A stretch of 64,000 bases of DNA from an uncultured Bacteroidota bacterium (GTDB lineage Bacteria > Bacteroidota > Bacteroidia > UKL13-3): the NCBI GenBank assembly GCA_903883965.1, contig CAISCU010000054.1, positions 1 to 64,000 on the forward strand, in the 5' to 3' direction. Shown piece by piece: positions 1-64,000 of the stretch (its first letter is position 1; the number at the start of each line of letters is the position of its first letter). The notes under the pieces were generated by a model. That model ran no database searches and was not told where the DNA came from. It worked only from the letters and a program-made list of their open reading frames with translations. Both the position numbers and the translations under genes were made by a program.

Positions 1-1424
1 GCAATGCGTATAAGTACAATGTCAATGATAGAAAATATATTGCCATTGCTGACAAACCTACTCCTTGTATTGAATGTGGTGTAGCAGAAGCCAATGGTAA
101 AGTTTATTGCTTCAATACCAATGGTACTACTCAAGCTTATGATATTGCTAGCAATACTTGGCAAACACAAACGAACCAACCTAGCAGTTCAACAAGCAGT
201 GTATATGCAGTGAGCATCAATAACAAAGTATATATATTAGGTACTAACTCAATCAACCAAAATACCTTTACCCAATACAATCCAATAAACAATACTTATA
301 CTGCACAAGCTAACCCGAACCAAGCAACCAGCCAAAGTAGATTGGTAGCGTATAACAACCTCATTTATAAAATTGGAGGCATCACCCTCAGCAACAATAC
401 TACCAGCACCGCAGTTGAGGTATATAACCCAAGCAACAATACTTGGACCAACTTGCCTGATTTGCCAGAAGCATTGAGCCATGTAGGTGCAAGCAATTAC
501 GACAACAAATTGTATGTATTTGGAGGCAAACAAAGCACAGCAAGCAACTCAAACAAGGTTTATGTGTTTGACATTGCAGGCAATACTTGGTATTTACAAA
601 GCAATACACTCAATTTCCAAAGAGCCAATATTGAAGCCAAAACAGCCAATGGTTTGGTGTATTTATTTGGAGGAACAGATTCTTCAAACACTACAACCAA
701 TCAAGCATTGCGCTACTTCTGCAAAGACCAATTGTGTAACTGTTTATGGGCAGAATATGTATGCAATGGGTTAAGCCAGAATGAACCATGTCCTACCAGT
801 AGTTTGTACAGACTTGGTACTGTATTTTGCAATGCAAGCCCAACAGAGGTAGTTGATGTAATCAACCCAATTACTGGTAAAACCTGGATGGATAGAAACT
901 TAGGAGCTTCGAGAGCCGCTACGAGCATTACAGATGCAGCAGCCTATGGCGATTTGTACCAATGGGGCAGAAGGGCAGATGGACACCAATGTAGAAATTC
1001 AGATACAATCAGAATATTGAGTACAACTGATCAACCTGGTCACGGAAAATTTATATTGTCATCAAATGCACCTGATGATTGGCAATCAATTCAAAACAAC
1101 AGTTTATGGCAAGGAGAGAATGGGATCAATAACCCTTGTCCAATAGGTTATAGATTGCCTACTTCTAATGAGTTAGAGGCAGAGAGATTGAGTTGGACCC
1201 AAAATTCAAGTTTTGGTGCAAATGCATCAGTTTTGAAACTTCCCAATACTGGTTACCGTGACCACAACAATGCTTTCATTTATGATGAAGGCAATAGCGC
1301 GTATTATTGGAGTAGTTCAATCAACAATACCTATTCATGGTATTTATTCTTTTATGACAACGGGGGCTATCTTTTTGATTTCAGCAGACCATTTGGTTAT
1401 TCGGTACGTTGCATTAAAAACTAA
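1..1424 (+). CDS. Kelch-repeat protein with C-terminal FISUMP domain, 5' end outside window
   Basis: The reading frame is open from base 3, so the gene starts upstream of the window and the GTG at 210 is internal. The visible part holds at least five kelch-like blades (for example NGKVYCFN, NNKVYILG, NNLIYKIGG, DNKLYVFGG, NGLVYLFGG) between about 100 and 690, which suggests a beta-propeller. A short cysteine-rich linker follows (CKDQLCNC). From about 823 comes a FISUMP domain (Fibrobacter succinogenes major paralogous domain, TIGR02145) with GKTWMDRNLGA, GDLYQWGR, CPIGYRLPT, YYWSSS and SVRCIK. FISUMP proteins are generally exported; their function is poorly known. The next gene lies 17 bases downstream and shares the same C-terminal domain, so the two look co-transcribed paralogues with different N-terminal modules. 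The signal peptide and total length cannot be seen. Confidence 0.82.
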   Translation, partial: NAYKYNVNDRKYIAIADKPTPCIECGVAEANGKVYCFNTNGTTQAYDIASNTWQTQTNQPSSSTSSVYAVSINNKVYILGTNSINQNTFTQYNPINNTYTAQANPNQATSQSRLVAYNNLIYKIGGITLSNNTTSTAVEVYNPSNNTWTNLPDLPEALSHVGASNYDNKLYVFGGKQSTASNSNKVYVFDIAGNTWYLQSNTLNFQRANIEAKTANGLVYLFGGTDSSNTTTNQALRYFCKDQLCNCLWAEYVCNGLSQNEPCPTSSLYRLGTVFCNASPTEVVDVINPITGKTWMDRNLGASRAATSITDAAAYGDLYQWGRRADGHQCRNSDTIRILSTTDQPGHGKFILSSNAPDDWQSIQNNSLWQGENGINNPCPIGYRLPTSNELEAERLSWTQNSSFGANASVLKLPNTGYRDHNNAFIYDEGNSAYYWSSSINNTYSWYLFFYDNGGYLFDFSRPFGYSVRCIKN

Positions 1425-1441
1425 TTCTAAAAATCAAAATC

Positions 1442-2869
1442 ATGAAAAAACATACAATATTCATCTGCTTGATATTGCAATTGGCAATGGCCTTTGCCCA
1501 AGCACCCGAAAAAATGAGCTACCAAGCGGTGGTTCGCAACAACAACAATGTGCTAGTAAGCAACCATGTAGTGGGTATGCGCATCAGCATTTTACAAGGT
1601 TCCGCAACAGGCACTGCTGTATATACTGAAACCCAAACACCCACTACCAATGCCATTGGCTTAATAGCCATTGAAATTGGAACAGGAACGCTTGTAACTG
1701 GAACTTTTGCCAATATTGATTGGGCAAATGGGCCATTCTTTGTAAAAACAGAAACTGACCCCAATGGCGGAACAAATTATACGTTAACTGGAACCAATCA
1801 GTTGTTGAGTGTACCTTATGCCTTGTATGCCAAAAGCGCAAGTAACGGCATACCTGCTGGTGGGCAAAATGGCCAAGTATTGACCATCTGCAATGGAAAA
1901 GCTGTTTGGACCAATGGTGGAGAATGCCCTGCTTCAATTACTGGGTTCAACTGTGCTGATACCAGCCATTATGGTATAATCATTGCAAACCAAGCTTTGC
2001 AAGATGCCAGTACAACTACCACAATCGGTTATACTGGAGGCAATACAGGTGTTTTTCAATCACAAACAATTACATCAACAGGTGTAACAGGTTTAACTGC
2101 TAATCTAGAGGCAGGAACATTGAACAATGGAAATGGTACATTCAGATTTACCATTTCAGGCATTGCCAATTCATCAGGCATAGCTGGTTTTACCATTCAT
2201 TTTGCTGATAAGACTTGTACTTTTTACAGAACGATATTGTCACAGGCTTACTTTACGAATAACAATTTTTATTGCAATGGAACACCAACGAGTGTAATAG
2301 CTGTTACCAACCCAATTACCGGTAAAACCTGGATGGATAGGAATTTGGGTGCAATACAAGTGGCAAATAACAGTTCAGATTCTGCAGCCTTTGGAGATTT
2401 GTACCAATGGGGTAGAAAAACTGATGGACACCAATGTAGGAATTCGGTCAACACCAATTTATTGAGTACTTCAGATATGCCATTTCATGGTAATTTTATT
2501 ACCACATTGAATAGTTCATATGATTGGCGTTCTTTACAAAACAATAACTTATGGCAGGGAATAAACGGAGTGAACAACCCTTGTCCATCAGGATACAGAT
2601 TGCCAACTTATTCAGAATTGGGTGCAGAACTAAATAGTTGGTCTCAAAACAATAGCTTGGGGGCATTTGGGTCACCACTCAAACTCCCTATGGCTGGTTT
2701 CCGCAACCATACAGATGGCTCTTTGAACAGTGAGGGTAGCAATGGGTTTTATTGGAGCAGTACTGTAAACGCAAACAATGTTTGGAACCTGTATTTCCTA
2801 AGTGGCAATGCCAACCTAAATGACAATCCAAGGGCTTATGGTTTCTCAGTTCGATGTATCAAAGATTAA
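1442..2869 (+). CDS. Secreted FISUMP-domain protein
   Basis: This 475-residue protein starts with a clear signal peptide (MKKHTIFICLILQLAMAFAQ, cleavage near residue 19-20). Residues 22 to about 140 form the MSYQAVVRN module common at the N terminus of secreted Bacteroidota proteins and ending near LLSVPYALYA. Residues about 165-270 look like a beta-rich spacer. The C-terminal 200 residues are a FISUMP domain (GKTWMDRNLGA, GDLYQWGRKTDGHQC, CPSGYRLPTYSEL, FYWSSTV, SVRCIKD), closely matching the previous gene. It follows that gene by 17 bases and is probably the last gene of the unit, because a strong hairpin stands 26 bases after the stop. The product is predicted to be surface or extracellular. 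No type IX sorting domain is present; the FISUMP domain occupies the C terminus. Molecular role unknown. Confidence 0.87.
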   Translation: MKKHTIFICLILQLAMAFAQAPEKMSYQAVVRNNNNVLVSNHVVGMRISILQGSATGTAVYTETQTPTTNAIGLIAIEIGTGTLVTGTFANIDWANGPFFVKTETDPNGGTNYTLTGTNQLLSVPYALYAKSASNGIPAGGQNGQVLTICNGKAVWTNGGECPASITGFNCADTSHYGIIIANQALQDASTTTTIGYTGGNTGVFQSQTITSTGVTGLTANLEAGTLNNGNGTFRFTISGIANSSGIAGFTIHFADKTCTFYRTILSQAYFTNNNFYCNGTPTSVIAVTNPITGKTWMDRNLGAIQVANNSSDSAAFGDLYQWGRKTDGHQCRNSVNTNLLSTSDMPFHGNFITTLNSSYDWRSLQNNNLWQGINGVNNPCPSGYRLPTYSELGAELNSWSQNNSLGAFGSPLKLPMAGFRNHTDGSLNSEGSNGFYWSSTVNANNVWNLYFLSGNANLNDNPRAYGFSVRCIKD

Positions 2870-2894
2870 TCTGTTGAACAAATTAAAACATCAT

Positions 2895-2931
2895 AAAAAA
2901 CTCCTTGCTCTAAAAAAGCAAGGAGTTTTTT
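2895..2931. terminator. Intrinsic terminator, probably bidirectional
   Basis: A perfect 14-bp stem (left arm 2895-2908, right arm 2918-2931, 9-base loop) has a core of ACTCCTTGC/GCAAGGAGT flanked by runs of A on the left and T on the right. It ends the FISUMP unit on the plus strand and, being symmetric, could also stop minus-strand transcription from the ABC-F gene. Confidence 0.85.
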
Positions 2932-3103
2932 ATTGTTTTAGGTTCAAATTATACCTTCAAATTAGGAAACCAAAAGCGTCTTTAACTTTAAATAAATGAA
3001 GCGAGCCTATACAGTAATAAATAAAATTTTAAAAGGTTTGAGCTCTACAATACATCATTTGAATTCAATATTTGCAGAACGGAGTCGAAGTAAAAAATAG
3101 ATA

Positions 3104-5026
3104 TTATTCCAATTCAATCAACTCTTCCAATACTCGTTCCATTTCTTTTTCAAGATGGTGCAAAGCTTTTTTTTCTGCATCGTAAAAACGGTTCAAGTCA
3201 GCTAATTTAGTGGCATCATTGGTTAAATTGACATCAGAAAAAGACAATTCCAAATCGGCTATTTTTGATTTGGTTTGAGTAGCCTGGTTTTCGTAATCGG
3301 CCAATTGCTTTTTGAGTTTTTGAATGTAATTGTTGCTTACAGCCAATTTATTTTCTTCGGTTGAAACAGGTTTAACATCAGCTTTTTTGACAGGCTTAGG
3401 TGCATTGGCAGCGATGAGTTTTTTGTCTTCCTCTTGCTTGGCCTTCCAATATTCGTATTCTTCGTAACTACCCAAATATTCTTTGATTTGCCCGTCTTCA
3501 ATCCACCAAATTTTATTGGCAATTTGAGAAACAAAGAAACGGTCATGACTCACCACCACAAAACTCCCTTGATAACCTTCTAAAGCTTGAATGAGGATAT
3601 TGATGCTGCGCATGTCTAAGTGGTTGGTAGGCTCATCCAGCAACAAGAAATTGGCCTCTGTTAACAAAGTTTTTGCCAAAGCAACCCTTGCTTTTTCACC
3701 ACCACTTAATACTTTAATTTTTTTGAAAACGCTGTCGCCTTCAAACAAGAAACAGCCCAAAATGGTTCTTAATTCAGTTTCAGAACGGTCTGAACCAAAT
3801 TCAAGCAATTCTTGTAAAATTTCGTTTTGTAAGTTCAACGATTCCAATTGATGCTGGGCATAGAAGGCTTGTTTTACATTGTGCCCTTTTTTGATTTCAC
3901 CATTAAAAGTATCAGTGCCAGCCATTAAACGAAGCAAGGTAGATTTACCTTTACCATTTGCACCAATCAAGGCAATTTTATCGCCCCTTTCAATTTTTCC
4001 AAAGGCATGTTTTAAAATTTCTATATCTGGATAAGATTTGCTGACATCTTCAAATTCAGCAATAAATCTACCTGGTTGTTGGGCCACTCTGAACTGAATA
4101 TTGATTTCTCTATTATCATCTTCAGGAGCTTCTATGCGCTCAATGCGATCAAGCATTTTAACACGGCTTTGTGCCATAGATGCCTTACTGGCTTTGGCTT
4201 TAAAGCGGTTAATTAATTTTTCTTGGTCTTTGATAAACTGTTGTTGGTTGTCATAAGAACGTTGTTGGAGTTCCATGCGTTCCGATTTTTGGGTCAAATA
4301 AAAACTGTAATTACCTGTGTATTCAAAAATCTTTTGCATACTCACCTCTACAATTTTATTCACCATTTTATCTAAGAAAAAGCGGTCATGACTCACCACG
4401 ATTACTGTTCCTTTATAACTCCTAAGGTATTCTTCTAACCAAACAATACTCGGTAAATCCAAGTGGTTGGTAGGTTCATCCAGCATGAGTAAATTGGGTT
4501 CTTGCAAGAGCATTTTTGCCAATAATACACGCATGCGCCATCCTCCAGAAAATTTATTAAAGGGTTGGTTCAATTGGGTGGTTGTAAAGCCTAAACCTTC
4601 TAATATTTTTTCTGTTTTATGTCTGATATTGTAGCCATCCAATTGTTCAAATGCTTCTTGTTTATCGCTCAGTTTTTGAATAATCTCGTCGCTATGGTCT
4701 GTTTCTAATTGCACAATGATCTCTTCAATTTCTTTTTCAAGCCTTAATGCATCGGCAAAAGCAGTCATTGCGACATTTAAAATGCATTCCTCTGAATCAA
4801 AACTCAATTGATCCTGGTTCAAGAATCCAATGGTTAAATCTTTGGGTTTGCTCATACTGCCTTCTGTGAGGCTGTATTCACCATCAATTATTCTCAATAA
4901 GGTTGATTTACCAGTACCATTGAGCCCGATTAATCCAATTCTTTCATTGGGTTTGATATGCCAATTGGCATTGCGGTACAAAAAACGTCCGCCAAATTCA
5001 AATCCTATATCTGTTAGTGCAATCAT
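3104..5026 (-). CDS. ABC-F family ATPase (ribosome-associated type)
   Basis: The protein has 640 residues with two ABC ATPase domains in one chain and no membrane segment. Each has a Walker A (GLNGTGKST near residue 35; GANGKGKST near 355), a signature (FSGGWRMR; LSGGEKAR) and a Walker B (LLMLDEPTNHLD; LLLDEPTNHLD). Between them sits the basic linker typical of ABC-F proteins (FKAKASKASMAQSR). The last 80 residues form a charged, predicted coiled coil (LKKQLADYENQ to the end), as in Uup-like members. ABC-F proteins act on the ribosome or nucleic acids, as translation factors or for antibiotic protection; which applies here cannot be told. The gene stands alone, leftward, with a short upstream region shared with the fabI terminator. 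Length and order are normal for the family. Confidence 0.93.
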   Translation of the reverse strand: MIALTDIGFEFGGRFLYRNANWHIKPNERIGLIGLNGTGKSTLLRIIDGEYSLTEGSMSKPKDLTIGFLNQDQLSFDSEECILNVAMTAFADALRLEKEIEEIIVQLETDHSDEIIQKLSDKQEAFEQLDGYNIRHKTEKILEGLGFTTTQLNQPFNKFSGGWRMRVLLAKMLLQEPNLLMLDEPTNHLDLPSIVWLEEYLRSYKGTVIVVSHDRFFLDKMVNKIVEVSMQKIFEYTGNYSFYLTQKSERMELQQRSYDNQQQFIKDQEKLINRFKAKASKASMAQSRVKMLDRIERIEAPEDDNREINIQFRVAQQPGRFIAEFEDVSKSYPDIEILKHAFGKIERGDKIALIGANGKGKSTLLRLMAGTDTFNGEIKKGHNVKQAFYAQHQLESLNLQNEILQELLEFGSDRSETELRTILGCFLFEGDSVFKKIKVLSGGEKARVALAKTLLTEANFLLLDEPTNHLDMRSINILIQALEGYQGSFVVVSHDRFFVSQIANKIWWIEDGQIKEYLGSYEEYEYWKAKQEEDKKLIAANAPKPVKKADVKPVSTEENKLAVSNNYIQKLKKQLADYENQATQTKSKIADLELSFSDVNLTNDATKLADLNRFYDAEKKALHHLEKEMERVLEELIELE

Positions 5027-5101
5027 TTGTGGGCGCGAATATACAAGCTAATCAGGTTCTTTTTATAAAAAATCAAACAGCTATTGACTCAGGTAAATAG
5101 C

Positions 5102-5130
5102 AAAAAAAAATCCCCCAATGGAGGATTTTT
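5102..5130 (-). terminator. Intrinsic terminator of fabI
   Basis: An 11-bp stem with one C-A mismatch (arms 5106-5116 and 5120-5130, loop AAT) is followed on the minus strand by nine T residues (5102-5110 complement). It lies 17 bases after the fabI stop, between fabI and the ABC-F gene, so the two are separate units. Confidence 0.75.
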
Positions 5131-5147
5131 CAATGTTTTAATTTGGT

Positions 5148-5963
5148 TTATTTGTTTTCCATCATCTTAAACACATCGTAACTAAAGCCAGTGAAACTGA
5201 AGCCACCATCGTGAAACAAGTTTTGCATGGTTACTTTTTTACTCAAATCACTAAACATCAATACACAGTAATTGGCGCAATCTTCTGCAGATGCATTGCC
5301 CAATGGAGAAAGTGCAGCAGCATAATCAAAGAAATCTCCAAAACCTTTTACGCCACTTCCTGCAGTGGTCATGGTTGGGCTTTGTGAAATGGTATTTACG
5401 CGCACATTCTTTTCTTTTCCAAAACGGTATCCAAAACTTCTGGCATAACTTTCTAACAAAGATTTGGCATCGCCCATTTCGTGGTAATCAGGGAATACCC
5501 TTTGTGCACCAATATAGGTTAAGGCAACAATTGAACCCCATTCATTGATGGCATCCATTTTATAAACAGTTTGCATGAGCCTGTGAAAGCTAATGGCAGA
5601 AATGTCTAAAGTATCGTGCATGAATTTGTAATCAATGTCTGTATAATCTTTTCCTTTTCTGATATTCAAACTCATTCCCACTGAATGCAGAATAAAATCT
5701 ATTTTTCCACCCAAAATTTCCATGGATTGCGCAATTAAATTTTCCATATCTTCAGTTTTAGAAACATCACATGGAATTACTTTTGCATTGCCGCAGGTTT
5801 CAGCCAATTTGTTGATTTCTCCCATGCGCATGGCAATAGGGGCGTTGGTTAATACAAAGGTAGCGCCTTGTTCATGACATTTTAAAGCGGCTTCCCAAGC
5901 AATGCTTTTGTCGTTCAATGCACCAAAAATAATTCCCTTTTTCCCTTTTAATAAATTGTTCAT
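5148..5963 (-). CDS. fabI: Enoyl-[acyl-carrier-protein] reductase [NADH]
   Basis: This is a 271-residue FabI, which reduces the enoyl-ACP double bond in the last step of each cycle of type II fatty acid synthesis. It shows the FabI form of the Rossmann nucleotide motif (GALNDKSIAW near the N terminus), the segment LTYIGAQR, and the catalytic Tyr-x6-Lys (YHEMGDAK). The start chosen is the ATG at 5963 (MNNLLKGKKG), which fits the usual FabI N terminus; a start ten codons upstream at 5993 would add a basic extension and overlap the neighbouring gene's 5' region. The gene is transcribed divergently from the M1 peptidase gene and ends in its own terminator. FabI is cytosolic and the target of triclosan-type inhibitors. 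The family assignment is secure. Confidence 0.95.
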   Translation of the reverse strand: MNNLLKGKKGIIFGALNDKSIAWEAALKCHEQGATFVLTNAPIAMRMGEINKLAETCGNAKVIPCDVSKTEDMENLIAQSMEILGGKIDFILHSVGMSLNIRKGKDYTDIDYKFMHDTLDISAISFHRLMQTVYKMDAINEWGSIVALTYIGAQRVFPDYHEMGDAKSLLESYARSFGYRFGKEKNVRVNTISQSPTMTTAGSGVKGFGDFFDYAAALSPLGNASAEDCANYCVLMFSDLSKKVTMQNLFHDGGFSFTGFSYDVFKMMENK

Positions 5964-6037
5964 TCGGTTTAGATTTTTATTTCTTGTTGGCAAGATTAAG
6001 AAATTTGCAATTAGATTTGATAAAATTTATCAGCATT

Positions 6038-7669
6038 GTGTGTAAATCCATTTGTTTCAGTAGGGGGCTGTCCCTGATTGTAGGCATTTTATTGCTTTTT
6101 TCAACTGTCTCTGCCAAACATAGGCTCAACAGAAAAAGCATCCAATTAAATGCAGAAGTAGATTCACTCAGCTATGCCATTCAATTGCGAATTTTTCCTG
6201 AACAAAAACGTTTGCAAGGGTCTAATAAAATGGTATTTAAACCAATCCATCCTAAAAACACAATCGAATTTCAACTTCATGCCAATCTAAACATAGATTC
6301 TATTACACTGAATCGGCAGCATATCAATTATAGCAGAAGTTCAGACAATGTTATACTGCAAGTATTAAAAACACACAAGCGAATGCAGTTCGATACTGTA
6401 ATGGTATATTACAATGGCAATCCAATTGTATCCAAAAATCCACCTTGGCAACCTGGTTTTGTTTGGTCAAAAGATAGCTTGGGTTTTCCCTTTATTGGAT
6501 TGGCCTGTGAATCGGAGGGAGCCAATTGCTGGTTGCCTTGTTTTGATGCTTGGAATATTGAACCCCTGCAAGTGAAACTGACTATTGATGTGCCAGAAGG
6601 GCTTACTGCTGTAGCCAATGGCCAATTGATAGGATCAGGGAATTTGAATGATGGCTTTCACCGTTTTGTTTGGCAAACACATTATCCGATTAACCATTAT
6701 GGTATTACGCTCAATATTGGCAAATACACGCATTTGTCTGATAGGTATACAAGAATGGACAAAGCGCAATTGCAACTGAATTATTATGTTTTGAGTTACC
6801 ATGCACAACAAGCTGCTCGGCATTTTGAACAAGTAAAGCCTATGATGCGCTGTTTTGAGAAATTTTTAGGAGAGTACCCATTTAGCAACGAGGGTTATAA
6901 ATTGGTTGAAACACCCTATTGGGGCATGGAGCATCAAACTTGTGTAGCCTATGGCAATGGGTTTAAAAACAATGAATTTGGTTTCGATTTTATCATCATT
7001 CACGAATCGGCACACGAATGGTTTGCCAACAGTATTACGGCTCAATCCCGATCAGATATGTGGATCCATGAAAGTTTCACCACCTATATGGAATCTTTGT
7101 TTGTAGAATGTATGGCTGGCCCTGAAAGAGCCAAAACCTATTTACTCAATCAATATCCTAAAATTCAAAACCAAAGGCCAATATTAGAAACCTTTGGAAT
7201 CAATAGACAATACAAAGACAACGATATTTATTACAAAGGAGCTTGGATTTTACACACGCTCAGAAATTGTATAGACAACGATACCTTATGGTTCAATGCA
7301 TTGTTCGATTTTCATCAAACTTTCAAGTATCAAATTATAAGAACTGAAGATGTGGTAGATTTCTTCTCTGCCAGATGCAGAATTGAACTCGCTCCATTTT
7401 TTAATTCCTATTTATGTAGTAAAAATGTGCCTGTATTAGAGTATGACATCATCCATAAAAATGGATTAAACGAATTGCATTTCAGGTTAAAAAGCAATCA
7501 AAAAGAACTAGAAATGCCAATTAAAATGACATTGGGTAAAAACAGGTTCGAAACCATTATTGCAGGCCCCGAATGGCAATTAACTGATTTGCCTTATACC
7601 GATGAGTCTTTATTTCAAGTGAAGCCGGCTAGTTATTTGATTGAAATCAAACGCCGTAAAAGGTTCTGA
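6038..7669 (+). CDS. M1 family zinc metallopeptidase, exported
   Basis: The protein carries the gluzincin zinc site HESAH at residues 322-326 (counted from GTG 6038) with the third ligand Glu 345 in WIHESF, which gives the HExxH-x18-E spacing of M1 peptidases. The substrate-binding loop reads WGMEHQT, the GMEH form of the GAMEN motif. No ATG is available near the 5' end. I chose GTG 6038 because it gives a clean signal peptide (MCKSICFSRGLSLIVGILLL, cleavage after FSTVSA) and leaves the fabI 5' region free; TTG 5984 is the longer option. At about 543 residues it has the N-terminal saddle and catalytic domains but lacks the long C-terminal helical domain of PepN-type enzymes. Probably periplasmic or outer-membrane associated, cutting N-terminal residues from peptides. 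It converges on the next gene with a 2-base gap. Confidence 0.87.
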   Translation: MCKSICFSRGLSLIVGILLLFSTVSAKHRLNRKSIQLNAEVDSLSYAIQLRIFPEQKRLQGSNKMVFKPIHPKNTIEFQLHANLNIDSITLNRQHINYSRSSDNVILQVLKTHKRMQFDTVMVYYNGNPIVSKNPPWQPGFVWSKDSLGFPFIGLACESEGANCWLPCFDAWNIEPLQVKLTIDVPEGLTAVANGQLIGSGNLNDGFHRFVWQTHYPINHYGITLNIGKYTHLSDRYTRMDKAQLQLNYYVLSYHAQQAARHFEQVKPMMRCFEKFLGEYPFSNEGYKLVETPYWGMEHQTCVAYGNGFKNNEFGFDFIIIHESAHEWFANSITAQSRSDMWIHESFTTYMESLFVECMAGPERAKTYLLNQYPKIQNQRPILETFGINRQYKDNDIYYKGAWILHTLRNCIDNDTLWFNALFDFHQTFKYQIIRTEDVVDFFSARCRIELAPFFNSYLCSKNVPVLEYDIIHKNGLNELHFRLKSNQKELEMPIKMTLGKNRFETIIAGPEWQLTDLPYTDESLFQVKPASYLIEIKRRKRF

Positions 7670-7671
7670 TT

Positions 7672-8553
7672 TTATTCAGGTAGCATTTCTAAGATCTTGT
7701 CTTGTTTGACCCATTTGCCATCTTTCCAAAGGCAATAATCAAAACTGCCATCAGGAAAATAAAACATAGGATTTCCAATGTTTGCATCTTTGTTGGGTAC
7801 TAAATTTTCAAACAATAAGTATTTGTATTTTTCATTGTATTTCAATCCCATTGATGCGGCATTGCTGTATTCAAAGACCATACGGTAAAAAACTTGTTTG
7901 CGTTTGAGGTCAAATATTGGAGCTCCAAATTTGGGCAGACCATCTTTAAAGAATAACACATCGGCAATTTTCTTGTTGCTGTTTTTATCTGCACCATCCC
8001 AACCCAAAAGGGTATAGTAATTTTGTTTTTTAAATTTGGTTTGGATGATTTTGTAATAAGTAGCTCCAAACCAATGATTGGCATCTAATTCGGTAAATAA
8101 AAAATTATTGGCACTGTCACTGCGGTCAATCAAAGGATAAATGTTTTTAAAAGGGTAGGAGCCATGAATTTTATTGGCCAATTCTGGATTCATTTGTATC
8201 ACACCAAAATACCTGAATTTCTCATCATCGGTGGCAATATTCCAAGTAATTACCCTGAAAGATTGGTCAGGTGCATTTAAAATGTTCACATGTTTGAGCG
8301 AATCAAAAGGGTAATTGAATGATCCTGTTACTTTCAATGCCCTGCTCAATTGTATGATGAAGTTTTTACCTGAGCTGAGTCTGGTTTGTTCGTCGTAGTT
8401 TAAAATCATTTCTTTACCCAAACCCGACAGGCGAATTTCAAAATCTTTTAAACTGTCTAGGCTGTTTAATTCAGGTTGATTTTGGGCATAAACTTGAAAG
8501 TTTATTGTAAGCAATGCAATCAGTAAAAATGGAGAGATACGGTTCAATAGCAT
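7672..8553 (-). CDS. Exported protein of unknown function
   Basis: I do not recognise this 293-residue protein. It has a signal peptide (MLLNRISPFLLIALLTINFQ, cleavage near VYA-Q) and a mature part rich in aromatic residues without membrane segments. Recognisable patches are YYTLLGWDG and FYFPDGSFDYCLWKDGKWV at the end. The start at 8553 is chosen over 8592 because the longer frame would run through the terminator hairpin of the upstream thiolase gene, and because 8553 begins a proper signal peptide. It lies downstream of the thiolase gene on the same strand but behind that terminator, so it is probably expressed separately or by read-through. A periplasmic or secreted location is inferred only from the signal peptide. 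Confidence 0.72.
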   Translation of the reverse strand: MLLNRISPFLLIALLTINFQVYAQNQPELNSLDSLKDFEIRLSGLGKEMILNYDEQTRLSSGKNFIIQLSRALKVTGSFNYPFDSLKHVNILNAPDQSFRVITWNIATDDEKFRYFGVIQMNPELANKIHGSYPFKNIYPLIDRSDSANNFLFTELDANHWFGATYYKIIQTKFKKQNYYTLLGWDGADKNSNKKIADVLFFKDGLPKFGAPIFDLKRKQVFYRMVFEYSNAASMGLKYNEKYKYLLFENLVPNKDANIGNPMFYFPDGSFDYCLWKDGKWVKQDKILEMLPE

Positions 8554-8567
8554 GCAACAAAATAAAT

Positions 8568-8603
8568 AAAAAAAGCTGTATTTGTTTGTCAAATACAGCT
8601 TTT
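8568..8603 (-). terminator. Intrinsic terminator of the thiolase gene
   Basis: A perfect 14-bp stem (arms 8571-8584 and 8590-8603) with a 5-base loop stands 19 bases after the thiolase stop. On the minus strand it is followed by a T-rich tail (TTTATTTATT). Its position shows that the downstream exported protein starts at 8553, not at 8592. Confidence 0.85.
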
Positions 8604-8621
8604 AAGAACAATTCTTTTTTT

Positions 8622-9800
8622 TTAAATGCGTTCCAATACAATGGCACTGGCGCCACCGCCACCATTACAAATTCCGGTAACACCATATTTTCCTCCTTCG
8701 TTATTTAGGATGGTAGATAAAGTTGTTACAATTCTAGCACCACTGCAACCTATTGGGTGACCCAATGCCACAGCACCCCCATAAACATTTACTTTTTTAT
8801 CAGAAATGCCCATTAATTTGTTATTCGCTAATCCTACTACTGAAAAGGCTTCATTCAGTTCAAAGAAATCAACTTGGTCAATGGTAATTCCTGCCATTTC
8901 CAAAGCTTTTGGTATAGCCAAAGCTGGAGTAGTAGTAAACCATTCTGGCGCTTGAGCAGCATCAGCAAAACCAATAATTTTTGCTATTGGTTTCAATCCC
9001 AAAGCATTCATTTTTTCTTCGCTCATCAATACCAATGCACTGGCACCATCATTTAATTTTGAAGCATTGGCAGCAGTAATTGTTCCTTCTTTTTCAAAAG
9101 CTGGTTTTAAAGTTTTGAGCTTTTCAAAATTTACTTTTAAATATTCTTCATCAGCAGTAACTACAATTGGGTCTTTACCTCTTTGTGGAACCGATACCGG
9201 TACAATTTCATTCTGGAATGCATTTTTTGCATAAGCTTGTTGTGCACGGGTATAAGATTCAATGGCAAATTGGTCTTGGTCTTCTCTTGTAAAACCATAT
9301 TCTCTTGCACATATTTCGGCAGCATTGCCCATGTGAAAATCTTTGTAAACATCCCATAATCCGTCTTTGATCAATCCATCAACCAAGGTGCCATTGCCCA
9401 ATCTATAACCAGTACGGGCTTTGTCTAAATAATAAGGAATATTGCTCATGCTTTCCATTCCACCAGCAACAACTACATCGTTGCTGCCTAGCATAATGCT
9501 TTGTGCAGCCAACATAATTGCTTTTGAGCCAGATGCACAAACTTTATTTACAGTAGTTGAAGGAATGGTATTGGGTAAACCAGCACCAATCATGGCTTGT
9601 GTTGCAGGAGCTTGTCCTAAACCAGCAGAAATAACATTCCCCATAATGACTTCTTGAACCGCATTTGGGTCTAGGTTTATTTTCTCTAATGCACCTTTAA
9701 TGGCAATAGCACCCAATTGAGTGGCCGTTAAGCTTGATAATGATCCACCCATTGCGCCAATTGGCGTTCTAACAGCAGAAACTATGTAAACACTTTTCAT
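8622..9800 (-). CDS. Acetyl-CoA C-acetyltransferase (thiolase)
   Basis: This 392-residue protein is a full-length thiolase II. The nucleophilic cysteine lies in NKVCASGSKA (near residue 88), the catalytic His in GGAVALGHPIGCSG (near 350), and the second active-site Cys in GICNGGGGAS near the C terminus. Family members condense two acetyl-CoA to acetoacetyl-CoA or run the reverse cleavage. The N-terminal pattern VSAVRTPIGAMGG and the ATP-free, CoA-binding layout are normal. With acetyl-CoA synthetase elsewhere in the window it points to active acetyl-CoA metabolism. It appears to be a single-gene unit: an exact -7 promoter match lies upstream and a strong terminator downstream. Biosynthetic (AtoB-like) versus degradative use cannot be decided from sequence. 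Confidence 0.95.
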   Translation of the reverse strand: MKSVYIVSAVRTPIGAMGGSLSSLTATQLGAIAIKGALEKINLDPNAVQEVIMGNVISAGLGQAPATQAMIGAGLPNTIPSTTVNKVCASGSKAIMLAAQSIMLGSNDVVVAGGMESMSNIPYYLDKARTGYRLGNGTLVDGLIKDGLWDVYKDFHMGNAAEICAREYGFTREDQDQFAIESYTRAQQAYAKNAFQNEIVPVSVPQRGKDPIVVTADEEYLKVNFEKLKTLKPAFEKEGTITAANASKLNDGASALVLMSEEKMNALGLKPIAKIIGFADAAQAPEWFTTTPALAIPKALEMAGITIDQVDFFELNEAFSVVGLANNKLMGISDKKVNVYGGAVALGHPIGCSGARIVTTLSTILNNEGGKYGVTGICNGGGGASAIVLERI

Positions 9801-9828
9801 GTTGGTTCTTTTTAATTTTTGATGGCTG

Positions 9829-9836
9829 CAAAGCTA
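9829..9836 (-). promoter_or_regulatory. Promoter -7 element for the thiolase gene
   Basis: The minus strand reads TAGCTTTG here, an exact match to the Bacteroidota -7 consensus TAnnTTTG, 28 bases before the ATG at 9800. The upstream -33 region is only T-rich, without a clear TTTG, so the call rests on the -7 match and position. Confidence 0.5.
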
Positions 9837-9918
9837 AGATTTTGATTGTGTTAGAAAAAACCGAAACTGGATTATTTTAAAAGAAATGGTTTTATTGTAC
9901 GAAATTTGAAACAAAAAA

Positions 9919-10605
9919 GTGGAAAGGGCATTTGTATATGGCGATTTGGTATTTGAAAGCATGCGATTTGAAGCAGGCCAAATTCCTTTTATTTCCTACC
10001 ATTTAGACCGACTCAAAGCTGCTGCAAAATGTTTAAAAATGGAGTTTCCCACTCAGCTAAACGAAACAGCGGTTGTAGAGCAAGCAAATCAACTCATTCA
10101 AAATGCGGATGAAGCCTTTAAAATTAGGTTGGTTTTGTACAGAGATGCTACGGGTTTTTATTTGCCCAATCAAAACCAAGCCAAATGGGAACTGGCTATT
10201 TTTCCTTTATCTCAGAGAGAGAAACCAATGCCAATTAAAATGGGCATTTATACCGATATCCAAAAACAGTACAACCAATTGTCCTCTTTTAAAACGGGCA
10301 ATGCCTTGTTGTATGTAATGGCTTCAATTTGGGCCAAAGAAAATGGGTTTGACGATGCGTTTATTATAAACGAACAGGGTAGGGTATGTGAAGCCACATC
10401 AAGTAATTTCTGTTGGTTTGATGGCACCAATTGGTTTACCCCACCCTTAACAGAAGCTTGTGTAGCTGGTATTGGCAGAAGAATTTTGCTTGAAAATGAA
10501 CAAGTCGTAGAAAAAATTTGCTACCTAAATGACTTAAAAGCAGCTCAAAAAATTTGTTTAACCAATGCCATCCATTTGCAAACAGCAGCTGTTTTAGTTG
10601 AATAA
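9919..10605 (+). CDS. Class IV PLP-dependent aminotransferase / aminodeoxychorismate lyase-like
   Basis: This 228-residue protein has the fold type IV pattern: RAFVYGDLVFESMR at the N terminus, the PLP lysine in FKTGNALLY, and the cofactor-binding stretch RVCEATSSNFCW. Relatives are branched-chain amino acid aminotransferases, D-amino acid aminotransferases and PabC (4-amino-4-deoxychorismate lyase of folate synthesis). The short length and the ALLYVMA segment favour a PabC-like role, but this is inference. The only usable start is GTG 9919: a TGA lies four codons upstream in frame. The protein therefore lacks the first 15-20 residues seen in most relatives (the NG...D stretch before the GD motif). 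It is divergent from the thiolase gene and converges on gyrB across a terminator. Confidence 0.82.
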   Translation: MERAFVYGDLVFESMRFEAGQIPFISYHLDRLKAAAKCLKMEFPTQLNETAVVEQANQLIQNADEAFKIRLVLYRDATGFYLPNQNQAKWELAIFPLSQREKPMPIKMGIYTDIQKQYNQLSSFKTGNALLYVMASIWAKENGFDDAFIINEQGRVCEATSSNFCWFDGTNWFTPPLTEACVAGIGRRILLENEQVVEKICYLNDLKAAQKICLTNAIHLQTAAVLVE

Positions 10606-10634
10606 AAAAATCCCCTCGGTTACCCGAGAGGATT
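10604..10634 (-). terminator. Intrinsic terminator of gyrB
   Basis: An 11-bp stem with one mismatch (arms 10609-10619 and 10624-10634, loop TTAC) is followed on the minus strand by seven T residues (10604-10610 complement). It lies about 67 bases past the gyrB stop. A second GC-rich stem (CCCCC/GGGGG, about 10666-10685) precedes it. The T-tract overlaps the last codon of the convergent aminotransferase gene. Confidence 0.75.
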
Positions 10635-10700
10635 CATATACTGCTTTATTTAATTAAAACAGGAACCCCCTTTAACCCTCGGGGGAACATAGGCTAAATA

Positions 10701-12707
<2,007 letters not shown>

Positions 12708-12783
12708 CTAATATTTAAAAGGAATTTAGATACATGTTTTCCACATGTTTTTCAACCTATTTTTACAAGTCTAAAGAATTAAC

Positions 12784-13794
12784 TCAATACTTAAAATTCA
12801 GGTCAACAGCTATCATTTCTCCTGTCTGTAATTTATTAAAATTATACAAAGGAGTTTTGCTATAACTTTCAAGCGATTTCAATGTGTTTTGATCAAAAAT
12901 ACCTGCTTCTTCAAGGAGTTTTTCAGCAACATGGTATTGAGGTTGCATTTTACCGTCGTCAATTTTAATACAAACACCCCATTTTTTATCTGTAAAACTC
13001 ATACAGAAAATACCTTCAGCTCCTGTTTTTCCAATAACTTGGGGGGCGGTTACTAGCATCATATCTGTACAATAGCGTTTACTACCTGCAACCATAAACG
13101 GATGGGCAGCAACTGCATTTCTGATGCTTGCTAATGCTTGGTTTCGCTTTTCAGAAAATGTGTTATTACCACACAAATTTTGGTAGGCAATGGCTTGGTT
13201 AATTACAGGAATTGAATAAATGGGAGCTGAGCAACCGTCTAATGCGGCTACCATTTGGTTTTTAGGGTATGCGTAAAGGTCTTCAACAGCACTTAAAATG
13301 AGTTGTTGAATAGGGTGTTCTGGATTGAGATAACCTTCAATAGGGGCATTGATTAATTTACACAATGCCAACATTCCGGCATGTTTACCCGAACAATTGT
13401 TGTGAACCTGACTCGGTTTTTCGTGGTTCAATAACAAGGCTTCTGCAGCCTTTTTAGAGGTAGGTGCTTGGGCGCCACAGTTTAAATCCTGAGCAGTACA
13501 GCCAATTTTGTTTAAGATTTGATGCAATACCTTGATATGCTCAGGCTCAGCATTGTGAGAACCACACATTAAAGCAATTTCTTCAGGGGTAAAGCCAAAT
13601 TTTTCTATACCACCCAATTCAATCAATGGCAATACCTGAATCAATTTCATGGCCGATCTGGGGTAGCATACCTGCTGTATATTGCCTTTTTCAAAAATCA
13701 CTTGGTGGTTTTCATCTACTACACAAACTACTCCTCGGTGAAAACTTTCTAACAGTCCTCCTCTGTAAATCTCCACTAAAATTGGGTTTTCCAT
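12784..13794 (-). CDS. Asparaginase II family protein
   Basis: This 336-residue protein matches the L-asparaginase II family (PF06089), which is unrelated in sequence to the E. coli AnsA/AnsB type. Diagnostic stretches include ENPILVEIYRGG at the N terminus, CGSHNAEPEHI, NCSGKHAGML, DGCSAPIYSIP and GSKRYCTDMM. The characterised member from Rhizobium etli hydrolyses L-asparagine to aspartate and ammonia. There is no signal peptide, so it is probably cytosolic. The gene is leftward, upstream of gyrB but separated by about 130 bases that contain no clear terminator, so read-through to gyrB is possible. It is divergent from the 13862 gene. Family call is firm; substrate is by homology. Confidence 0.88.
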   Translation of the reverse strand: MENPILVEIYRGGLLESFHRGVVCVVDENHQVIFEKGNIQQVCYPRSAMKLIQVLPLIELGGIEKFGFTPEEIALMCGSHNAEPEHIKVLHQILNKIGCTAQDLNCGAQAPTSKKAAEALLLNHEKPSQVHNNCSGKHAGMLALCKLINAPIEGYLNPEHPIQQLILSAVEDLYAYPKNQMVAALDGCSAPIYSIPVINQAIAYQNLCGNNTFSEKRNQALASIRNAVAAHPFMVAGSKRYCTDMMLVTAPQVIGKTGAEGIFCMSFTDKKWGVCIKIDDGKMQPQYHVAEKLLEEAGIFDQNTLKSLESYSKTPLYNFNKLQTGEMIAVDLNFKY

Positions 13795-13832
13795 ATCATT
13801 GGTAAAATTCTTAAAAAAAAACTAGTAATTCA

Positions 13833-13840
13833 TATATTTG
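13833..13840 (+). promoter_or_regulatory. Promoter -7 element for the 13862 gene
   Basis: TATATTTG is an exact match to TAnnTTTG and lies 22 bases before the ATG at 13862, in the 67-bp divergent gap. The -33 region is A-rich without a clear TTTG. Confidence 0.45.
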
Positions 13841-13861
13841 AAAACATTTATCTAAAAATTT

Positions 13862-14836
13862 ATGAAAAAAATAACCATTACCCTGGGATTAATCATTGGA
13901 ATGATTCACCTGCTTCAAGCACAATCAAACAAAGTGTTTCTCCCTTATTTGGAGTCCATTAACATAAAAAAGGACTTTCAAGTTTCAGCTACCAAATTGC
14001 TCAAAAATTACATCGACTTGGCAAACAAATATCAAGTAGTAATGGATGGCAACAAAGACACTTTATTTGATGCAGAAAAATCGAATGAAGAAATTATGAA
14101 CAAAGCCAAACAATTAGATGCGGCTTATTTTATAAAAGGTTCATTGAACAGAATAGGAGACAATGTCATTGTCAATGTATCTTTGTTTGAGACAGCAACT
14201 GGTAATAAAGTGTGGTTCGACCAACTCAAAGCAGCTTCACCCGAAGACCTAGATCCAATTATGCAACGTGTTGGCAATTCAATTGGTACCCAAACTAAAG
14301 CTACAGCAGTAGATGATATTTATTCAGTAACCAACCAAGAAACAGCAGCATTGAACCAAAAACAAACCAATAATAGTTTTGGAGTTTGCTTGGGTGGGCT
14401 TCAGGCATTTCAGTATGATTTACAATTAACTACCATTGGAGCTGGTTGGTATTTTGATTCAAGAAATTTTATTTTTGACATCCGTCCTACATTGGGATTT
14501 GGAAATAAAGGAAGCAATGTTTTTAATGTTGCATTAGAAATGTTCAAACCCGTTAGCAACAATGCCAATTCAGCATTTTATGGAGGAGGAGTAAGTTATT
14601 CTACTTCAACTGTCAAAAAAGGTAGTGATTCATACGATGGTACTGGATTAAATTTGAATGTGGGTGGTGGATATATGTTCAATAGAACTTCAACCTTATC
14701 AGTAAGGTTAGGTGCCAATTTATTCTATGGAATGTATGATGTCACATCTGTAAGTTATTCAGGTACATCTGTTTCAAAAACGACACAATCTCCTTTAGGT
14801 TTAGAATTTAAAGTTGAATTTTTATTCAAAAGATAA
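13862..14836 (+). CDS. Exported protein: FlgO/CsgG-like N-terminal domain plus outer-membrane barrel
   Basis: The protein has 324 residues with a signal peptide (cleavage after LLQAQ, near residue 21). Residues about 25-145 resemble the FlgO/TolB-N/CsgG-like fold: a conserved core of KVFLPYLE, AAYFIKGSLNRIGDNVIVNVSLFETATGNKVW. A serine/asparagine linker follows, then about 155 residues of alternating aromatic and small residues (GAGWYFDSRNFIFDIRP, GLNLNVGGGYMFN) ending in EFKVEFLFKR, typical of a small outer-membrane beta-barrel. The combination suggests an outer-membrane protein with a periplasmic domain; no specific function can be assigned. The stop overlaps the start of the next gene by one base (TAATG), so a lipoprotein is translated from the same mRNA. 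Confidence 0.78.
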   Translation: MKKITITLGLIIGMIHLLQAQSNKVFLPYLESINIKKDFQVSATKLLKNYIDLANKYQVVMDGNKDTLFDAEKSNEEIMNKAKQLDAAYFIKGSLNRIGDNVIVNVSLFETATGNKVWFDQLKAASPEDLDPIMQRVGNSIGTQTKATAVDDIYSVTNQETAALNQKQTNNSFGVCLGGLQAFQYDLQLTTIGAGWYFDSRNFIFDIRPTLGFGNKGSNVFNVALEMFKPVSNNANSAFYGGGVSYSTSTVKKGSDSYDGTGLNLNVGGGYMFNRTSTLSVRLGANLFYGMYDVTSVSYSGTSVSKTTQSPLGLEFKVEFLFKR

Positions 14837-15234
14837 TGAAAGCCCTAAATGTTCTTGCAATAGCACTTGCTGTTTTGTTATTGGCATCTTGCGGCAGTTC
14901 AAGTATTGTATTAACCAATACCAAAAGGCCTTATAACATATATGTGAACAATGTCAATAGAGGAAAAGGTGTGGTTAAAGTGCAACGCGCTGGTTTGCCC
15001 AAGAAAATGACCGTTGATGTAAAAAATAGTTCCGGTGAAATTCTTGTACATGAAGTTGTTCGCAGAGATATCAATGTATTACAATTTACTGCCGGTATTA
15101 TTGGCTTGCTAGGTCCTAATCCATTACTACCACTTTTCTTTTGGAGTTGGAAGTACGACAAAGTGATAGAAATTTACATACCCAAACAAAACAGCGATTG
15201 GGATGCCGAGCCATCCAAAAGCAAATGGGATTGA
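14836..15234 (+). CDS. Small lipoprotein
   Basis: This 132-residue protein has a lipoprotein signal (MKALNVLAIALAVLLLASC, lipobox LASC, lipidated Cys 19). The mature part starts with a serine tract, then contains a PEGA-like stretch (RPYNIYVNNVNRGKGVVKV) and a hydrophobic segment near residues 85-105 (GIIGLLGPNPLLPLFFWSW) that could be a membrane hairpin. Family not recognised. It overlaps the preceding barrel gene by one base, so a joint role at the outer membrane is likely. It converges on the YciO gene with only two bases between stops and no visible terminator. Confidence 0.75.
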   Translation: MKALNVLAIALAVLLLASCGSSSIVLTNTKRPYNIYVNNVNRGKGVVKVQRAGLPKKMTVDVKNSSGEILVHEVVRRDINVLQFTAGIIGLLGPNPLLPLFFWSWKYDKVIEIYIPKQNSDWDAEPSKSKWD

Positions 15235-15236
15235 GT

Positions 15237-15851
15237 TTAGTGCATCAATTCTGATTTTCCATAGCGAACAATCTCAATTTCGCCGTTTGAACAATCTACT
15301 ATGGTAGAAGGAGCATTGCCTCCAACACCACCGTCAATAACCAGATCCACTTGATTAGAGAATTTTTCTTCTATTTCAAGTGGATCTGTCATATAGGCCA
15401 ATACCTCATCATCATGATGAATGGTGGTTACCAACAATGGAACCCCAATTTCTTTGACAATTTGTTGCGCAATTACATTGTCGGGAACTCGAATACCAAT
15501 GGTTTTTTTGTTCCAAGAGAAGTATTTACTCACTTGTTTATTGGCATTGAGAATAAAGGTAAATGCCCCCGGTAAATTGCTTTTTAATACTCTAAAAATA
15601 TGTTTATCTATGCTAGTGGTATAATCAGACAAATGAGACAAGTCAGCACATAACAGCGAAAAATTCACCTTTTCAGGTTTTTTACCAGATAACTTACACA
15701 TTCGTTCTAATCCTTTTTTAGAATCAATTCTACAAGCCATGGCATAAATGGTATCAGTAGGGGTAATGATTACCCCATCTTTGTTGAGAATGTCAATTAC
15801 TTTTTTAAAATCCCTGGGGTTTGGATTGACCGGGTGTATTGTTAGTAGCAT
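15237..15851 (-). CDS. YciO/Sua5/YrdC family protein (threonylcarbamoyl-AMP synthase-like)
   Basis: This 204-residue protein has the YrdC fold signature: GVIITPTDTIYAMACR at the N terminus, LSGKKPEKVNFSLL, LPGAFTFILNA and TIGIRVPDN. TsaC/Sua5 members make threonylcarbamoyl-AMP for the t6A modification of tRNAs that read ANN codons. The length and the form RKP/KPE loop fit the YciO subgroup, whose exact role is less certain than that of TsaC, because the canonical KRP-type motif reads KKPEKVN. The protein is cytosolic. It begins 66 bases upstream... on the minus strand it lies just downstream of sucC, but the sucC terminator stands between them, so it is probably transcribed separately. Confidence 0.85.
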   Translation of the reverse strand: MLLTIHPVNPNPRDFKKVIDILNKDGVIITPTDTIYAMACRIDSKKGLERMCKLSGKKPEKVNFSLLCADLSHLSDYTTSIDKHIFRVLKSNLPGAFTFILNANKQVSKYFSWNKKTIGIRVPDNVIAQQIVKEIGVPLLVTTIHHDDEVLAYMTDPLEIEEKFSNQVDLVIDGGVGGNAPSTIVDCSNGEIEIVRYGKSELMH

Positions 15852-15861
15852 TTACAAATAT

Positions 15862-15891
15862 AAAAAAGGGCAAGCACCGAAGTGCCTGCCC
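15862..15891 (-). terminator. Intrinsic terminator of sucC
   Basis: On the minus strand a 10-bp stem GGGCAGGCAC/GTGCTTGCCC (one G-U pair) is closed by a UUCG tetraloop and followed by six T residues. Arms are 15868-15877 and 15882-15891. The U-G pair is the reason the DNA arms do not match exactly. It is one of the best terminators in the window. Confidence 0.9.
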
Positions 15892-15917
15892 TTACTAATT
15901 TTATTGATTAAATTTGA

Positions 15918-17138
15918 CTAGATGGTACCTGCTACTGCTTTTTGAACCAAATCAGCAGCTTCTTTTAGTACAATTGCTGAATAAACTTTTAATCCAGACT
16001 CATCAATGAGTTTTTTAGCAGCTTCGGCATTGGTTCCTTGTAACCTTACTATAATTGGAACAGGAATGTTACCAATTGATTGGTAAGCATCAACCACACC
16101 TTGAGCAACCCTATCACACCTAACAATTCCACCAAAAATATTGATTAAAATGGCTTTTACATTTGGGTCTTTTAAAATGATTCTAAAACCAGCTTCAACT
16201 GTTTTTGCATTGGCAGTTCCACCTACATCTAAAAAGTTAGCAGGTTCACCACCCGATAATTTAATGATATCCATGGTTGCCATGGCCAAACCAGCACCAT
16301 TTACCATACAGCCCACATTGCCATCTAATTTTACATAATTCAAATTAAATTCTTTGGCTTCAACTTCTGTAGGATCTTCTTCTGCCAAATCTCTCATGGC
16401 TTCGTAATCTGGATGACGATACAAAGCATTGTCATCAATGTTTACTTTTCCATCAACTGCTATAATTTTGTCATCAGATGTTTTTAACACCGGATTGATT
16501 TCAAACATGGCTGCATCTGAATGGTCATATGCTTTATACAAGGCAGTTACAAATTTGACCATTTGTTTGAATGCTTCACCTTCACAACCCAAATTGAATG
16601 CAATTTTTCTGGCTTGGAAACCTTGTAAACCAACTTTAGGATCAACAGTTTCTTTGAATATCAAATGTGGGGTTGTTTCTGCAACATGTTCAATGTCCAT
16701 ACCACCTTCTGTAGAATATACAATGATGTTTTTACTTTGACCACGGTCTAACATCACACTCATGTAATATTCTTTGGTTTGACCAGGACCTGGGTAATAC
16801 ACATCTTGAGCTACCAATACTTTACTTACCAATTTACCTTTAGGACCTGTTTGGATAGTCACCAATGTGCCACCTAATAAATTGCCAGCAATTTCTTTAG
16901 CCTTATCAGCGTTTTTAGCTACTGCGACACCTCTTTGGTCTTTACCCTCAATGGTACCTTTACCTCTTCCACCTGCATGAATTTGTGCTTTTACTACAAC
17001 AAAATCGCTTCCAAATTGGTCTTTCAATTTCAAGGCAGCATCGTAAGCTTGGTCTGCTGTTTCAGCAACAATTCCTTCTTGTACAGCTACCCCAAATGAT
17101 TTTAAAATTTGTTTCGCTTGGTATTCGTGAATATTCAT
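15918..17138 (-). CDS. sucC: Succinate-CoA ligase (ADP-forming) subunit beta
   Basis: This 406-residue protein is full-length SucC. It starts [17 protein letters not shown], has the ATP-grasp region ([12 protein letters not shown]), and ends with the CoA-ligase part that includes NFLDVGGTA and [16 protein letters not shown]. With the alpha subunit SucD it converts succinyl-CoA to succinate in the citric acid cycle while making ATP or GTP. SucD is not adjacent, as is common in Bacteroidota, where the subunits are often unlinked. The gene is a single leftward unit with a terminator 27 bases past the stop. Its upstream region holds a 19-base palindrome (17167-17185) placed just ahead of a TATTTTCG near-match to the -7 consensus, which suggests control of this step. 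Confidence 0.95.
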
Positions 17139-17166
17139 TTCAAAAAATTTTGCTGCGAAAATACCA

Positions 17167-17185
17167 TTTCAATTCAGAATTGAAA
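17167..17185. promoter_or_regulatory. 19-bp palindrome upstream of sucC, possible operator
   Basis: TTTCAATTC-A-GAATTGAAA is a perfect inverted repeat of nine bases around one central base. On the minus strand it ends a few bases before TATTTTCG, a one-mismatch version of the -7 element, so it would sit between the -33 and -7 regions of a sucC promoter, the typical place for a repressor site. No binding protein can be named. Confidence 0.4.
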
Positions 17186-17281
17186 GCATTTTGTTTGAAA
17201 TTGATGCCAATCAATACACAATGCCGATCCAACTTTTAAATATTCAAGAATAATTTTGTGAAGAATCTGTATATTTCAGCC

Positions 17282-17935
17282 ATGATTCTTGCCTCAAACA
17301 TTCGTAAGTCTTACCAAGGAATTCAAGTGCTCAAAGACATCAGCTTGCAAATCAATCAAGCTGAAATTGTTTCAATTATAGGCGCGTCTGGTGCCGGAAA
17401 ATCAAGCTTACTCCAGATTCTTGGAACATTAGACAAACCTGATTCAGGAACCCTTCAAATTGCCAATACCACCATCAATCAATTGACAGCAAACCAATTG
17501 GCAGATTTTAGAAACAAACACATTGGCTTTGTTTTTCAGTTTCATCAATTGTTACCCGAATTTACTGCTATTGAGAATATTTGTATGCCTGCTTGGATTG
17601 CGGGTCAATCTAAATCTGTAAGCAAACAAAAAGCCCTTGAACTATTAACCATCATGGGGTTAACTGAAAGAGCCAACCACAGGCCATCAGAACTCAGTGG
17701 GGGAGAACAGCAGAGAGTTGCAGTTGCCAGGGCTTTGATCAATGACCCATCAGTGATATTAGCCGATGAACCTTCTGGTAATTTAGATTCAAATGCAGCC
17801 AAACAATTGCACGAATTGTTTTTTGACTTGAGAAAACAATTTAACCAAACCTTTGTAATAGTTACTCATAACCAGCAATTGGCTGAAATGAGTGATAGAA
17901 TGTTGACCATCAAAGACGGAAAAATCAATCCATGA
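17282..17935 (+). CDS. ABC transporter ATP-binding protein, LolD/MacB type
   Basis: This 217-residue ATPase has Walker A (GASGAGKSS), Q-loop ([13 protein letters not shown]), signature ([15 protein letters not shown]), Walker B ([12 protein letters not shown]) and H-loop (IVTHN). The sequence between Q-loop and signature and the DEPSGNLD box fit the LolD/MacB/FtsE group, best LolD, which with LolC/E releases lipoproteins from the inner membrane. No permease gene is adjacent. ATG 17282 ([13 protein letters not shown]) is preferred to GTG 17258 because ABC domains of this group start just before this strand. The stop overlaps the recQ start (ATGA), so the two are translationally coupled, although no functional link is obvious. 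Confidence 0.88.
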
Positions 17936-19830
17936 AACAAGCTGGCCTTGCTGTTTTAAAAAAATATTGGGGACATACTGCTTTCAGAGACTTACAATGG
18001 GATATCATATCCTCTGTTTTAAATGGGAAAGATACGCTGGCTTTGCTTCCAACTGGCGGAGGTAAATCTATTTGTTACCAAATACCGGCTTTGCTCTTAG
18101 AAGGTGTATGCGTGGTTGTTTCTCCATTGGTTGCATTGATGAAAGACCAAGTTGAAAAACTCAATCAAATAGGTATTTCAGCTGCTGCTATTTATTCAGG
18201 AATGCCCCAAAAAGAAATTAAAATAGTATTGGGTAATTGCATTCAAGGGCAAGTTCAGTTTTTATATGTATCGCCAGAGCGCATTCAATCAGAGCAGTTT
18301 CAAGTAAGTATTCGAGAAATGCAACTGTCACTAATAGCTGTTGATGAAGCTCATTGTATCAGTCAGTGGGGATTTGATTTTAGACCCGAATACCAGAAAA
18401 TTAATAGCCTCAGATCACTCTTTCCAGAAGTACCAATCATTGCTTTGACAGCAACGGCTTCACACAAAGTAATAGTTGACATAGAAAAGCAACTTGAGTT
18501 AAAACATACAAAACGTTTTACAGCCAGTTTTGCCAGGCCCAATCTGAGCTATTTGGTGAGGCAAACTTCCAATAAAGAAAATCAGATTTTTCAAATTGCA
18601 AAGGGAGTAAAAGGATCTGGATTGGTGTATGTAAGAAGCCGTAAAAGAGCTGAAATACTTGCAGATACATTGATTCAATCGGGTTTTTCGGCATCTTGTT
18701 ACCATGCTGGATTGGCCCATGATATGAGAAACGAACGTCAAACTAAATGGATCAAAGGTCAAACACAAATCATGGTTTGTACCAGTGCATTTGGAATGGG
18801 AATTGACAAGCCAGATTGTAGGTTTGTTATACATGAAGAATGGCCCGACAGTTTAGAGGCATATTACCAAGAAGCAGGAAGGGCAGGGCGTGATGGCAAA
18901 GCCTCCTATTGTGTTTTGTTATTTGATAGTTCGGATGAATTGCAGTTAGAAGAACGCATCAACCTACAATTTCCAAGCGAAGCATTTGTAAAAATGGTGT
19001 ACGATTCTATTTGCAGTCAGTTTCAGGTACAAATTGGTCAGAATACTACTGAATCTTTGGTGTTTGATTTGGAAGCAATTTGTCAGAAGTTAAAAACCAG
19101 AGAATCAATTATAAAGCCTGCTTTACAAGTATTGCAACAACTTGGACTCATACATTTGAGTGATGCTTTTTTTGAACCCTCTCGTTGTTTTTTTACGGCT
19201 GACCACCAAGAAATTGAATTGCTGTCCAATACTACATTCAAAGATTTACTAGGTCTTTTACTCCGAACCTATGGCGGATTGTATGATTATCCAACCATTA
19301 TTTCTGAACAATTCATTTCAAGAAAACTCAATCAACCCGAGGCTGTCATCAGAAAAAGTTTACAGGCATTACATGAGCTCAAACTCATCCATTACAAACC
19401 ACAGAATCAAGCTTCCAGGTTAACTTTTACGGCATCCAGAATTCAATCAACATACATTCAATTTAACAAAGCCAATTACCGTGAAAGAAAAACGTTGTAT
19501 GCCGATAAATTAAAATACATGTTGCAATATGCTGCCACTCAATCTACTTGCAGAAGTCAACTCATTTTGGCATATTTTGAAGAAAAAAATGCAATCCCAT
19601 GCGGTACCTGTGATGTTTGTAGGCAGGCCAAAAGCACTCTTTCCAATAAAGAATCAATTTGGAAGGAAATGATACTGTTGAAATCAACACAAGGTGTACA
19701 TACGATTGCTGATTTGCTTGTGTTTGTTGAACCACACGAACATCATCAATTCAAAGACTTTTTGCGCATCTTGCTTGATCAGCAGCAAATTAAATTGTTA
19801 GCTGATGGCCGATTCGAAATTATTCAATAA
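17932..19830 (+). CDS. recQ: ATP-dependent DNA helicase RecQ
   Basis: This 632-residue protein is a RecQ-family 3'-5' helicase. The first 350 residues hold the SF2 motifs: [13 protein letters not shown] (I), [12 protein letters not shown] (Ia), [15 protein letters not shown] (II with the RecQ-specific aromatic loop), TASFARPN, and [11 protein letters not shown] (VI). The RecQ C-terminal zinc region is present, with cysteines in [10 protein letters not shown] and CGTCDVC. A winged-helix part follows. The C-terminal 60 residues do not clearly form an HRDC domain. RecQ unwinds DNA during recombination and fork repair. It overlaps the upstream ATPase gene by four bases and overlaps the convergent ftsE gene by 11 bases at the 3' ends, which leaves no room for a normal terminator. 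Confidence 0.93.
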
Positions 19831-20491
19831 CATGTCCTTGTTGGCAACGAATAACTTTAGCCGGAAATTTTTCAATTAAACGGTAGTCGTGAGTAGCCAT
19901 TAGAACCGTATTACCATCTGAACTCAATTGGTGTAACAAAGACAAAATGTCGTCACTGGTTTTAGGGTCTAAATTACCCGTAGGTTCGTCGGCTAAAATA
20001 ACTTCAGGCTTGTTTAACAAAGCCCTCGCAATGGAAAGTCTTTGTTGTTCGCCACCACTCAATTCGTATGGCATTTTATGTAATTTGGTAGAAAGTCCAA
20101 CTAAACTCAATACTTCTTCAGCACGTGCAGCTTTCTCGTCCTGGTTAGTCCAACCAGTAGCATTCAATACAAAAAATAAATTTTCTGCAACATTTCTATC
20201 AAACAATAATTGAAAATCTTGAAATACAATCCCCAATTTTCTTCTTAAAAAAGGAATGTCTTTCTTTTGAAGGTCGTGCAAATGGTATCCGGCAATGTAT
20301 CCCTTGCCTCGCTCTAATTTTAAATCGCCATAAAGCGTTTTGAGTAAACTGCTTTTTCCACTTCCTGTTGTGCCAATTAGGTACACAAATTCTGAAGGGT
20401 AAATTTGTAAATTTACTTCTGATAGAATCAGGTTGTTTTGTTGAAAAACACTGACTTCTTCCAATTTTATGATGGGTTGTATTTCACTCAT
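19820..20491 (-). CDS. ftsE: Cell division ATP-binding protein FtsE
   Basis: This 223-residue ABC ATPase matches FtsE: Walker A (GTTGSGKSSLLKTLYGD), Q-loop segment (LGIVFQDFQLL), signature ([16 protein letters not shown]), Walker B (VILADEPTGNLD) and H-loop (MATHD). The PFLRRKLGIVFQDFQLL stretch is characteristic of FtsE. FtsE pairs with the membrane protein FtsX to control peptidoglycan hydrolases at division. FtsX is not adjacent, which is usual in many Bacteroidota. It is preceded by a small gene with a four-base ATGA overlap, so the two are coupled. Its 3' end overlaps the recQ 3' end by 11 bases on the other strand. Confidence 0.9.
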   Translation of the reverse strand: MSEIQPIIKLEEVSVFQQNNLILSEVNLQIYPSEFVYLIGTTGSGKSSLLKTLYGDLKLERGKGYIAGYHLHDLQKKDIPFLRRKLGIVFQDFQLLFDRNVAENLFFVLNATGWTNQDEKAARAEEVLSLVGLSTKLHKMPYELSGGEQQRLSIARALLNKPEVILADEPTGNLDPKTSDDILSLLHQLSSDGNTVLMATHDYRLIEKFPAKVIRCQQGHVIE

Positions 20492-20694
20492 TCGAATGCA
20501 ATTTTTGTCATTTGACCGAAAGGAATTTCTTCCATTTTTTGCTTAATTAATTCAATATGTGTCCCAAGTCCACACTTTTCTAAAGCACGTTCTGGCCTAT
20601 CTGTTCTGGTATAGCAGATTAAAGTGAAATGATCGTCACGTACTTGCAAATAATCAGGGATTTTTGCCTTGCCTTTTATTTTTATGATATACAA
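20488..20694 (-). CDS. Small protein of unknown function coupled to ftsE
   Basis: A 68-residue frame overlaps the ftsE start by four bases (ATGA), so it is translationally coupled to it. The sequence starts LYIIKIKGKAKIPDYLQVRD, contains CYTRTDRPERALEKCGLG and ends IPFGQMTKIAFE; it looks like a compact, charged cytosolic protein without signal or membrane segment. I chose TTG 20694. A longer frame to ATG 20775 would add a segment with no protein-like character and would run across the promoter region and start of the divergent lipoprotein gene. Other Bacteroidota appear to have a similar small frame before ftsE, but I say this from memory and cannot verify it. No function is proposed. Confidence 0.6.
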   Translation of the reverse strand: MYIIKIKGKAKIPDYLQVRDDHFTLICYTRTDRPERALEKCGLGTHIELIKQKMEEIPFGQMTKIAFE

Positions 20695-20757
20695 TTGAAT
20701 AATTTTATTAAACTTGTTTCCAAATAAAGTATAATTGCACCACAAAATTAAGTTACA

Positions 20758-22491
20758 ATGAAGGATTTTTCTCAAAAACTTCTCCCAATGGCATTTGTAG
20801 GCACACTCATTATGGGTGCTTGCGGTACACCTACCAATTTTACCAAAAATAATTATTCGGTAAATCCAGATCCACTTGAAATGAAAGGGGATTCAGTTCT
20901 AATTTCAGTTACAGGCAATGTGCCACCAAAATCTATTGGTGCAAAAGCATTGGTTACCTTTACTCCTTATTTAAAAACTGCTGACGGCAAAGAAATAACT
21001 TTAAAGTCAACAACCATCAAAGGAATCAAAGCTAAAGGAACTGCAGATCAAACTTTAGATACCAAATTAGGTGGAAAAATTACTTACACTGATAAAATCC
21101 CATACACTGCAGACATGCGCAGAAGCAAATTGATGCCGCGTTTTGCACTGGCAGGTAAACCAGTTCCGGTATTGGAGACTGCCTTGGCTCAAGGTACCAT
21201 TGCAACTGCAGGAATGGTTCAATTCAGCAATGAAGCTTTTGCCATTACAGACAATTACAAGCCAGAAATGACCAATAAGGCAGTTGAAATTTATTTCCCA
21301 ATGGATCAGTCAAGGTTCAATCCTAATTTTAAATTAGGAAAATCTTTGAACAACAAAACTCAAATTGCTGCTTTAAAGAAATTATTGAAGAAAGACCCTA
21401 CTTGGATTGTAAAAGGTATTTCAATCAATTCTACAGCTTCTCCTGATGGAGAGTTGGCTAGAAACAATAACTTGTCTAAAGGTCGCTCTGAGAGCACTTT
21501 TGCTTATTTCAGAAAAGAGTTAAAGAAACTTGGTTTTACAGAAGTTAACGATAGCAATTTTACAATGGGTTATATGTTAGCAGAAGATTGGAAAGATTTT
21601 GCTGCTGCAGTAGCTGCTTCTAATTTGGCTGACAAAGCTGAAATGTTAACCATCATCAATAACACTGGTATCAGTGATGAAGAAAAAGAAGGTTTATTGC
21701 GCAGAAACCACGTTAAATCTTGGAAATTTGCTGCTGACAAAATTTTACCAAATTTACGTAAATCAGAATTGGTATTAATTGGTAGCAAACCGTTTAAAAA
21801 CGATGCTGATTTAATGACTTACCATGGTAAATACGAAGTATTGTCTAACGATGAGTTGTTTCATTTGGCCTTGATATCTACTGACAATGCTCAAAAAACT
21901 GCTGCTTTTAGCGCATACAATACTAGAAATACCAATGAATGGAAAGGTTTGTGTGCATTGGCTGTTATGCAAATTGGTTTGGGTCAATTAGATGAGGCTT
22001 CAGCTAGTTTAACTGCTGCCGATGCAATTAGCCCTAACAATGGCAAAGTTTTGAGTAACCAAGCTGTTGTTGCCATGAAAAAAGGCAATTTAACTGTTGC
22101 TGAAAATTTATATGCAAAAGCATTGGCTGCTGGAGAAAATACCAATTACAACTTGGGTTTATTCGAAATTAAGAAAGGCAATTACAATGCTGCAATGAGT
22201 TCTTTTGTTAAAAGTGGTAAATCAGATTTCAATACAGCTTTGGCTCAATTGTTAAGTGGTGATGCCAAAACAGCTAAAGCCAGCATAGACAACATGAACC
22301 CTGATCAATTGACTTGGGAATGTTTCTACTTAAGAGCTATTTGTGGAGCTAGATTAACAGATCAAGATGGTGTAACAACCAATTTGGCTAGAGCAGTAGC
22401 ATTGAATGCTCAAGCAAGAAACTTAGCTAAAGACGATATGGAATTTGCAAAGTTCTTCAACAATCCATTGTTTGAGGCAGCAATCAGATAA
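20758..22491 (+). CDS. OmpA-like/TPR lipoprotein
   Basis: This 577-residue protein has a lipoprotein signal with lipobox LIMGAC (Cys near residue 22). Residues about 35-160 are beta-rich. Residues about 175-260 resemble an OmpA-type domain as it occurs in Bacteroidota (EIYFPMDQSRFN, IKGISINSTASPDG form, with ARNNNLSKGRSES), which would bind peptidoglycan. The second half is helical with at least three TPR-like units (WKGLCALAVMQIGLGQLDEA, NQAVVAMKKGNLTVAENLYAKAL, NLGLFEIKKGNYNAAMSSF). It is probably anchored in the outer membrane facing the periplasm. The codon choice is very uniform and the gene ends in a very strong terminator, as for an abundant protein. It is divergent from the small ftsE-linked gene. 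Confidence 0.82.
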   Translation: MKDFSQKLLPMAFVGTLIMGACGTPTNFTKNNYSVNPDPLEMKGDSVLISVTGNVPPKSIGAKALVTFTPYLKTADGKEITLKSTTIKGIKAKGTADQTLDTKLGGKITYTDKIPYTADMRRSKLMPRFALAGKPVPVLETALAQGTIATAGMVQFSNEAFAITDNYKPEMTNKAVEIYFPMDQSRFNPNFKLGKSLNNKTQIAALKKLLKKDPTWIVKGISINSTASPDGELARNNNLSKGRSESTFAYFRKELKKLGFTEVNDSNFTMGYMLAEDWKDFAAAVAASNLADKAEMLTIINNTGISDEEKEGLLRRNHVKSWKFAADKILPNLRKSELVLIGSKPFKNDADLMTYHGKYEVLSNDELFHLALISTDNAQKTAAFSAYNTRNTNEWKGLCALAVMQIGLGQLDEASASLTAADAISPNNGKVLSNQAVVAMKKGNLTVAENLYAKALAAGENTNYNLGLFEIKKGNYNAAMSSFVKSGKSDFNTALAQLLSGDAKTAKASIDNMNPDQLTWECFYLRAICGARLTDQDGVTTNLARAVALNAQARNLAKDDMEFAKFFNNPLFEAAIR

Positions 22492-22511
22492 GCTTTAAAA
22501 TACCGACTAGG

Positions 22512-22546
22512 AAAGCGCGCCGAAATAAATTTCGGCGCGCTTTTTT
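22512..22546 (+). terminator. Intrinsic terminator of the 20758 lipoprotein gene
   Basis: A perfect 14-bp stem (arms 22512-22525 and 22530-22543) with core GCGCGCCGAAA, a four-base loop and six T residues. It lies 21 bases after the stop. Confidence 0.93.
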
Positions 22547-22752
22547 ATTGAAATCAACTTTAAATTTCTTAAAATTGATTGGCAGTGGATATTGAATCCA
22601 TTTTTATAAAATATAGATTTTGCATCTTTGCTAGACATTTAAAATTGAAAACAATTTGCCAAGTATTCACAAGTGCTTTTAAAGTTGAATGAATTGAATG
22701 AAAGAAATGGCATTGTAGATTAGAATTAGCTGTAATAGCAAAAGAGTAACAA

Positions 22753-24660
22753 ATGAAACGAATAGAAACTTTTCAAGAATACCAAACTGTTTATGCAGAA
22801 AGTATCAATCATCCCAATCAATTTTGGGCCGAAATTGCCAATTCTTTTGTATGGAAAAAGAAATGGGATACCGTACTTTCAGGAACTTTCGAAGATGCCA
22901 ATAGCCGTTGGTTTGATGGAGCTGAATTGAATATTACTGAAAACATGCTCGACAGACATTTGGCCGAAAATGGAGATCAGATTGCACTCCTTTGGGAACC
23001 AAATGACCCAACAGTTGCAAGTAAATCATTTACTTACAAAGCGCTTCATGAAGAGGTTTGTATTGTGGCTGAAATGTTGCGTACACTTGGCGTAAAAAAA
23101 GGTGACCGAATTTGTATTTATATGAGTATGGTTCCTGAGTTGGTATTGAGTGTACTTGCTTGCGCAAGAATAGGAGCAATTCATTCTGTTATTTTTGCAG
23201 GGTTTAGTGCAAAAAGTATAGCAGACAGAATCAATGATGCTGAAGCTGACTTTGTCATTACAATGGACGGTGGTTTGAGAGGAAATAAAACCATACCCCT
23301 CAAATCAGTAGTAGACGAGGCATTGTTGCATACCCGAAAAATCAAAAAATCATTGGTATTTAATTACCTCCATTTACCTATTGATAAAAACGAAAGAGAT
23401 ACAGATTGGAATGCATTAAAAAATGAGGTCGTTGCAAGTAACCATTATTTTAAACCAGGAGAAACCATACTATCTGAAGACGCCTTGTTTATTCTGTACA
23501 CCAGTGGTTCTACAGGTAAGCCCAAAGGAGTTGTTCACAGCACTGCAGGTTACATGGTTTGGACAGCCTATACATTTTTAAATGTATTTCAATATAAGAA
23601 AGGTGAAATTTACTTTTGTACTGCCGATTGTGGATGGATAACCGGGCATAGTTATTTGATCTATGGACCGCTTTTAAATGGTGCTACAACCTTGATGTTT
23701 GAAGGCATTCCAACTTTTCCAAATGCAGGAAGGTTTTGGGATATCATAGACAAACACAAAGTATCTATTTTTTATACAGCACCCACTGCTATTAGAAGCT
23801 TAATGTCTGCCGGTGATGAATGGTTGGCAGGTAAAGATTTGACTTCATTGCGCGTTTTGGGTAGTGTAGGAGAGCCTATCAATGAAGAAGCATGGAATTG
23901 GTACAATGAAAAAATTGGCAAAGAAAAATGCCCAATTGTAGATACATTTTGGCAAACAGAAACAGGGGGTATCATGATTTCAAGTTTAGCGGGTGTTACC
24001 CCTTCAAAACCAGTTTATGCAACCTTGCCTTTACCAGGTGTTTTACCTGTTATTCTAGATGACAAGGGAAATGAAATCACTGAAAATGATTTAACTGGAA
24101 ACCTCTGTTTCAAACAACCATGGCCATCTATGATTAGAACTACCTACGCCGATCACGAACGCTGCATTTTGAATTATTTCAGTACCTATAAAAATTATTA
24201 CTTTACGGGTGATGGTGCATTCAGAGATGAAAATGGTTTATTTAGATTAACAGGAAGGGTAGATGATGTATTGAATGTGAGTGGACACCGAATTGGTACT
24301 GCCGAAGTTGAAAATGCAATCAATCATACTCCTGGAGTCATAGAAAGTGCTGTGGTTGGATACCCACACGACATAAAAGGGCAGGGCATTTATGCATTTG
24401 TAATTTGCGACCCAAATCACCATTTGCAAGATCAAGAACAACTATATGCCATAACAAAAATGGTCAGCCAACAAATAGGAGCCATTGCCAAACCTGATAA
24501 AATCATATTGGTAAACGGACTTCCAAAAACAAGGAGTGGTAAAATTATGCGACGCATTTTGCGAAAAATAGCTGAAGGAGAATTCGATGCAATTGGCGAT
24601 ACCACAACATTATTGGATCCAAGCGTAGTTCAAGAAATTATAGCAAAAGCAAAAAAATAG
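22753..24660 (+). CDS. acsA: Acetyl-CoA synthetase
   Basis: This 635-residue protein is a full-length AMP-forming acetate-CoA ligase. It has the AMP-binding signature YTSGSTGKPKGVVH, the acetate-pocket tryptophan in FWQTETGG, the hinge region LFRLTGRVDDVLNVSGHRI, and the conserved lysine in KTRSGKIMRR that is acetylated in known homologues to switch the enzyme off. It activates acetate to acetyl-CoA through acetyl-AMP in the cytosol, feeding the citric acid cycle or thiolase. No acetyltransferase or deacetylase gene is adjacent. The gene stands alone: a terminator lies 207 bases upstream and an 843-base gene-free region follows. The long leader (22547-22752) shows no clear riboswitch. Confidence 0.96.
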   Translation: MKRIETFQEYQTVYAESINHPNQFWAEIANSFVWKKKWDTVLSGTFEDANSRWFDGAELNITENMLDRHLAENGDQIALLWEPNDPTVASKSFTYKALHEEVCIVAEMLRTLGVKKGDRICIYMSMVPELVLSVLACARIGAIHSVIFAGFSAKSIADRINDAEADFVITMDGGLRGNKTIPLKSVVDEALLHTRKIKKSLVFNYLHLPIDKNERDTDWNALKNEVVASNHYFKPGETILSEDALFILYTSGSTGKPKGVVHSTAGYMVWTAYTFLNVFQYKKGEIYFCTADCGWITGHSYLIYGPLLNGATTLMFEGIPTFPNAGRFWDIIDKHKVSIFYTAPTAIRSLMSAGDEWLAGKDLTSLRVLGSVGEPINEEAWNWYNEKIGKEKCPIVDTFWQTETGGIMISSLAGVTPSKPVYATLPLPGVLPVILDDKGNEITENDLTGNLCFKQPWPSMIRTTYADHERCILNYFSTYKNYYFTGDGAFRDENGLFRLTGRVDDVLNVSGHRIGTAEVENAINHTPGVIESAVVGYPHDIKGQGIYAFVICDPNHHLQDQEQLYAITKMVSQQIGAIAKPDKIILVNGLPKTRSGKIMRRILRKIAEGEFDAIGDTTTLLDPSVVQEIIAKAKK

Positions 24661-25010
24661 TTTAATGGAATGCCAGTAGATATATCGATTTTTAAGAAAT
24701 GATGCATTACATATTTAGATCCGTTCAAAGTTGCCCTATTACAAGTTGTATCAAAATGGAAATGCTGGACTAAGTTTAACTTACATTATATATACTAATG
24801 AACTCTCTGCTTTTAACCGAAATTTTTATTGCTCAAACTTACTTCCTATTTGCCATAAACAGTTGCTCAAATCCATCTCAAAATTTTAAATACTAACTAA
24901 AGTAGCAATCAATTAATTAATATTTCGGCTCTTCTTTTTATATGTCACACCTAACGGCGTTTAAAGGCCTTTTTTTATTTTTTAGTGATATTCAACTCCT
25001 ACAGAGTTGA

Positions 25011-25424
25011 TTCAGAAAAGAATTATTTAGAATACAATATCGTTTCGACTCCGCTCAACGTTCCTACAAATCGTAAGCGAGCATTCACAAGACTATATCC
25101 AATTTCATCCTTTAATTAAAAAATGTTCGGAAGCCCCGACCATTGCCCTGATGAAACAAGTTTATCAGGATTTACCCCTGACGAAACAAGTTTGTCAGGA
25201 TGTTAAAATTTGGGTACCTTTTTTATTAAGAAAAATGGTAGCATCAAATAAAAATTCTCTAGCGACTTTTCTAAAATACAATTTGGCTTCGACTGCCGCT
25301 CATCCGCCCGACAATACAATTTGAGTTTAACATTTCGGTTCCGTTCAATGTTCCAATAACTCACAAGCGACTATTCAGAAAAGAATGATCTAAAAATAAA
25401 ATTAGGCTGCCGCTCAGCCGCCCA
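25011..25424. repeat. Degenerate interspersed repeat copies (TTCGACTCCGCTCA type)
   Basis: TTCAGAAAAGAAT occurs identically at 25011-25023 and 25374-25386. TTTCGACTCCGCTCAACGTTCC (from 25043) is echoed by CTTCGACTGCCGCTCATCCG (25288 onward), CGTTCAATGTTCC (25342-25354) and GGCTGCCGCTCAGCCGCCC (25405-25423). Phrases such as ACAAGCGA or GTAAGCGA recur after them. A reverse-strand fragment, AACGGAGTCGAAG, sits at 3078-3090. The copies are too divergent for an active element. Confidence 0.55.
25147..25199. repeat. Tandem pair of hairpin repeats with compensatory change
   Basis: Two 23-base units, 25147-25169 and 25177-25199, repeat with a 30-base period. Each folds as CCTGAyGAA / TTTrTCAGG around ACAAG. 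They differ at one pair: T-A in the first, C-G in the second, both arms changing together, so pairing is kept. Confidence 0.7.
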
Positions 25425-25503
25425 ATTTTTCAATGTTTGCTGAGTGGATTCTAAGCAAAACCAATTTCATGTAAACTCCAAAATTGTTAGGACCAATTGA
25501 ATG

Positions 25504-27372
25504 CTATTGATACATTCTCCATTTAATACCCAATTTAAATGCCCTTGTTGGGAAAGGATAGTGAGGACTTGCATAAGCTGCACCTTGGAAAATATCCATA
25601 TTGGCATGTTCTAATTTGGCAAATATAACGGCTTTTTTAACTTGTCCGCAAATAAACAAATCAACCATTGGGTAATTGCCAATAGGGGTATTGCGTTGCA
25701 AATAGAATGTTTTGCTAACAGGGTTCCAATCGTTGCCATAAAAAGATGTATTGTACCAGAAATCTATTCCAGCTTGAACTAACAATACTTTTTTAAATAT
25801 TCTTCCATTTAAATACCAACGGCCTTTAGCTGCAAATTCTGGTAATTGAATATGACTGCTATTGCATTGTTGAAGCAAGATACTTTGGTCTAAAAATAAT
25901 ATTCCCCATTGGAATGTTTTTGAAATTTCTAGGTTATTGACAGTTATGAGTGAATTGTTTTGAATAGGCTTATTCAGTTCATTGATATATACCCAATTGT
26001 TTAAAATAAATGAATTCAACTGTAGGGTAAAATTATGCCTGAACCCTGTGGTTTGAATACCTGCATAGAGTTTGCTTACTTGCATTTGTTTGTAGTTATT
26101 CTCCCAACTGAATACGTTGCTATAATAATGTAAGTATTGTTCATTTGGTTTATAAGAAAACTGTTCAAAACCAGCAATTGCGGCCTGTCCAAATAGATGA
26201 ACTGTTAGCTCTCCTTTTAATTTAAAATCTCCAATGTTGTAGCCCAAAATATTCAATTGGGCATTCCCATTAAAACCAATATCATTTTTTTCTTTCGCTC
26301 TTTTTTCGAGGGATCCATCAATCAACACATTGAAACCATTGGCTAAAACTCCATGTTGGTTCCAATTAAATAGTTCATGAGTGAAACCCAATTCAGAGAA
26401 ATATCCTTTTCTGAATACACCTGTACTGAATCTGTTTTGAACAGTGCTAGATTGCATAGAATCACTGAATAGTAAAGCAGTACCACTCATTCCAGGAAAT
26501 AATGTCTCACTTGAGTCACCTGCAGTATTATCAAAGAAAAGGCCGTCTTTTTTATAGCTGATGCTGTGTGAAAAGTATGCCCTTGGATCAATGCATTCAA
26601 AACTGTCTTCAGCTTCTTGTATGAAACTTTTTTTGCCCAAATAGTAAAATTGACGGCCATAAAATTCATATGATTTAAACCTGCTTTGTGCACCTTTCAG
26701 TTGAACGGCTGCCGATTTATTGGTACCAGTTAATTGTTCAAAAGTTGAATCACTTGTTATGCCTCCATTTTCATCATGCACTCCCATGTTCCAATTGAAG
26801 CTACCAATGATCCTATACCGGTTACTTTTGCTTAAATAACTTCCAAAGGCCTGGGTAAAATAACCGCTAGTAAATTGACGCATGTAATTACCCAGGTTTA
26901 AAATTCTTGAATAATCTACTCCAATGTTCAATCTAGGTGTGAGATTGACTGCAAATTTTGCATCTAAATTTAGCTGTGAATTTGGCCCTTGTGCATAATT
27001 AAAATCTGCATAAGGTACCTTGGTTTGGTAATAATTGGTTTGATTGGCCAATTTATAATACAACTGGTAAGGATTTTCCATCAGTTGAAATCCAATTGAC
27101 TTATCTATACCAAATTTTAAATTTTTGCTTGGACTCAATTGAAACCCAAAATCTTGAAATGCAATTAAATTGCGGTATGCAGCATGAAATTGTTCTGTTT
27201 TATTGAGGCTAGTGTCTTCGGCTTGGTAGGGTAGTCCTCTGCAAATACTTGCTTCATTTTGCTTATTGGTTAACAGCTTAGCAGCTTTAAATGTAAGCAT
27301 ATCGGGGTGTTGTGCCTGTACTTGCACGCCAATCAAAAACAGCATTGTCAGCAATACTATTTTATTGAGCAC
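25504..27372 (-). CDS. Putative porin (Porin_10-like outer-membrane barrel)
   Basis: The protein has about 622 residues with a signal peptide (MLNKIVLLTMLFLIGVQVQAQ). The rest is made of alternating aromatic and polar strands, for example KNLKFGIDKSIGFQL, NLDAKFAVNLTPRLNIGVDYSR, ISYKKDGLFFDNTAG, and it ends in LGIKWRMYQ, close to the terminal aromatic signature of outer-membrane barrels. Length and layout fit the Bacteroidota putative porin family (PF14121). I prefer GTG 27372, which falls just after the stop of the upstream gene and starts a compact signal peptide; TTG 27405 would overlap that gene by 32 bases. It is the last gene of a four-gene leftward operon. Substrate unknown. The gene-free repeat region follows it, without a clear terminator. 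Confidence 0.82.
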   Translation of the reverse strand: MLNKIVLLTMLFLIGVQVQAQHPDMLTFKAAKLLTNKQNEASICRGLPYQAEDTSLNKTEQFHAAYRNLIAFQDFGFQLSPSKNLKFGIDKSIGFQLMENPYQLYYKLANQTNYYQTKVPYADFNYAQGPNSQLNLDAKFAVNLTPRLNIGVDYSRILNLGNYMRQFTSGYFTQAFGSYLSKSNRYRIIGSFNWNMGVHDENGGITSDSTFEQLTGTNKSAAVQLKGAQSRFKSYEFYGRQFYYLGKKSFIQEAEDSFECIDPRAYFSHSISYKKDGLFFDNTAGDSSETLFPGMSGTALLFSDSMQSSTVQNRFSTGVFRKGYFSELGFTHELFNWNQHGVLANGFNVLIDGSLEKRAKEKNDIGFNGNAQLNILGYNIGDFKLKGELTVHLFGQAAIAGFEQFSYKPNEQYLHYYSNVFSWENNYKQMQVSKLYAGIQTTGFRHNFTLQLNSFILNNWVYINELNKPIQNNSLITVNNLEISKTFQWGILFLDQSILLQQCNSSHIQLPEFAAKGRWYLNGRIFKKVLLVQAGIDFWYNTSFYGNDWNPVSKTFYLQRNTPIGNYPMVDLFICGQVKKAVIFAKLEHANMDIFQGAAYASPHYPFPTRAFKLGIKWRMYQ

Positions 27373-27373
27373 A

Positions 27374-28777
27374 CTATTGAATTTTAATGAGTTTACGAAC
27401 TTCAATTTGGTTTTGGTTTTTCAATTTCAAAATAAACTGAGTACCAGTAAAAGCACTCAAATCCAATTCAAAAGTAGTTTGGAACACTTGTTTTTGCAAC
27501 AAACATTTGCCAGTTATATCATATAAAGAAAACGCAATTGGTTGTGGAGTGCTAAAATTACAGTGGATTTGAACCAATCCATTGCTGGGATTTGGGTAAA
27601 CCAATATTTCTTTAAGGTTGTTAATTTCTTTTAATCCAGTTATTGTTGAATCAGGTTTCAATACAAACAAACCTTCTCCCATGTCTAAAATGGCAATATT
27701 GCCAGAGTTAAAATACGGATGCACGCCCCAGCACCCTTTGTAACCTTCATAAGAATCAGGTGGCCATGCCGATGAATGAAAATAAGCCACTGGGTATATA
27801 TTATTGGGATTTGTTAAATCAAAAACATAAATGCCATCGTGGTAATACGAAACATATGCAAAATTGCCTACATACCAAGCATTGTGTGCTGTTGCTCCTG
27901 GGTTGCTCTGAAAGGTATTAACGAGTTTTGGATTTTTGATATCTGTTATATCATAGTATTTAATTGAAAGTCCAGCAGGAATTTCATCAGTAAAAATCAT
28001 TTTCTTGCCTGTTTTGTCAAGACTACTGCTATGGTTATAGCCGTTTTGAGGGTATTGTGAGATTGTACTAATTAATTGAGGTTGTGATGCGTCTACAACA
28101 TCATAAATATACAAACCAGCGTATTCAGCTGAACAGTATATGGTATCATTACGGGCATACAATTCATGAATGGTTTTAAAGGCGGCACTTCCATCTGGCA
28201 ATCGAGGAGCTGAAATACTTCCAATTTTTAAAGGTGCTTCCGGGTTGGCAATAGATACAATATCCACGGGGCTTACTTCACCATTGTTATGTCTATTGGT
28301 ACACATATACAACCGGCTGCTGACAGAATCAATAAAAATACTGTGTGTATTGTGTGCGAGACTGTCACTTTCATAAACCAGTTTTACCGAATCAGGTAAA
28401 TATTGCAAGTCAAAAATTTGAAGTTTGCCATGGTTTTTATTGTCACTCACACAATAGACATAATGGCTGTAGCATTCAAAATCGCGGTTGACCATATTTG
28501 TACAAGCACCATATTTTACAGCAGCTAACCGAATACTAGTTCCTTTACTGATATCAAAAAAATAAATGCTATCGGTACTTCCAGCGATGACATATTCTTT
28601 TTGCTTTTGTATATCTGAATATCCTGTTAAATCATTCCAAATTTGGTAGCCATCATTTTTGTGTAAACTGGTATCGTTCCAATGGTCTAGAAGAGTCAAT
28701 CCTAAACCTTGGGCAACGACCAAATTGTTTGAGATACTGACAAACAGAACTGCAATAACAATGAAAAGTTTTTTCAA
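27374..28777 (-). CDS. LVIVD-repeat protein with type IX secretion sorting signal (copy 2)
   Basis: The 467-residue protein has a signal peptide (start TTG 28777, MKKLFIVIAVLFVSISNNLV, cleavage after VVAQ), a propeller region of LVIVD-type repeats (YVIAGSTDSIYFFDIS, KLQIFDLQYLPD, GLYIYDVVDASQPQLI, GIYVFDLTNPNNIYPVAYF), and a C-terminal type A sorting domain from about residue 390 (ILVYPNPSNGLVQI, then a final KLIKIQ). It matches the choice-of-anchor B family. Proteins of this type leave the cell through the type IX secretion system and are usually held at the surface. It is a paralogue of the next gene with the same domain order and many shared phrases (YEGYKGCWGVHPY against YGGYKGCWGIYPY). 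Stop and start of neighbours are within a few bases, so it is one operon with the GNAT and porin genes. Confidence 0.85.
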   Translation of the reverse strand: MKKLFIVIAVLFVSISNNLVVAQGLGLTLLDHWNDTSLHKNDGYQIWNDLTGYSDIQKQKEYVIAGSTDSIYFFDISKGTSIRLAAVKYGACTNMVNRDFECYSHYVYCVSDNKNHGKLQIFDLQYLPDSVKLVYESDSLAHNTHSIFIDSVSSRLYMCTNRHNNGEVSPVDIVSIANPEAPLKIGSISAPRLPDGSAAFKTIHELYARNDTIYCSAEYAGLYIYDVVDASQPQLISTISQYPQNGYNHSSSLDKTGKKMIFTDEIPAGLSIKYYDITDIKNPKLVNTFQSNPGATAHNAWYVGNFAYVSYYHDGIYVFDLTNPNNIYPVAYFHSSAWPPDSYEGYKGCWGVHPYFNSGNIAILDMGEGLFVLKPDSTITGLKEINNLKEILVYPNPSNGLVQIHCNFSTPQPIAFSLYDITGKCLLQKQVFQTTFELDLSAFTGTQFILKLKNQNQIEVRKLIKIQ

Positions 28778-28778
28778 T

Positions 28779-30179
28779 TTAAGGTTGTTTAATAAAAGAT
28801 TGATAGCTGTTCAAATTGTTGGCTTTTAAGTGTAGTACATAATTTCCGGCAATCAATTCAGATACATCTATAGTGGTATGATTACTCAAATGTCCAGAAC
28901 GAATGAGCATGCCTAAGTGATTGTAAATTTCATAGGTTAATGCTATTTCATGTAAATCATGGAATGCAACATGTAATATATTTGTGACTGGGTTTGGGTA
29001 TATAGCTGTTTTTTTGAAGGCCGATTGTTGCTCGTTGATACCACAATATTGGCTGTCTATTTTTAAAACATAAATACCATTGGTTAAATCACTGGCTAAT
29101 ATAATTTTACTGGGCAAATAAGGATAAATTCCCCAACAACCTTTGTAACCGCCATATATTTCAGGCTCATCGGGATGTGTATCAAACCAAGCTACTTTTT
29201 GAGGTTGCGTTGGATCTTTGATATTGTACACAACAAAACCATCATGGTAGGATGAAACATAAGCGAAATCTCCAATCCAATAAGCATTGTGTGGCATGGC
29301 TTGATCAGAAGAATTAAAACTACTTACAAACTTTGGATTGGCATAATTGCTGATATCAAAAATCTTAATGTCTAATGCCCTGTCCTCGTCTGTAAACATC
29401 AAGTATTTTCCTGTTTTATCAAGCCAAGAACTGTGGTTATAGCCTTGTTCCGGGTAAGAAGTTATGCTTCCCAAAATACTTTGATTTTGTGCATCAGTTA
29501 ACTTAAAAAAATAAATACCGTTGTATTCAGCACTCAAAAAACAGGTATCGTTTCTGGCATACATTTCATGTACTTTATTAAATAAATAGCCACCAGTTGG
29601 TTTAACTGGAACTGCCAGTTTAAATAAAAAACTAGGGGAGTCTGGTTTTTCTATTGAAAGCACATCCATGGCTGAAAAACCAATTGGCAAGGTATTCGAA
29701 CACATGTACAATCGTTTCAAAACACTATCTACAAAAATGGTATGGGTGTACTTACCTAATTTTGAACTGGCATATACTTCATGAACAGAGTCGGGTAAAT
29801 ATTGTAAATCAAAAACTTGTAACCTGCCATCACCATTTGCTTGATCAGAAACACAATAAACATAATGACTAAAAGTTTCAAAATCTCTGTTTTTTGCAGA
29901 TACCGATCGGCCACTTTTAACTTGTAAGAGCTTCAGTTCAGTTGGATTGCTCACATCAAAAAAATAAATAGAATCGGTTGTGCCACAAATGGCATATTCT
30001 TTCTGATGAATTGGGTCGTACCAGCCTGTTAGGTCGTTCCAAATGTCTGTCCCATCAACCTTTGGTAAGTCTGGATTGTTGTATTGAGCCAATTTAACCA
30101 CACCTTGTGAAAGCGACTGTGCATTAGAAACCACACTCAACAAACAAAAAAACAAGTAACAGAGCTTTAATTTTCTCAT
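28779..30179 (-). CDS. LVIVD-repeat protein with type IX secretion sorting signal (copy 1)
   Basis: The 466-residue protein has a signal peptide (MRKLKLCYLFFCLLSVVSNA), LVIVD-type propeller repeats (YAICGTTDSIYFFDVSNPTELKL region, LQVFDLQYLPDSV, IKIFDISNYANPKFV, FVVYNIKDPTQPQKV), and a type A sorting domain (TAIYPNPVTNILHVAF, ending SFIKQP). In both copies the segment around YARNDT, YNHSSWLDKTGK and PHNAYWIGDFAYVSSYHDG is strongly conserved, which suggests a shared binding or catalytic surface of unknown purpose. The start codon overlaps the stop of the upstream GNAT-like gene (ATGA), so translation is coupled. The two copies are clearly diverged, so the duplication is not recent. Confidence 0.86.
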   Translation of the reverse strand: MRKLKLCYLFFCLLSVVSNAQSLSQGVVKLAQYNNPDLPKVDGTDIWNDLTGWYDPIHQKEYAICGTTDSIYFFDVSNPTELKLLQVKSGRSVSAKNRDFETFSHYVYCVSDQANGDGRLQVFDLQYLPDSVHEVYASSKLGKYTHTIFVDSVLKRLYMCSNTLPIGFSAMDVLSIEKPDSPSFLFKLAVPVKPTGGYLFNKVHEMYARNDTCFLSAEYNGIYFFKLTDAQNQSILGSITSYPEQGYNHSSWLDKTGKYLMFTDEDRALDIKIFDISNYANPKFVSSFNSSDQAMPHNAYWIGDFAYVSSYHDGFVVYNIKDPTQPQKVAWFDTHPDEPEIYGGYKGCWGIYPYLPSKIILASDLTNGIYVLKIDSQYCGINEQQSAFKKTAIYPNPVTNILHVAFHDLHEIALTYEIYNHLGMLIRSGHLSNHTTIDVSELIAGNYVLHLKANNLNSYQSFIKQP

Positions 30180-31300
30180 ACAATTTGTAAGGTATAGGTA
30201 TGGTGAACTTTAGTAGTTTGTGCGCCTAATGCTTTAAACAACGCATGCATTTTTGGATTAAAATCGCCAATCCATGCCAACTCTGCCGATACAAACTGAG
30301 GTTTTTGTTGTATGGCCTCGTAAAACTTAATAATTAAACCTGTTTCTAAACCTAAATTTTGATAAGCAGGAATCACACCAAATACAATTCCTCTGAGCCT
30401 ATTGATATTGCCAAAATACTTGTACCATAAGAACTTTAACTTTCCAATCCAATCCAATTTACCTTTTACATGTTTAAATATTTGATTGACATCAATCACA
30501 TTCACATAAAACCCGGCAGGTTCATTGTTGGCATAAACAAACCAAATGGCTTCCTCTAACATAATAGGTTTTAATGAGCGCAAGGTAGTTTCTATGCGCT
30601 CTTTTGTCATTGGAACAAAATCGGGCCTGTTGGCCCATGCCAGGTTGTAAATATGTATAAAATCGGCCGCAAATTTTTCGAGCTGACTGAGCTTAAAATG
30701 CGCATATTTGTAATTGTTATTTTGAAAAACCCTTGAAGCTAATTTCTCGAAACGTTCTTTGTTAAAATCGGCATACCTAATTTCAGAAGTGGTTTGCTCT
30801 GTATGCAATTGAAAACCATAATCAAGAAAGTACTTTTCGTAATAGTGAAAATTGTAATTCTCTTGGTAAGAAGGGTTTTTAAAACCACTTACCATTAAGC
30901 CCCAAAACTTGTCTTTTTCTCCAAAATTTATTGGGCCATCTACAGCGTTACATCCTTGTGTTTTGAGCCATTGTTTTGCTGTATCAAATAACAAAAAAGC
31001 AGCCGCTTGCAGTTCAATGCATTCAAAAAAACCGATGCCACCAGTTTTTTGGTTGTTGTTACGTTGATGAAATTCAGAATAAAATGCTGCAATTCTTCCA
31101 ATTACTTGGCCTTGCTCATTAATCAATAACCAACGCATGGCATCTCCATGTTGAAAAGCAATATTCTTTTCGGAGTTAAAAATATCATTGATATCATTGT
31201 CTAGAGGGCATACCCACTCAAGATCTTTGGCATAAAGCGTTCTTGCAAAATCTAAAAATAATGCTTTTTGATGATTGGTATGGACTGCTTCAATTTTCAT
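30176..31300 (-). CDS. GNAT-like acyltransferase family protein
   Basis: This cytosolic protein of 374 residues resembles the large GNAT-related proteins found in Bacteroidota. The N-terminal half has a GNAT-like strand pattern (MRWLLINEQGQVIGRIAAFY, GGIGFFECIEL, AAAFLLFDTAKQWL) followed by GCNAVDGPINFGEKDKFWGLM. The C-terminal half contains IWFVYANNEPAGFYVNVID and GIVFGVIPAYQNLGLETGLI, again an acetyl-CoA binding type loop. Donor and acceptor are unknown. ATG 31300 (MKIEAVHTNHQK) is chosen; a start at 31363 would add 21 residues across the divergent promoter region. It is the first gene of the operon with the two LVIVD genes and the porin, joined to the next gene by ATGA. Why a cytosolic enzyme leads an export operon is unclear. 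Confidence 0.72.
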   Translation of the reverse strand: MKIEAVHTNHQKALFLDFARTLYAKDLEWVCPLDNDINDIFNSEKNIAFQHGDAMRWLLINEQGQVIGRIAAFYSEFHQRNNNQKTGGIGFFECIELQAAAFLLFDTAKQWLKTQGCNAVDGPINFGEKDKFWGLMVSGFKNPSYQENYNFHYYEKYFLDYGFQLHTEQTTSEIRYADFNKERFEKLASRVFQNNNYKYAHFKLSQLEKFAADFIHIYNLAWANRPDFVPMTKERIETTLRSLKPIMLEEAIWFVYANNEPAGFYVNVIDVNQIFKHVKGKLDWIGKLKFLWYKYFGNINRLRGIVFGVIPAYQNLGLETGLIIKFYEAIQQKPQFVSAELAWIGDFNPKMHALFKALGAQTTKVHHTYTLQIV

Positions 31301-31346
31301 TTCACAACGAAGAAAATAGTATATTATGAATTCTACAAGGAACACT

Positions 31347-31377
31347 TTTGCGCAATCCACCAATATTGTTTAATTTG
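31347..31377 (+). promoter_or_regulatory. Promoter of the redoxin gene
   Basis: TTTG (31347-31350), a 19-base spacer and TTAATTTG (31370-31377) match the Bacteroidota consensus TTTG-N19-TAnnTTTG with one mismatch. The predicted transcription start near 31384 is about 13 bases before the ATG, and falls inside the small inverted repeat at 31380-31396. Confidence 0.6.
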
Positions 31378-31379
31378 CT

Positions 31380-31396
31380 GACTTAATTTTTAAGTC
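31380..31396 (+). promoter_or_regulatory. Inverted repeat directly before the redoxin start codon
   Basis: GACTTAA-TTT-TTAAGTC is a perfect seven-base inverted repeat that ends on the base before the ATG at 31397. It could be an operator at the transcription start or, if transcribed, a hairpin that hides the start. It occupies the place of a ribosome-binding site. Confidence 0.4.
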
Positions 31397-31936
31397 ATGT
31401 TAAACATAGGAGACAAATTGCCAGAATTCAGCTTAAAAGGCTATGACAATAAAATTTACACCCATTTTGATTATGCAGATAAATATGCGCTTGCAGTTAT
31501 ATTTACTTGTAATAGCTCTCCAATTTCTAAAGCATATGCCAAACGATTGGTGAATTTATTTGAAAAATATGAAGGTGACAATTTGGGCATTGTAGGTATC
31601 AATTCAAACGATCCCTTGCAATCTCCTGAAGATGATTTTGAACACATGCAAATGGTTGCCGAAAAATTGGGGTTGAACCAATTGCATTTTTTATTTTTAC
31701 AAGACAACGAACAAATAGCGGCCCAAACCTTTGGAGCCACAGTCAATCCAGAAGTGTTTTTATTCAACAGAAAACGCGAATTGGTATACAAAGGTGCAAT
31801 TGATGATTCATGGGAAAATGAAGCCATGGCTACTGCTGTATATTTAGAAGATGCCATAGAAGAAGCATTGGATGGGATGGAAGTTGATTATCCAGAAATC
31901 CCAGCAGAAGGAACGCCAATCATCTGGAAAAAGTAA
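31397..31936 (+). CDS. Thioredoxin-fold (AhpC/TSA-like) family protein with one active-site cysteine
   Basis: This 179-residue protein without signal peptide has a peroxiredoxin/thioredoxin-like fold: KLPEFSLKGYDNK, then VIFTCNSSPISKAYAKRL, GINSNDP, DDFEHMQMVAEKLGL, and FLFLQDNEQIAAQTFGATVNPEVFLF with the cis-Pro region. Most relatives read CNHCP at the active site; here it is CNSSP, so the first cysteine is kept and the second is replaced by serine. It could work as a one-cysteine peroxidase or not be redox active. It starts a rightward run with the SDR, argS and a lipoprotein gene; the SDR begins two bases after its stop. A good promoter and a small inverted repeat lie upstream. Confidence 0.82.
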   Translation: MLNIGDKLPEFSLKGYDNKIYTHFDYADKYALAVIFTCNSSPISKAYAKRLVNLFEKYEGDNLGIVGINSNDPLQSPEDDFEHMQMVAEKLGLNQLHFLFLQDNEQIAAQTFGATVNPEVFLFNRKRELVYKGAIDDSWENEAMATAVYLEDAIEEALDGMEVDYPEIPAEGTPIIWKK

Positions 31937-31938
31937 TT

Positions 31939-32748
31939 GTGAATTTGAAAGACCAAGTGGTAATTATAACCGGTGCTTCTTCTGGAATAGGAGAAGCCAC
32001 GGCCTATGCTTTGGCTAAAAAAGGATGCAAATTGGTTCTGGCTGCAAGGTCAGAAATGTCATTGGAACAAGTCAAATTAAAATGCCAAAAATTGGGAGCA
32101 TCATGCGAAATTGTTGCAACAGATGTTTCAATAGATGCAGATTGCCAAAGATTGATCAATCAAACCATACTCCATTTCGGAAAAATAAACATCCTCATTA
32201 ACAATGCAGGATTATCTATGCGTGCAGCTTTATCTGAAGCATCATTGTCGGTGCTTCACCAACTCATGAATGTTAATTTTTGGGGAACTGTTCAGTGTAC
32301 AAAATACGCTTTGCCATTCATTTTAAAAGAAGAAGGCTCTATTATAGGTATCAGTTCTATTGCAGGAATAAAGGGTTTACCTGGTAGAACAGGATATGCT
32401 GCTTCTAAGTTTGCCATGAATGGATTTTTAGAATCATTGCGCATAGAAAACCAAGGCAAAAAATTGCATGTTGGAATACTGGCTCCAGGATATACTGCCT
32501 CCAATATTCGCAATGTCGCACTCAATGCAAAGGGTGCTAAACAAGAAGAAAGTCCTTTAAAAGAATCTGAGTTAATGCAGCCTGAAACAGTTGCCTTACA
32601 CCTCATAAAAATGATAGAAAATAGAATCAATTTTCAGGTTTTAACCACTCAAGGGAAATTGGTTTTTTGGCTCAATAAATTTTTCCCGAATTGGGTAGAT
32701 AACTTGGTTTACAAAAAAGTTTCAAAAGAAAAAGACAGTCCCATATAG
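31939..32748 (+). CDS. Short-chain dehydrogenase/reductase
   Basis: The 269-residue protein is a classical SDR. It has the nucleotide motif TGASSGIGEATA, the NNAG motif (ILINNAGLSM), the catalytic serine in GISSIAG and the Tyr-x3-Lys pair in GYAASKFAM. The segment after the catalytic site (GILAPGYTASNIR) is usual for enzymes of this group that act on lipid or steroid-like substrates, but the substrate cannot be told. The start is GTG 31939 (MNLKDQVVIITG), two bases after the redoxin stop, and no other start fits the Rossmann strand as well. The last 40 residues (LVFWLNKFFPNWVDNLVYKKV) are hydrophobic and may touch a membrane. It is followed nine bases later by argS. Confidence 0.9.
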   Translation: MNLKDQVVIITGASSGIGEATAYALAKKGCKLVLAARSEMSLEQVKLKCQKLGASCEIVATDVSIDADCQRLINQTILHFGKINILINNAGLSMRAALSEASLSVLHQLMNVNFWGTVQCTKYALPFILKEEGSIIGISSIAGIKGLPGRTGYAASKFAMNGFLESLRIENQGKKLHVGILAPGYTASNIRNVALNAKGAKQEESPLKESELMQPETVALHLIKMIENRINFQVLTTQGKLVFWLNKFFPNWVDNLVYKKVSKEKDSPI

Positions 32749-32757
32749 AACATCAAC

Positions 32758-34542
32758 ATGAAAAACATTCAAGAAGCTATCAAAGAATTGCTCTCCAGTG
32801 CCATCAATCAATTGTATCAATTAGATTGGAATCCAACTCAAATTGTGATTGAATCTACCAGCAATGATTTTGAAGGCGATTATACCTATGTGGTTTTTCC
32901 ATTGCTCAAAATATCAAAAAAAGGACCAGAGCAAACTGCCAATGAAATTGCTGATTTTTTGAGAAAAGACACTTCTGTAATTGCATCTATTCAAGTTGTA
33001 AAAGGATTTATCAATTTAACAGTCCAATCAGCTTATTGGACCAATTTTACTAGCCTACATGCACAGAACCTCCATTTTGGTTTTGCCAATCACAATTCAA
33101 AAGAAAATGTCTTGGTTGAATATTCTTCTCCAAATACAAATAAACCTTTGCATTTGGGGCATATTCGCAACAATTTATTGGGCTATTCTGTCATTCAAAT
33201 ATTAAAAGCAAACGGCTATCAAGTAAAATCTTGCAATTTAATCAACGACCGTGGCATTCACATTTGTAAATCAATGTATGCCTGGTTGCAACAAGGAAAC
33301 GGAGAAACACCTGCTTCAGCAAACCTAAAAGGTGACCACTTGGTTGGAAAATATTATGTTGCCTTTGAAAAACAACACAGGCTAGAAAAAGAAGCACTCA
33401 TACAAAGCGGCATAGATGAAGAAACAGCTGCAAAGCAAACCAAGTCTATGCTAGAAGCCCAAGAATTACTTAGAAAATGGGAAGCAGGAGACGAAGATAC
33501 ACTTGCAGTTTGGAAAAAAATGAATGCTTGGGTTTATGAAGGCTTCAATGCAACATATAACCAATTAGGTGTCACATTCGACCAATATTATTATGAATCT
33601 GAAACCTATTTATTAGGTAAAGAATTGGTAGAAGAGGGTGTTCAAAACGGCGTATTTTTTCAAAAAGAGAATGGCTCAGTTTGGGTTGATTTAACAGCCG
33701 ACGGACTAGACCAAAAACTCTTATTGAGAGCCGATGGTACATCAGTTTATATTACACAGGATATGGGAACTGCCGCTTTAAAATACAACGATTTTAAATA
33801 CGATAAATCCATTTATGTGGTAGGCAATGAGCAAGATTACCATTTCAAAGTACTTCAGTTGATTTTATCTAAAATGAATAAGCCCTATGCAAATGGTATT
33901 TATCATTTGAGTTATGGAATGGTTGAATTGCCTGAAGGCAAAATGAAAAGTAGGGAAGGTACTGTTGTAGATGCTGATGATTTAATGCAAGACATGTTTG
34001 ACAATGCAAAACAAATTACAACCGACTTAGGCAAAACAGCAGGTTTGGGCATTGATGAACAAAATACCTTATTTCAAACCATTGGATTAGGAGCGCTTAA
34101 ATATTATTTATTGAAAGTAGATCCTAAAAAGAAAATGATGTTCAATCCTAAAGAATCTATTGACTTTCAAGGAAACACTGGGCCATTTATTCAATATACC
34201 CATGCTCGCATCAAATCTGTTTTGAGAAATGCCAAAGACAGCGCTTTCAGTTTTGATTCAAGTAAAGTAGAACTGAGTTTGTTTGAAAAAAACATGGTCA
34301 AAGGATTGCATTTATTTCCAAGTATACTGGATGAAGCCGCAAGAGATTTGAGCCCTGGCGTAATTTGTAATTATTGTTACGATTTAGCAAAATTGTTCAA
34401 TCAACTTTATCACGAACATTCTATCTTAAAAGAAGTCAATGACGAACAACGCAAATTTAGATTGGAGTTATGCGTTTTTACCGCTCAGGTATTACAAAGA
34501 GCAGGAGCATTGTTGGGCATTCAAATGCCAGAAAGAATGTAG
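32758..34542 (+). CDS. argS: Arginyl-tRNA synthetase
   Basis: The 594-residue class I synthetase joins arginine to tRNA-Arg. The N-terminal domain (residues 1-110) is the ArgS-specific tRNA-binding fold. The HIGH motif reads HLGH in SSPNTNKPLHLGHIRNN, and the KMSKS region is GKMKSREGTVVDADDL, as is usual in ArgS where the canonical lysine is often lost. The anticodon-binding DALR domain is at the C terminus (CVFTAQVLQRAGALLGIQMPERM). The length is normal. It is in the middle of a rightward run, nine bases after the SDR and three bases before a lipoprotein gene, with no terminator between. Confidence 0.96.
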   Translation: MKNIQEAIKELLSSAINQLYQLDWNPTQIVIESTSNDFEGDYTYVVFPLLKISKKGPEQTANEIADFLRKDTSVIASIQVVKGFINLTVQSAYWTNFTSLHAQNLHFGFANHNSKENVLVEYSSPNTNKPLHLGHIRNNLLGYSVIQILKANGYQVKSCNLINDRGIHICKSMYAWLQQGNGETPASANLKGDHLVGKYYVAFEKQHRLEKEALIQSGIDEETAAKQTKSMLEAQELLRKWEAGDEDTLAVWKKMNAWVYEGFNATYNQLGVTFDQYYYESETYLLGKELVEEGVQNGVFFQKENGSVWVDLTADGLDQKLLLRADGTSVYITQDMGTAALKYNDFKYDKSIYVVGNEQDYHFKVLQLILSKMNKPYANGIYHLSYGMVELPEGKMKSREGTVVDADDLMQDMFDNAKQITTDLGKTAGLGIDEQNTLFQTIGLGALKYYLLKVDPKKKMMFNPKESIDFQGNTGPFIQYTHARIKSVLRNAKDSAFSFDSSKVELSLFEKNMVKGLHLFPSILDEAARDLSPGVICNYCYDLAKLFNQLYHEHSILKEVNDEQRKFRLELCVFTAQVLQRAGALLGIQMPERM

Positions 34543-34545
34543 TCA

Positions 34546-35901
34546 ATGAAGTATCTTTTATACTTTCCAATTTTATTCTGGGGATTGTTTGCTTGTAGTC
34601 CAGTTAACTCTTATTTAAAAAAAGGAGATGCCTGTTACCAGCAAATGGATTACGATCAGGCTGCCACCTATTATTACAATATATTGTTGCTGGATAGCAA
34701 TCAAGTAATTGCCAAAGAGGCCTTAACTAAAACAGGAAATTTAGTGTTGATTTCAAAGTTTAGCCGCTTTGGGCATTTAATTTCAGAGAATAGGAACCAA
34801 GAAGCCATTCAGCAATATTTAAACAACAAACGCTACTTCGAAAAGGTAAAATCTGTTCATGTGTACCTCAATTGGCCTAGCATGTATGATGGATTGTTTG
34901 AAGATGCAAAATTTGATTTAGTCAGTCAAACTTTAGACAATCTTAAGACGGATATTTCTCAACACAAATACGACAATGCAGAACAGCTAATAGAACAAAT
35001 AGCTCCATTTGAAACTATTTTCGCCAATGCGACAATTACCCGGCTAGCTACTTGTTCTGATGCATTTGCCAAATATGCGCAACAATTATTGCTTCAAGGC
35101 AAAGCATACAAAGCCTATCAAATCATCAAAAAATCTGAAGCATTTTTACCTGCTTCTCCGTTTTCAAAATCATTGCAAGAAACTGTATTGCAATCCTTGC
35201 TCAAGCGTATAGTTATTTTGCCCATACAAGAACAAGTAAAGTCTTCCGGTTTTATCAAAATATTTTCTCAAACATTGCAAGCTCAATTGGCGTCCATTCA
35301 ACCAGACATCATACAATTGATTCCGGCTAAACAAATTGAGGGTGTTTTGGCTGATTCAACCAGGCATTCCAATCAAATTGAACCTATTTCCCAAGCCCTG
35401 CTCAAAAATGGCATTCAACTTTACTTACAAGTTGCTTTAAACGAATACAAAGAAACTGCAGTAAACCCGTCTCAACCCGATTCTTTAAATGGTTATGCCG
35501 CTTTTTCGCAACAAAGTCAAGACAAAGAAAAGCCCTTACCAGTAGCTGTTATTCGGTTCAAGCCGGTTAAATTTGGCTCATTAAAAAAGTTAAACCAAAT
35601 TGATGTTAGGATCACTTATAGGTTAGTAGATTGTAGCAGTCAATTGCCAATTGTCGAAAATACAATTGCACTCAATCAAGTAGATTCTTTTCAATCTTAT
35701 TATTACAATGGAGACCTCAATCAATTGTATGAACAATTGCCTCAAAACAAACAAATGCCAGAACGGAATTTGGCTTTTTACGAACAATTCAATTTAGTTG
35801 GTAAGCCACTTGTTTCACTCTCAACAATGCAACTAGAACTGGCTCAAAAGTTTGTAGATAAATGCCTAGAAGACTTGGAGATTTACTTAAAACAAGACTA
35901 A
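34546..35901 (+). CDS. Lipoprotein with N-terminal TPR-like unit
   Basis: The 451-residue protein has a lipoprotein signal (MKYLLYFPILFWGLFAC, lipidated Cys 17). The mature part opens with a TPR-like unit (LKKGDACYQQMDYDQAATYYYNIL) and continues as a mainly helical region to about residue 215. After that comes a mixed domain (VILPIQEQVKSSGFIKIF, ADIIQLIPAKQIEGVL-like stretch, IQLYLQVALNEYKE, VDVRITYRLVDCSSQLPIVENTI form). The pattern of a search for resistance-type stress domains gave nothing I recognise. It is likely a periplasm-facing outer-membrane lipoprotein. It follows argS by three bases and precedes hsp20 by 96 bases with its own -7 promoter match, so it is probably the last gene of the argS unit. 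Confidence 0.78.
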   Translation: MKYLLYFPILFWGLFACSPVNSYLKKGDACYQQMDYDQAATYYYNILLLDSNQVIAKEALTKTGNLVLISKFSRFGHLISENRNQEAIQQYLNNKRYFEKVKSVHVYLNWPSMYDGLFEDAKFDLVSQTLDNLKTDISQHKYDNAEQLIEQIAPFETIFANATITRLATCSDAFAKYAQQLLLQGKAYKAYQIIKKSEAFLPASPFSKSLQETVLQSLLKRIVILPIQEQVKSSGFIKIFSQTLQAQLASIQPDIIQLIPAKQIEGVLADSTRHSNQIEPISQALLKNGIQLYLQVALNEYKETAVNPSQPDSLNGYAAFSQQSQDKEKPLPVAVIRFKPVKFGSLKKLNQIDVRITYRLVDCSSQLPIVENTIALNQVDSFQSYYYNGDLNQLYEQLPQNKQMPERNLAFYEQFNLVGKPLVSLSTMQLELAQKFVDKCLEDLEIYLKQD

Positions 35902-35954
35902 ATGGCATTTTTTGTGAATAATTTGAATCAATAGCAGACATAATGGCTGTTATT

Positions 35955-35962
35955 TAGGTTTG
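35955..35962 (+). promoter_or_regulatory. Promoter -7 element for hsp20
   Basis: TAGGTTTG matches TAnnTTTG exactly, 35 bases before the ATG at 35998. No TTTG stands at the expected spacing upstream, so the promoter may need an activator. A weak stem (AATAGC/GCTGTT) lies just before it. Confidence 0.4.
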
Positions 35963-35997
35963 GTATTTGAATTGACCAAAATTGGTAAAACAATTCA

Positions 35998-36447
35998 ATG
36001 ATGATCACAACACACAAATTCAATCAAAAGCACTTATTGGCTGACAGTATCATGGATGCTCAACTTTCAAAACTGTTACATTCATTTCAAATTCCAGTAA
36101 AAAACACCTCAAAATCGGCTCAATTTATTCCTCATTTAGATGTATTTGAAACCAATACTTCCTTTAAATTGATGTTTGTTTTACCTGGTTTTAAAAAAGA
36201 AAATTTAAAAATTGAAATTGACAAAAATTATTTATTATTGCATGGTGAAAGGCAATTAGTTGCCTCTGAATGCGAAACAAAACAACACTTACTTGAAAGT
36301 TTTTATGGTAAGTTTTCTAGAAAAATTCAACTTCCTGAACAAATTGAAACCAATTCTTTAGAAGCTGAATTAGCAGATGGTATTTTAACCATCCAAATTC
36401 CGAAAACTGAACTAAAACAAAACAAGACCCAAGTTGTTATAAAATAA
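35998..36447 (+). CDS. Small heat shock protein, Hsp20/alpha-crystallin family
   Basis: The 149-residue protein carries an alpha-crystallin domain in residues about 48-148: PHLDVFETNTSFKLMFVLPGF, KKENLKIEIDKNYLLLHGER, FYGKFSRKIQLPEQIE and the GILTIQIPK signature near the end. The N-terminal 40 residues are variable, as usual. Such proteins bind unfolding proteins without ATP and form large oligomers in the cytosol. The gene has its own -7 element and a strong terminator, so it is a one-gene unit, which suits a stress-induced protein. No CIRCE-type inverted repeat is seen upstream. Confidence 0.92.
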   Translation: MMITTHKFNQKHLLADSIMDAQLSKLLHSFQIPVKNTSKSAQFIPHLDVFETNTSFKLMFVLPGFKKENLKIEIDKNYLLLHGERQLVASECETKQHLLESFYGKFSRKIQLPEQIETNSLEAELADGILTIQIPKTELKQNKTQVVIK

Positions 36448-36482
36448 TTCAAGTTAGGGGTAGCTTGAGTTTTCATAGGTTA

Positions 36483-36517
36483 AAGGCCCGGTTATTCATA
36501 ACCGGGTCTTTTTTTAT
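36483..36517 (+). terminator. Intrinsic terminator of hsp20
   Basis: Arms 36485-36495 and 36498-36508 can pair over 11 bases with one G-U pair (core CCCGGTTA/TAACCGGG), the inner pairs opening to form the loop, and eight or nine T residues follow. It lies 38 bases after the hsp20 stop. Confidence 0.88.
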
Positions 36518-36562
36518 ATTTCAGTCTATGATGTAAAGTAAATGCCTAAATTCGCAGCCAAG

Positions 36563-37507
36563 ATGAAGGTGTACAATTCGATAGCAGAAATGCCACAAAT
36601 TACCAATGCTGTAGTTACGCAAGGTACTTTTGATGGAGTTCATTTGGCTCACCAACAAATTCTCAAAAGACTCAAACAAATTGCACTGCAAACCAATGGT
36701 GAAACGGTTCTCATTACTTACGAGCCCCACCCCAGAATGGTTTTATTTCCTGACGACCACGGACTTAAACTCATTTCAAGTATTGACGAGAAAATAGCTT
36801 TATTAGAAAAACAAGGCATAGACCATTTATTGATCTTGCCTTTTACCATTGAGTTCTCAAAATGGAGTTCGCTTCAATTCATCAAGGAAATCATTGTAGA
36901 TGCCATCCATACAAAATATTTGGTCATTGGATACAACCACAGGTTTGGTAAAAACCGTGAAGGTAGTTTTGAACACTTAAAAACATATTCATCTGCATAT
37001 GGTTTTGAAGTTCAAGAGATTCCAGTTCAAGAAATTGATAATTTGTCTATTTCTTCAACTAAAATCAGGGAAGCATTGTTCAAGAGCAATTGCATACTGG
37101 CCAAACACTACTTAGGCTATTTTTATTCGTTTCATGCAACAGTAGTAAAAGGAAAGCAGTTAGGTAGGCAAATTGGATTTCCAACTGCAAATCTCATTTT
37201 AACAGATTCAGATAAAATTGTTCCTGCCAACGCGGTATATGCAGTTTTCGTAGAAATTGCCGATCAATTGTACAAAGGAATGATGAATATTGGCAACAAT
37301 CCGAGCATTCCTGATAAAGAACATTCAATTGAAGTCCACATATTTGATTTCAATGAAGACCTTTATAATCAAAGGATCAGGGTTCATTTTGTTGATAAAC
37401 TGCGAGAAGAAATGCGCTTCCATTCTCTCGAAGATTTAAAAACTCAACTCAATAAGGATAAATTGCATGCTATCGCTGTCTTAGAACAAGATCCTTATGA
37501 AATTTAA
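36563..37507 (+). CDS. ribF: Bifunctional riboflavin kinase / FAD synthetase
   Basis: The 314-residue protein has two domains. The N-terminal FAD synthetase (residues about 1-180) is a nucleotidyltransferase with TQGTFDGVHLAHQQIL and GYNHRFGKNREGSF and the ISSTKIR motif. The C-terminal riboflavin kinase (about 185-310) has VVKGKQLGRQIGFPTANL, the PTAN motif being the metal and ATP site, and GMMNIGNNPS. It makes FMN and FAD from riboflavin, which supplies cofactor to complex I among others. ATG 36563 (MKVYNSIAEMP) is chosen because it matches the usual N terminus; ATG 36542 would add seven residues. The gene follows the hsp20 terminator closely and overlaps the next gene by 11 bases. Confidence 0.94.
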   Translation: MKVYNSIAEMPQITNAVVTQGTFDGVHLAHQQILKRLKQIALQTNGETVLITYEPHPRMVLFPDDHGLKLISSIDEKIALLEKQGIDHLLILPFTIEFSKWSSLQFIKEIIVDAIHTKYLVIGYNHRFGKNREGSFEHLKTYSSAYGFEVQEIPVQEIDNLSISSTKIREALFKSNCILAKHYLGYFYSFHATVVKGKQLGRQIGFPTANLILTDSDKIVPANAVYAVFVEIADQLYKGMMNIGNNPSIPDKEHSIEVHIFDFNEDLYNQRIRVHFVDKLREEMRFHSLEDLKTQLNKDKLHAIAVLEQDPYEI

Positions 37508-38465
37508 AGTAGTCGTTTTTAGTATATTTTTTAGCTTATTTACACAGGTTGGTTTTGCGCAGGTTTTAACAGATCCAGATATGGCATTGCCAGACTCTTT
37601 GCAGCTCAGTGAACTGGAAGAAGAAGAGGAAGAAGAGGCTGAATCTGAAGAATACGATAGTTTGGTTGTTACCCCAAGTAATAAATATTGGGATTTTATC
37701 AGACCTCGAAATTTTTATTTTGATACTGCATTTGCACCAGCATCACAATTTTATTCTAAATGGGACACCATTACAATTAACCCTTACAAACAAGATTTAA
37801 AGGCAATGGAAGATACCATTAATCTGGTATTGGGAAATTATGATGATTGTGCATTTCATCCACCAGCCATTGGTGATTTAAGTTCAGGATTTGGATTTAG
37901 AAAATGGGGTAGACGTCTGAAATTTCATTTTGGAACCGATATCCGAATGGAAATTGGAGACCCCGTATATGCTGCTTTTGAAGGAGTGGTTAGAATTGCT
38001 AAAAGAAGTGCCGATTATGGCTATGTAGTTTTAATCAGGCACAACAATGGTTTAGAAACGCTGTATGCACATTTCTCTCAATTATTAGCATATCCCGGAC
38101 AACCCGTAAAAGGTGGAGACATTATAGGTTTGGCAGGAAGTACAGGCCGATCTACTGGGCCACATTTACATTTTGAAGTCAGGTTCAAAGGTGAAAAAAT
38201 CAATCCATCTACATTGATTCATTTTCCTAGTGGATCACTGTTAGCCGATACCTTTCAAGTAGAAAAAGGTTGTTTCAAACATTTGTATGAGGTTAAATCG
38301 GCTAAATTAAAAGCTCAGGTTCCAAAATATACAAAAGCCCTTAAGAATGATACCATCAGAAAAATTGCTGCTAGGTATGGTTTGAGTGCAAAAAAATTAA
38401 GTAGAATCAATAGGATCTCTTCTAAGACCAAACTAAAAAGAGGAAGAAGAATCAGACTGCGTTAG
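37497..38465 (+). CDS. M23 family peptidase with C-terminal LysM domain
   Basis: The 322-residue protein has a signal peptide (VVFSIFFSLFTQVGFAQ), an acidic run (ELEEEEEEEAESEEYD), and an M23/LytM domain at residues about 125-245. The zinc ligands are visible in FHFGTDIRM (His-x3-Asp) and HLHFEV, with LYAHFS also present, so the enzyme appears active and would cut peptidoglycan cross-bridges. The last 45 residues form a LysM peptidoglycan-binding domain (YTKALKNDTIRKIAARYG, RISSKTKLKRGRRIRLR). It overlaps ribF by 11 bases, so it is co-transcribed with it. It converges on the hydrolase gene with a four-base overlap. Confidence 0.9.
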   Translation: MKFKVVVFSIFFSLFTQVGFAQVLTDPDMALPDSLQLSELEEEEEEEAESEEYDSLVVTPSNKYWDFIRPRNFYFDTAFAPASQFYSKWDTITINPYKQDLKAMEDTINLVLGNYDDCAFHPPAIGDLSSGFGFRKWGRRLKFHFGTDIRMEIGDPVYAAFEGVVRIAKRSADYGYVVLIRHNNGLETLYAHFSQLLAYPGQPVKGGDIIGLAGSTGRSTGPHLHFEVRFKGEKINPSTLIHFPSGSLLADTFQVEKGCFKHLYEVKSAKLKAQVPKYTKALKNDTIRKIAARYGLSAKKLSRINRISSKTKLKRGRRIRLR

Positions 38466-39223
38466 TGCCTTTTCAAAAAATTCAATACCAAATTCATTAA
38501 CAAGACAGGTTGGTCGGCATGCACCCAATGACCGGCATTTTCAATGGTCTCTAAGGTGTATCTTGGAAATAACTCCTTCATTTGTTGGTTGTCCGAATCT
38601 TGTATGTATATAGAATTGCCTCCTCTAATAAAAAGGGTGTCACCTAAAAATTGTCTGTTTGGAGCTATTGCCTGTACTACCTGATCATAATCTCTTAATA
38701 AAACAGGTACATTCATTTTCCAGCTATAATTACCAGCATCATTTCTGTCTAAATTCTTCATGATAAACTGACGAACGCCAAAGTCAGGTAAATAAGGTAG
38801 TAATGCGCTTTCAACTTCTTTACGAGATTTCATGCCTTCGAGCTGTACCTCTTGTAAAGCTCTTAAAACGTCGTCATGCCCCCTTTTGTATAGTTTAGGT
38901 GCAATATCAACTACAATCAATTGATTGACCATTGTAGGGTAATGTAATGCAAATTCCATGGCTACTTTTCCTCCCATAGAATGCCCCATGAGTTGAACCA
39001 TTTTCAAATCATGTGTTTGAATAAATGCATAAACATCGTTAACCATGTCTTGAATTGAATGAGTAGGGGCATGGAATGATTTACCATGATTTCTGAGGTC
39101 AATGGTATAAACCTTTAAATATTTTCCCAATTCATTGGCAATGGTATGCCAGTTGTCTAATGAGCCTAAGAAACCATGTAATATGAGCAAAGGCTGACCA
39201 CTTCCATAAACTTTATAATTCAT
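38462..39223 (-). CDS. Alpha/beta hydrolase (YbfF-like esterase)
   Basis: The 253-residue protein has the alpha/beta hydrolase pattern: LLILHGFLGSLDNW (oxyanion loop), IDLRNHGKS, the nucleophile elbow GHSMGG and the C-terminal histidine in ENAGHWVHADQP. The DLRNHGKS and HADQP forms are those of the YbfF group of thioesterase-like hydrolases. The natural substrate is unknown. ATG 39223 is chosen; a GTG at 39235 would begin directly after the T-run of the upstream terminator. It is cytosolic. It overlaps the M23 gene's 3' end by four bases. Confidence 0.87.
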   Translation of the reverse strand: MNYKVYGSGQPLLILHGFLGSLDNWHTIANELGKYLKVYTIDLRNHGKSFHAPTHSIQDMVNDVYAFIQTHDLKMVQLMGHSMGGKVAMEFALHYPTMVNQLIVVDIAPKLYKRGHDDVLRALQEVQLEGMKSRKEVESALLPYLPDFGVRQFIMKNLDRNDAGNYSWKMNVPVLLRDYDQVVQAIAPNRQFLGDTLFIRGGNSIYIQDSDNQQMKELFPRYTLETIENAGHWVHADQPVLLMNLVLNFLKRH

Positions 39224-39235
39224 TGTTATTTGCAC

Positions 39236-39256
39236 AAAAAAGCCGGATAAACCGGC
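39236..39256 (-). terminator. Intrinsic terminator of the TPR gene
   Basis: On the minus strand GCCGG-TTTAT-CCGGC (arms 39242-39246 and 39252-39256) is followed by six T residues. It is short but well placed, seven bases after the TPR gene stop and just before the hydrolase start. Confidence 0.7.
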
Positions 39257-39262
39257 CTTTCA

Positions 39263-40909
39263 TTATTTTAATTCACTCAATACTTTTTTTGCATTCACAT
39301 TTTCTGGGTCTAAATCCAAGACCTTTTTGTAATGCTCTCTTGCTTTTGTTTTGCTATCTGCTAGTTTATCACGTACCAAATAATAATAGCCAAGGTAGCT
39401 GTATGCATTTACTAAATCCTTTTTCCATTTCTCTTTGTTTGCTTCAAATTTTACAGCATCAGCAGTTTGCAATTCAATGTACTTGTCCATTAAAGGTTTT
39501 GGTAAATCAGTTTTTGATTCAGGGTCTAATGCCGATAAACTCATACCTCTCCAATAATAAGCATCTGCATAGTCAGCCTTCATTTCGTTTACTTTAGCAA
39601 AAGCGGAGTCAGCATCGTTATATGCTTTGCCAAAATAATAGGCTCTACCCATTAAGTAATAATCAACAACAGTTACCTTTTTAGCCAAACCGATGTATTT
39701 CTTAAACATATCGCCAGCATCTTTAAATTTCTTTTGTTTGTTTAACAGTTTTGCAATGTCAGCATACACTTCAACTTGAGATGGATCAATAGTCAATGCC
39801 ATACTCATATGCGCCGAAGCCAAAGAATCTTTTCCAACAACTTTTGATTCCAATCGGCCTAAATACAAATAGTCTGTTGCTGTAATTTTACTGGTATCTG
39901 TTTTACTGAAATAATAATTCAATGCTTCCAAGCCAGTATTTGCTTTGGCAGTATCTGTTTTGGTTGCAATTGTTTCGTAAACAGCATAAGCTTTTAACTT
40001 GTAAAGTAAGATGTTCTTTTTGTCGGTCTTTTGAATTTCATCAATTTTTTCAAATGCCGATTCATAGTCTTTACTCAAGAATAAAATTCTGGCAAATCTA
40101 ATTTGGTTAGCAGTGCTGGGCTCTGAATTGTTTAGGTAATTTGAGTAAGCTTCTTTTGCCTTGGCAAAATTACGTTTTGCATAATGCAGTTCTGCCTGGT
40201 ATTTCCAGGCTGAAGCATAATTAGGGTCTTTTTCAAAAGCCCTATTTAAGTCTGTTTGTGCAGCTTCGTAATTTTTAACCCTTAACCAAATAACAGCAAC
40301 CCTCGAATAAGCCTTAGGATTGTTTGGCTCCAAAGCAATTGCCCTTTCATAAAATGTAGCGGCATTGCCACCATCATTTCTTTCAAGGTAAACATCACCA
40401 GCTGCAATTAAAAAACTATAATTCTTTTTATTCTGCTCATAGCCCATAACAACTAATTGTTCGGCCGAATCAAGCATTTTATCTTGTGCATTGTTCACCA
40501 TTGCAGAAGCAACCAATTCCAAAGTTTGAATATCCGTCACAACCCCATTTCTGGTTTTACTAAAAGACAAAGCCTTGTTAAATTGTACCAGTGCTAGGTC
40601 TTTTTTTCCTTCCATCAACTTCAATTCTCCCAATCCGGCATAATTGCTTGCATGAGTAGGAGCGTTACTGATTCCATTTTGATAGGTCATTTCTGCAGAA
40701 TCCAATTGGATTAAATTGGTATAAGTCTGACCTAGATAATAATACAAAATACCATTTGTAGGTTCTTGTTGAATCATTGATTTAAAAATGCTCCTGGCTT
40801 GTTCATATTTTTCAAAATCCAAAGCTTTCATACCCGCTTCAAGTTGCTGGGCCCTTAAACTTTGAAAGTTCAATAATAACAAGGCTAAAATGACATAAAT
40901 GGTTTTCAT
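39263..40909 (-). CDS. Periplasmic tetratricopeptide-repeat protein
   Basis: The 548-residue protein has a signal peptide (MKTIYVILALLLLNFQSLRAQ, cleavage near residue 21) and is filled by TPR units over nearly its whole length. Clear ones include MKALDFEKYEQARSIFKSM, GILYYYLGQTYTNL, NYAGLGELKLMEGKKDLAL, PKAYSRVAVIWLRVKNYEAA, ASAWKYQAELHYAKRNFAKA and the last one ending EHYKKVLDLDPENVNAKK. It probably works as a scaffold in the periplasm or at the outer membrane. It is ten bases downstream of the PstS-like gene and thus in the group behind the TonB system. A terminator closes the unit. Confidence 0.85.
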   Translation of the reverse strand: MKTIYVILALLLLNFQSLRAQQLEAGMKALDFEKYEQARSIFKSMIQQEPTNGILYYYLGQTYTNLIQLDSAEMTYQNGISNAPTHASNYAGLGELKLMEGKKDLALVQFNKALSFSKTRNGVVTDIQTLELVASAMVNNAQDKMLDSAEQLVVMGYEQNKKNYSFLIAAGDVYLERNDGGNAATFYERAIALEPNNPKAYSRVAVIWLRVKNYEAAQTDLNRAFEKDPNYASAWKYQAELHYAKRNFAKAKEAYSNYLNNSEPSTANQIRFARILFLSKDYESAFEKIDEIQKTDKKNILLYKLKAYAVYETIATKTDTAKANTGLEALNYYFSKTDTSKITATDYLYLGRLESKVVGKDSLASAHMSMALTIDPSQVEVYADIAKLLNKQKKFKDAGDMFKKYIGLAKKVTVVDYYLMGRAYYFGKAYNDADSAFAKVNEMKADYADAYYWRGMSLSALDPESKTDLPKPLMDKYIELQTADAVKFEANKEKWKKDLVNAYSYLGYYYLVRDKLADSKTKAREHYKKVLDLDPENVNAKKVLSELK

Positions 40910-40918
40910 GATGAATGC

Positions 40919-41848
40919 TTATTGTGTTAATTCGATGGTTCTGATGGCGGCCCTTGAAGGAACCAATCCTGATTTTAAAATAATTCTTTGTCCTTGGTCG
41001 CCTGAAATAAAGCTAGCAAAGCCTGTGCCAAGCCCTGATTTAGCCTCTCTACTCACTAAAAATACTTCTCTCCAAAAAGGATATTGTCTCAAGTGAATGT
41101 TAGCCTGAATGGGTTTCCATGTAATGCTTTCGTAGTTGATTTTTTTAGGAACTATATCCGCAACTTTAATTTGTTTGTAAAAGTATTTTACCAAACTATC
41201 ATCTGGGTCACTGATCCAGCTAATTCCAATAATGCCTATTGCATGGTTATTTTTTTCTACATAACTCACCACTTCTTTGTTTGAATTGACAGCAAAACAT
41301 TGTTTGCTTAATTGCTTATTCAATCCTAAACTATCTGATAAAAGGCGAATGGCACCAGAGGCAGGATTGTCAAAAACAACCTGAATTTGGCCTTGGTGTT
41401 TGGGGTTAATTTGATTCCAATTGGTAAAAGTGCCGTTTAAGATTTGTTTGATTTGACCAACATTGAATAGGGTATCTTTATTGGATTTATTTAAAATAAA
41501 TGCAATGGCATCAGATGCAATTTTAATAGACCTTGAACGACTAATTTTTTGCTCTTTGAGTTGATTTTCTTCGTCAGCATTCATTTTTCGTGTCACAAAT
41601 GCCATGCGAGCACTGTCTTTTAAAACCAAATCAATGGCATGTTGTTCGTTTGTAAAAATAAGGTTTATGTGCGCGTTAGGATACAATGACTCAAAAACAT
41701 CTTTTTCAGCCTCTGCAATTGGCCTGAGGCTTTCATCACAACTAACAGTAATGTTACCAGAAGTTGGCGTGTCAATTGCTTTTGGCTTATCGTCATTACA
41801 AGATGCAATGATTAAAAATCCCAAAACTATAAAAAGAAATTGCCTCAT
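40919..41848 (-). CDS. PstS-like substrate-binding lipoprotein
   Basis: The 309-residue protein has a lipoprotein signal (FLIIASC, Cys 17) and matches the PstS family: GNITVSCDESLRPIAEA, a SAR..AFVTRKM segment, IKIASDAIAFILNKSN, LNGTFTNWNQINP, DNPASGAIRLLSD and GISWISD. These are the strands and the phosphate-loop region of phosphate-binding proteins. However, the pstC, pstA, pstB and phoU genes are not nearby. The gene overlaps the small membrane protein by four bases (ATGA) and lies in the group behind exbB-exbD-exbD-tonB. Another role (sensing, or capture of phosphate or another anion at the outer membrane) is possible. Family call is good; ligand is inference. Confidence 0.82.
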   Translation of the reverse strand: MRQFLFIVLGFLIIASCNDDKPKAIDTPTSGNITVSCDESLRPIAEAEKDVFESLYPNAHINLIFTNEQHAIDLVLKDSARMAFVTRKMNADEENQLKEQKISRSRSIKIASDAIAFILNKSNKDTLFNVGQIKQILNGTFTNWNQINPKHQGQIQVVFDNPASGAIRLLSDSLGLNKQLSKQCFAVNSNKEVVSYVEKNNHAIGIIGISWISDPDDSLVKYFYKQIKVADIVPKKINYESITWKPIQANIHLRQYPFWREVFLVSREAKSGLGTGFASFISGDQGQRIILKSGLVPSRAAIRTIELTQ

Positions 41849-42012
41849 GATTTATAAAATCGAAACAGTCTAATGAAACCATAAACAACCAAAGCTGCGG
41901 CAACTACATTTCTAGTTGTTTCGCTCATTTCAGGCAGTATAGGATAAACAAATACCATTATTCCCAAAACAATGTACAATACACCCATAATGGCATGCAA
42001 ATAACGGATCAT
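41845..42012 (-). CDS. 55-residue membrane protein upstream of the PstS-like gene
   Basis: This short gene starts at ATG 42012 and ends in a TGA that overlaps the PstS-like start (ATGA). Reading the minus strand gives MIRYLHAIMGVLYIVLGIM for the first 19 residues, then a hydrophobic stretch to YPILPEMSE, then TTRNVVAAALVVYGFIRL and RFYKS. It is a two-helix membrane protein: helix one at about 7-26 and helix two at about 35-50, with basic ends. A purine-rich AGAAAGGAAA lies about 10-15 bases before the ATG and can serve as ribosome-binding site. Hydrophobic pattern, RBS and start-stop coupling argue that it is real. No family is recognised. Confidence 0.72.
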   Translation of the reverse strand: MIRYLHAIMGVLYIVLGIMVFVYPILPEMSETTRNVVAAALVVYGFIRLFRFYKS

Positions 42013-42053
42013 AATTTGTTTTTCCTTTCTGAATATTGCTTCATTTATTTCAA

Positions 42054-42118
42054 CAAAAAAAACCTGACTTATTCAACAGCAATTGCTATAGCAATTACAT
42101 GCAAAATAAGCCAGGTTT
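42054..42118 (-). terminator. Terminator after tonB
   Basis: Arms 42060-42073 and 42105-42118 pair over 14 bases on the minus strand (AAACCTGGCTTATT with AATAAGTCAGGTTT, one G-U pair), followed by a T-run. Inside the 31-base loop is a perfect 16-base palindrome, AATTGCTATAGCAATT. It separates the tonB operon from the small membrane protein and PstS-like genes, at least in part. Confidence 0.78.
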
Positions 42119-42125
42119 GTTCAAA

Positions 42126-42923
42126 TTAGTTTAATTGGAATCTGATCGGTAAAGTGAATTTAACGTATACAGGTTTACCATTTTGTTTACCAGGTGTCCA
42201 TGGTGGCATTGATTTAACAACACGCAAAGCTTCTTCGTCCAATCCCCAATTGAGTTTTTTACCTACTTGTTCCAATTGAGAGATTTTACCATCAGAACCC
42301 ACCACAAAGGTTAAAATTACTTTTCCTTCAATGCTGTTTTCTCTAGCCAAAGGAGGGTATTGAATGTTTTTACTCAAGTATTTGTACATTTCTTCTGCGC
42401 CTCCTGGAAATTCAGGCATTTGCTCTGCAAAAGTCATAATTTCAGGAGAATCTCCGTCACCATCACCTTCAACCAAACTTGCATCTACTCCATTTGGATC
42501 ACCTTCTACGGTTGCTGCACCAGCATCTTTGTCCTTCATGTCTTCTTGTGCAGGTGGTGGCTCGTCTTGAGGAACTTCTTCATCAGGCTTAATTTCTGGA
42601 GGAGTAAACTTTACCGTACTTTTAAGTGGAGGAGGAGGTTCAGTAGGAGGGGGTGGTGGTTCGTTTTTATCAATTGGTGGCGGTTCTTCTAAGGTGTTTA
42701 CCTCAGTAACTTTTACCTCATTTTCTTTAGGAATTTTTGATTTGATATAATTGATAATTACAGGAGCAGAGATACAGGTAGTAAACAACAAGATAGAGAA
42801 TACAATTCCCTTCAGGGTGTTTTCATCGCTTTTTTTGCGAAGCACATAAGCTCCATATGATTGATTTCTACCTTGAAAGATGAGATCAACCCATTTATTT
42901 TCGAAAATGTTAACTTTAGCCAT
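42126..42923 (-). CDS. tonB: Energy transducer TonB
   Basis: The 265-residue protein has a cytosolic N terminus (VDLIFQGRNQSYGAYVLRKK), one membrane helix at about residues 38-58 (GIVFSILLFTTCISAPVII), a proline-rich periplasmic spacer (EPPPIDKNEPPPPPTEPPPPL), and a TonB C-terminal domain from about residue 165 (MPEFPGG, YPPLARENSIEGKVILTF, KSMPPWTPGKQNGKPV). MPEFPGG before the domain is usual in Bacteroidota. TonB passes the energy of the ExbB/ExbD motor to outer-membrane receptors. It is the last gene of the exbB-exbD-exbD-tonB unit, 11 bases after the second exbD, and a hairpin terminator follows. No TonB-dependent receptor gene is in the window. Confidence 0.94.
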   Translation of the reverse strand: MAKVNIFENKWVDLIFQGRNQSYGAYVLRKKSDENTLKGIVFSILLFTTCISAPVIINYIKSKIPKENEVKVTEVNTLEEPPPIDKNEPPPPPTEPPPPLKSTVKFTPPEIKPDEEVPQDEPPPAQEDMKDKDAGAATVEGDPNGVDASLVEGDGDGDSPEIMTFAEQMPEFPGGAEEMYKYLSKNIQYPPLARENSIEGKVILTFVVGSDGKISQLEQVGKKLNWGLDEEALRVVKSMPPWTPGKQNGKPVYVKFTLPIRFQLN

Positions 42924-42934
42924 GTCTTGATCTT

Positions 42935-43588
42935 TTATTTAACTGCCATTGCGGTTTGAATCAATTCCTTTTCAATATCAGTAATATCAACAATTGCATA
43001 CCTTCCAATATTGCAAATCAACATTTCATCTAAAATATCAACCAAGTTTTTGTATTTGGCCTTATCATCTGCTTTGATAACGACAATTAAAGCATCTTTG
43101 TTGTTCTTGATAGCAGAAATATTTGCACGCATGGTAGCTTCATCAATTTGATTCAATCTGTACATTTGTTTATAGATTGGAATTGAATCTAAGTTGTTGA
43201 ATCCTTTAGCTGCAAGTAGTTCTCTATTTTTTGTCAATAGGGTAGAACGTATACCAGCTTTACTAAAATCAGTAATGATTGGGGTTTCTGGTTCTCCTGT
43301 CTTTTCGTTAATGAAATAATAAACAATCTTGTCGTTTTCAGTCAACAATACGGTTATTGCTTGAGATGCTTTTACCTTGGTTTTATCAACTTCTTCAACT
43401 TTGTCCTTAACGGGCATGTTGATTTCCATTGTTTTTGGTTTGTTCATGGAAGTGGTCAACATGAAAAAGGTAATGAGCAAAAAGCCCAAATCTACCATGG
43501 GTGTAAAGTCTACACGGGTAGATAGTTTCTTGCCTTTTGGTTTACCGCCTTTTTTATGGCCACCGCCACCGCCTTCTATTTCTGCCAT
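42935..43588 (-). CDS. exbD: ExbD/TolR family biopolymer transporter (second copy)
   Basis: The 217-residue protein has a glycine/lysine-rich N terminus (EGGGGGHKKGGKPKGKKLS), one membrane helix with the conserved aspartate that carries protons (MVDLGFLLITFFML, Asp 33), and a periplasmic domain that ends KADDKAKYKNLVDILDEM. It forms the motor with ExbB. The periplasmic part is longer than in E. coli ExbD (141 residues). It differs strongly from the first copy, apart from the helix. It is seven bases after that copy and 11 before tonB. Confidence 0.92.
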   Translation of the reverse strand: MAEIEGGGGGHKKGGKPKGKKLSTRVDFTPMVDLGFLLITFFMLTTSMNKPKTMEINMPVKDKVEEVDKTKVKASQAITVLLTENDKIVYYFINEKTGEPETPIITDFSKAGIRSTLLTKNRELLAAKGFNNLDSIPIYKQMYRLNQIDEATMRANISAIKNNKDALIVVIKADDKAKYKNLVDILDEMLICNIGRYAIVDITDIEKELIQTAMAVK

Positions 43589-43595
43589 AGTTAAA

Positions 43596-44198
43596 TTATT
43601 CTACCGGTTCGGTATTTAAATTGGTTATAAAATTAAATCGGTTTACTTTTTTATCCTGTAAGGTTGCAATCACTTGCTTTACAATTGGATAATTGGTTTC
43701 CTGATCACCTTTAATGGCTACGCGAACATTGTTATTTACCAAACGAGACTGCCAAATCCAATCAGCCAGCTCATTGTTCAATGAATCGGCAGGTATGCCT
43801 GCTTGTTGAATTTTAGCTCTTTCTTCTGTTTTAAGTGCAAGCAATTGTTTAAGCTGCCCAAATGGAACCCCAAAACTTGACATCAAAGAAAAGCTTTTTA
43901 TTTCTTCAGGAGAAAATGGAACCTGCTTCAAAGCACTCATTTTTTTGATGAGTTCTTCTTTGTATTGCTGCCCTTCCAAATCAAAGAACACTCTACCGTC
44001 TCCGGCAATAGTGATGGTCATGATATCGATATCTGGCAATGGTACTTCAGCTATTGATGAAGGTGCATTAACAGTTACCGGTTCGTCCGGTTTAAATTGC
44101 GTTGCGAGCATAAAGAACGTCAGGAGCAAGAATGCTACGTCTGTCATAGCTGTCATGTCCACAGAGGTACTCTTACGCGGCACTTTAACCTTTGGCAT
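43596..44198 (-). CDS. exbD: ExbD/TolR family biopolymer transporter (first copy)
   Basis: The 200-residue protein has a basic N terminus (MPKVKVPRKSTSVDM), one membrane helix with the conserved proton-carrying aspartate (MTDVAFLLLTFFML, Asp 20) and a periplasmic domain with ITIAGDGRVFFDLEGQQY, typical of ExbD. Residues about 100-150 form an insertion relative to E. coli ExbD. The pair of different ExbD proteins in one operon is frequent in Bacteroidota; the motor may contain both, since ExbD works as a dimer. It is 41 bases downstream of exbB. Confidence 0.93.
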   Translation of the reverse strand: MPKVKVPRKSTSVDMTAMTDVAFLLLTFFMLATQFKPDEPVTVNAPSSIAEVPLPDIDIMTITIAGDGRVFFDLEGQQYKEELIKKMSALKQVPFSPEEIKSFSLMSSFGVPFGQLKQLLALKTEERAKIQQAGIPADSLNNELADWIWQSRLVNNNVRVAIKGDQETNYPIVKQVIATLQDKKVNRFNFITNLNTEPVE

Positions 44199-44239
44199 AG
44201 TATTGAATTAGTGTTTGGAAATCCGATTGAGAATCAATT

Positions 44240-45064
44240 TTATTTATGCTTTTCGGCAAAAGTTTGAACAATGCTAAATCCAGCTTCATCGATGGTATAT
44301 GTAATTTTATCGATTTTAGTTGTAAATACATTGTACATGATAATTGCAATTGCTGAGTTTCCGATACCCAAAGCAGTATTGATCAAAGCTTCAGAAATAC
44401 CATTCGCCAAACCTACTGAATCTGGAGCACCACCTGTTCCCAATGCTGAGAACGCACGAATCATACCCAATACAGTTCCTAATAAAGCAATCAAAGTAGA
44501 AACCGATGCCATGGTTGCAATAATAACCAAGTTCTTTTCTAACATTGGCAACTCAAGAGTTGTAGCTTCTTCTAATTCTTTTTGAATAGCCAAAACCTTT
44601 TGGTCTTTGTCCATACCTGAAGTAGCTTCCATTTCTTTGTATTTAGCCAAAGCAGTTCTAACAACGTTAGCTACAGAACCTTTTTGCTTGTCGCATTCAG
44701 CGATTGCTGCATCTACATTGTTAGCAGAAAGATGACCTTTCACTTTTCTAACAAATGATTCAGCATTTCCTGTACCCTGAGCTTTTGAAATTGTTAAGAA
44801 TCTTTCAATTGAAAAAGTTAAACTCATCAATACCAAAGAAAGCAAGATTGGTACAATAAAACCACCTTTGTAAATCAATCCCAAAACATGACCAACACCT
44901 TCTTCTACAGGGTGGTTTGCAGGGTCTCCACCTTGAAAATTAGATGAGTTACCCAATACAAATTTGTAAATCAAAATACCGGTAATTACCAGAATTGGAA
45001 TAGCGAAAGAAGCGAATTGACTCTTTAATGCGCTTTCTTTTTGAGGAGCTGCTACCTTGTTCAT
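44240..45064 (-). CDS. exbB: ExbB/TolQ/MotA family proton channel protein
   Basis: The 274-residue protein has three or more membrane segments: near 20-38 (FAIPILVITGILIYKFVLG), about 68-88 (GGFIVPILLSLVLMSLTF), 175-200 (LVIIATMASVSTLIALLGTV) and 225-250 (GISEALINTALGIGNSAIAI). The segment LLGTVLGMIRAFSALG is the family signature, like GTVWGI in TolQ. With the two ExbD copies and TonB it makes the proton-driven motor of the inner membrane. The first gene of the unit, it lies 114 bases downstream of nuoN. On the minus strand TTG, 19 bases and TTTTTTTG precede the ATG, a weak promoter match. Confidence 0.93.
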   Translation of the reverse strand: MNKVAAPQKESALKSQFASFAIPILVITGILIYKFVLGNSSNFQGGDPANHPVEEGVGHVLGLIYKGGFIVPILLSLVLMSLTFSIERFLTISKAQGTGNAESFVRKVKGHLSANNVDAAIAECDKQKGSVANVVRTALAKYKEMEATSGMDKDQKVLAIQKELEEATTLELPMLEKNLVIIATMASVSTLIALLGTVLGMIRAFSALGTGGAPDSVGLANGISEALINTALGIGNSAIAIIMYNVFTTKIDKITYTIDEAGFSIVQTFAEKHK

Positions 45065-45178
45065 TTTTTTTATTTATTATTTTTTAATTGTTGCAAAAAA
45101 AGTCATTTAAATTGAAATACCAAGCCTGTAAATGTGAAATTATTATGAATTTGCTTGTTTTGGTAGCTTGTTTTTCAA

Positions 45179-46549
45179 TTAAAATAAACCCGTCACTAAT
45201 GACGGCATTATTCCAATTAGCAATACCAAAACCAAACACAACCACATTACCAATTGATTAGTCAACGAAATTTCTATTTTGGTTTCATTTGCAGGTTTGG
45301 CATACATGGCAATAACTACTTTCATGTAATAATATATACCAATCATTGAACTCAAAATTCCAACCAATACCAGGTAAAAGTGCCCATTTTGTATGGCTTC
45401 ACTGAAAATATAAAATTTTCCAAAAAATCCTGCAAAAGGAGGAATACCTGCCAATCCAAGCATTGTTGCTGTTAAGCATGCAGCCAATACAGGATTCTTC
45501 TTTCCAAGACCATTGAAAGCGCTTATTGATTCTGAACCTGTAGATTTAAAAACAGCCATAGCAATAGCAAATGCACCAATGGTAGATAGAGAGTAGCCTA
45601 AACCATAGTATAGAATTGCACTACTAGGGAATGCCGCAGCTCCAACCAATCCAATGAGCAAATAACCTGCATGAGAAATTCCAGAATAGGCCATGAGTCG
45701 TTTAAAATTCTCTTGGGCGAGTGCAGAAAGATTTCCAGTAACCAATGACAATATTGCTACAAGTGTAATTAACCAATCAAATTTTACAGGTATTAAGTAA
45801 CCAAATACATGAAGAAACTTATAAAATGCAGCAAAGCCAACTACTTTTACCAAAGTACTCATAAATGCAGTAATGATACTCGGTGCTCCTTCATATACAT
45901 CTGGTGCCCAAAAGTGAAATGGAGCAGCAGAAACTTTAAAAAACAGGGCAAATAAAACCAGCAATAATCCGGTTAAAAATAGAGGAGAAACAGAAGTACC
46001 CATAGCATATTCAGCTAGTTTATTCAAATCAAAACTCTGGGTAGCGCCATACATCAAAGCAATTCCGAATAACAAAAATCCCGAAGCAAAAGAGCCCATT
46101 AAAAAATATTTAAATCCTGCTTCATTCGATTTTGCATCAAATCTTTTACTTCCAGAAAGTGCATACAGCGAAATACTCAATGTTTCTATACCAATGAAAA
46201 ATAAAACCAAATTGGCATAGCCCAACATCATTTGTGCACCACATAAAACAAATGTCATGATGGCCATGTAATCGCTGATATGGTGTTCTTCATCTGAATA
46301 GTATTCAGATGCAAGCATTGCAATCAGTAATGTAATAAATATAGCCAAAGCATTAAAAGCAACAGTAAAATTGCTTATTTCTAACATATTACCCATGTAT
46401 GAACCCGGTTGGTTCCAATCATGAATATTTATACCAAAAATCAAACTCAAGCCTAAAATAATTGCTGGACTGATCCATTTGCGAAGTTTCAATACTTCCA
46501 AAACCATCAAACCAAATCCAAGAACAGATGTATAAATTAATGTATTCAC
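45179..46549 (-). CDS. nuoN: NADH-quinone oxidoreductase subunit N
   Basis: The 456-residue membrane protein with about 14 predicted helices is one of three antiporter-like subunits of complex I. Conserved pieces are the lysine-containing helix FKVSAAPFHFWAPDVYEGAP, the glutamate helix FFIGIETLSISLYAL, and MAYSGISHAGYLLIG. The start is a GTG at 46549. It is the last gene of the 14-gene nuo operon, seven bases after nuoM, and no clear terminator is seen in the 114 bases before exbB, so read-through into the exb/ton unit is possible. Confidence 0.94.
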   Translation of the reverse strand: MNTLIYTSVLGFGLMVLEVLKLRKWISPAIILGLSLIFGINIHDWNQPGSYMGNMLEISNFTVAFNALAIFITLLIAMLASEYYSDEEHHISDYMAIMTFVLCGAQMMLGYANLVLFFIGIETLSISLYALSGSKRFDAKSNEAGFKYFLMGSFASGFLLFGIALMYGATQSFDLNKLAEYAMGTSVSPLFLTGLLLVLFALFFKVSAAPFHFWAPDVYEGAPSIITAFMSTLVKVVGFAAFYKFLHVFGYLIPVKFDWLITLVAILSLVTGNLSALAQENFKRLMAYSGISHAGYLLIGLVGAAAFPSSAILYYGLGYSLSTIGAFAIAMAVFKSTGSESISAFNGLGKKNPVLAACLTATMLGLAGIPPFAGFFGKFYIFSEAIQNGHFYLVLVGILSSMIGIYYYMKVVIAMYAKPANETKIEISLTNQLVMWLCLVLVLLIGIMPSLVTGLF

Positions 46550-46556
46550 AGTTTGT

Positions 46557-47996
46557 TTAAATTAATTTTAATAATTGGTTTACAGCAGGTTGAGTTAAGT
46601 TGGTTACAATACTTGGGAAAATGCCCAATATGAAAATCAAGGCAACAATTCCTATCAAAACAACTTTTTCATTCCAATGCAGCCCTTCCATAGGTTCAGA
46701 TTGCTCTACTTGATCTCCTAACATCACTTCTTGATACATTTTTAACATGTAAACTGCACCTAGGATAATTGTTGTACCGGCAACAGCACCCAACCACATA
46801 TTGTATTTGAACAAGCTATATAATAACATAAACTCGCCAACAAATCCATTGGTAAGCGGCAGTGCAATGGCACCAAGAACTATAACTAGGAAAAAAGCTG
46901 CAAACCAAGGTGATTGTATGCGAATACATCCTAATTGATGCAATTGAAGGCTGCCTTTTCTGTTTAAAATAATATCTGCACAGAAAAATAATCCAACCAC
47001 ATTGATACCATGTGCTAACATTTGAACCAAAGCTCCTTGCATTCCTTCAAAACTCAAAGTAAAAGTACCAGCAGCAATTAATCCAACGTGGGCAATGGAA
47101 GAATATGCAAATAGTTTTTTCAAATCTCTTTGCATAATGGCAATGACTGAAGCATAAACAATTCCAATAACAGAAAGCGTAATTACAACTGGTTGCCATT
47201 CGTGCATTCCTGCCGGAAAAATGGGTAATAACCATCTTAATAAGCTATAAGTTCCCATTTTAAGCATAATTCCAGATAACAACATGGTTCCTTGGGTAGG
47301 AGCAGACTGATAGGTATCTGGTTGCCAGGTATGAAATGGAATAATTGGAATTTTAATTGCAAATGCAATGAAAAAGAGCCAGAATAACCAAGTTTGGTTA
47401 CATGAACAAGTGTGTTGGGTTGATAAAATAGACCAATCTAGTGAATGATTTGGAGTACCCATGTACAAATAGATAAATCCAAACAACATCAATAAACTAC
47501 CAGCTAGGGTATAAATGAAAAATTTCAAGGTAACTTTTGCACTATTTTCATCGCCCCAATTGAAAGCCATAAAATAAATTGGTATCAATGCCAATTCCCA
47601 GAATATATAATAAACAAAGCCATCTAAGGCCATAAACACACCAAGTAAAGCAAAATGCATGAAAGATAGCAATGCGTAAAAGGTGGCAACTCTTTTAGTT
47701 GTTCTTTGAAAGCCTGAAAGAATAATAAAAGGTATCAATAAATTGGTGAGTACTACCATTAACAAGCTGATACCATCTATTCCAAAATGCAAATTGATTT
47801 GTGGTTTATTTACCCAAGGCATCTGAAATTCAAAAGCTTCAGAACCATTTTGTTGAAAAACTTGATAGGCGTATATAGTAAAAATAGCCTCTACAATACT
47901 AAAAAGCAATGCCAATGGTTTTGCTGCTTTTTCATTTGCAAATAGCAAAAGTAGGGATGCTAAAAGCGGTATAAATAATAATTCTAAACTAAGCAT
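46557..47996 (-). CDS. nuoM: NADH-quinone oxidoreductase subunit M
   Basis: The 479-residue membrane protein has about 14 helices. Typical stretches: GIDGISLLMVVLTNLLIP, FYIFWELALIPIYFM (conserved Glu), KIPIIPFHTWQPDTYQSAPT (conserved Lys) and FAYSSIAHVGLIAAG. It is the middle antiporter-like subunit that carries protons in the membrane arm of complex I. The start overlaps the nuoL stop by one base. An ordinary family length and gene place. Confidence 0.95.
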   Translation of the reverse strand: MLSLELLFIPLLASLLLLFANEKAAKPLALLFSIVEAIFTIYAYQVFQQNGSEAFEFQMPWVNKPQINLHFGIDGISLLMVVLTNLLIPFIILSGFQRTTKRVATFYALLSFMHFALLGVFMALDGFVYYIFWELALIPIYFMAFNWGDENSAKVTLKFFIYTLAGSLLMLFGFIYLYMGTPNHSLDWSILSTQHTCSCNQTWLFWLFFIAFAIKIPIIPFHTWQPDTYQSAPTQGTMLLSGIMLKMGTYSLLRWLLPIFPAGMHEWQPVVITLSVIGIVYASVIAIMQRDLKKLFAYSSIAHVGLIAAGTFTLSFEGMQGALVQMLAHGINVVGLFFCADIILNRKGSLQLHQLGCIRIQSPWFAAFFLVIVLGAIALPLTNGFVGEFMLLYSLFKYNMWLGAVAGTTIILGAVYMLKMYQEVMLGDQVEQSEPMEGLHWNEKVVLIGIVALIFILGIFPSIVTNLTQPAVNQLLKLI

Positions 47997-49918
47997 TATA
48001 AAATAATTTGAATGAACATAACAATAACCATACTCAGAACCATAGCTATGAGGTAAAATCCAGTGCTACCTGTTTGAATTAACCTGTAAAGTCTACCTAA
48101 TGCATCTACAATAATTGCAGTTAAATTAACAACCATATCTATGATTAATTTATCTACCAATACCAATAACAAATCACTGATAATCATTATTGGATTTACA
48201 AATACCTTGTGATAAAATTCATCAACGTAAAATTTATTGGCAACAATTTTACTGAATCCAGTTAAATCAGCGTCGTTTTCTGGTAGTTGCTGCTTTTTAA
48301 TGTACAAACTAAATGCAAAAAATATACTCATTAATGCTGCAAATGTGGCAATACCCATTAGCATCCATTCTTGTGAATGTGAAAGTGCATGAACTTCTGT
48401 AGTTACCAATTTTGATGCATTGAAAATAGGGGCTAAGAACACATTGAGTTGGTGCGTAGAATCGAATACAGCAGGCAATCCAAAGAAACCCCCAAATGCA
48501 GACAAAATTGCTAAAACCATCAATGGAAAAGTCATAGATATAGGAGATTCATGCAGGTGTTTGGCCTGTTGCTCTGTTCCTCTGAATTGTCCATAAAATA
48601 CCAAAAACAACAATCGGAACATATAAAAAGCTGTAATCATAGAACTGATACTCAATAAGGCCCATGCCAATAGATTGTGTTCAAATGCTTTTGCCAAAAT
48701 CTCATCTTTAGAGAAAAAACCTGCAAATGGGAAAATTCCAGAAATAGCAAGTGTAGCAATTAAAAATGTTACAAAGGTTATTTTAATTGATTTACTCAAG
48801 CCACCCATTTTGCGAATGTCTTGTTCGCCACCCATTGCATGAATAACACTACCTGCACCCAAAAATAACAAGGCCTTAAAAAAAGCATGGGTCATTACAT
48901 GAAACAAACTACTTTCAAATGCACCAAGCCCAATGGCTGCAAACATCAATCCCAATTGCGATACGGTTGAATAAGCCAATACTTTCTTAATATCGTTTTG
49001 CTTAATACCAATAATTGCGGCAAATAATGAGGTGGCCACACCTACTATTAAAATAATGTGTAACGTATAAGGCGCCAATGCAAATAGCAAATTTGACCTG
49101 CAAATCATATAAATTCCGGCCGTAACCATTGTTGCGGCATGTATCAAAGCTGAAACAGGAGTAGGGCCTGCCATTGCATCAGGCAACCAGGTATACAAAG
49201 GAAGTTGTGCACTTTTACCTGTGGCTCCAATAAATAACATCAATGTAATGAATACCAATATGGGAGCATTGGATTCAAATCCCGTCAATTGGTTTTGAAC
49301 ATCTATAAAATCAAGTGTTCCAAAATGGAATATCAAAGCAAATATGCCAATTAAAAAGCCTAAATCACCAATTCTATTCATGATAAAAGCCTTTTTAGCT
49401 GCATTGTTATAGTCTGGATTTTTGAACCAAAACCCAATGAGCAAATAAGAGCACAAACCAACACCTTCCCAACCAATAAACATTACTGCATAATTGTTAC
49501 CCATCACCAATAAGAGCATGAAGAAAACAAACAGATTCAGGTAAGAGAAAAACCTTGTAAATCCTTCATCATGATGCATATAACCAATTGAATACAGGTG
49601 AATTAAAAATCCAATTCCTGTAACAACCAGTAGCATGATTAAACTGAGTTGGTCTATTAGAAAACCAAATTCAATTTGCAAATCACCTGAGTTAATCCAA
49701 TTAAAAATACTAAAGTTGAGTTGTTGATCGCCTTCCAATCCTATAAAAAGATTGATACTGCACAAGAACGATCCCAATATGGCCATACTGGCAATCCAAC
49801 CGGACATCAAGCCCAATTTTTTTCCAAACAAAGACAAGATTAAAAAGCCCAATAATGGAAAAATAGGAATCATCATGGCTGGCGTAATCATTGTCAATAA
49901 ATTCATTGTATTGTTCAT
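47996..49918 (-). CDS. nuoL: NADH-quinone oxidoreductase subunit L
   Basis: The 640-residue protein is the distal antiporter-like subunit of complex I. It shows FLIDQLSLIMLLVVTGIGF, FFMLLLVMGNNYAVMFIGWEGVGLCSYLLIG (quoted in parts: the GWEGVG glutamate), SAQLPLYTWLPDAMAGPTPVS (the Lys helix follows) and LAYSTVSQLGLM. The C-terminal 150 residues hold the long lateral helix and last membrane helix. The proximity of the start to nuoK (11 bases) shows the same operon. ATG 49918 is used; the ATG four codons later (MNLLTMITPAMM) is possible. Confidence 0.95.
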   Translation of the reverse strand: MNNTMNLLTMITPAMMIPIFPLLGFLILSLFGKKLGLMSGWIASMAILGSFLCSINLFIGLEGDQQLNFSIFNWINSGDLQIEFGFLIDQLSLIMLLVVTGIGFLIHLYSIGYMHHDEGFTRFFSYLNLFVFFMLLLVMGNNYAVMFIGWEGVGLCSYLLIGFWFKNPDYNNAAKKAFIMNRIGDLGFLIGIFALIFHFGTLDFIDVQNQLTGFESNAPILVFITLMLFIGATGKSAQLPLYTWLPDAMAGPTPVSALIHAATMVTAGIYMICRSNLLFALAPYTLHIILIVGVATSLFAAIIGIKQNDIKKVLAYSTVSQLGLMFAAIGLGAFESSLFHVMTHAFFKALLFLGAGSVIHAMGGEQDIRKMGGLSKSIKITFVTFLIATLAISGIFPFAGFFSKDEILAKAFEHNLLAWALLSISSMITAFYMFRLLFLVFYGQFRGTEQQAKHLHESPISMTFPLMVLAILSAFGGFFGLPAVFDSTHQLNVFLAPIFNASKLVTTEVHALSHSQEWMLMGIATFAALMSIFFAFSLYIKKQQLPENDADLTGFSKIVANKFYVDEFYHKVFVNPIMIISDLLLVLVDKLIIDMVVNLTAIIVDALGRLYRLIQTGSTGFYLIAMVLSMVIVMFIQIIL

Positions 49919-49929
49919 GAACTGTTAAT

Positions 49930-50253
49930 TTACCATTTTAATTTGTTGAGAGACTGAATATCGATACTGCCAATATTCCTGTAAATACTTACCATCAATG
50001 CCAAACCAACTGCTACTTCAGCAGCTGCAACCACCATGATAAAAAACACAAATGTTTGCCCATCTGTATTGCCTGAATATGCAGAAAAACTAACCAGTAA
50101 TAAATTAACTGCATTCAACATCAATTCAATACACATTAAAATTATTAGTGCGTTTTTTCTGAATAAAACACCCATCACGCCTATAGAGAACAGGAGGCAA
50201 CTTAAAAACAAGTACCAATTGGTAGTAGATTCTGGATTTGTAATAGGGTTCAT
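49930..50253 (-). CDS. nuoK: NADH-quinone oxidoreductase subunit K
   Basis: The 107-residue membrane protein with three helices matches NuoK. The two membrane glutamates used for proton movement are visible in [15 protein letters not shown] and [18 protein letters not shown]. The start overlaps the stop of nuoJ by one base. It links the antiporter-like subunits to the quinone end of complex I. Confidence 0.95.
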
Positions 50254-50753
50254 TATTTTACTTCTTTTTTAGCTAACAATACGGCCGAAATCATAGCCGA
50301 AACAAACAATACTGATGAGATTTCAAAAGGCAGGAGGTAGTCGGTAAATAATTTCATACCAATGTCTTCTGCATTGCCAATGTTTAAATAGGCAGGAGCC
50401 TGGTAATTGGCCAATGAACTTGATTTCACAGAGGCAATAATTACTAAGAACATGAGCCCTCCAGTAATAACTGCCATTAATTTGGTGAGATTGAATTTAT
50501 GTGTGCCAAGCTCTTTGTTTAAATTTAACAACATTACTGTAAAAAGCATCAATACCATAATGGCACCTGCATAAACAATGATATGTATGATAGCTAAGAA
50601 CTGTGCATTGAGCATGATATAATGCCCAGCAATTGTAAAAAAGCAAACAATTAAAGACAAAACACTGTAAATCGGACTTCTAGAAAACACTACAAACAAT
50701 GCCGAAATAACCGACAAAGCTGACAATAAATAAAACACTATAGTTGATTCCAT
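50253..50753 (-). CDS. nuoJ: NADH-quinone oxidoreductase subunit J
   Basis: The 166-residue membrane protein has about five helices. The third reads [21 protein letters not shown], the conserved pi-bulge helix of NuoJ. It lies next to NuoK in complex I and couples quinone chemistry to proton pumping. The start is seven bases after the nuoI stop. The short C terminus ([11 protein letters not shown]) is normal in Bacteroidota. Confidence 0.94.
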
Positions 50754-50759
50754 CTCTGT

Positions 50760-51299
50760 TTAATTTACAATTGAATAGTTCTTTTTTCTTTTGCTGATAT
50801 CGATGCGTTGATCAATAGGCTCAACCAATACATCTTTGCCAAATACAAAATTATTTCTGTTATAATCTGAAGGTACAATTCTGTCTGTCAAATAAATGGC
50901 ATCTTTTGGGCAGGCTTCTTCACATAGGCCACAATAGATACATCTCAACATATTGATTTCGTATTTGGCAGCATATTTTTCCTCTTTGTAAAGCATTTCT
51001 TCGCCTTTTTTTCGCTCAGCGGCATCCATAGTAATGGCTTCAGCCGGGCATGAAACAGCACACAAACCACAAGCGGTACAATTTTCTCTACCTTGTTCGT
51101 CTCTTTTGAGTACATGCATGCCTCTGTAAACTGGCGCAAAAGGCCTAGTTACTTCTGGATAACGCAAAGTGGCTTTCTTCTTAAACAAATGTTTAATTGT
51201 AATCACAAGACCTTGAAAAATAGCTGGTAAGTAGAGTTTCTCTATCCAGTTCATTTCTTTGTGAACAACAACTTTAGATCTATTGGTTAATTGGTTCAT
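50760..51299 (-). CDS. nuoI: NADH-quinone oxidoreductase subunit I
   Basis: The 179-residue iron-sulfur protein has two [4Fe-4S] motifs of the ferredoxin type: CTACGLCAVSCPAEAI and CIYCGLCEEACPKDAIY. They carry clusters N6a and N6b, which hand electrons from the peripheral arm to N2. The N-terminal 40 residues (LYLPAIFQGLVITIKHLF) form the amphipathic helices that rest on the membrane. In operon, 10 bases after nuoH. Confidence 0.96.
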   Translation of the reverse strand: MNQLTNRSKVVVHKEMNWIEKLYLPAIFQGLVITIKHLFKKKATLRYPEVTRPFAPVYRGMHVLKRDEQGRENCTACGLCAVSCPAEAITMDAAERKKGEEMLYKEEKYAAKYEINMLRCIYCGLCEEACPKDAIYLTDRIVPSDYNRNNFVFGKDVLVEPIDQRIDISKRKKNYSIVN

Positions 51300-51309
51300 T
51301 GTAGAGCTA

Positions 51310-52341
51310 TTATAAATTAAAGAAAGTAATCACACCGCCTGTTATAAGCATATTTGCAATTGACAATGGTAACAATACTTGCCATCCCAAGCGCATCAAT
51401 TGGTCGTACCTAAATCTTGGGATGGTCCATCTCACCCACATAAAGAAAAATATGAAAAAGAAAACCTTTGTAAACAAGGCTCCAATTGAGATGACACTCA
51501 CCAAATTAGCAGGCAAGTGGGCTGAAAGGTATTCTAATCCCGGAAATTGATAGCCACCAAAATACAAACATGAAATAACGGTTGACGAAATAAACATATT
51601 GATGTATTCCGCAAACAAAAACAAACCTAATTTCATAGAAGAGTATTCTGTATGGTAACCACCAATTAATTCTGATTCTGATTCTGGCAAATCAAACGGA
51701 GTACGGTTTGCCTCTGCAAATGCACAAATGAGGAATATCAGGAACCCTAATGGTTGGTAAAACACATTCCAATTCATTCCTTTTTGAGATTCCACAATAT
51801 GTGAAAGACTGAGTGAGCCATCTGAAATCAACAAAATAGAGATAATACTCATGCCCATTGCTAATTCATAAGAAATCATTTGGCTAGATCCGCGAATTGC
51901 ACCCAACAATGCGTATTTGTTGTTAGAAGCCCAACCACCTATCATAATGCCATATACACCCACTGAGAGCACTCCCATAATGTATAAAATACCAATATTG
52001 ATATCTGCTACCTGCAATGCATATTTGGTGCCATTGAACTCCAATGGCATTCCCCATGGAATAACAGCACTTGTCATCAATGCAGTCAACATAAAAATAC
52101 ATGGACCTAGTATAAACAACCACCTGTTAGAATGATTGGGTATGATTTCTTCTTTTAAGAACATCTTTACTCCATCTGCAATTGGTTGGAGCAAACCAAA
52201 TGGGCCCGCTCTATCTGGGCCAATCCTGTCTTGAAGAAATGCAGCAACTTTTCTTTCTGCATAGGTTGAATAAGCGGCAATTCCTAAACTAATCAGGAAC
52301 AATACAAGCACCAATATGGCTTTAAATAAAATTATTTCCAT
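51310..52341 (-). CDS. nuoH: NADH-quinone oxidoreductase subunit H
   Basis: The 343-residue membrane protein has about eight helices. Conserved parts: AERKVAAFLQDRIGPDRAGPFGLLQPIADG, in which the loop forms part of the quinone cavity (quoted here in pieces: ERKVAAFLQDRIGPDRAG), AFAEANRTPFDLPESESELIGG with the acidic quinone-channel residues, and FLWVRWTIPRFRYDQLM near the end (FFMWVRWTIPRFRYD). It anchors the peripheral arm to the membrane arm. The start overlaps the nuoG stop by one base. Confidence 0.95.
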   Translation of the reverse strand: MEIILFKAILVLVLFLISLGIAAYSTYAERKVAAFLQDRIGPDRAGPFGLLQPIADGVKMFLKEEIIPNHSNRWLFILGPCIFMLTALMTSAVIPWGMPLEFNGTKYALQVADINIGILYIMGVLSVGVYGIMIGGWASNNKYALLGAIRGSSQMISYELAMGMSIISILLISDGSLSLSHIVESQKGMNWNVFYQPLGFLIFLICAFAEANRTPFDLPESESELIGGYHTEYSSMKLGLFLFAEYINMFISSTVISCLYFGGYQFPGLEYLSAHLPANLVSVISIGALFTKVFFFIFFFMWVRWTIPRFRYDQLMRLGWQVLLPLSIANMLITGGVITFFNL

Positions 52342-53321
52342 TAGTCGTTGTTTTGGTCGATTGCAAGTGGACGAATTTGATTGATGGTGAGTTCTTGAGG
52401 CTTTTCAAAAACTTCGTAATGGTTAGCCGAAATGACAGAATGGTTATTGATAGGGGAAGGGCCTTCAATGGTCCAATCTGAAGTTTTCTTGGTTTCAAAA
52501 CGACAAGTATTGCAAATAAATTCCTCTACTTCACCCCATTGGTCTTTTCTGCCTGTTACCCTAAGAATATCATCACCTTTTTTCCAAACCACTACTTTTC
52601 CACTGCATGTAGGGCAATCTCTATGCGCATTTTCTGGCTTGGTAAACCAAACCCTACTTTTAAATCGGAATGTTTTATCTGTTAAAGCACCAACAGGGCA
52701 AACATCTATCACATTACCAGAAAAGTCATTTTCTATGGCATTTTCAATATAGGTTGAAATTTCTGCATGATCACCTCTGTTGATGACTCCATGCACACGA
52801 CCATCAGTAATTTGATCTGCAACTTTTACACATCTGTAACATAAAATGCACCTGTTCATGTGCAATTGAATGTAATTTCCGATGTTTATTTTTTCAAAAT
52901 TTCTGCGTTCAAAATCAGTACGTGTTTTAGCTGATCCATGCTCATATGACAAATCCTGCAAATGACATTCACCTGCTTGGTCACAAACTGGGCAATCTAG
53001 CGGATGGTTCAACAACAAAAACTCAACCACACCTTTTCTGGCATCAGTTACTTTTTCAGAAGAATTGTTTTTTACTTCCATTCCGTCCATAACTGTTGTT
53101 CTACAACTAGCAACCAGTTTAGGCATTGGTCTTGGATCTTTTTCGGAGCCTTTACTAACTTCTACCAAACAAGTTCTGCAATAACCGCCACTTGTTTTTA
53201 ACTTGCTGTAATAGCACATGGTAGGAGGGGCTACATCCGGTCCAATCATTCTTGCGGCCTGCAAAATGGTTGTTCCATCTGCCACTTCAATTGTTTTTCC
53301 GTCTATTGTAATTTTAGCCAT
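52341..53321 (-). CDS. nuoG: NADH-quinone oxidoreductase subunit G, short form
   Basis: The 326-residue protein has the N-terminal ferredoxin-type region of NuoG: [2Fe-2S] ligands Cys 36, 48, 51 and 73; the His-Cys3 [4Fe-4S] site His 106, Cys 110, 113 and 119; and the second [4Fe-4S] site Cys 158, 161, 164 and 208. After this, two CxxC pairs follow (Cys 236/239 and 270/273). The molybdopterin-type domain of about 500 residues found in E. coli NuoG is absent. The stop overlaps nuoH by one base, so no frameshifted remainder exists. Short NuoG is known in Bacteroidota. It is 20 bases after nuoF. Confidence 0.94.
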   Translation of the reverse strand: MAKITIDGKTIEVADGTTILQAARMIGPDVAPPTMCYYSKLKTSGGYCRTCLVEVSKGSEKDPRPMPKLVASCRTTVMDGMEVKNNSSEKVTDARKGVVEFLLLNHPLDCPVCDQAGECHLQDLSYEHGSAKTRTDFERRNFEKINIGNYIQLHMNRCILCYRCVKVADQITDGRVHGVINRGDHAEISTYIENAIENDFSGNVIDVCPVGALTDKTFRFKSRVWFTKPENAHRDCPTCSGKVVVWKKGDDILRVTGRKDQWGEVEEFICNTCRFETKKTSDWTIEGPSPINNHSVISANHYEVFEKPQELTINQIRPLAIDQNND

Positions 53322-53341
53322 TTTCTTAATCAGTTTGGAAG

Positions 53342-54652
53342 TTAATTGATTGGGTGTTTTGCGTTACCATTGCTAACAAAAGATTCAAATTCAGACCTGA
53401 AGTGTCTAATTGCACTTGCTACAGGCCATGCCGCAGCATCACCTAGTGGACAAATGGTATTGCCTTCAATTTTAGATTGAATTTCCCATAACAAATCTAC
53501 ATCTGCAAGCGTTCCATGTCCGTCTAAAATTTTATGAAGTAATTTTTCCATCCAGGCTGTACCTTCTCTGCAAGGTGAGCATTGTCCGCAACTTTCGTGG
53601 TGGTAAAAACGCGTAAAAGTATATAGGTTTTCTACTATACTTGTATCTTCATCCATCACAATAAAACCGCCAGAGCCAAGCATGGTTCCAGAAGCAAACC
53701 CTCCTTCCGACAAGCTCTCATAAGACATAAGCCTTTTTTCACCCGCAGGAGTTGTTAGGATTTTATCGGCAGGTAAAATTGGTACTGATGAACCACCAGC
53801 CACAACTGCTTTTAATTTTTTATTGTTTAATATGCCACCGCAATAAGCTTCACTGTATATAAATTCTTCTACAGTAATGCCCATTTCTATTTCATAAACA
53901 CCAGGTTTTTTAATATGTCCCGAAGCTGAAATGAGTTTGGTTCCTGTTGATTTTCCTATACCAATTGCTGCATAACTGTCACCGCCATCATTAACAATAG
54001 GTACCACAGCTGCTATTGTTTCCACATTGTTTACTACAGTAGGGCATCCATATAAACCTGCAATTGCAGGAAATGGAGGTTTAATTCTAGGGTTTCCTCT
54101 TTTGCCTTCTAAAGACTCTAATAATGCGGTTTCTTCGCCACAGATATAGGCTCCACCACCTACTTGTACATGTAAATCTAAGTTGTAACCAGTGCCTAAA
54201 ATATTTTGTCCAAGCCAGCCATTTTGATAGGCTTCAGCTATTGCTTTTTCTAATATTTGAGCCACATAATAATATTCTCCTCTGATATAAATATAGGAGG
54301 TATTTGCGCCCAGAGCATAACTTGATGTGATCATTCCTTCTACCAATAGGTGAGGTATTCTCGACATCAAATAACGGTCTTTAAAAGTACCTGGCTCTGA
54401 TTCGTCGGCATTGCATACCAAGTATCTAGGCACACCTTCTGGTTTTGCCAAGAAACTCCACTTCATACCAGTAGGAAAACCAGCTCCTCCACGTCCTCTC
54501 AAGCCTGACTTCTTCACTTCTTCAACAATATCTTCTGGCTTGAGTGTTTTGAGTGCTTTTTCAACTGAAAGATAGCCACCGTTGCTCCTGTACACATCAT
54601 ACGATTGAATACCTGGAATATGGTCGTTTGCAAGTAATAATTTCTTTCCCAT
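53342..54652 (-). CDS. nuoF: NADH-quinone oxidoreductase subunit F
   Basis: The 436-residue protein binds NADH and FMN and holds cluster N3. Visible motifs: [16 protein letters not shown] (NADH/FMN loop), [34 protein letters not shown] (quoted: [14 protein letters not shown]), and the [4Fe-4S] ligands in [12 protein letters not shown] plus NTICPLGDA. It is where electrons enter complex I. Its start lies three bases after the nuoE stop. The presence of nuoE and nuoF means this complex I uses NADH directly, unlike the 11-subunit forms in some other Bacteroidota. Confidence 0.96.
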
Positions 54653-54655
54653 GGT

Positions 54656-55198
54656 TTAATATTGGTTTACTTCGACCTTGTCTAAATATGTTTTTCTAGT
54701 ATTTTCTGCTTTCAATTTAGCAAGCATATCGTCCACTTTTGAAGTGGTGAGGTTTTCATGGAATTGAGCCCCACACATAAGCATAGGTGCGGTTCCACAT
54801 GAACCCAAACATTCTACAGTCTTGAGTGTAAATAAGCCATCAGGAGTAGTTTCACCTTCTTTGATTCCTAATTTATTTTCAAGATGGGCAACTATTTCAT
54901 TCGCTCCTCTTAACCAACAAGAACTGGTTCTACAAACTTCCAATAAACATTTTCCTACAGGCTTTAAATTATACATGCTGTAAAACGAAGCCACTTCAAA
55001 AACCTCTATAGACTGAATGCCGAGCAATTGAGCTACATAATCCATTACCTCAGGGCTCAACCAACCATCAAATTCGGCTTGTGCTAAATGTAATATAGGT
55101 AATAAGGCTGATTTTTGTTTTCCTTCTGGATATCGGCTTTTCATTTTCTGAACAAGCCCCAATGCTTCATTGCTAAATTTAATTTCTTTTTTCTCCAT
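54656..55198 (-). CDS. nuoE: NADH-quinone oxidoreductase subunit E
   Basis: The 180-residue protein has a thioredoxin-like [2Fe-2S] domain with ligands in CRTSSCWLRG and VECLGSCGTAPM (cluster N1a), preceded by a helical bundle (GWLSPEVMDYVAQLLGI, VFEVASFYSMYNL). ATG 55198 (MEKKEIKFSNEA) is chosen; a start at 55234 would overlap nuoD by 23 bases and add a hydrophobic extension not seen in the family. Together with NuoF it makes the NADH-oxidising module. Confidence 0.94.
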   Translation of the reverse strand: MEKKEIKFSNEALGLVQKMKSRYPEGKQKSALLPILHLAQAEFDGWLSPEVMDYVAQLLGIQSIEVFEVASFYSMYNLKPVGKCLLEVCRTSSCWLRGANEIVAHLENKLGIKEGETTPDGLFTLKTVECLGSCGTAPMLMCGAQFHENLTTSKVDDMLAKLKAENTRKTYLDKVEVNQY

Positions 55199-55211
55199 GA
55201 TTGCTATCAAT

Positions 55212-56414
55212 TTAAGCGTCCAATTCCCCTGCAATTACGTTCATACTGCTCATTGCGACAATGGCATCACTCAACGTTGAGCCCTTCACCATTTCAGGAA
55301 ATGCTTGGTAATAAATAAAGCAAGGTCTTCTAAAATGTAAGCGGTAAGCAGCTCTTCCTCCATCACTCACTAAATAATACCCTAGTTCGCCATTGCCTCC
55401 TTCTACAGAATGGTATATCTCACCTACTGGAACATCTGCTTCACCCATGACAATTTTAAAATGCCAAATTAAAGCTTCCATGTTGTTGTAAACTTCTTCT
55501 TTTGGAGGAAGGTAGAAAGAAGGAACTTCGGCAAAGTATTTTCCCGCTGGGAGGTTATTCAATGCTTGTCTGATTATTTTTAAACTTTCTCTGATTTCTT
55601 CCTGTCTAACCATAAAACGATCATAAGTATCTCCATTGACACCTACAGGTATATTGAAATCAAAGTCGGAGTATGATGCATAAGGATTCATGACTCTGAC
55701 ATCATAATCTACTCCTGTTGCTCTTAAATTAGGGCCAGTAAAACCATAATTCAATGCTTTTTCTGCTGTGATAGGGCCAGTACCAATGGTTCTATCCATG
55801 AAAATACGGTTGCGCTCCAATAAGCTACAAAACTCATTGAATACTTTAGGAAAGCCTGCTAAGAAGTCTTCAATTTTGGCAATTACTTCTTTTGAAAAAT
55901 CTCTTTCCATGCCCCCAATTCTTCCAATATTGGTAGTCAATCGGGCTCCACAAATTTCTTCGTAGATATCATAGATTTTTTCTCTCCATTGAAATACGTA
56001 TGTAAATCCGGTTAATGCACCTGTATCAACTCCAATAACTGAATTGCAAACCAAATGGTCTGCAATACGAGCCAATTCCATCACAATCACTCGCATGTAA
56101 TCAACTCTTTTAGGAACGGTTACACCCAATAATTTTTCCATGGTCATGTGCCAACCCATGTTATTAATTGGCGATGAGCAATAGTTTAAACGATCGGTGA
56201 GTGGAGTAACTTGATAAAATGGACGGTGTTCGGCAATTTTCTCAAATGCACGGTGTATATAACCAACAGTCTGTTCTGAATCAACTATAATTTCACCATC
56301 CATGGTAAGGATATTCTGAAAAATACCATGTGTAGCCGGGTGAGTAGGGCCTAGATTCAGTGTAGTATAGTTCTTTGACTGCTCTTCAAATGTGTTGTTT
56401 AAATTGTTTTCCAT
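55212..56414 (-). CDS. nuoD: NADH-quinone oxidoreductase subunit D
   Basis: The 400-residue protein matches the 49-kDa subunit: NLGPTHPATHGIFQ with the quinone-facing His, YIHRAFEKIAEHR, VDYMRVIVMELARIADHLV (quoted in part), RIGGMERDF and YYLVSDGGRAAYRLHFR near the C terminus. With NuoB it forms the quinone site. It is separate from NuoC here, not fused as in E. coli. It lies five bases after nuoC. Confidence 0.96.
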   Translation of the reverse strand: MENNLNNTFEEQSKNYTTLNLGPTHPATHGIFQNILTMDGEIIVDSEQTVGYIHRAFEKIAEHRPFYQVTPLTDRLNYCSSPINNMGWHMTMEKLLGVTVPKRVDYMRVIVMELARIADHLVCNSVIGVDTGALTGFTYVFQWREKIYDIYEEICGARLTTNIGRIGGMERDFSKEVIAKIEDFLAGFPKVFNEFCSLLERNRIFMDRTIGTGPITAEKALNYGFTGPNLRATGVDYDVRVMNPYASYSDFDFNIPVGVNGDTYDRFMVRQEEIRESLKIIRQALNNLPAGKYFAEVPSFYLPPKEEVYNNMEALIWHFKIVMGEADVPVGEIYHSVEGGNGELGYYLVSDGGRAAYRLHFRRPCFIYYQAFPEMVKGSTLSDAIVAMSSMNVIAGELDA

Positions 56415-56419
56415 AGCTG

Positions 56420-56926
56420 TTAACGGCCAAAATAACTGTCATTTTTATCGGTTCTATGCTGATCTTCGAGTGGATACTCTTTTCTTAAAGGGTAGTAAGT
56501 CATTTCATCCACATTTAAGATGCGTTTTAAATTGGGATGACCTGTAAACACAATACCATAAAAATCAAAGGTTTCTCTTTCTTGCCAATTGGCAGATTTA
56601 AAAATTGACGAAACGCTCTCAATTTGAGGATTTGCTTTAGGAACAAATGCTTTGATTCTTAACCTTAAGTTATTTACGAGGCTATGTATGTGATAAACCA
56701 CGCCCAATTCTTTGTCTACTTGATTGGGATAATGAATACCACATAAATCTGTTAAAAACTGGAATTCCATTTGCGGGTGTGCATACAAAAACTGGAACAA
56801 GTTTTTTACCTGATTAGCTGGTATTTCTATTGTGCACATACCAAAACTTTCTTCAGCTGAAAGAATGCAGCCAGGAAGGTCAGTTTGAATGTGTTGAATG
56901 ATTTCTTCGTTTGTAATGTTTGCCAT
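56420..56926 (-). CDS. nuoC: NADH-quinone oxidoreductase subunit C
   Basis: The 168-residue protein has the 30-kDa subunit signature: FLTDLCGIHYPNQ, VVYHIHSLVNNLRLRIKA, then WQERETFDFYGIVFTGHPNLKRIL (in pieces ETFDFYGIVFTGHPNL) and YPLRKEYPLED at the end. It stabilises the peripheral arm next to NuoD. Its start overlaps the nuoB stop by one base. Unfused NuoC and NuoD is the usual state outside enterobacteria. Confidence 0.94.
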   Translation of the reverse strand: MANITNEEIIQHIQTDLPGCILSAEESFGMCTIEIPANQVKNLFQFLYAHPQMEFQFLTDLCGIHYPNQVDKELGVVYHIHSLVNNLRLRIKAFVPKANPQIESVSSIFKSANWQERETFDFYGIVFTGHPNLKRILNVDEMTYYPLRKEYPLEDQHRTDKNDSYFGR

Positions 56927-57465
56927 TATTTAATGCCGTAAGATGCCATCAATGCTTGATATTCAGGAGAATTACGTCTTCTTAGAGGTTCGTTTTTTAC
57001 CAATTCTTGAATTTTGGTAATACCATCAATAATTTGTTCTGGTCTGGGCGGACAGCCTGGTACATAAACATCAACAGGAATTACTTTGTCTATGCCTTGT
57101 AATACAGAGTAAGTGTCAAATATACCTCCGCTAGAAGCACAAGCACCTACCGCAATTACCCATCTTGGTTCAGCCATTTGTAAATAAACCTGTCTTACAA
57201 CTGGGCCCATTTTTTTGGCTATGGTGCCCATTACCATTAACAAATCAGCTTGCCTAGGCGAAAAGCTCAACCGTTCAGAACCAAATCGGGCCATGTCATA
57301 ATTTGATGCCATGGTTGCCATGAATTCAATGCCACAACATGATGTAGCAAAAGGAAGGGGCCATAAAGAATTGGCTCTTGCCAAACCAACGGCTTTGTCT
57401 ATTGAAGTAGCAAAAAAACCTTGTCCCTGAATGCCGGGAGGCGCATCTGCAATTTGTATTGACAT
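56926..57465 (-). CDS. nuoB: NADH-quinone oxidoreductase subunit B
   Basis: The 179-residue protein binds cluster N2, the last centre before quinone. The ligand cysteines are in FATSCCGIEFMATM, VGACASSGGIFDTY and VYVPGCPPRPEQ. ATG 57465 (MSIQIADAPPG) is chosen; the frame extends to 57522 but that start would overlap nuoA by 50 bases. The gap to the nuoA stop is then seven bases. The C-terminal tail (LRRRNSPEYQALMASYGIK) is short. Confidence 0.95.
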   Translation of the reverse strand: MSIQIADAPPGIQGQGFFATSIDKAVGLARANSLWPLPFATSCCGIEFMATMASNYDMARFGSERLSFSPRQADLLMVMGTIAKKMGPVVRQVYLQMAEPRWVIAVGACASSGGIFDTYSVLQGIDKVIPVDVYVPGCPPRPEQIIDGITKIQELVKNEPLRRRNSPEYQALMASYGIK

Positions 57466-57472
57466 AGATTGA

Positions 57473-57838
57473 TTATTTCTCCCACTGAAGGGCACCTTTT
57501 TTGATAATGTATAAAAATCCAATTAACAACGTACCGACAAAAATCAGCATTTCTATAAAGCCTACATTTCCTAATTGTTTAAAATTAACAGCCCATGGAT
57601 ACATGAAAACCACTTCTACATCAAACAAGACAAATAGAATGGCTGTCATAAAATACCTTACAGAGAAGGGCGTTCTGGCATTGCCTTCAGATTCAATACC
57701 GCATTCAAATACTTCAAGTTTGTCTGAAGTTTTTCTGCGTGGTCCGGCCAAATGACTTACAATCATTGTGGTAACCACAAAACCCAATGCAACCAAGAAT
57801 TGGATAAAAATTGCTGAATATTCTGTTGTAATTGACAT
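57473..57838 (-). CDS. nuoA: NADH-quinone oxidoreductase subunit A
   Basis: The 121-residue membrane protein has three helices. The loop after the first reads KLEVFECGIESEGNARTPFSVRYFM (in part FECGIESEGNAR), followed by LFVLFDVEVVFMYPWAV, both diagnostic for NuoA. It is the first gene of the nuoA-N operon. A promoter match lies 20-50 bases upstream. Confidence 0.95.
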   Translation of the reverse strand: MSITTEYSAIFIQFLVALGFVVTTMIVSHLAGPRRKTSDKLEVFECGIESEGNARTPFSVRYFMTAILFVLFDVEVVFMYPWAVNFKQLGNVGFIEMLIFVGTLLIGFLYIIKKGALQWEK

Positions 57839-57857
57839 AGTTGATTTAAGGAACGCG

Positions 57858-57888
57858 CAAAAATAGAAGATTAGAGATTTTTTTTAAA
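57858..57888 (-). promoter_or_regulatory. Promoter of the nuo operon
   Basis: On the minus strand TTTA (57885-57888), a 19-base spacer and TATTTTTG (57858-57865) match the Bacteroidota consensus TTTG-N19-TAnnTTTG, with the -7 element exact. The predicted start is about 10-15 bases before the nuoA ATG, giving a very short leader. Confidence 0.6.
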
Positions 57889-57966
57889 TGATATTTTCAC
57901 ATAAAATGGTTAAAGTAGGAGAGTTTATCAACAAATTATAAAAAACAGGTGCATAAACTAATTACA

Positions 57967-58287
57967 TTATTTGTTTTTGAGTCTTTCAATCATGTTTTCT
58001 AAGTATTCTACTTTTGAGGTTGAACTTGTCTCTATCAATTGCCCATTTGAGACAGTTGCTAAAAATGGCAGGTTAGAAATACTCACAAAACTTCTAGCCC
58101 AAGGATTTTCCTCTGCATTTATTTCTAAAAATAACAAATCTTCATAGCTGCTTTTGTTTGAAACTTTATTGAATTTAGAAGCAAATAACCTACAAACCCC
58201 ACACCAATTTGCATAGAATTTGATTACAATTTTGGGTTGATTTTTTAAATAATCTTGTAGGCCAGAATCATTGGTTTTGTGTACCAT
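57967..58287 (-). CDS. Thioredoxin-family protein
   Basis: The 106-residue cytosolic protein has a thioredoxin fold: IVIKFYANWCGVCRLFASKF with the active-site CGVC (quoted CGVC in YANWCGVC), FLEINAEENPWA and the cis-proline in NLPFLATV. Thioredoxin itself has WCGPC; here valine takes the place of proline, which usually changes the redox potential. It is the last gene after WYL and mazG, 43 bases downstream of mazG, all leftward. It probably reduces disulfides; its partner reductase is not here. Confidence 0.86.
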   Translation of the reverse strand: MVHKTNDSGLQDYLKNQPKIVIKFYANWCGVCRLFASKFNKVSNKSSYEDLLFLEINAEENPWARSFVSISNLPFLATVSNGQLIETSSTSKVEYLENMIERLKNK

Positions 58288-58330
58288 CAGCTAAAGTTTA
58301 AATAACAAACATTTTATGTTCGCTATTGTT

Positions 58331-59110
58331 TTAAATCCCTTTTGATTTGGCTTCGTTCCAATAATGGTCTAATTGCTCTAAGTTGAGCTCACTGAATTGT
58401 TGTTGATTGGTTTGTAATTGGCTTTCTATGTACATGAATCTATTTTGGAATTTTTGATTGGTATGTTCTAAGCCATCATCTGGATTCAATTGGTATTTTC
58501 TAGCCACATTGATCAATGCAAAAAATAAATCTCCCAATTCGTCTTGTGCTGCAGACTTATTGTTCTGTTGAATTTCTTGTTTGAATTCATCTAGTTCTTC
58601 ATATACTTTGGCCCAAACCTGCTCAGGTGTTTCCCAGTCGAACCCAACTTGTGCTGCTTTTTCTTGCATTCTGTATGCCTTCACAATAGAAGGTGTGCCT
58701 TTGGCTACCCCGCTCAATACAGATTTATTCCCTTCTTTTAATTTGAGTTGCTCCCAGTTTTCTCGAACTTCTTCTTCAGTATTGGCAACCGCATCTCCAT
58801 AAATATGAGGATGCCTACTAATGAGCTTGTCAGACAAAGCATCTAACACATCACAGATATCGAACATGTTTTGCTCACTTGCTATTTTGGCATAAAAAAC
58901 CAGGTGTAAGAATACATCTCCAATCTCTTTTTTTAATTCTGAGGGGTTATTCTGAACAATGGCATCACTAAGTTCATATGTTTCTTCAATGGTCAGATGC
59001 CTGAGTGTTTCAAGCGTTTGCTTGCGATCCCAAGGACATTTTTCTCTCAATTCATCCATAATGTCTAAAACCCTTGAAAAGGCGGCCAGTTTTTGTTCTT
59101 TTGTATGCAT
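58331..59110 (-). CDS. mazG: Nucleoside triphosphate pyrophosphohydrolase MazG
   Basis: The 259-residue protein has two MazG domains. The first shows LREKCPWDRKQTLETL and EETYELSDAI, EIGDVFLHLVFYAKIA with the EExxE and ExxD metal ligands. The second shows VYEELDEFKQEI and DELGDLFFALINVARKY. It splits non-canonical or excess nucleoside triphosphates to NMP and pyrophosphate, and in E. coli lowers ppGpp. Length and two-domain layout match the housekeeping form, not phage-type single-domain MazG. It starts one base after the WYL regulator gene stop, so it is co-transcribed with it. Confidence 0.94.
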   Translation of the reverse strand: MHTKEQKLAAFSRVLDIMDELREKCPWDRKQTLETLRHLTIEETYELSDAIVQNNPSELKKEIGDVFLHLVFYAKIASEQNMFDICDVLDALSDKLISRHPHIYGDAVANTEEEVRENWEQLKLKEGNKSVLSGVAKGTPSIVKAYRMQEKAAQVGFDWETPEQVWAKVYEELDEFKQEIQQNNKSAAQDELGDLFFALINVARKYQLNPDDGLEHTNQKFQNRFMYIESQLQTNQQQFSELNLEQLDHYWNEAKSKGI

Positions 59111-59111
59111 T

Positions 59112-60122
59112 TTAATTAGATTGGTACAAAGTTATTGTATTCCTTAAATGATTGATAATATCAACTCTTAATGTTTCTGGGCTAATCACTTCAACCCTCT
59201 CTCCAAAGCCTAAAATACTATTGATGAGCTCAAAACTTATCCAAACCTCAATTTCAATTATAAATTGACTGGCAGAATCTTCAATAATGAGCTGACTGGA
59301 GTGCAGAGGTTGACTTTTGATAAATGCAGCTTCCTGAGGCAAAAATTTCAGTTTTACTTTTTCAGGATTTTGGTCTTTGCTGACATGAATTCCAAAAGCA
59401 TATTTGTGGTAATTCAACGCATTAAAACTAGCTATTGTTGAGAAAGATTCTTTAGTTGGTATTAAGCTAATCATTCGATCCAATGCAAAGGTGCCAATAT
59501 CATTTCTGTTTTCATCAAAACCTATTACATACCAACGATTTCTGTACTGTTTGAGCAAGTAAGGATGTATAGAATAAGTTTTAATTTGGTCGCTGTTGAA
59601 TCGTTTATAATTGAGTTCAAAAACAGTCGTATTTTGAATACAATCTAAAATTGGAGCCATGAATTCAAAGCCAGGATCTGCTGTGCTGGTTTCAGCCTGT
59701 ATAATAGATTCCCAAGATTTTTGAGGAAGTTTAGCGTTTGCATGCATGTAATTCTCCAACTTTTCAATAGAATCTAATAATTGTTTTGCTGGATCTATCC
59801 CACCAAATTGCCTCAAAATAGAACAAGCAAATGCGATTGCAGACAAGTCTTCCTCATTGATTGGGAAATTTGAAATGGAGTAATCGGGGTCTTCATAATA
59901 GTACCCTTTTTCGGCTTTGGAATAAACGATAGGCGCAAAATAGTTCAACTCCTCATCATACATCATGTCATAGAGGTCTTTTTCAATGGTTCTTAAGGAA
60001 ACAGAACCCAAATTTTCGCAAGCATGAATAAAATCATTCTTGCTTGGGAATTTTTTGAATTTATTACGCAAACAAGCATCGATGATGCGGTAACGAATAA
60101 TTGCGTTTTTATTTTTTGGCAT
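59112..60122 (-). CDS. WYL-domain transcriptional regulator
   Basis: The 336-residue protein has an N-terminal winged helix (residues about 5-65: AIIRYRIIDACLRNKFKK, VSLRTIEKDLYDMMYDEEL) and a WYL domain at about 150-235, recognised from YNRKRFN-like LNYKRFNSD, HPYLLKQYRNRWYVIGFDEN and FALDRMISL. A WCX-type C-terminal part follows. WYL regulators bind DNA and often sense nucleic-acid or nucleotide ligands; many are linked to defence or damage responses. ATG 60122 (MPKNKNAIIRYR) is chosen over 60152. It is the first gene of WYL-mazG-trx and is divergent from the 60244 TPR gene, which it may control together with its own operon. Confidence 0.88.
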   Translation of the reverse strand: MPKNKNAIIRYRIIDACLRNKFKKFPSKNDFIHACENLGSVSLRTIEKDLYDMMYDEELNYFAPIVYSKAEKGYYYEDPDYSISNFPINEEDLSAIAFACSILRQFGGIDPAKQLLDSIEKLENYMHANAKLPQKSWESIIQAETSTADPGFEFMAPILDCIQNTTVFELNYKRFNSDQIKTYSIHPYLLKQYRNRWYVIGFDENRNDIGTFALDRMISLIPTKESFSTIASFNALNYHKYAFGIHVSKDQNPEKVKLKFLPQEAAFIKSQPLHSSQLIIEDSASQFIIEIEVWISFELINSILGFGERVEVISPETLRVDIINHLRNTITLYQSN

Positions 60123-60205
60123 GCCTGCAATATAAATATATAAATCATACAAAACACTGAATTGGCAATAGTTTTAGCCCGCAAATACACTGCGGAATCA
60201 CTTTG

Positions 60206-60213
60206 TAGCTTTG
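60206..60213 (+). promoter_or_regulatory. Promoter -7 element for the 60244 TPR gene
   Basis: TAGCTTTG is an exact match to TAnnTTTG, 30 bases before the ATG. The -33 region at the right distance has no TTTG. The site lies in the 121-bp divergent gap with the WYL regulator gene. Confidence 0.45.
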
Positions 60214-60243
60214 TACCATCAATTACATTAAATAAAACCGATT

Positions 60244-60951
60244 ATGACACAGACAAACCTGCACATCCAACAATTAGAGAACAACTTTCAAACATTGGTT
60301 CAAACAAAGCATTTATTGGCAAAAGCCCATTCAAGTTTAAATTGGGGTTTTGTAAAAACAGCCTTACAGCTTTGTAATTCTTATTTATTGTTCAATTCAA
60401 ATCATTTAGAAGCACAATTGCTCAAAGCATATTGTTTGTTAAAAAGTGATGAGTTAAAATCTGCCTTTCAATTATTTTCAAAACTCAGTCAGTTGCATCC
60501 TCATTCTTTACCTTGTTTAGTTGGCTTGGCACAATTTCACTTGTACAATGAAAACTATGAAGTGGCAGAACCATTACTAATGAGGGCACTTTCTATGGGG
60601 AGAGATGCTTATGCAAAATCAGAAGTTATAGAAATACTTGCTCAATCATACTTAGACAAAGGCAATCCCAAAATGGCTTTAAGAACTATCAATGAAGCAA
60701 TTGAAATATTACCTTTTGAACATGCAAGTCATCATTTGCACGGATCAATTTTAATGGAAATGGGTAATTATGCTGAAGCCAAAAGAAGTTTTGACATTGC
60801 CATACAATTAAATAAAGACGCTGCAGAGGCTTACAGAAAAAGAGCAAAATGCTGGATGATGTTAAACAAAATAGAATTTGGATTATTGGATATAAAAAAA
60901 GCACAGAAAATTGAACTGGAAAGGTGCAAATTTTTAGAAGCTTTTGAATAA
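60244..60951 (+). CDS. Cytosolic TPR protein
   Basis: The 235-residue protein without signal peptide consists of TPR units through most of its length: LLFNSNHLEAQLLKAYCLL, SLPCLVGLAQFHLYNENYEV, SEVIEILAQSYLDKGNPKMA, ASHHLHGSILMEMGNYAEAK and AEAYRKRAKCWMMLNKIEF. It is an adaptor-type fold with no enzyme motif. It stands alone: an exact -7 element precedes it and a long hairpin follows 29 bases after the stop. A role near the WYL-mazG unit is only a guess from position. Confidence 0.8.
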   Translation: MTQTNLHIQQLENNFQTLVQTKHLLAKAHSSLNWGFVKTALQLCNSYLLFNSNHLEAQLLKAYCLLKSDELKSAFQLFSKLSQLHPHSLPCLVGLAQFHLYNENYEVAEPLLMRALSMGRDAYAKSEVIEILAQSYLDKGNPKMALRTINEAIEILPFEHASHHLHGSILMEMGNYAEAKRSFDIAIQLNKDAAEAYRKRAKCWMMLNKIEFGLLDIKKAQKIELERCKFLEAFE

Positions 60952-60979
60952 AAATTGAAGATTGATTGACTACCCTCAC

Positions 60980-61024
60980 GTCTCATTTTGGGATATTTCT
61001 ATCCCAATTTGAGACATTTTTTTT
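60980..61024 (+). terminator. Intrinsic terminator of the TPR gene
   Basis: Arms 60980-60995 and 61000-61015 pair at 14 of 16 positions (GTCTCA and TGGGATA blocks either side of two T-T mismatches), with loop TTTC and then eight T residues. Confidence 0.85.
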
Positions 61025-61134
61025 GTTTCATCTTTTATTTTTGGGTAAATAAAGTATCTTACAGTTAGCACTTTATGCCTTTGTTTTAAAATTGGTATCA
61101 TTTTCTCTAAAGATGATTATTAAATCTTTTCTAA

Positions 61135-61524
61135 ATGAACATGATTCGTTTTTTTATTGTAATAGGGATTGCTTTGATTTTAATGGTGGGAGCTTGTAAA
61201 AGAACCAGTATAGAGAGAAATGGAGAAATCAAACCACAACAAAGTTTTGGAGGCCTTAAAACTTCAGACAAATTTAATTGGAATACCAATTCTGAGTTAA
61301 TGATTCAATTTGAAGGAAACCAAACAGATCCTAGAATAGCTGCATTAAAAATTCTAGATGACAATGGTCATATTTATTACCAAAAACTTCAGAAGGCAAA
61401 AGAGTCTTTTATTGCCAAAGTAATTATACCATCACACATTCAAAATTTGAGATGGAGTTATGCTGGTAAATTTGAAAAATTTAATCCTAAAACAGGCAAA
61501 ATAGTTGTAAATTTGCAACCTTAA
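61135..61524 (+). CDS. Small lipoprotein of unknown function
   Basis: The 129-residue protein has a lipoprotein signal (FFIVIGIALILMVGAC, Cys 21) followed by a charged stretch (KRTSIERNGEIKPQQSFGG) and a beta-rich domain (FNWNTNSELMIQFEG, YYQKLQKAKESFIAKVIIP, LRWSYAGKFEKFNPKTGKIVV). I do not recognise the family; the domain recalls small lipoproteins found just before LruC proteins in Bacteroidota. A second ATG two codons later (61141) could also start it. It is 22 bases upstream of the LruC gene, so the two are probably an operon and together reach the surface. Confidence 0.72.
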   Translation: MNMIRFFIVIGIALILMVGACKRTSIERNGEIKPQQSFGGLKTSDKFNWNTNSELMIQFEGNQTDPRIAALKILDDNGHIYYQKLQKAKESFIAKVIIPSHIQNLRWSYAGKFEKFNPKTGKIVVNLQP

Positions 61525-61546
61525 ATCCTGATAATCTGAACTAAAA

Positions 61547-62926
61547 ATGAAAAATCAAAGGATCATACAGATTTTTAGAAATAGCTTAACCATCTTCATA
61601 ATAGGTTTTGCATTTCAAGTCTATTCACAACCTATTTTTACGGATAATGTAACCGATTCGGTTTCTATTACCTATCCAACAGTTGGAGCAAGTAATCCAA
61701 ACTTTGTATACCTAAGTCCAACTAGTCTAACATTTAAGTGGACTTCAGGAAATGGAACAGGAAGAATTGTTTTGGCTTCATTAGATTCTACAATCAATGT
61801 ATGGCCAGCAGACAAAGCTACTTACACAGCCAATTCGAGTTACGGATCTGGTAGTTCAATTGGAAGTGCTAAAGTATTGTATTCAGGAAATGCAGACTCT
61901 GTAACTGTTACTAACCTGAACTCAAACGCCAAATATTATTTTTGGGTAATTGAGTACACCACAGTAAGTACATACAACTATTTTGATACACAATATTTTC
62001 TTAAAACTGCTACTTATACCTCTTTGCCAGATTTGGATGGAGACAATGTTCCTGATATTGATGATGTGTTTCCATCTGATCCATTGAGAGCATTTGTTAC
62101 TACTTATCCAGCTGTAGGATTTGGCACTCTATTATTTGAAGATTTGTGGCCGGGAATTGGAGACTATGACTTCAATGATTTGGTAGTTGACTACAACTAT
62201 TCGGTAGTTTCTAATGGAGATAACAATGTAGTAGAGGCTGATTATACTTTTGTAACAAGGGCAATTGGGGGAGACCTTCACAATGCCTTTGCATTTCAAT
62301 TAGACGGCGTACAGTCAGATAAAATAACTACAGTTACAGGCACAAAAACCACAGGAGTAACTTGGACTACATTCAATGCAAACGGGACTGAGTTTGACCA
62401 ACCCAATCATGCAAATATTATCGTTTTCAAAGACGCATATGATTTGCTTCCTACATCTGGCGGGTATTGGTTTGTAAATGTTGACCCCAATGCACCTGAT
62501 GTTGGAACAGATACTACCAAAATACATTTGACATTTATAGACAATGGTACAGCACCATCTGGAGGCACTGTCTCAACAGCCATTATGGATGCTGCCGCTT
62601 TTAATCCTTATATTATTGTAAACCAACAAAGAGGAAAAGAAATTCACCTTGCTAACAAAATTCCATCAGATAAAGCAAACTTAGGTTTCTTTGGAACAGT
62701 TAATGACAATTCAATTCCTGGAATTGGAAGGTATTACAAGTCATACAACAATTTACCTTGGGCTTTAGATATCAATACATCCATACCTTATACCAAAGAA
62801 AAAGTTGACTTTTTACAAGCATATTTAAATTTCTCAATATGGGCTCAAAGCAATGGTTTAACCAATCCTGACTGGTACATTGATATGCCAGGAAATAGAA
62901 ATACTTCAAAACTAATTATTCGTTAA
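61547..62926 (+). CDS. Secreted LruC-domain protein
   Basis: The 459-residue protein has a signal peptide (NSLTIFIIGFAFQVYSQ). Residues about 40-150 look like a fibronectin type III-like module (SNPNFVYLSPTSLTFKWTSG, VTVTNLNSNAKYYFWVIEY). A calcium-loop type segment follows (DLDGDNVPDIDDVFPSDP), then the LruC domain (DUF4842) from about residue 185: GTLLFEDLWPGIGDYDFNDLV (in parts FEDLWP, GDYDFNDLVVDY), ending with LPWALDINTSIPYTKEK and WYIDMPGNRN. LruC was named from a leptospiral surface lipoprotein. The protein is probably exported and calcium-binding. The next gene is 36 bases downstream and shares the fibronectin-like module. Confidence 0.85.
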   Translation: MKNQRIIQIFRNSLTIFIIGFAFQVYSQPIFTDNVTDSVSITYPTVGASNPNFVYLSPTSLTFKWTSGNGTGRIVLASLDSTINVWPADKATYTANSSYGSGSSIGSAKVLYSGNADSVTVTNLNSNAKYYFWVIEYTTVSTYNYFDTQYFLKTATYTSLPDLDGDNVPDIDDVFPSDPLRAFVTTYPAVGFGTLLFEDLWPGIGDYDFNDLVVDYNYSVVSNGDNNVVEADYTFVTRAIGGDLHNAFAFQLDGVQSDKITTVTGTKTTGVTWTTFNANGTEFDQPNHANIIVFKDAYDLLPTSGGYWFVNVDPNAPDVGTDTTKIHLTFIDNGTAPSGGTVSTAIMDAAAFNPYIIVNQQRGKEIHLANKIPSDKANLGFFGTVNDNSIPGIGRYYKSYNNLPWALDINTSIPYTKEKVDFLQAYLNFSIWAQSNGLTNPDWYIDMPGNRNTSKLIIR

Positions 62927-62962
62927 TTAGCCCATTTTATTGGTTAATTTAAAAGCATTATT

Positions 62963-64000
62963 ATGAAAAAAACACATATACAACACCAGTATTTGTATAA
63001 AAAAGCATTTGTATTTTTAATGATTTTGCTGATTTCAGCATTGCAAGATCACTTATTTGCACAATCAGCTATTACCCCAAAACATACAGGTACAATTTCT
63101 AATTTTTCTAGTTTATGGACCGGTTCAAACATCAGCCAAGGCTCACAAAGTGGTAACGATTACATTGTAATGAATACCAACAATGCAAGTATTCAAACAC
63201 CCAATTTAGATTTTACTGGAAAACGAGCTATCGTATACCTGCAATTAAAAGCGGAATCAGGAATTACGAATCCAGCGATGTTATCGGTAGAAATCTCTAC
63301 AAACGGAGGAGCAAGCTGGGATAATCTAGATGAAATATACGCATCAGATGAAAATTTCTCTACCATAGTTGTTAACGCAAGTGCTTACAATGGCTCACAA
63401 AATATCATTCGTATAATTACTGCTAGTAACACGGTCAACAATGCAATAGGCATAGATGACATTACAGTAATAGGCTATGACGAGCCAACAATACAAGCAA
63501 ATACGCTTCAGTTTTCTTGTTTGAACAATAAATCTGTAAGGGTTAGTTGGGAAAAAGGAAATGGTAGTAGAACGGCTGTGTTTATGTTGAGAAGTTCTTC
63601 AGCAGGTGTTCCAAATATCGAAGATGGTTTAATTTATAATGTATCCAGTCCTAAAGGAATCAATACGACTAGAGGTAACCAACTTGGAGGAAGTGGTTAC
63701 TACTGTGTATACAACGATACTGGAAATACAGTACTAGTAGGTAATTTATTAGCCAATTCAAAATATTGGTTTAGGGTATACAGCTACTCATCTGATAGCT
63801 TGGTTTCTGAAGTTACACTCAATTACAATGCATCAACAGCGGCTTCAAACCCTTCTAGCTTTTCAACCTCGGCAAGTGCGACAAGTTTTCCATTGCCAAC
63901 TTTAACAGACTTGTCAGCTCATTCAATTACCACTACAGATGCAATTGTTACTAGTAGATTAACAGCAAGTGACAATTGTGACCCGGCTATGTCTAAAGGT
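62963..64000 (+). CDS. Secreted fibronectin-like protein, 3' end outside window
   Basis: The frame is open from ATG 62963 to the last base (346 codons, no stop). It begins with a signal peptide (KKAFVFLMILLISALQDHLF, cleavage after AQ near residue 35). Residues about 40-165 form a jelly-roll-like module (YLQLKAESGITNPAMLSVEIS, GIDDITVIGYD), as in choice-of-anchor modules. From about 170 a fibronectin type III-like unit starts (SVRVSWEKGNGSRTAVFML, VLVGNLLANSKYWFRVYSYS), and a second seems to begin at SAHSITTTDAIV. It is likely a long surface or type IX-secreted protein. The C-terminal sorting signal, if any, lies beyond the window. Confidence 0.8.
   Translation, partial: MKKTHIQHQYLYKKAFVFLMILLISALQDHLFAQSAITPKHTGTISNFSSLWTGSNISQGSQSGNDYIVMNTNNASIQTPNLDFTGKRAIVYLQLKAESGITNPAMLSVEISTNGGASWDNLDEIYASDENFSTIVVNASAYNGSQNIIRIITASNTVNNAIGIDDITVIGYDEPTIQANTLQFSCLNNKSVRVSWEKGNGSRTAVFMLRSSSAGVPNIEDGLIYNVSSPKGINTTRGNQLGGSGYYCVYNDTGNTVLVGNLLANSKYWFRVYSYSSDSLVSEVTLNYNASTAASNPSSFSTSASATSFPLPTLTDLSAHSITTTDAIVTSRLTASDNCDPAMSKG

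Follow-up and report, generated by a model that had tools for sequence, protein, structure and literature searches.

TonB systems drive much of the nutrient uptake in Bacteroidota, and for the composition of their motors E. coli mostly serves as the assumed model. According to the accessible parts of the respective papers, the TonB2 locus of Riemerella anatipestifer has the gene order motor-TonB-PstS, and disruption of tonB2 strongly lowers hemin uptake (PMC4446302); the TonB2 operon of Vibrio vulnificus encodes the extra proteins TtpB2, TtpC2 and TtpD2, one of them with TPR motifs, and all six proteins of the system are required for siderophore uptake (PMC6957404). PstS does not occur in the accessible part of a 2025 force-transducer survey (PMC12204202). 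For Flavobacterium psychrophilum, the accessible part of a 2021 transcriptome study describes a TonB-ExbBD system, which may be another locus, as highly expressed in all samples (PMC9723704).

We analyzed a 64,000-nucleotide stretch of DNA (the window) from an uncultured Bacteroidota bacterium (contig CAISCU010000054.1). Its minus strand carries the gene order exbB-exbD-exbD-tonB-SMALL-pstS-like-TPR, where SMALL is a 55-codon frame running from 42012 down to 41845 with the product MIRYLHAIMGVLYIVLGIMVFVYPILPEMSETTRNVVAAALVVYGFIRLFRFYKS. Ahead of SMALL lie the genes for an ExbB/TolQ/MotA-like proton channel protein (44240–45064), ExbD-like protein 1 (43596–44198), ExbD-like protein 2 (42935–43588) and a TonB-like protein (TonB_C; 42126–42923). 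Behind it lie the genes for a PstS-like lipoprotein (PBP_like_2, lipobox IIAS-C17; 40919–41848) and for a TPR protein whose N-terminal segment is hydrophobic (39263–40909), the final gene of the conserved order. A first-pass annotation of the window had proposed the 55-codon frame (with no strand given), a purine-rich ribosome site and an ATGA overlap with the PstS-like gene. All three are present: the purine-rich stretch AGAAAGGAAAAAC lies upstream of SMALL, and the last bases of SMALL overlap the start of the PstS-like gene at 41845–41848. The annotation had also treated SMALL and the lipoprotein as a functional pair, for which a seven-gene order has to be substituted. No description of SMALL was found in the literature covered, a weak negative with subscription papers mostly outside that coverage; SMALL appears to be undescribed, the type of TonB locus being known and its conserved small subunit unrecognized.

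A constrained gene for a predicted membrane hairpin

SMALL is a genuine, selected small membrane gene. The two closest relatives, the congeners G001 and G003, both preserve the frame intact, and the other five frames across its 168 nt contain 1 to 5 stops each. The first-pass annotation had taken a dN/dS ratio near 1 as the sign that the gene is not real; the ratios found within the genus, 0.14 against G001 (dN 0.024, dS 0.174) and 0.11 against G003 (dN 0.123, dS 1.118; Fisher p = 6e-8 on the G003 counts), indicate purifying selection. The neighboring tonB has a dN of 0.006 and a dS of 1.111 against G003, so that SMALL evolves faster than tonB yet is clearly constrained. The PstS-like gene shows a one-codon length difference between the compared copies. 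Short length alone speaks for a spurious or non-coding ORF, a reading made extremely improbable by the dN/dS ratios of 0.11–0.14 and by the conservation of frame and slot across the phylum (see below). A chance ORF was rejected on these ratios, the intact conserved frame, the stops in the other frames and the phylum-wide matches.

The SMALL family consists of unnamed two-helix membrane hairpins of 55 to ~90 residues. Four positions are near-invariant among 44 members (Y13 in 40, G17 in 42, Y44 in 42 and R48 in 41), and the window's protein has both the Y13/G17/Y44/R48 hairpin and the family's slot between tonB and a PstS-like gene. An AlphaFold2 model of SMALL (mean pLDDT 89.9) predicts helices at residues 2–22 and 31–54, in agreement with the two hydrophobic helices of the first-pass annotation. 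Positively charged ends of membrane proteins tend to face the cytoplasm (the positive-inside rule). Taken together, the tails have more Lys and Arg residues than the loop in all 44 members, with at most one Lys or Arg in the loop in 36 of them; by this rule both ends would be cytoplasmic, making SMALL a predicted N-in/C-in hairpin.

Most relatives of SMALL carry an extra charged N-terminal arm of ~18 residues (LEEIREKRxxKV...) that is absent from G000, G001 and G003, and the 55-residue length is mainly a trait of the window's clade. The same-genus genome G002 has a longer form, whose start ATG aligns with that of an 11-codon mini-ORF in the window (MKQYSERKNKL; 42009–42044, minus strand), the TGA of which overlaps the SMALL ATG. 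Read from the sequence, the mini-ORF ATG may be the surviving ancestral start of the longer form. At one locus (L071 927–1434, in G076), two tandem copies of SMALL lie between tonB and pstS.

No Pfam family reached its cut-off with the window's SMALL or with any of ten further members scored. At E ≤ 0.01, NCBIfam gave no family for the window's SMALL, and its commonest family matched 3 of the 44 members. No PHROGs match was obtained, and a Foldseek search of the hairpin model against the PDB returned none at E ≤ 0.001 (14 at E ≤ 10), as is expected of a two-helix hairpin. The profile with a weak similarity over the hairpin is DUF308 (PF03729), matched by 13 of the 44 members at E ≤ 0.01 (best 2.7e-6, where the bit score may exceed 25), which would make SMALL a DUF308/HdeD-type stress membrane protein sitting at this locus by chance. 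Two-helix hairpins readily resemble DUF308-type repeats, and the matches cover at most positions 1–50 of the 73-position model. The window's SMALL scores 22.4 bits against a gathering score of 25; among the ten further members scored, 4 match at E ≤ 0.01 and the highest reaches 24.9 bits. DUF308 membership was rejected on these scores, which lie below the gathering score in all 11 members scored, and with a conserved slot that ill suits an unrelated gene we regard a chance DUF308 neighbor as very unlikely.

Distribution, gene order and transcript

Whether SMALL has a conserved frame in relatives and stays beside pstS-like genes, two questions raised by the first-pass annotation with a tblastn search in mind, was answered with single-sequence and profile searches, and in both respects affirmatively. 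A search with the single sequence found SMALL in 58 of 97 related genomes (E ≤ 0.1), and a 44-member profile found it in 74 (E ≤ 0.01), representing 33 of 53 genera. SMALL is mostly single copy, and the profile E-values are separated by a gap, the weakest accepted match being at ~1e-6 and the next at 3e-3. In the window's own family, 55 of 58 genomes have SMALL; of the three others, G049 has no PstS-like match either, and one is present in G043 and in G054.

In a phylum-wide sample of 395 genomes, SMALL matches were found in 143 (E ≤ 1e-3), and an independent PstS-like profile search matched 145. Compared against 150 listed PstS-like places in 131 genomes, at least 98 of the 143 SMALL matches lie directly upstream of a listed PstS-like gene (≤600 nt, same strand; median distance 24 nt), against a rough chance expectation of ~0.01. 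The remaining 45 lie beside no listed PstS-like place; many of these are weak by E-value, and false matches may be among them. Eight of them were fetched with their flanks and examined: SMALL adjoins a weaker PstS match in one (G235) and is separated from PstS by an extra TonB-like gene in another (G200), two (G378 and G100) have exbB-exbD-exbD-tonB-SMALL without PstS, and the SMALL flanks of four (G392, G110, G276 and G444) contain none of these neighbors.

We also compared 80 named GTDB loci, chosen for the similarity of their TonB. The order tonB-SMALL-pstS is found at 50 of these, including loci from Mucilaginibacter, Pontibacter, Hymenobacter, Daejeonella, a Pedobacter and Prolixibacteraceae, and tonB-SMALL at two, one of them from a MAG labeled Chitinophaga pinensis. 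Eight loci, from Prevotella, Xylanibacter, Prevotellaceae and one other Bacteroidales record, have tonB-pstS without SMALL (L181, L194, L196, L198, L201, L207, L208 and L209). The remaining 20 have tonB with neither neighbor; they include eight Chitinophaga records and L195, which was counted as tonB alone despite a weak SMALL match (E = 4e-3). The full order exbB-exbD-exbD-tonB-SMALL-pstS-TPR also occurs outside the window's class (e.g. L224–L226, L229, L230 and L232–L240). Eleven loci labeled Pontibacter, Hymenobacter or Solirubrum have two tandem tonB-like genes before SMALL (L157, L161, L164, L172, L174, L177, L180, L186, L199, L202 and L210).

The gap between tonB and SMALL in the window contains a terminator-like hairpin followed by T8 (42118–42055, minus strand). 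The segment 42030–42125 folds at −34.3 kcal/mol (z = −5.45), and none of 200 shuffles is as stable. In the alignments, hairpin and T8 are retained in G001 and G003; at the corresponding position G002 carries another inverted repeat, with a T-rich stretch behind it. Other relatives with long tonB-SMALL gaps likewise have hairpins followed by T. In other genera and genomes the SMALL start overlaps the tonB stop or lies a few bases away from it. One terminator scan did not list the window's hairpin, the stem of which exceeds the scan's pattern; the stem is also longer than the limit of a custom terminator scan, in which a result of 'None' therefore does not mean absence. A sigma-70 promoter scan gave no more sites than shuffled sequences. 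Given the hairpin, SMALL in this genome probably forms a second transcription unit together with pstS and the TPR gene, or else is reached by attenuated read-through. The first-pass annotation had SMALL joining the TonB unit to pstS. The position between the two genes is indeed conserved; joining at the level of the transcript is doubtful here, with a strong terminator-like hairpin in between.

The PstS-like lipoprotein and the possible role of SMALL

The lipoprotein encoded next to SMALL matches the PstS structure 4gd5 (Foldseek E = 2e-21, TM = 0.91) and a PstS profile (E = 1e-30). Against TIGR02136 it scores 99.2 bits, short of the cut-off of 206.6 bits. The Arg of the R-x-D-G-S-G-T motif (SREDGSGT in 4gd5) we take to be the phosphate contact. 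This segment aligns to FDNPxS in the PstS-like family, with Asp160, which stands in place of the Arg in the window's lipoprotein, in 40 of 40 members; in the first loop, Asp38 is shared by 39 of the 40. PstC (TIGR02138, E ≤ 1e-5) was not found in this genome, the assembly of which is reported as 100% complete but is split into 55 contigs, and was matched in 14 of 14 control genomes. For PstB, no match in this genome exceeded the cut-off; many ABC ATPases score below it. From the TIGR02136 score, the change from Arg to Asp and the lack of PstC and PstB matches we infer that the lipoprotein does not feed a phosphate permease; to judge from its sequence, it is probably not a phosphate importer.

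SMALL can be parted from its neighbors on either side. Genus g6 and genome G009 keep SMALL behind tonB, with the PstS-like gene on another contig; in g5, G006, G014, G083 and G091, SMALL accompanies pstS-TPR, and upstream of it no tonB was found. Linkage thus breaks both ways and by itself names no binding partner. In genus g14, pstS adjoins tonB with no SMALL between them; a homolog of SMALL is found elsewhere, beside a gene that by eye looks like cdsA. Together with the Prevotella/Bacteroidales-type loci (8 of 8), this indicates that a link between motor and lipoprotein can exist without an adjacent SMALL.

At the g6 loci (L042; L010, L012, L014, L017, L018 and L028), a histidine kinase gene follows SMALL in the place of pstS; its product has HisKA and HATPase_c domains in L042, and similar gene ends are seen at the other loci. 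The PstS-like gene of g6 has a different location; in L088 it follows a gene that matches TPR_1 and CsgG.

At the level of whole genomes, SMALL and the PstS-like gene are inherited together. In 39 other families, represented by one genome each, 19 have both SMALL and the PstS-like gene (E ≤ 1e-15), none has SMALL alone, one has the PstS-like gene alone and 19 have neither (p = 3e-10, uncorrected for tree shape or relatedness). In the one genome with the PstS-like gene alone (G072), a SMALL-like frame is visible by eye. The PstS-like gene is also present in all 74 SMALL-bearing genomes of the 97-genome sample. In this sampling SMALL was never found in a genome that lacks a PstS-like gene, and the PstS-like gene can stand without SMALL, as in the Prevotella-type loci.

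Our preferred reading, to which we assign a probability of roughly 40%, is that one particular TonB system of Bacteroidota has SMALL as a conserved subunit in the inner membrane, with an accessory or docking function. The two helices would span this membrane, joined by a short turn in the periplasm, and both termini would lie in the cytoplasm. SMALL would bind the ExbB-ExbD-TonB motor complex within the membrane and would dock or position a periplasmic module, made of the PstS-like lipoprotein and the TPR protein, at the motor. We count in favor the selection on SMALL, its slot (50 of 80 loci; at least 98 of 143 matches), the full order beyond the window's class, the co-occurrence over 39 families (19/0/1/19), the positive-inside pattern (44 of 44), its occurrence mostly as a single copy, the clear gap in E-values between accepted matches and noise, and the precedent of Vibrio TtpB2, TtpC2 and TtpD2. 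Against it we count the absence of SMALL from the eight Prevotella/Bacteroidales-type tonB-pstS loci and from tonB-pstS in g14, the tonB genes with neither neighbor (20 of 80), the matches beside no listed PstS (45 of 143), and the genomes with SMALL next to tonB only (g6 and G009) or next to pstS-TPR only (g5, G006, G014, G083 and G091).

SMALL could instead be an assembly or stability factor of ExbB/ExbD/TonB, comparable to the small protein CydX and unrelated to the lipoprotein, with the neighbors merely sharing an operon; the overlap or close spacing of tonB and SMALL in many genomes fits this, as does the retention of SMALL behind tonB in g6 and G009 after the PstS-like gene has moved away. 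We nevertheless think such a factor unlikely, as SMALL tracks the PstS-like protein over 39 families, remains with pstS-TPR where no tonB is found upstream (g5 and the four single genomes) and is separated from tonB in the window by the terminator-like hairpin. That hairpin would suit a SMALL that serves the lipoprotein/TPR side only, for example in membrane retention of the PstS-like protein, export or assembly, independently of the TonB motor. The ATGA overlap, the position directly upstream of pstS in at least 98 of 143 matches and the PstS-like gene in 74 of 74 SMALL genomes point the same way; tonB is nevertheless part of the order across the phylum, and g6 and G009 keep SMALL behind tonB and not with pstS, which leaves a role confined to the lipoprotein side rather improbable.

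If SMALL does act as a docking subunit, the locus might encode a phylum-wide TonB machine with an unrecognized accessory module, in which a two-helix inner-membrane subunit couples ExbB-ExbD-TonB to a TPR protein and to a lipoprotein receptor of PstS fold with inverted charge. We hold this wider proposal to be doubtful. Were it true, the motor would have a physical connection to a periplasmic protein that senses or shuttles ligands, and would not act on outer-membrane receptors alone. SMALL offers a concrete and easily deleted handle on the question why a substrate-binding-protein fold lies beside a TonB motor in these bacteria, in this genome without a detectable Pst permease.

Comparison with described systems

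The PstS phosphate-binding proteins (TIGR02136; 4gd5) have a common fold with the PstS-like lipoprotein, which differs from them in its score (99 versus 206.6 bits), in Asp in place of Arg throughout the family (40 of 40) and in the absence of a detected PstC in this genome. The R. anatipestifer TonB2 locus differs in that the accessible part of the paper, from which the gene order is taken and not from the genome, mentions no small gene in the interval from tonB2 to the substrate-binding gene (PMC4446302). V. vulnificus TonB2 resembles the present locus as a TonB system with extra operon-encoded proteins, a TPR protein among them; its six named components, as given in the accessible text, include neither a PstS-like lipoprotein nor a two-helix protein of 55–90 residues (PMC6957404). 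By analogy, and to the extent of that text, V. vulnificus TonB2 is the nearest functional precedent for essential extra proteins in a TonB system.
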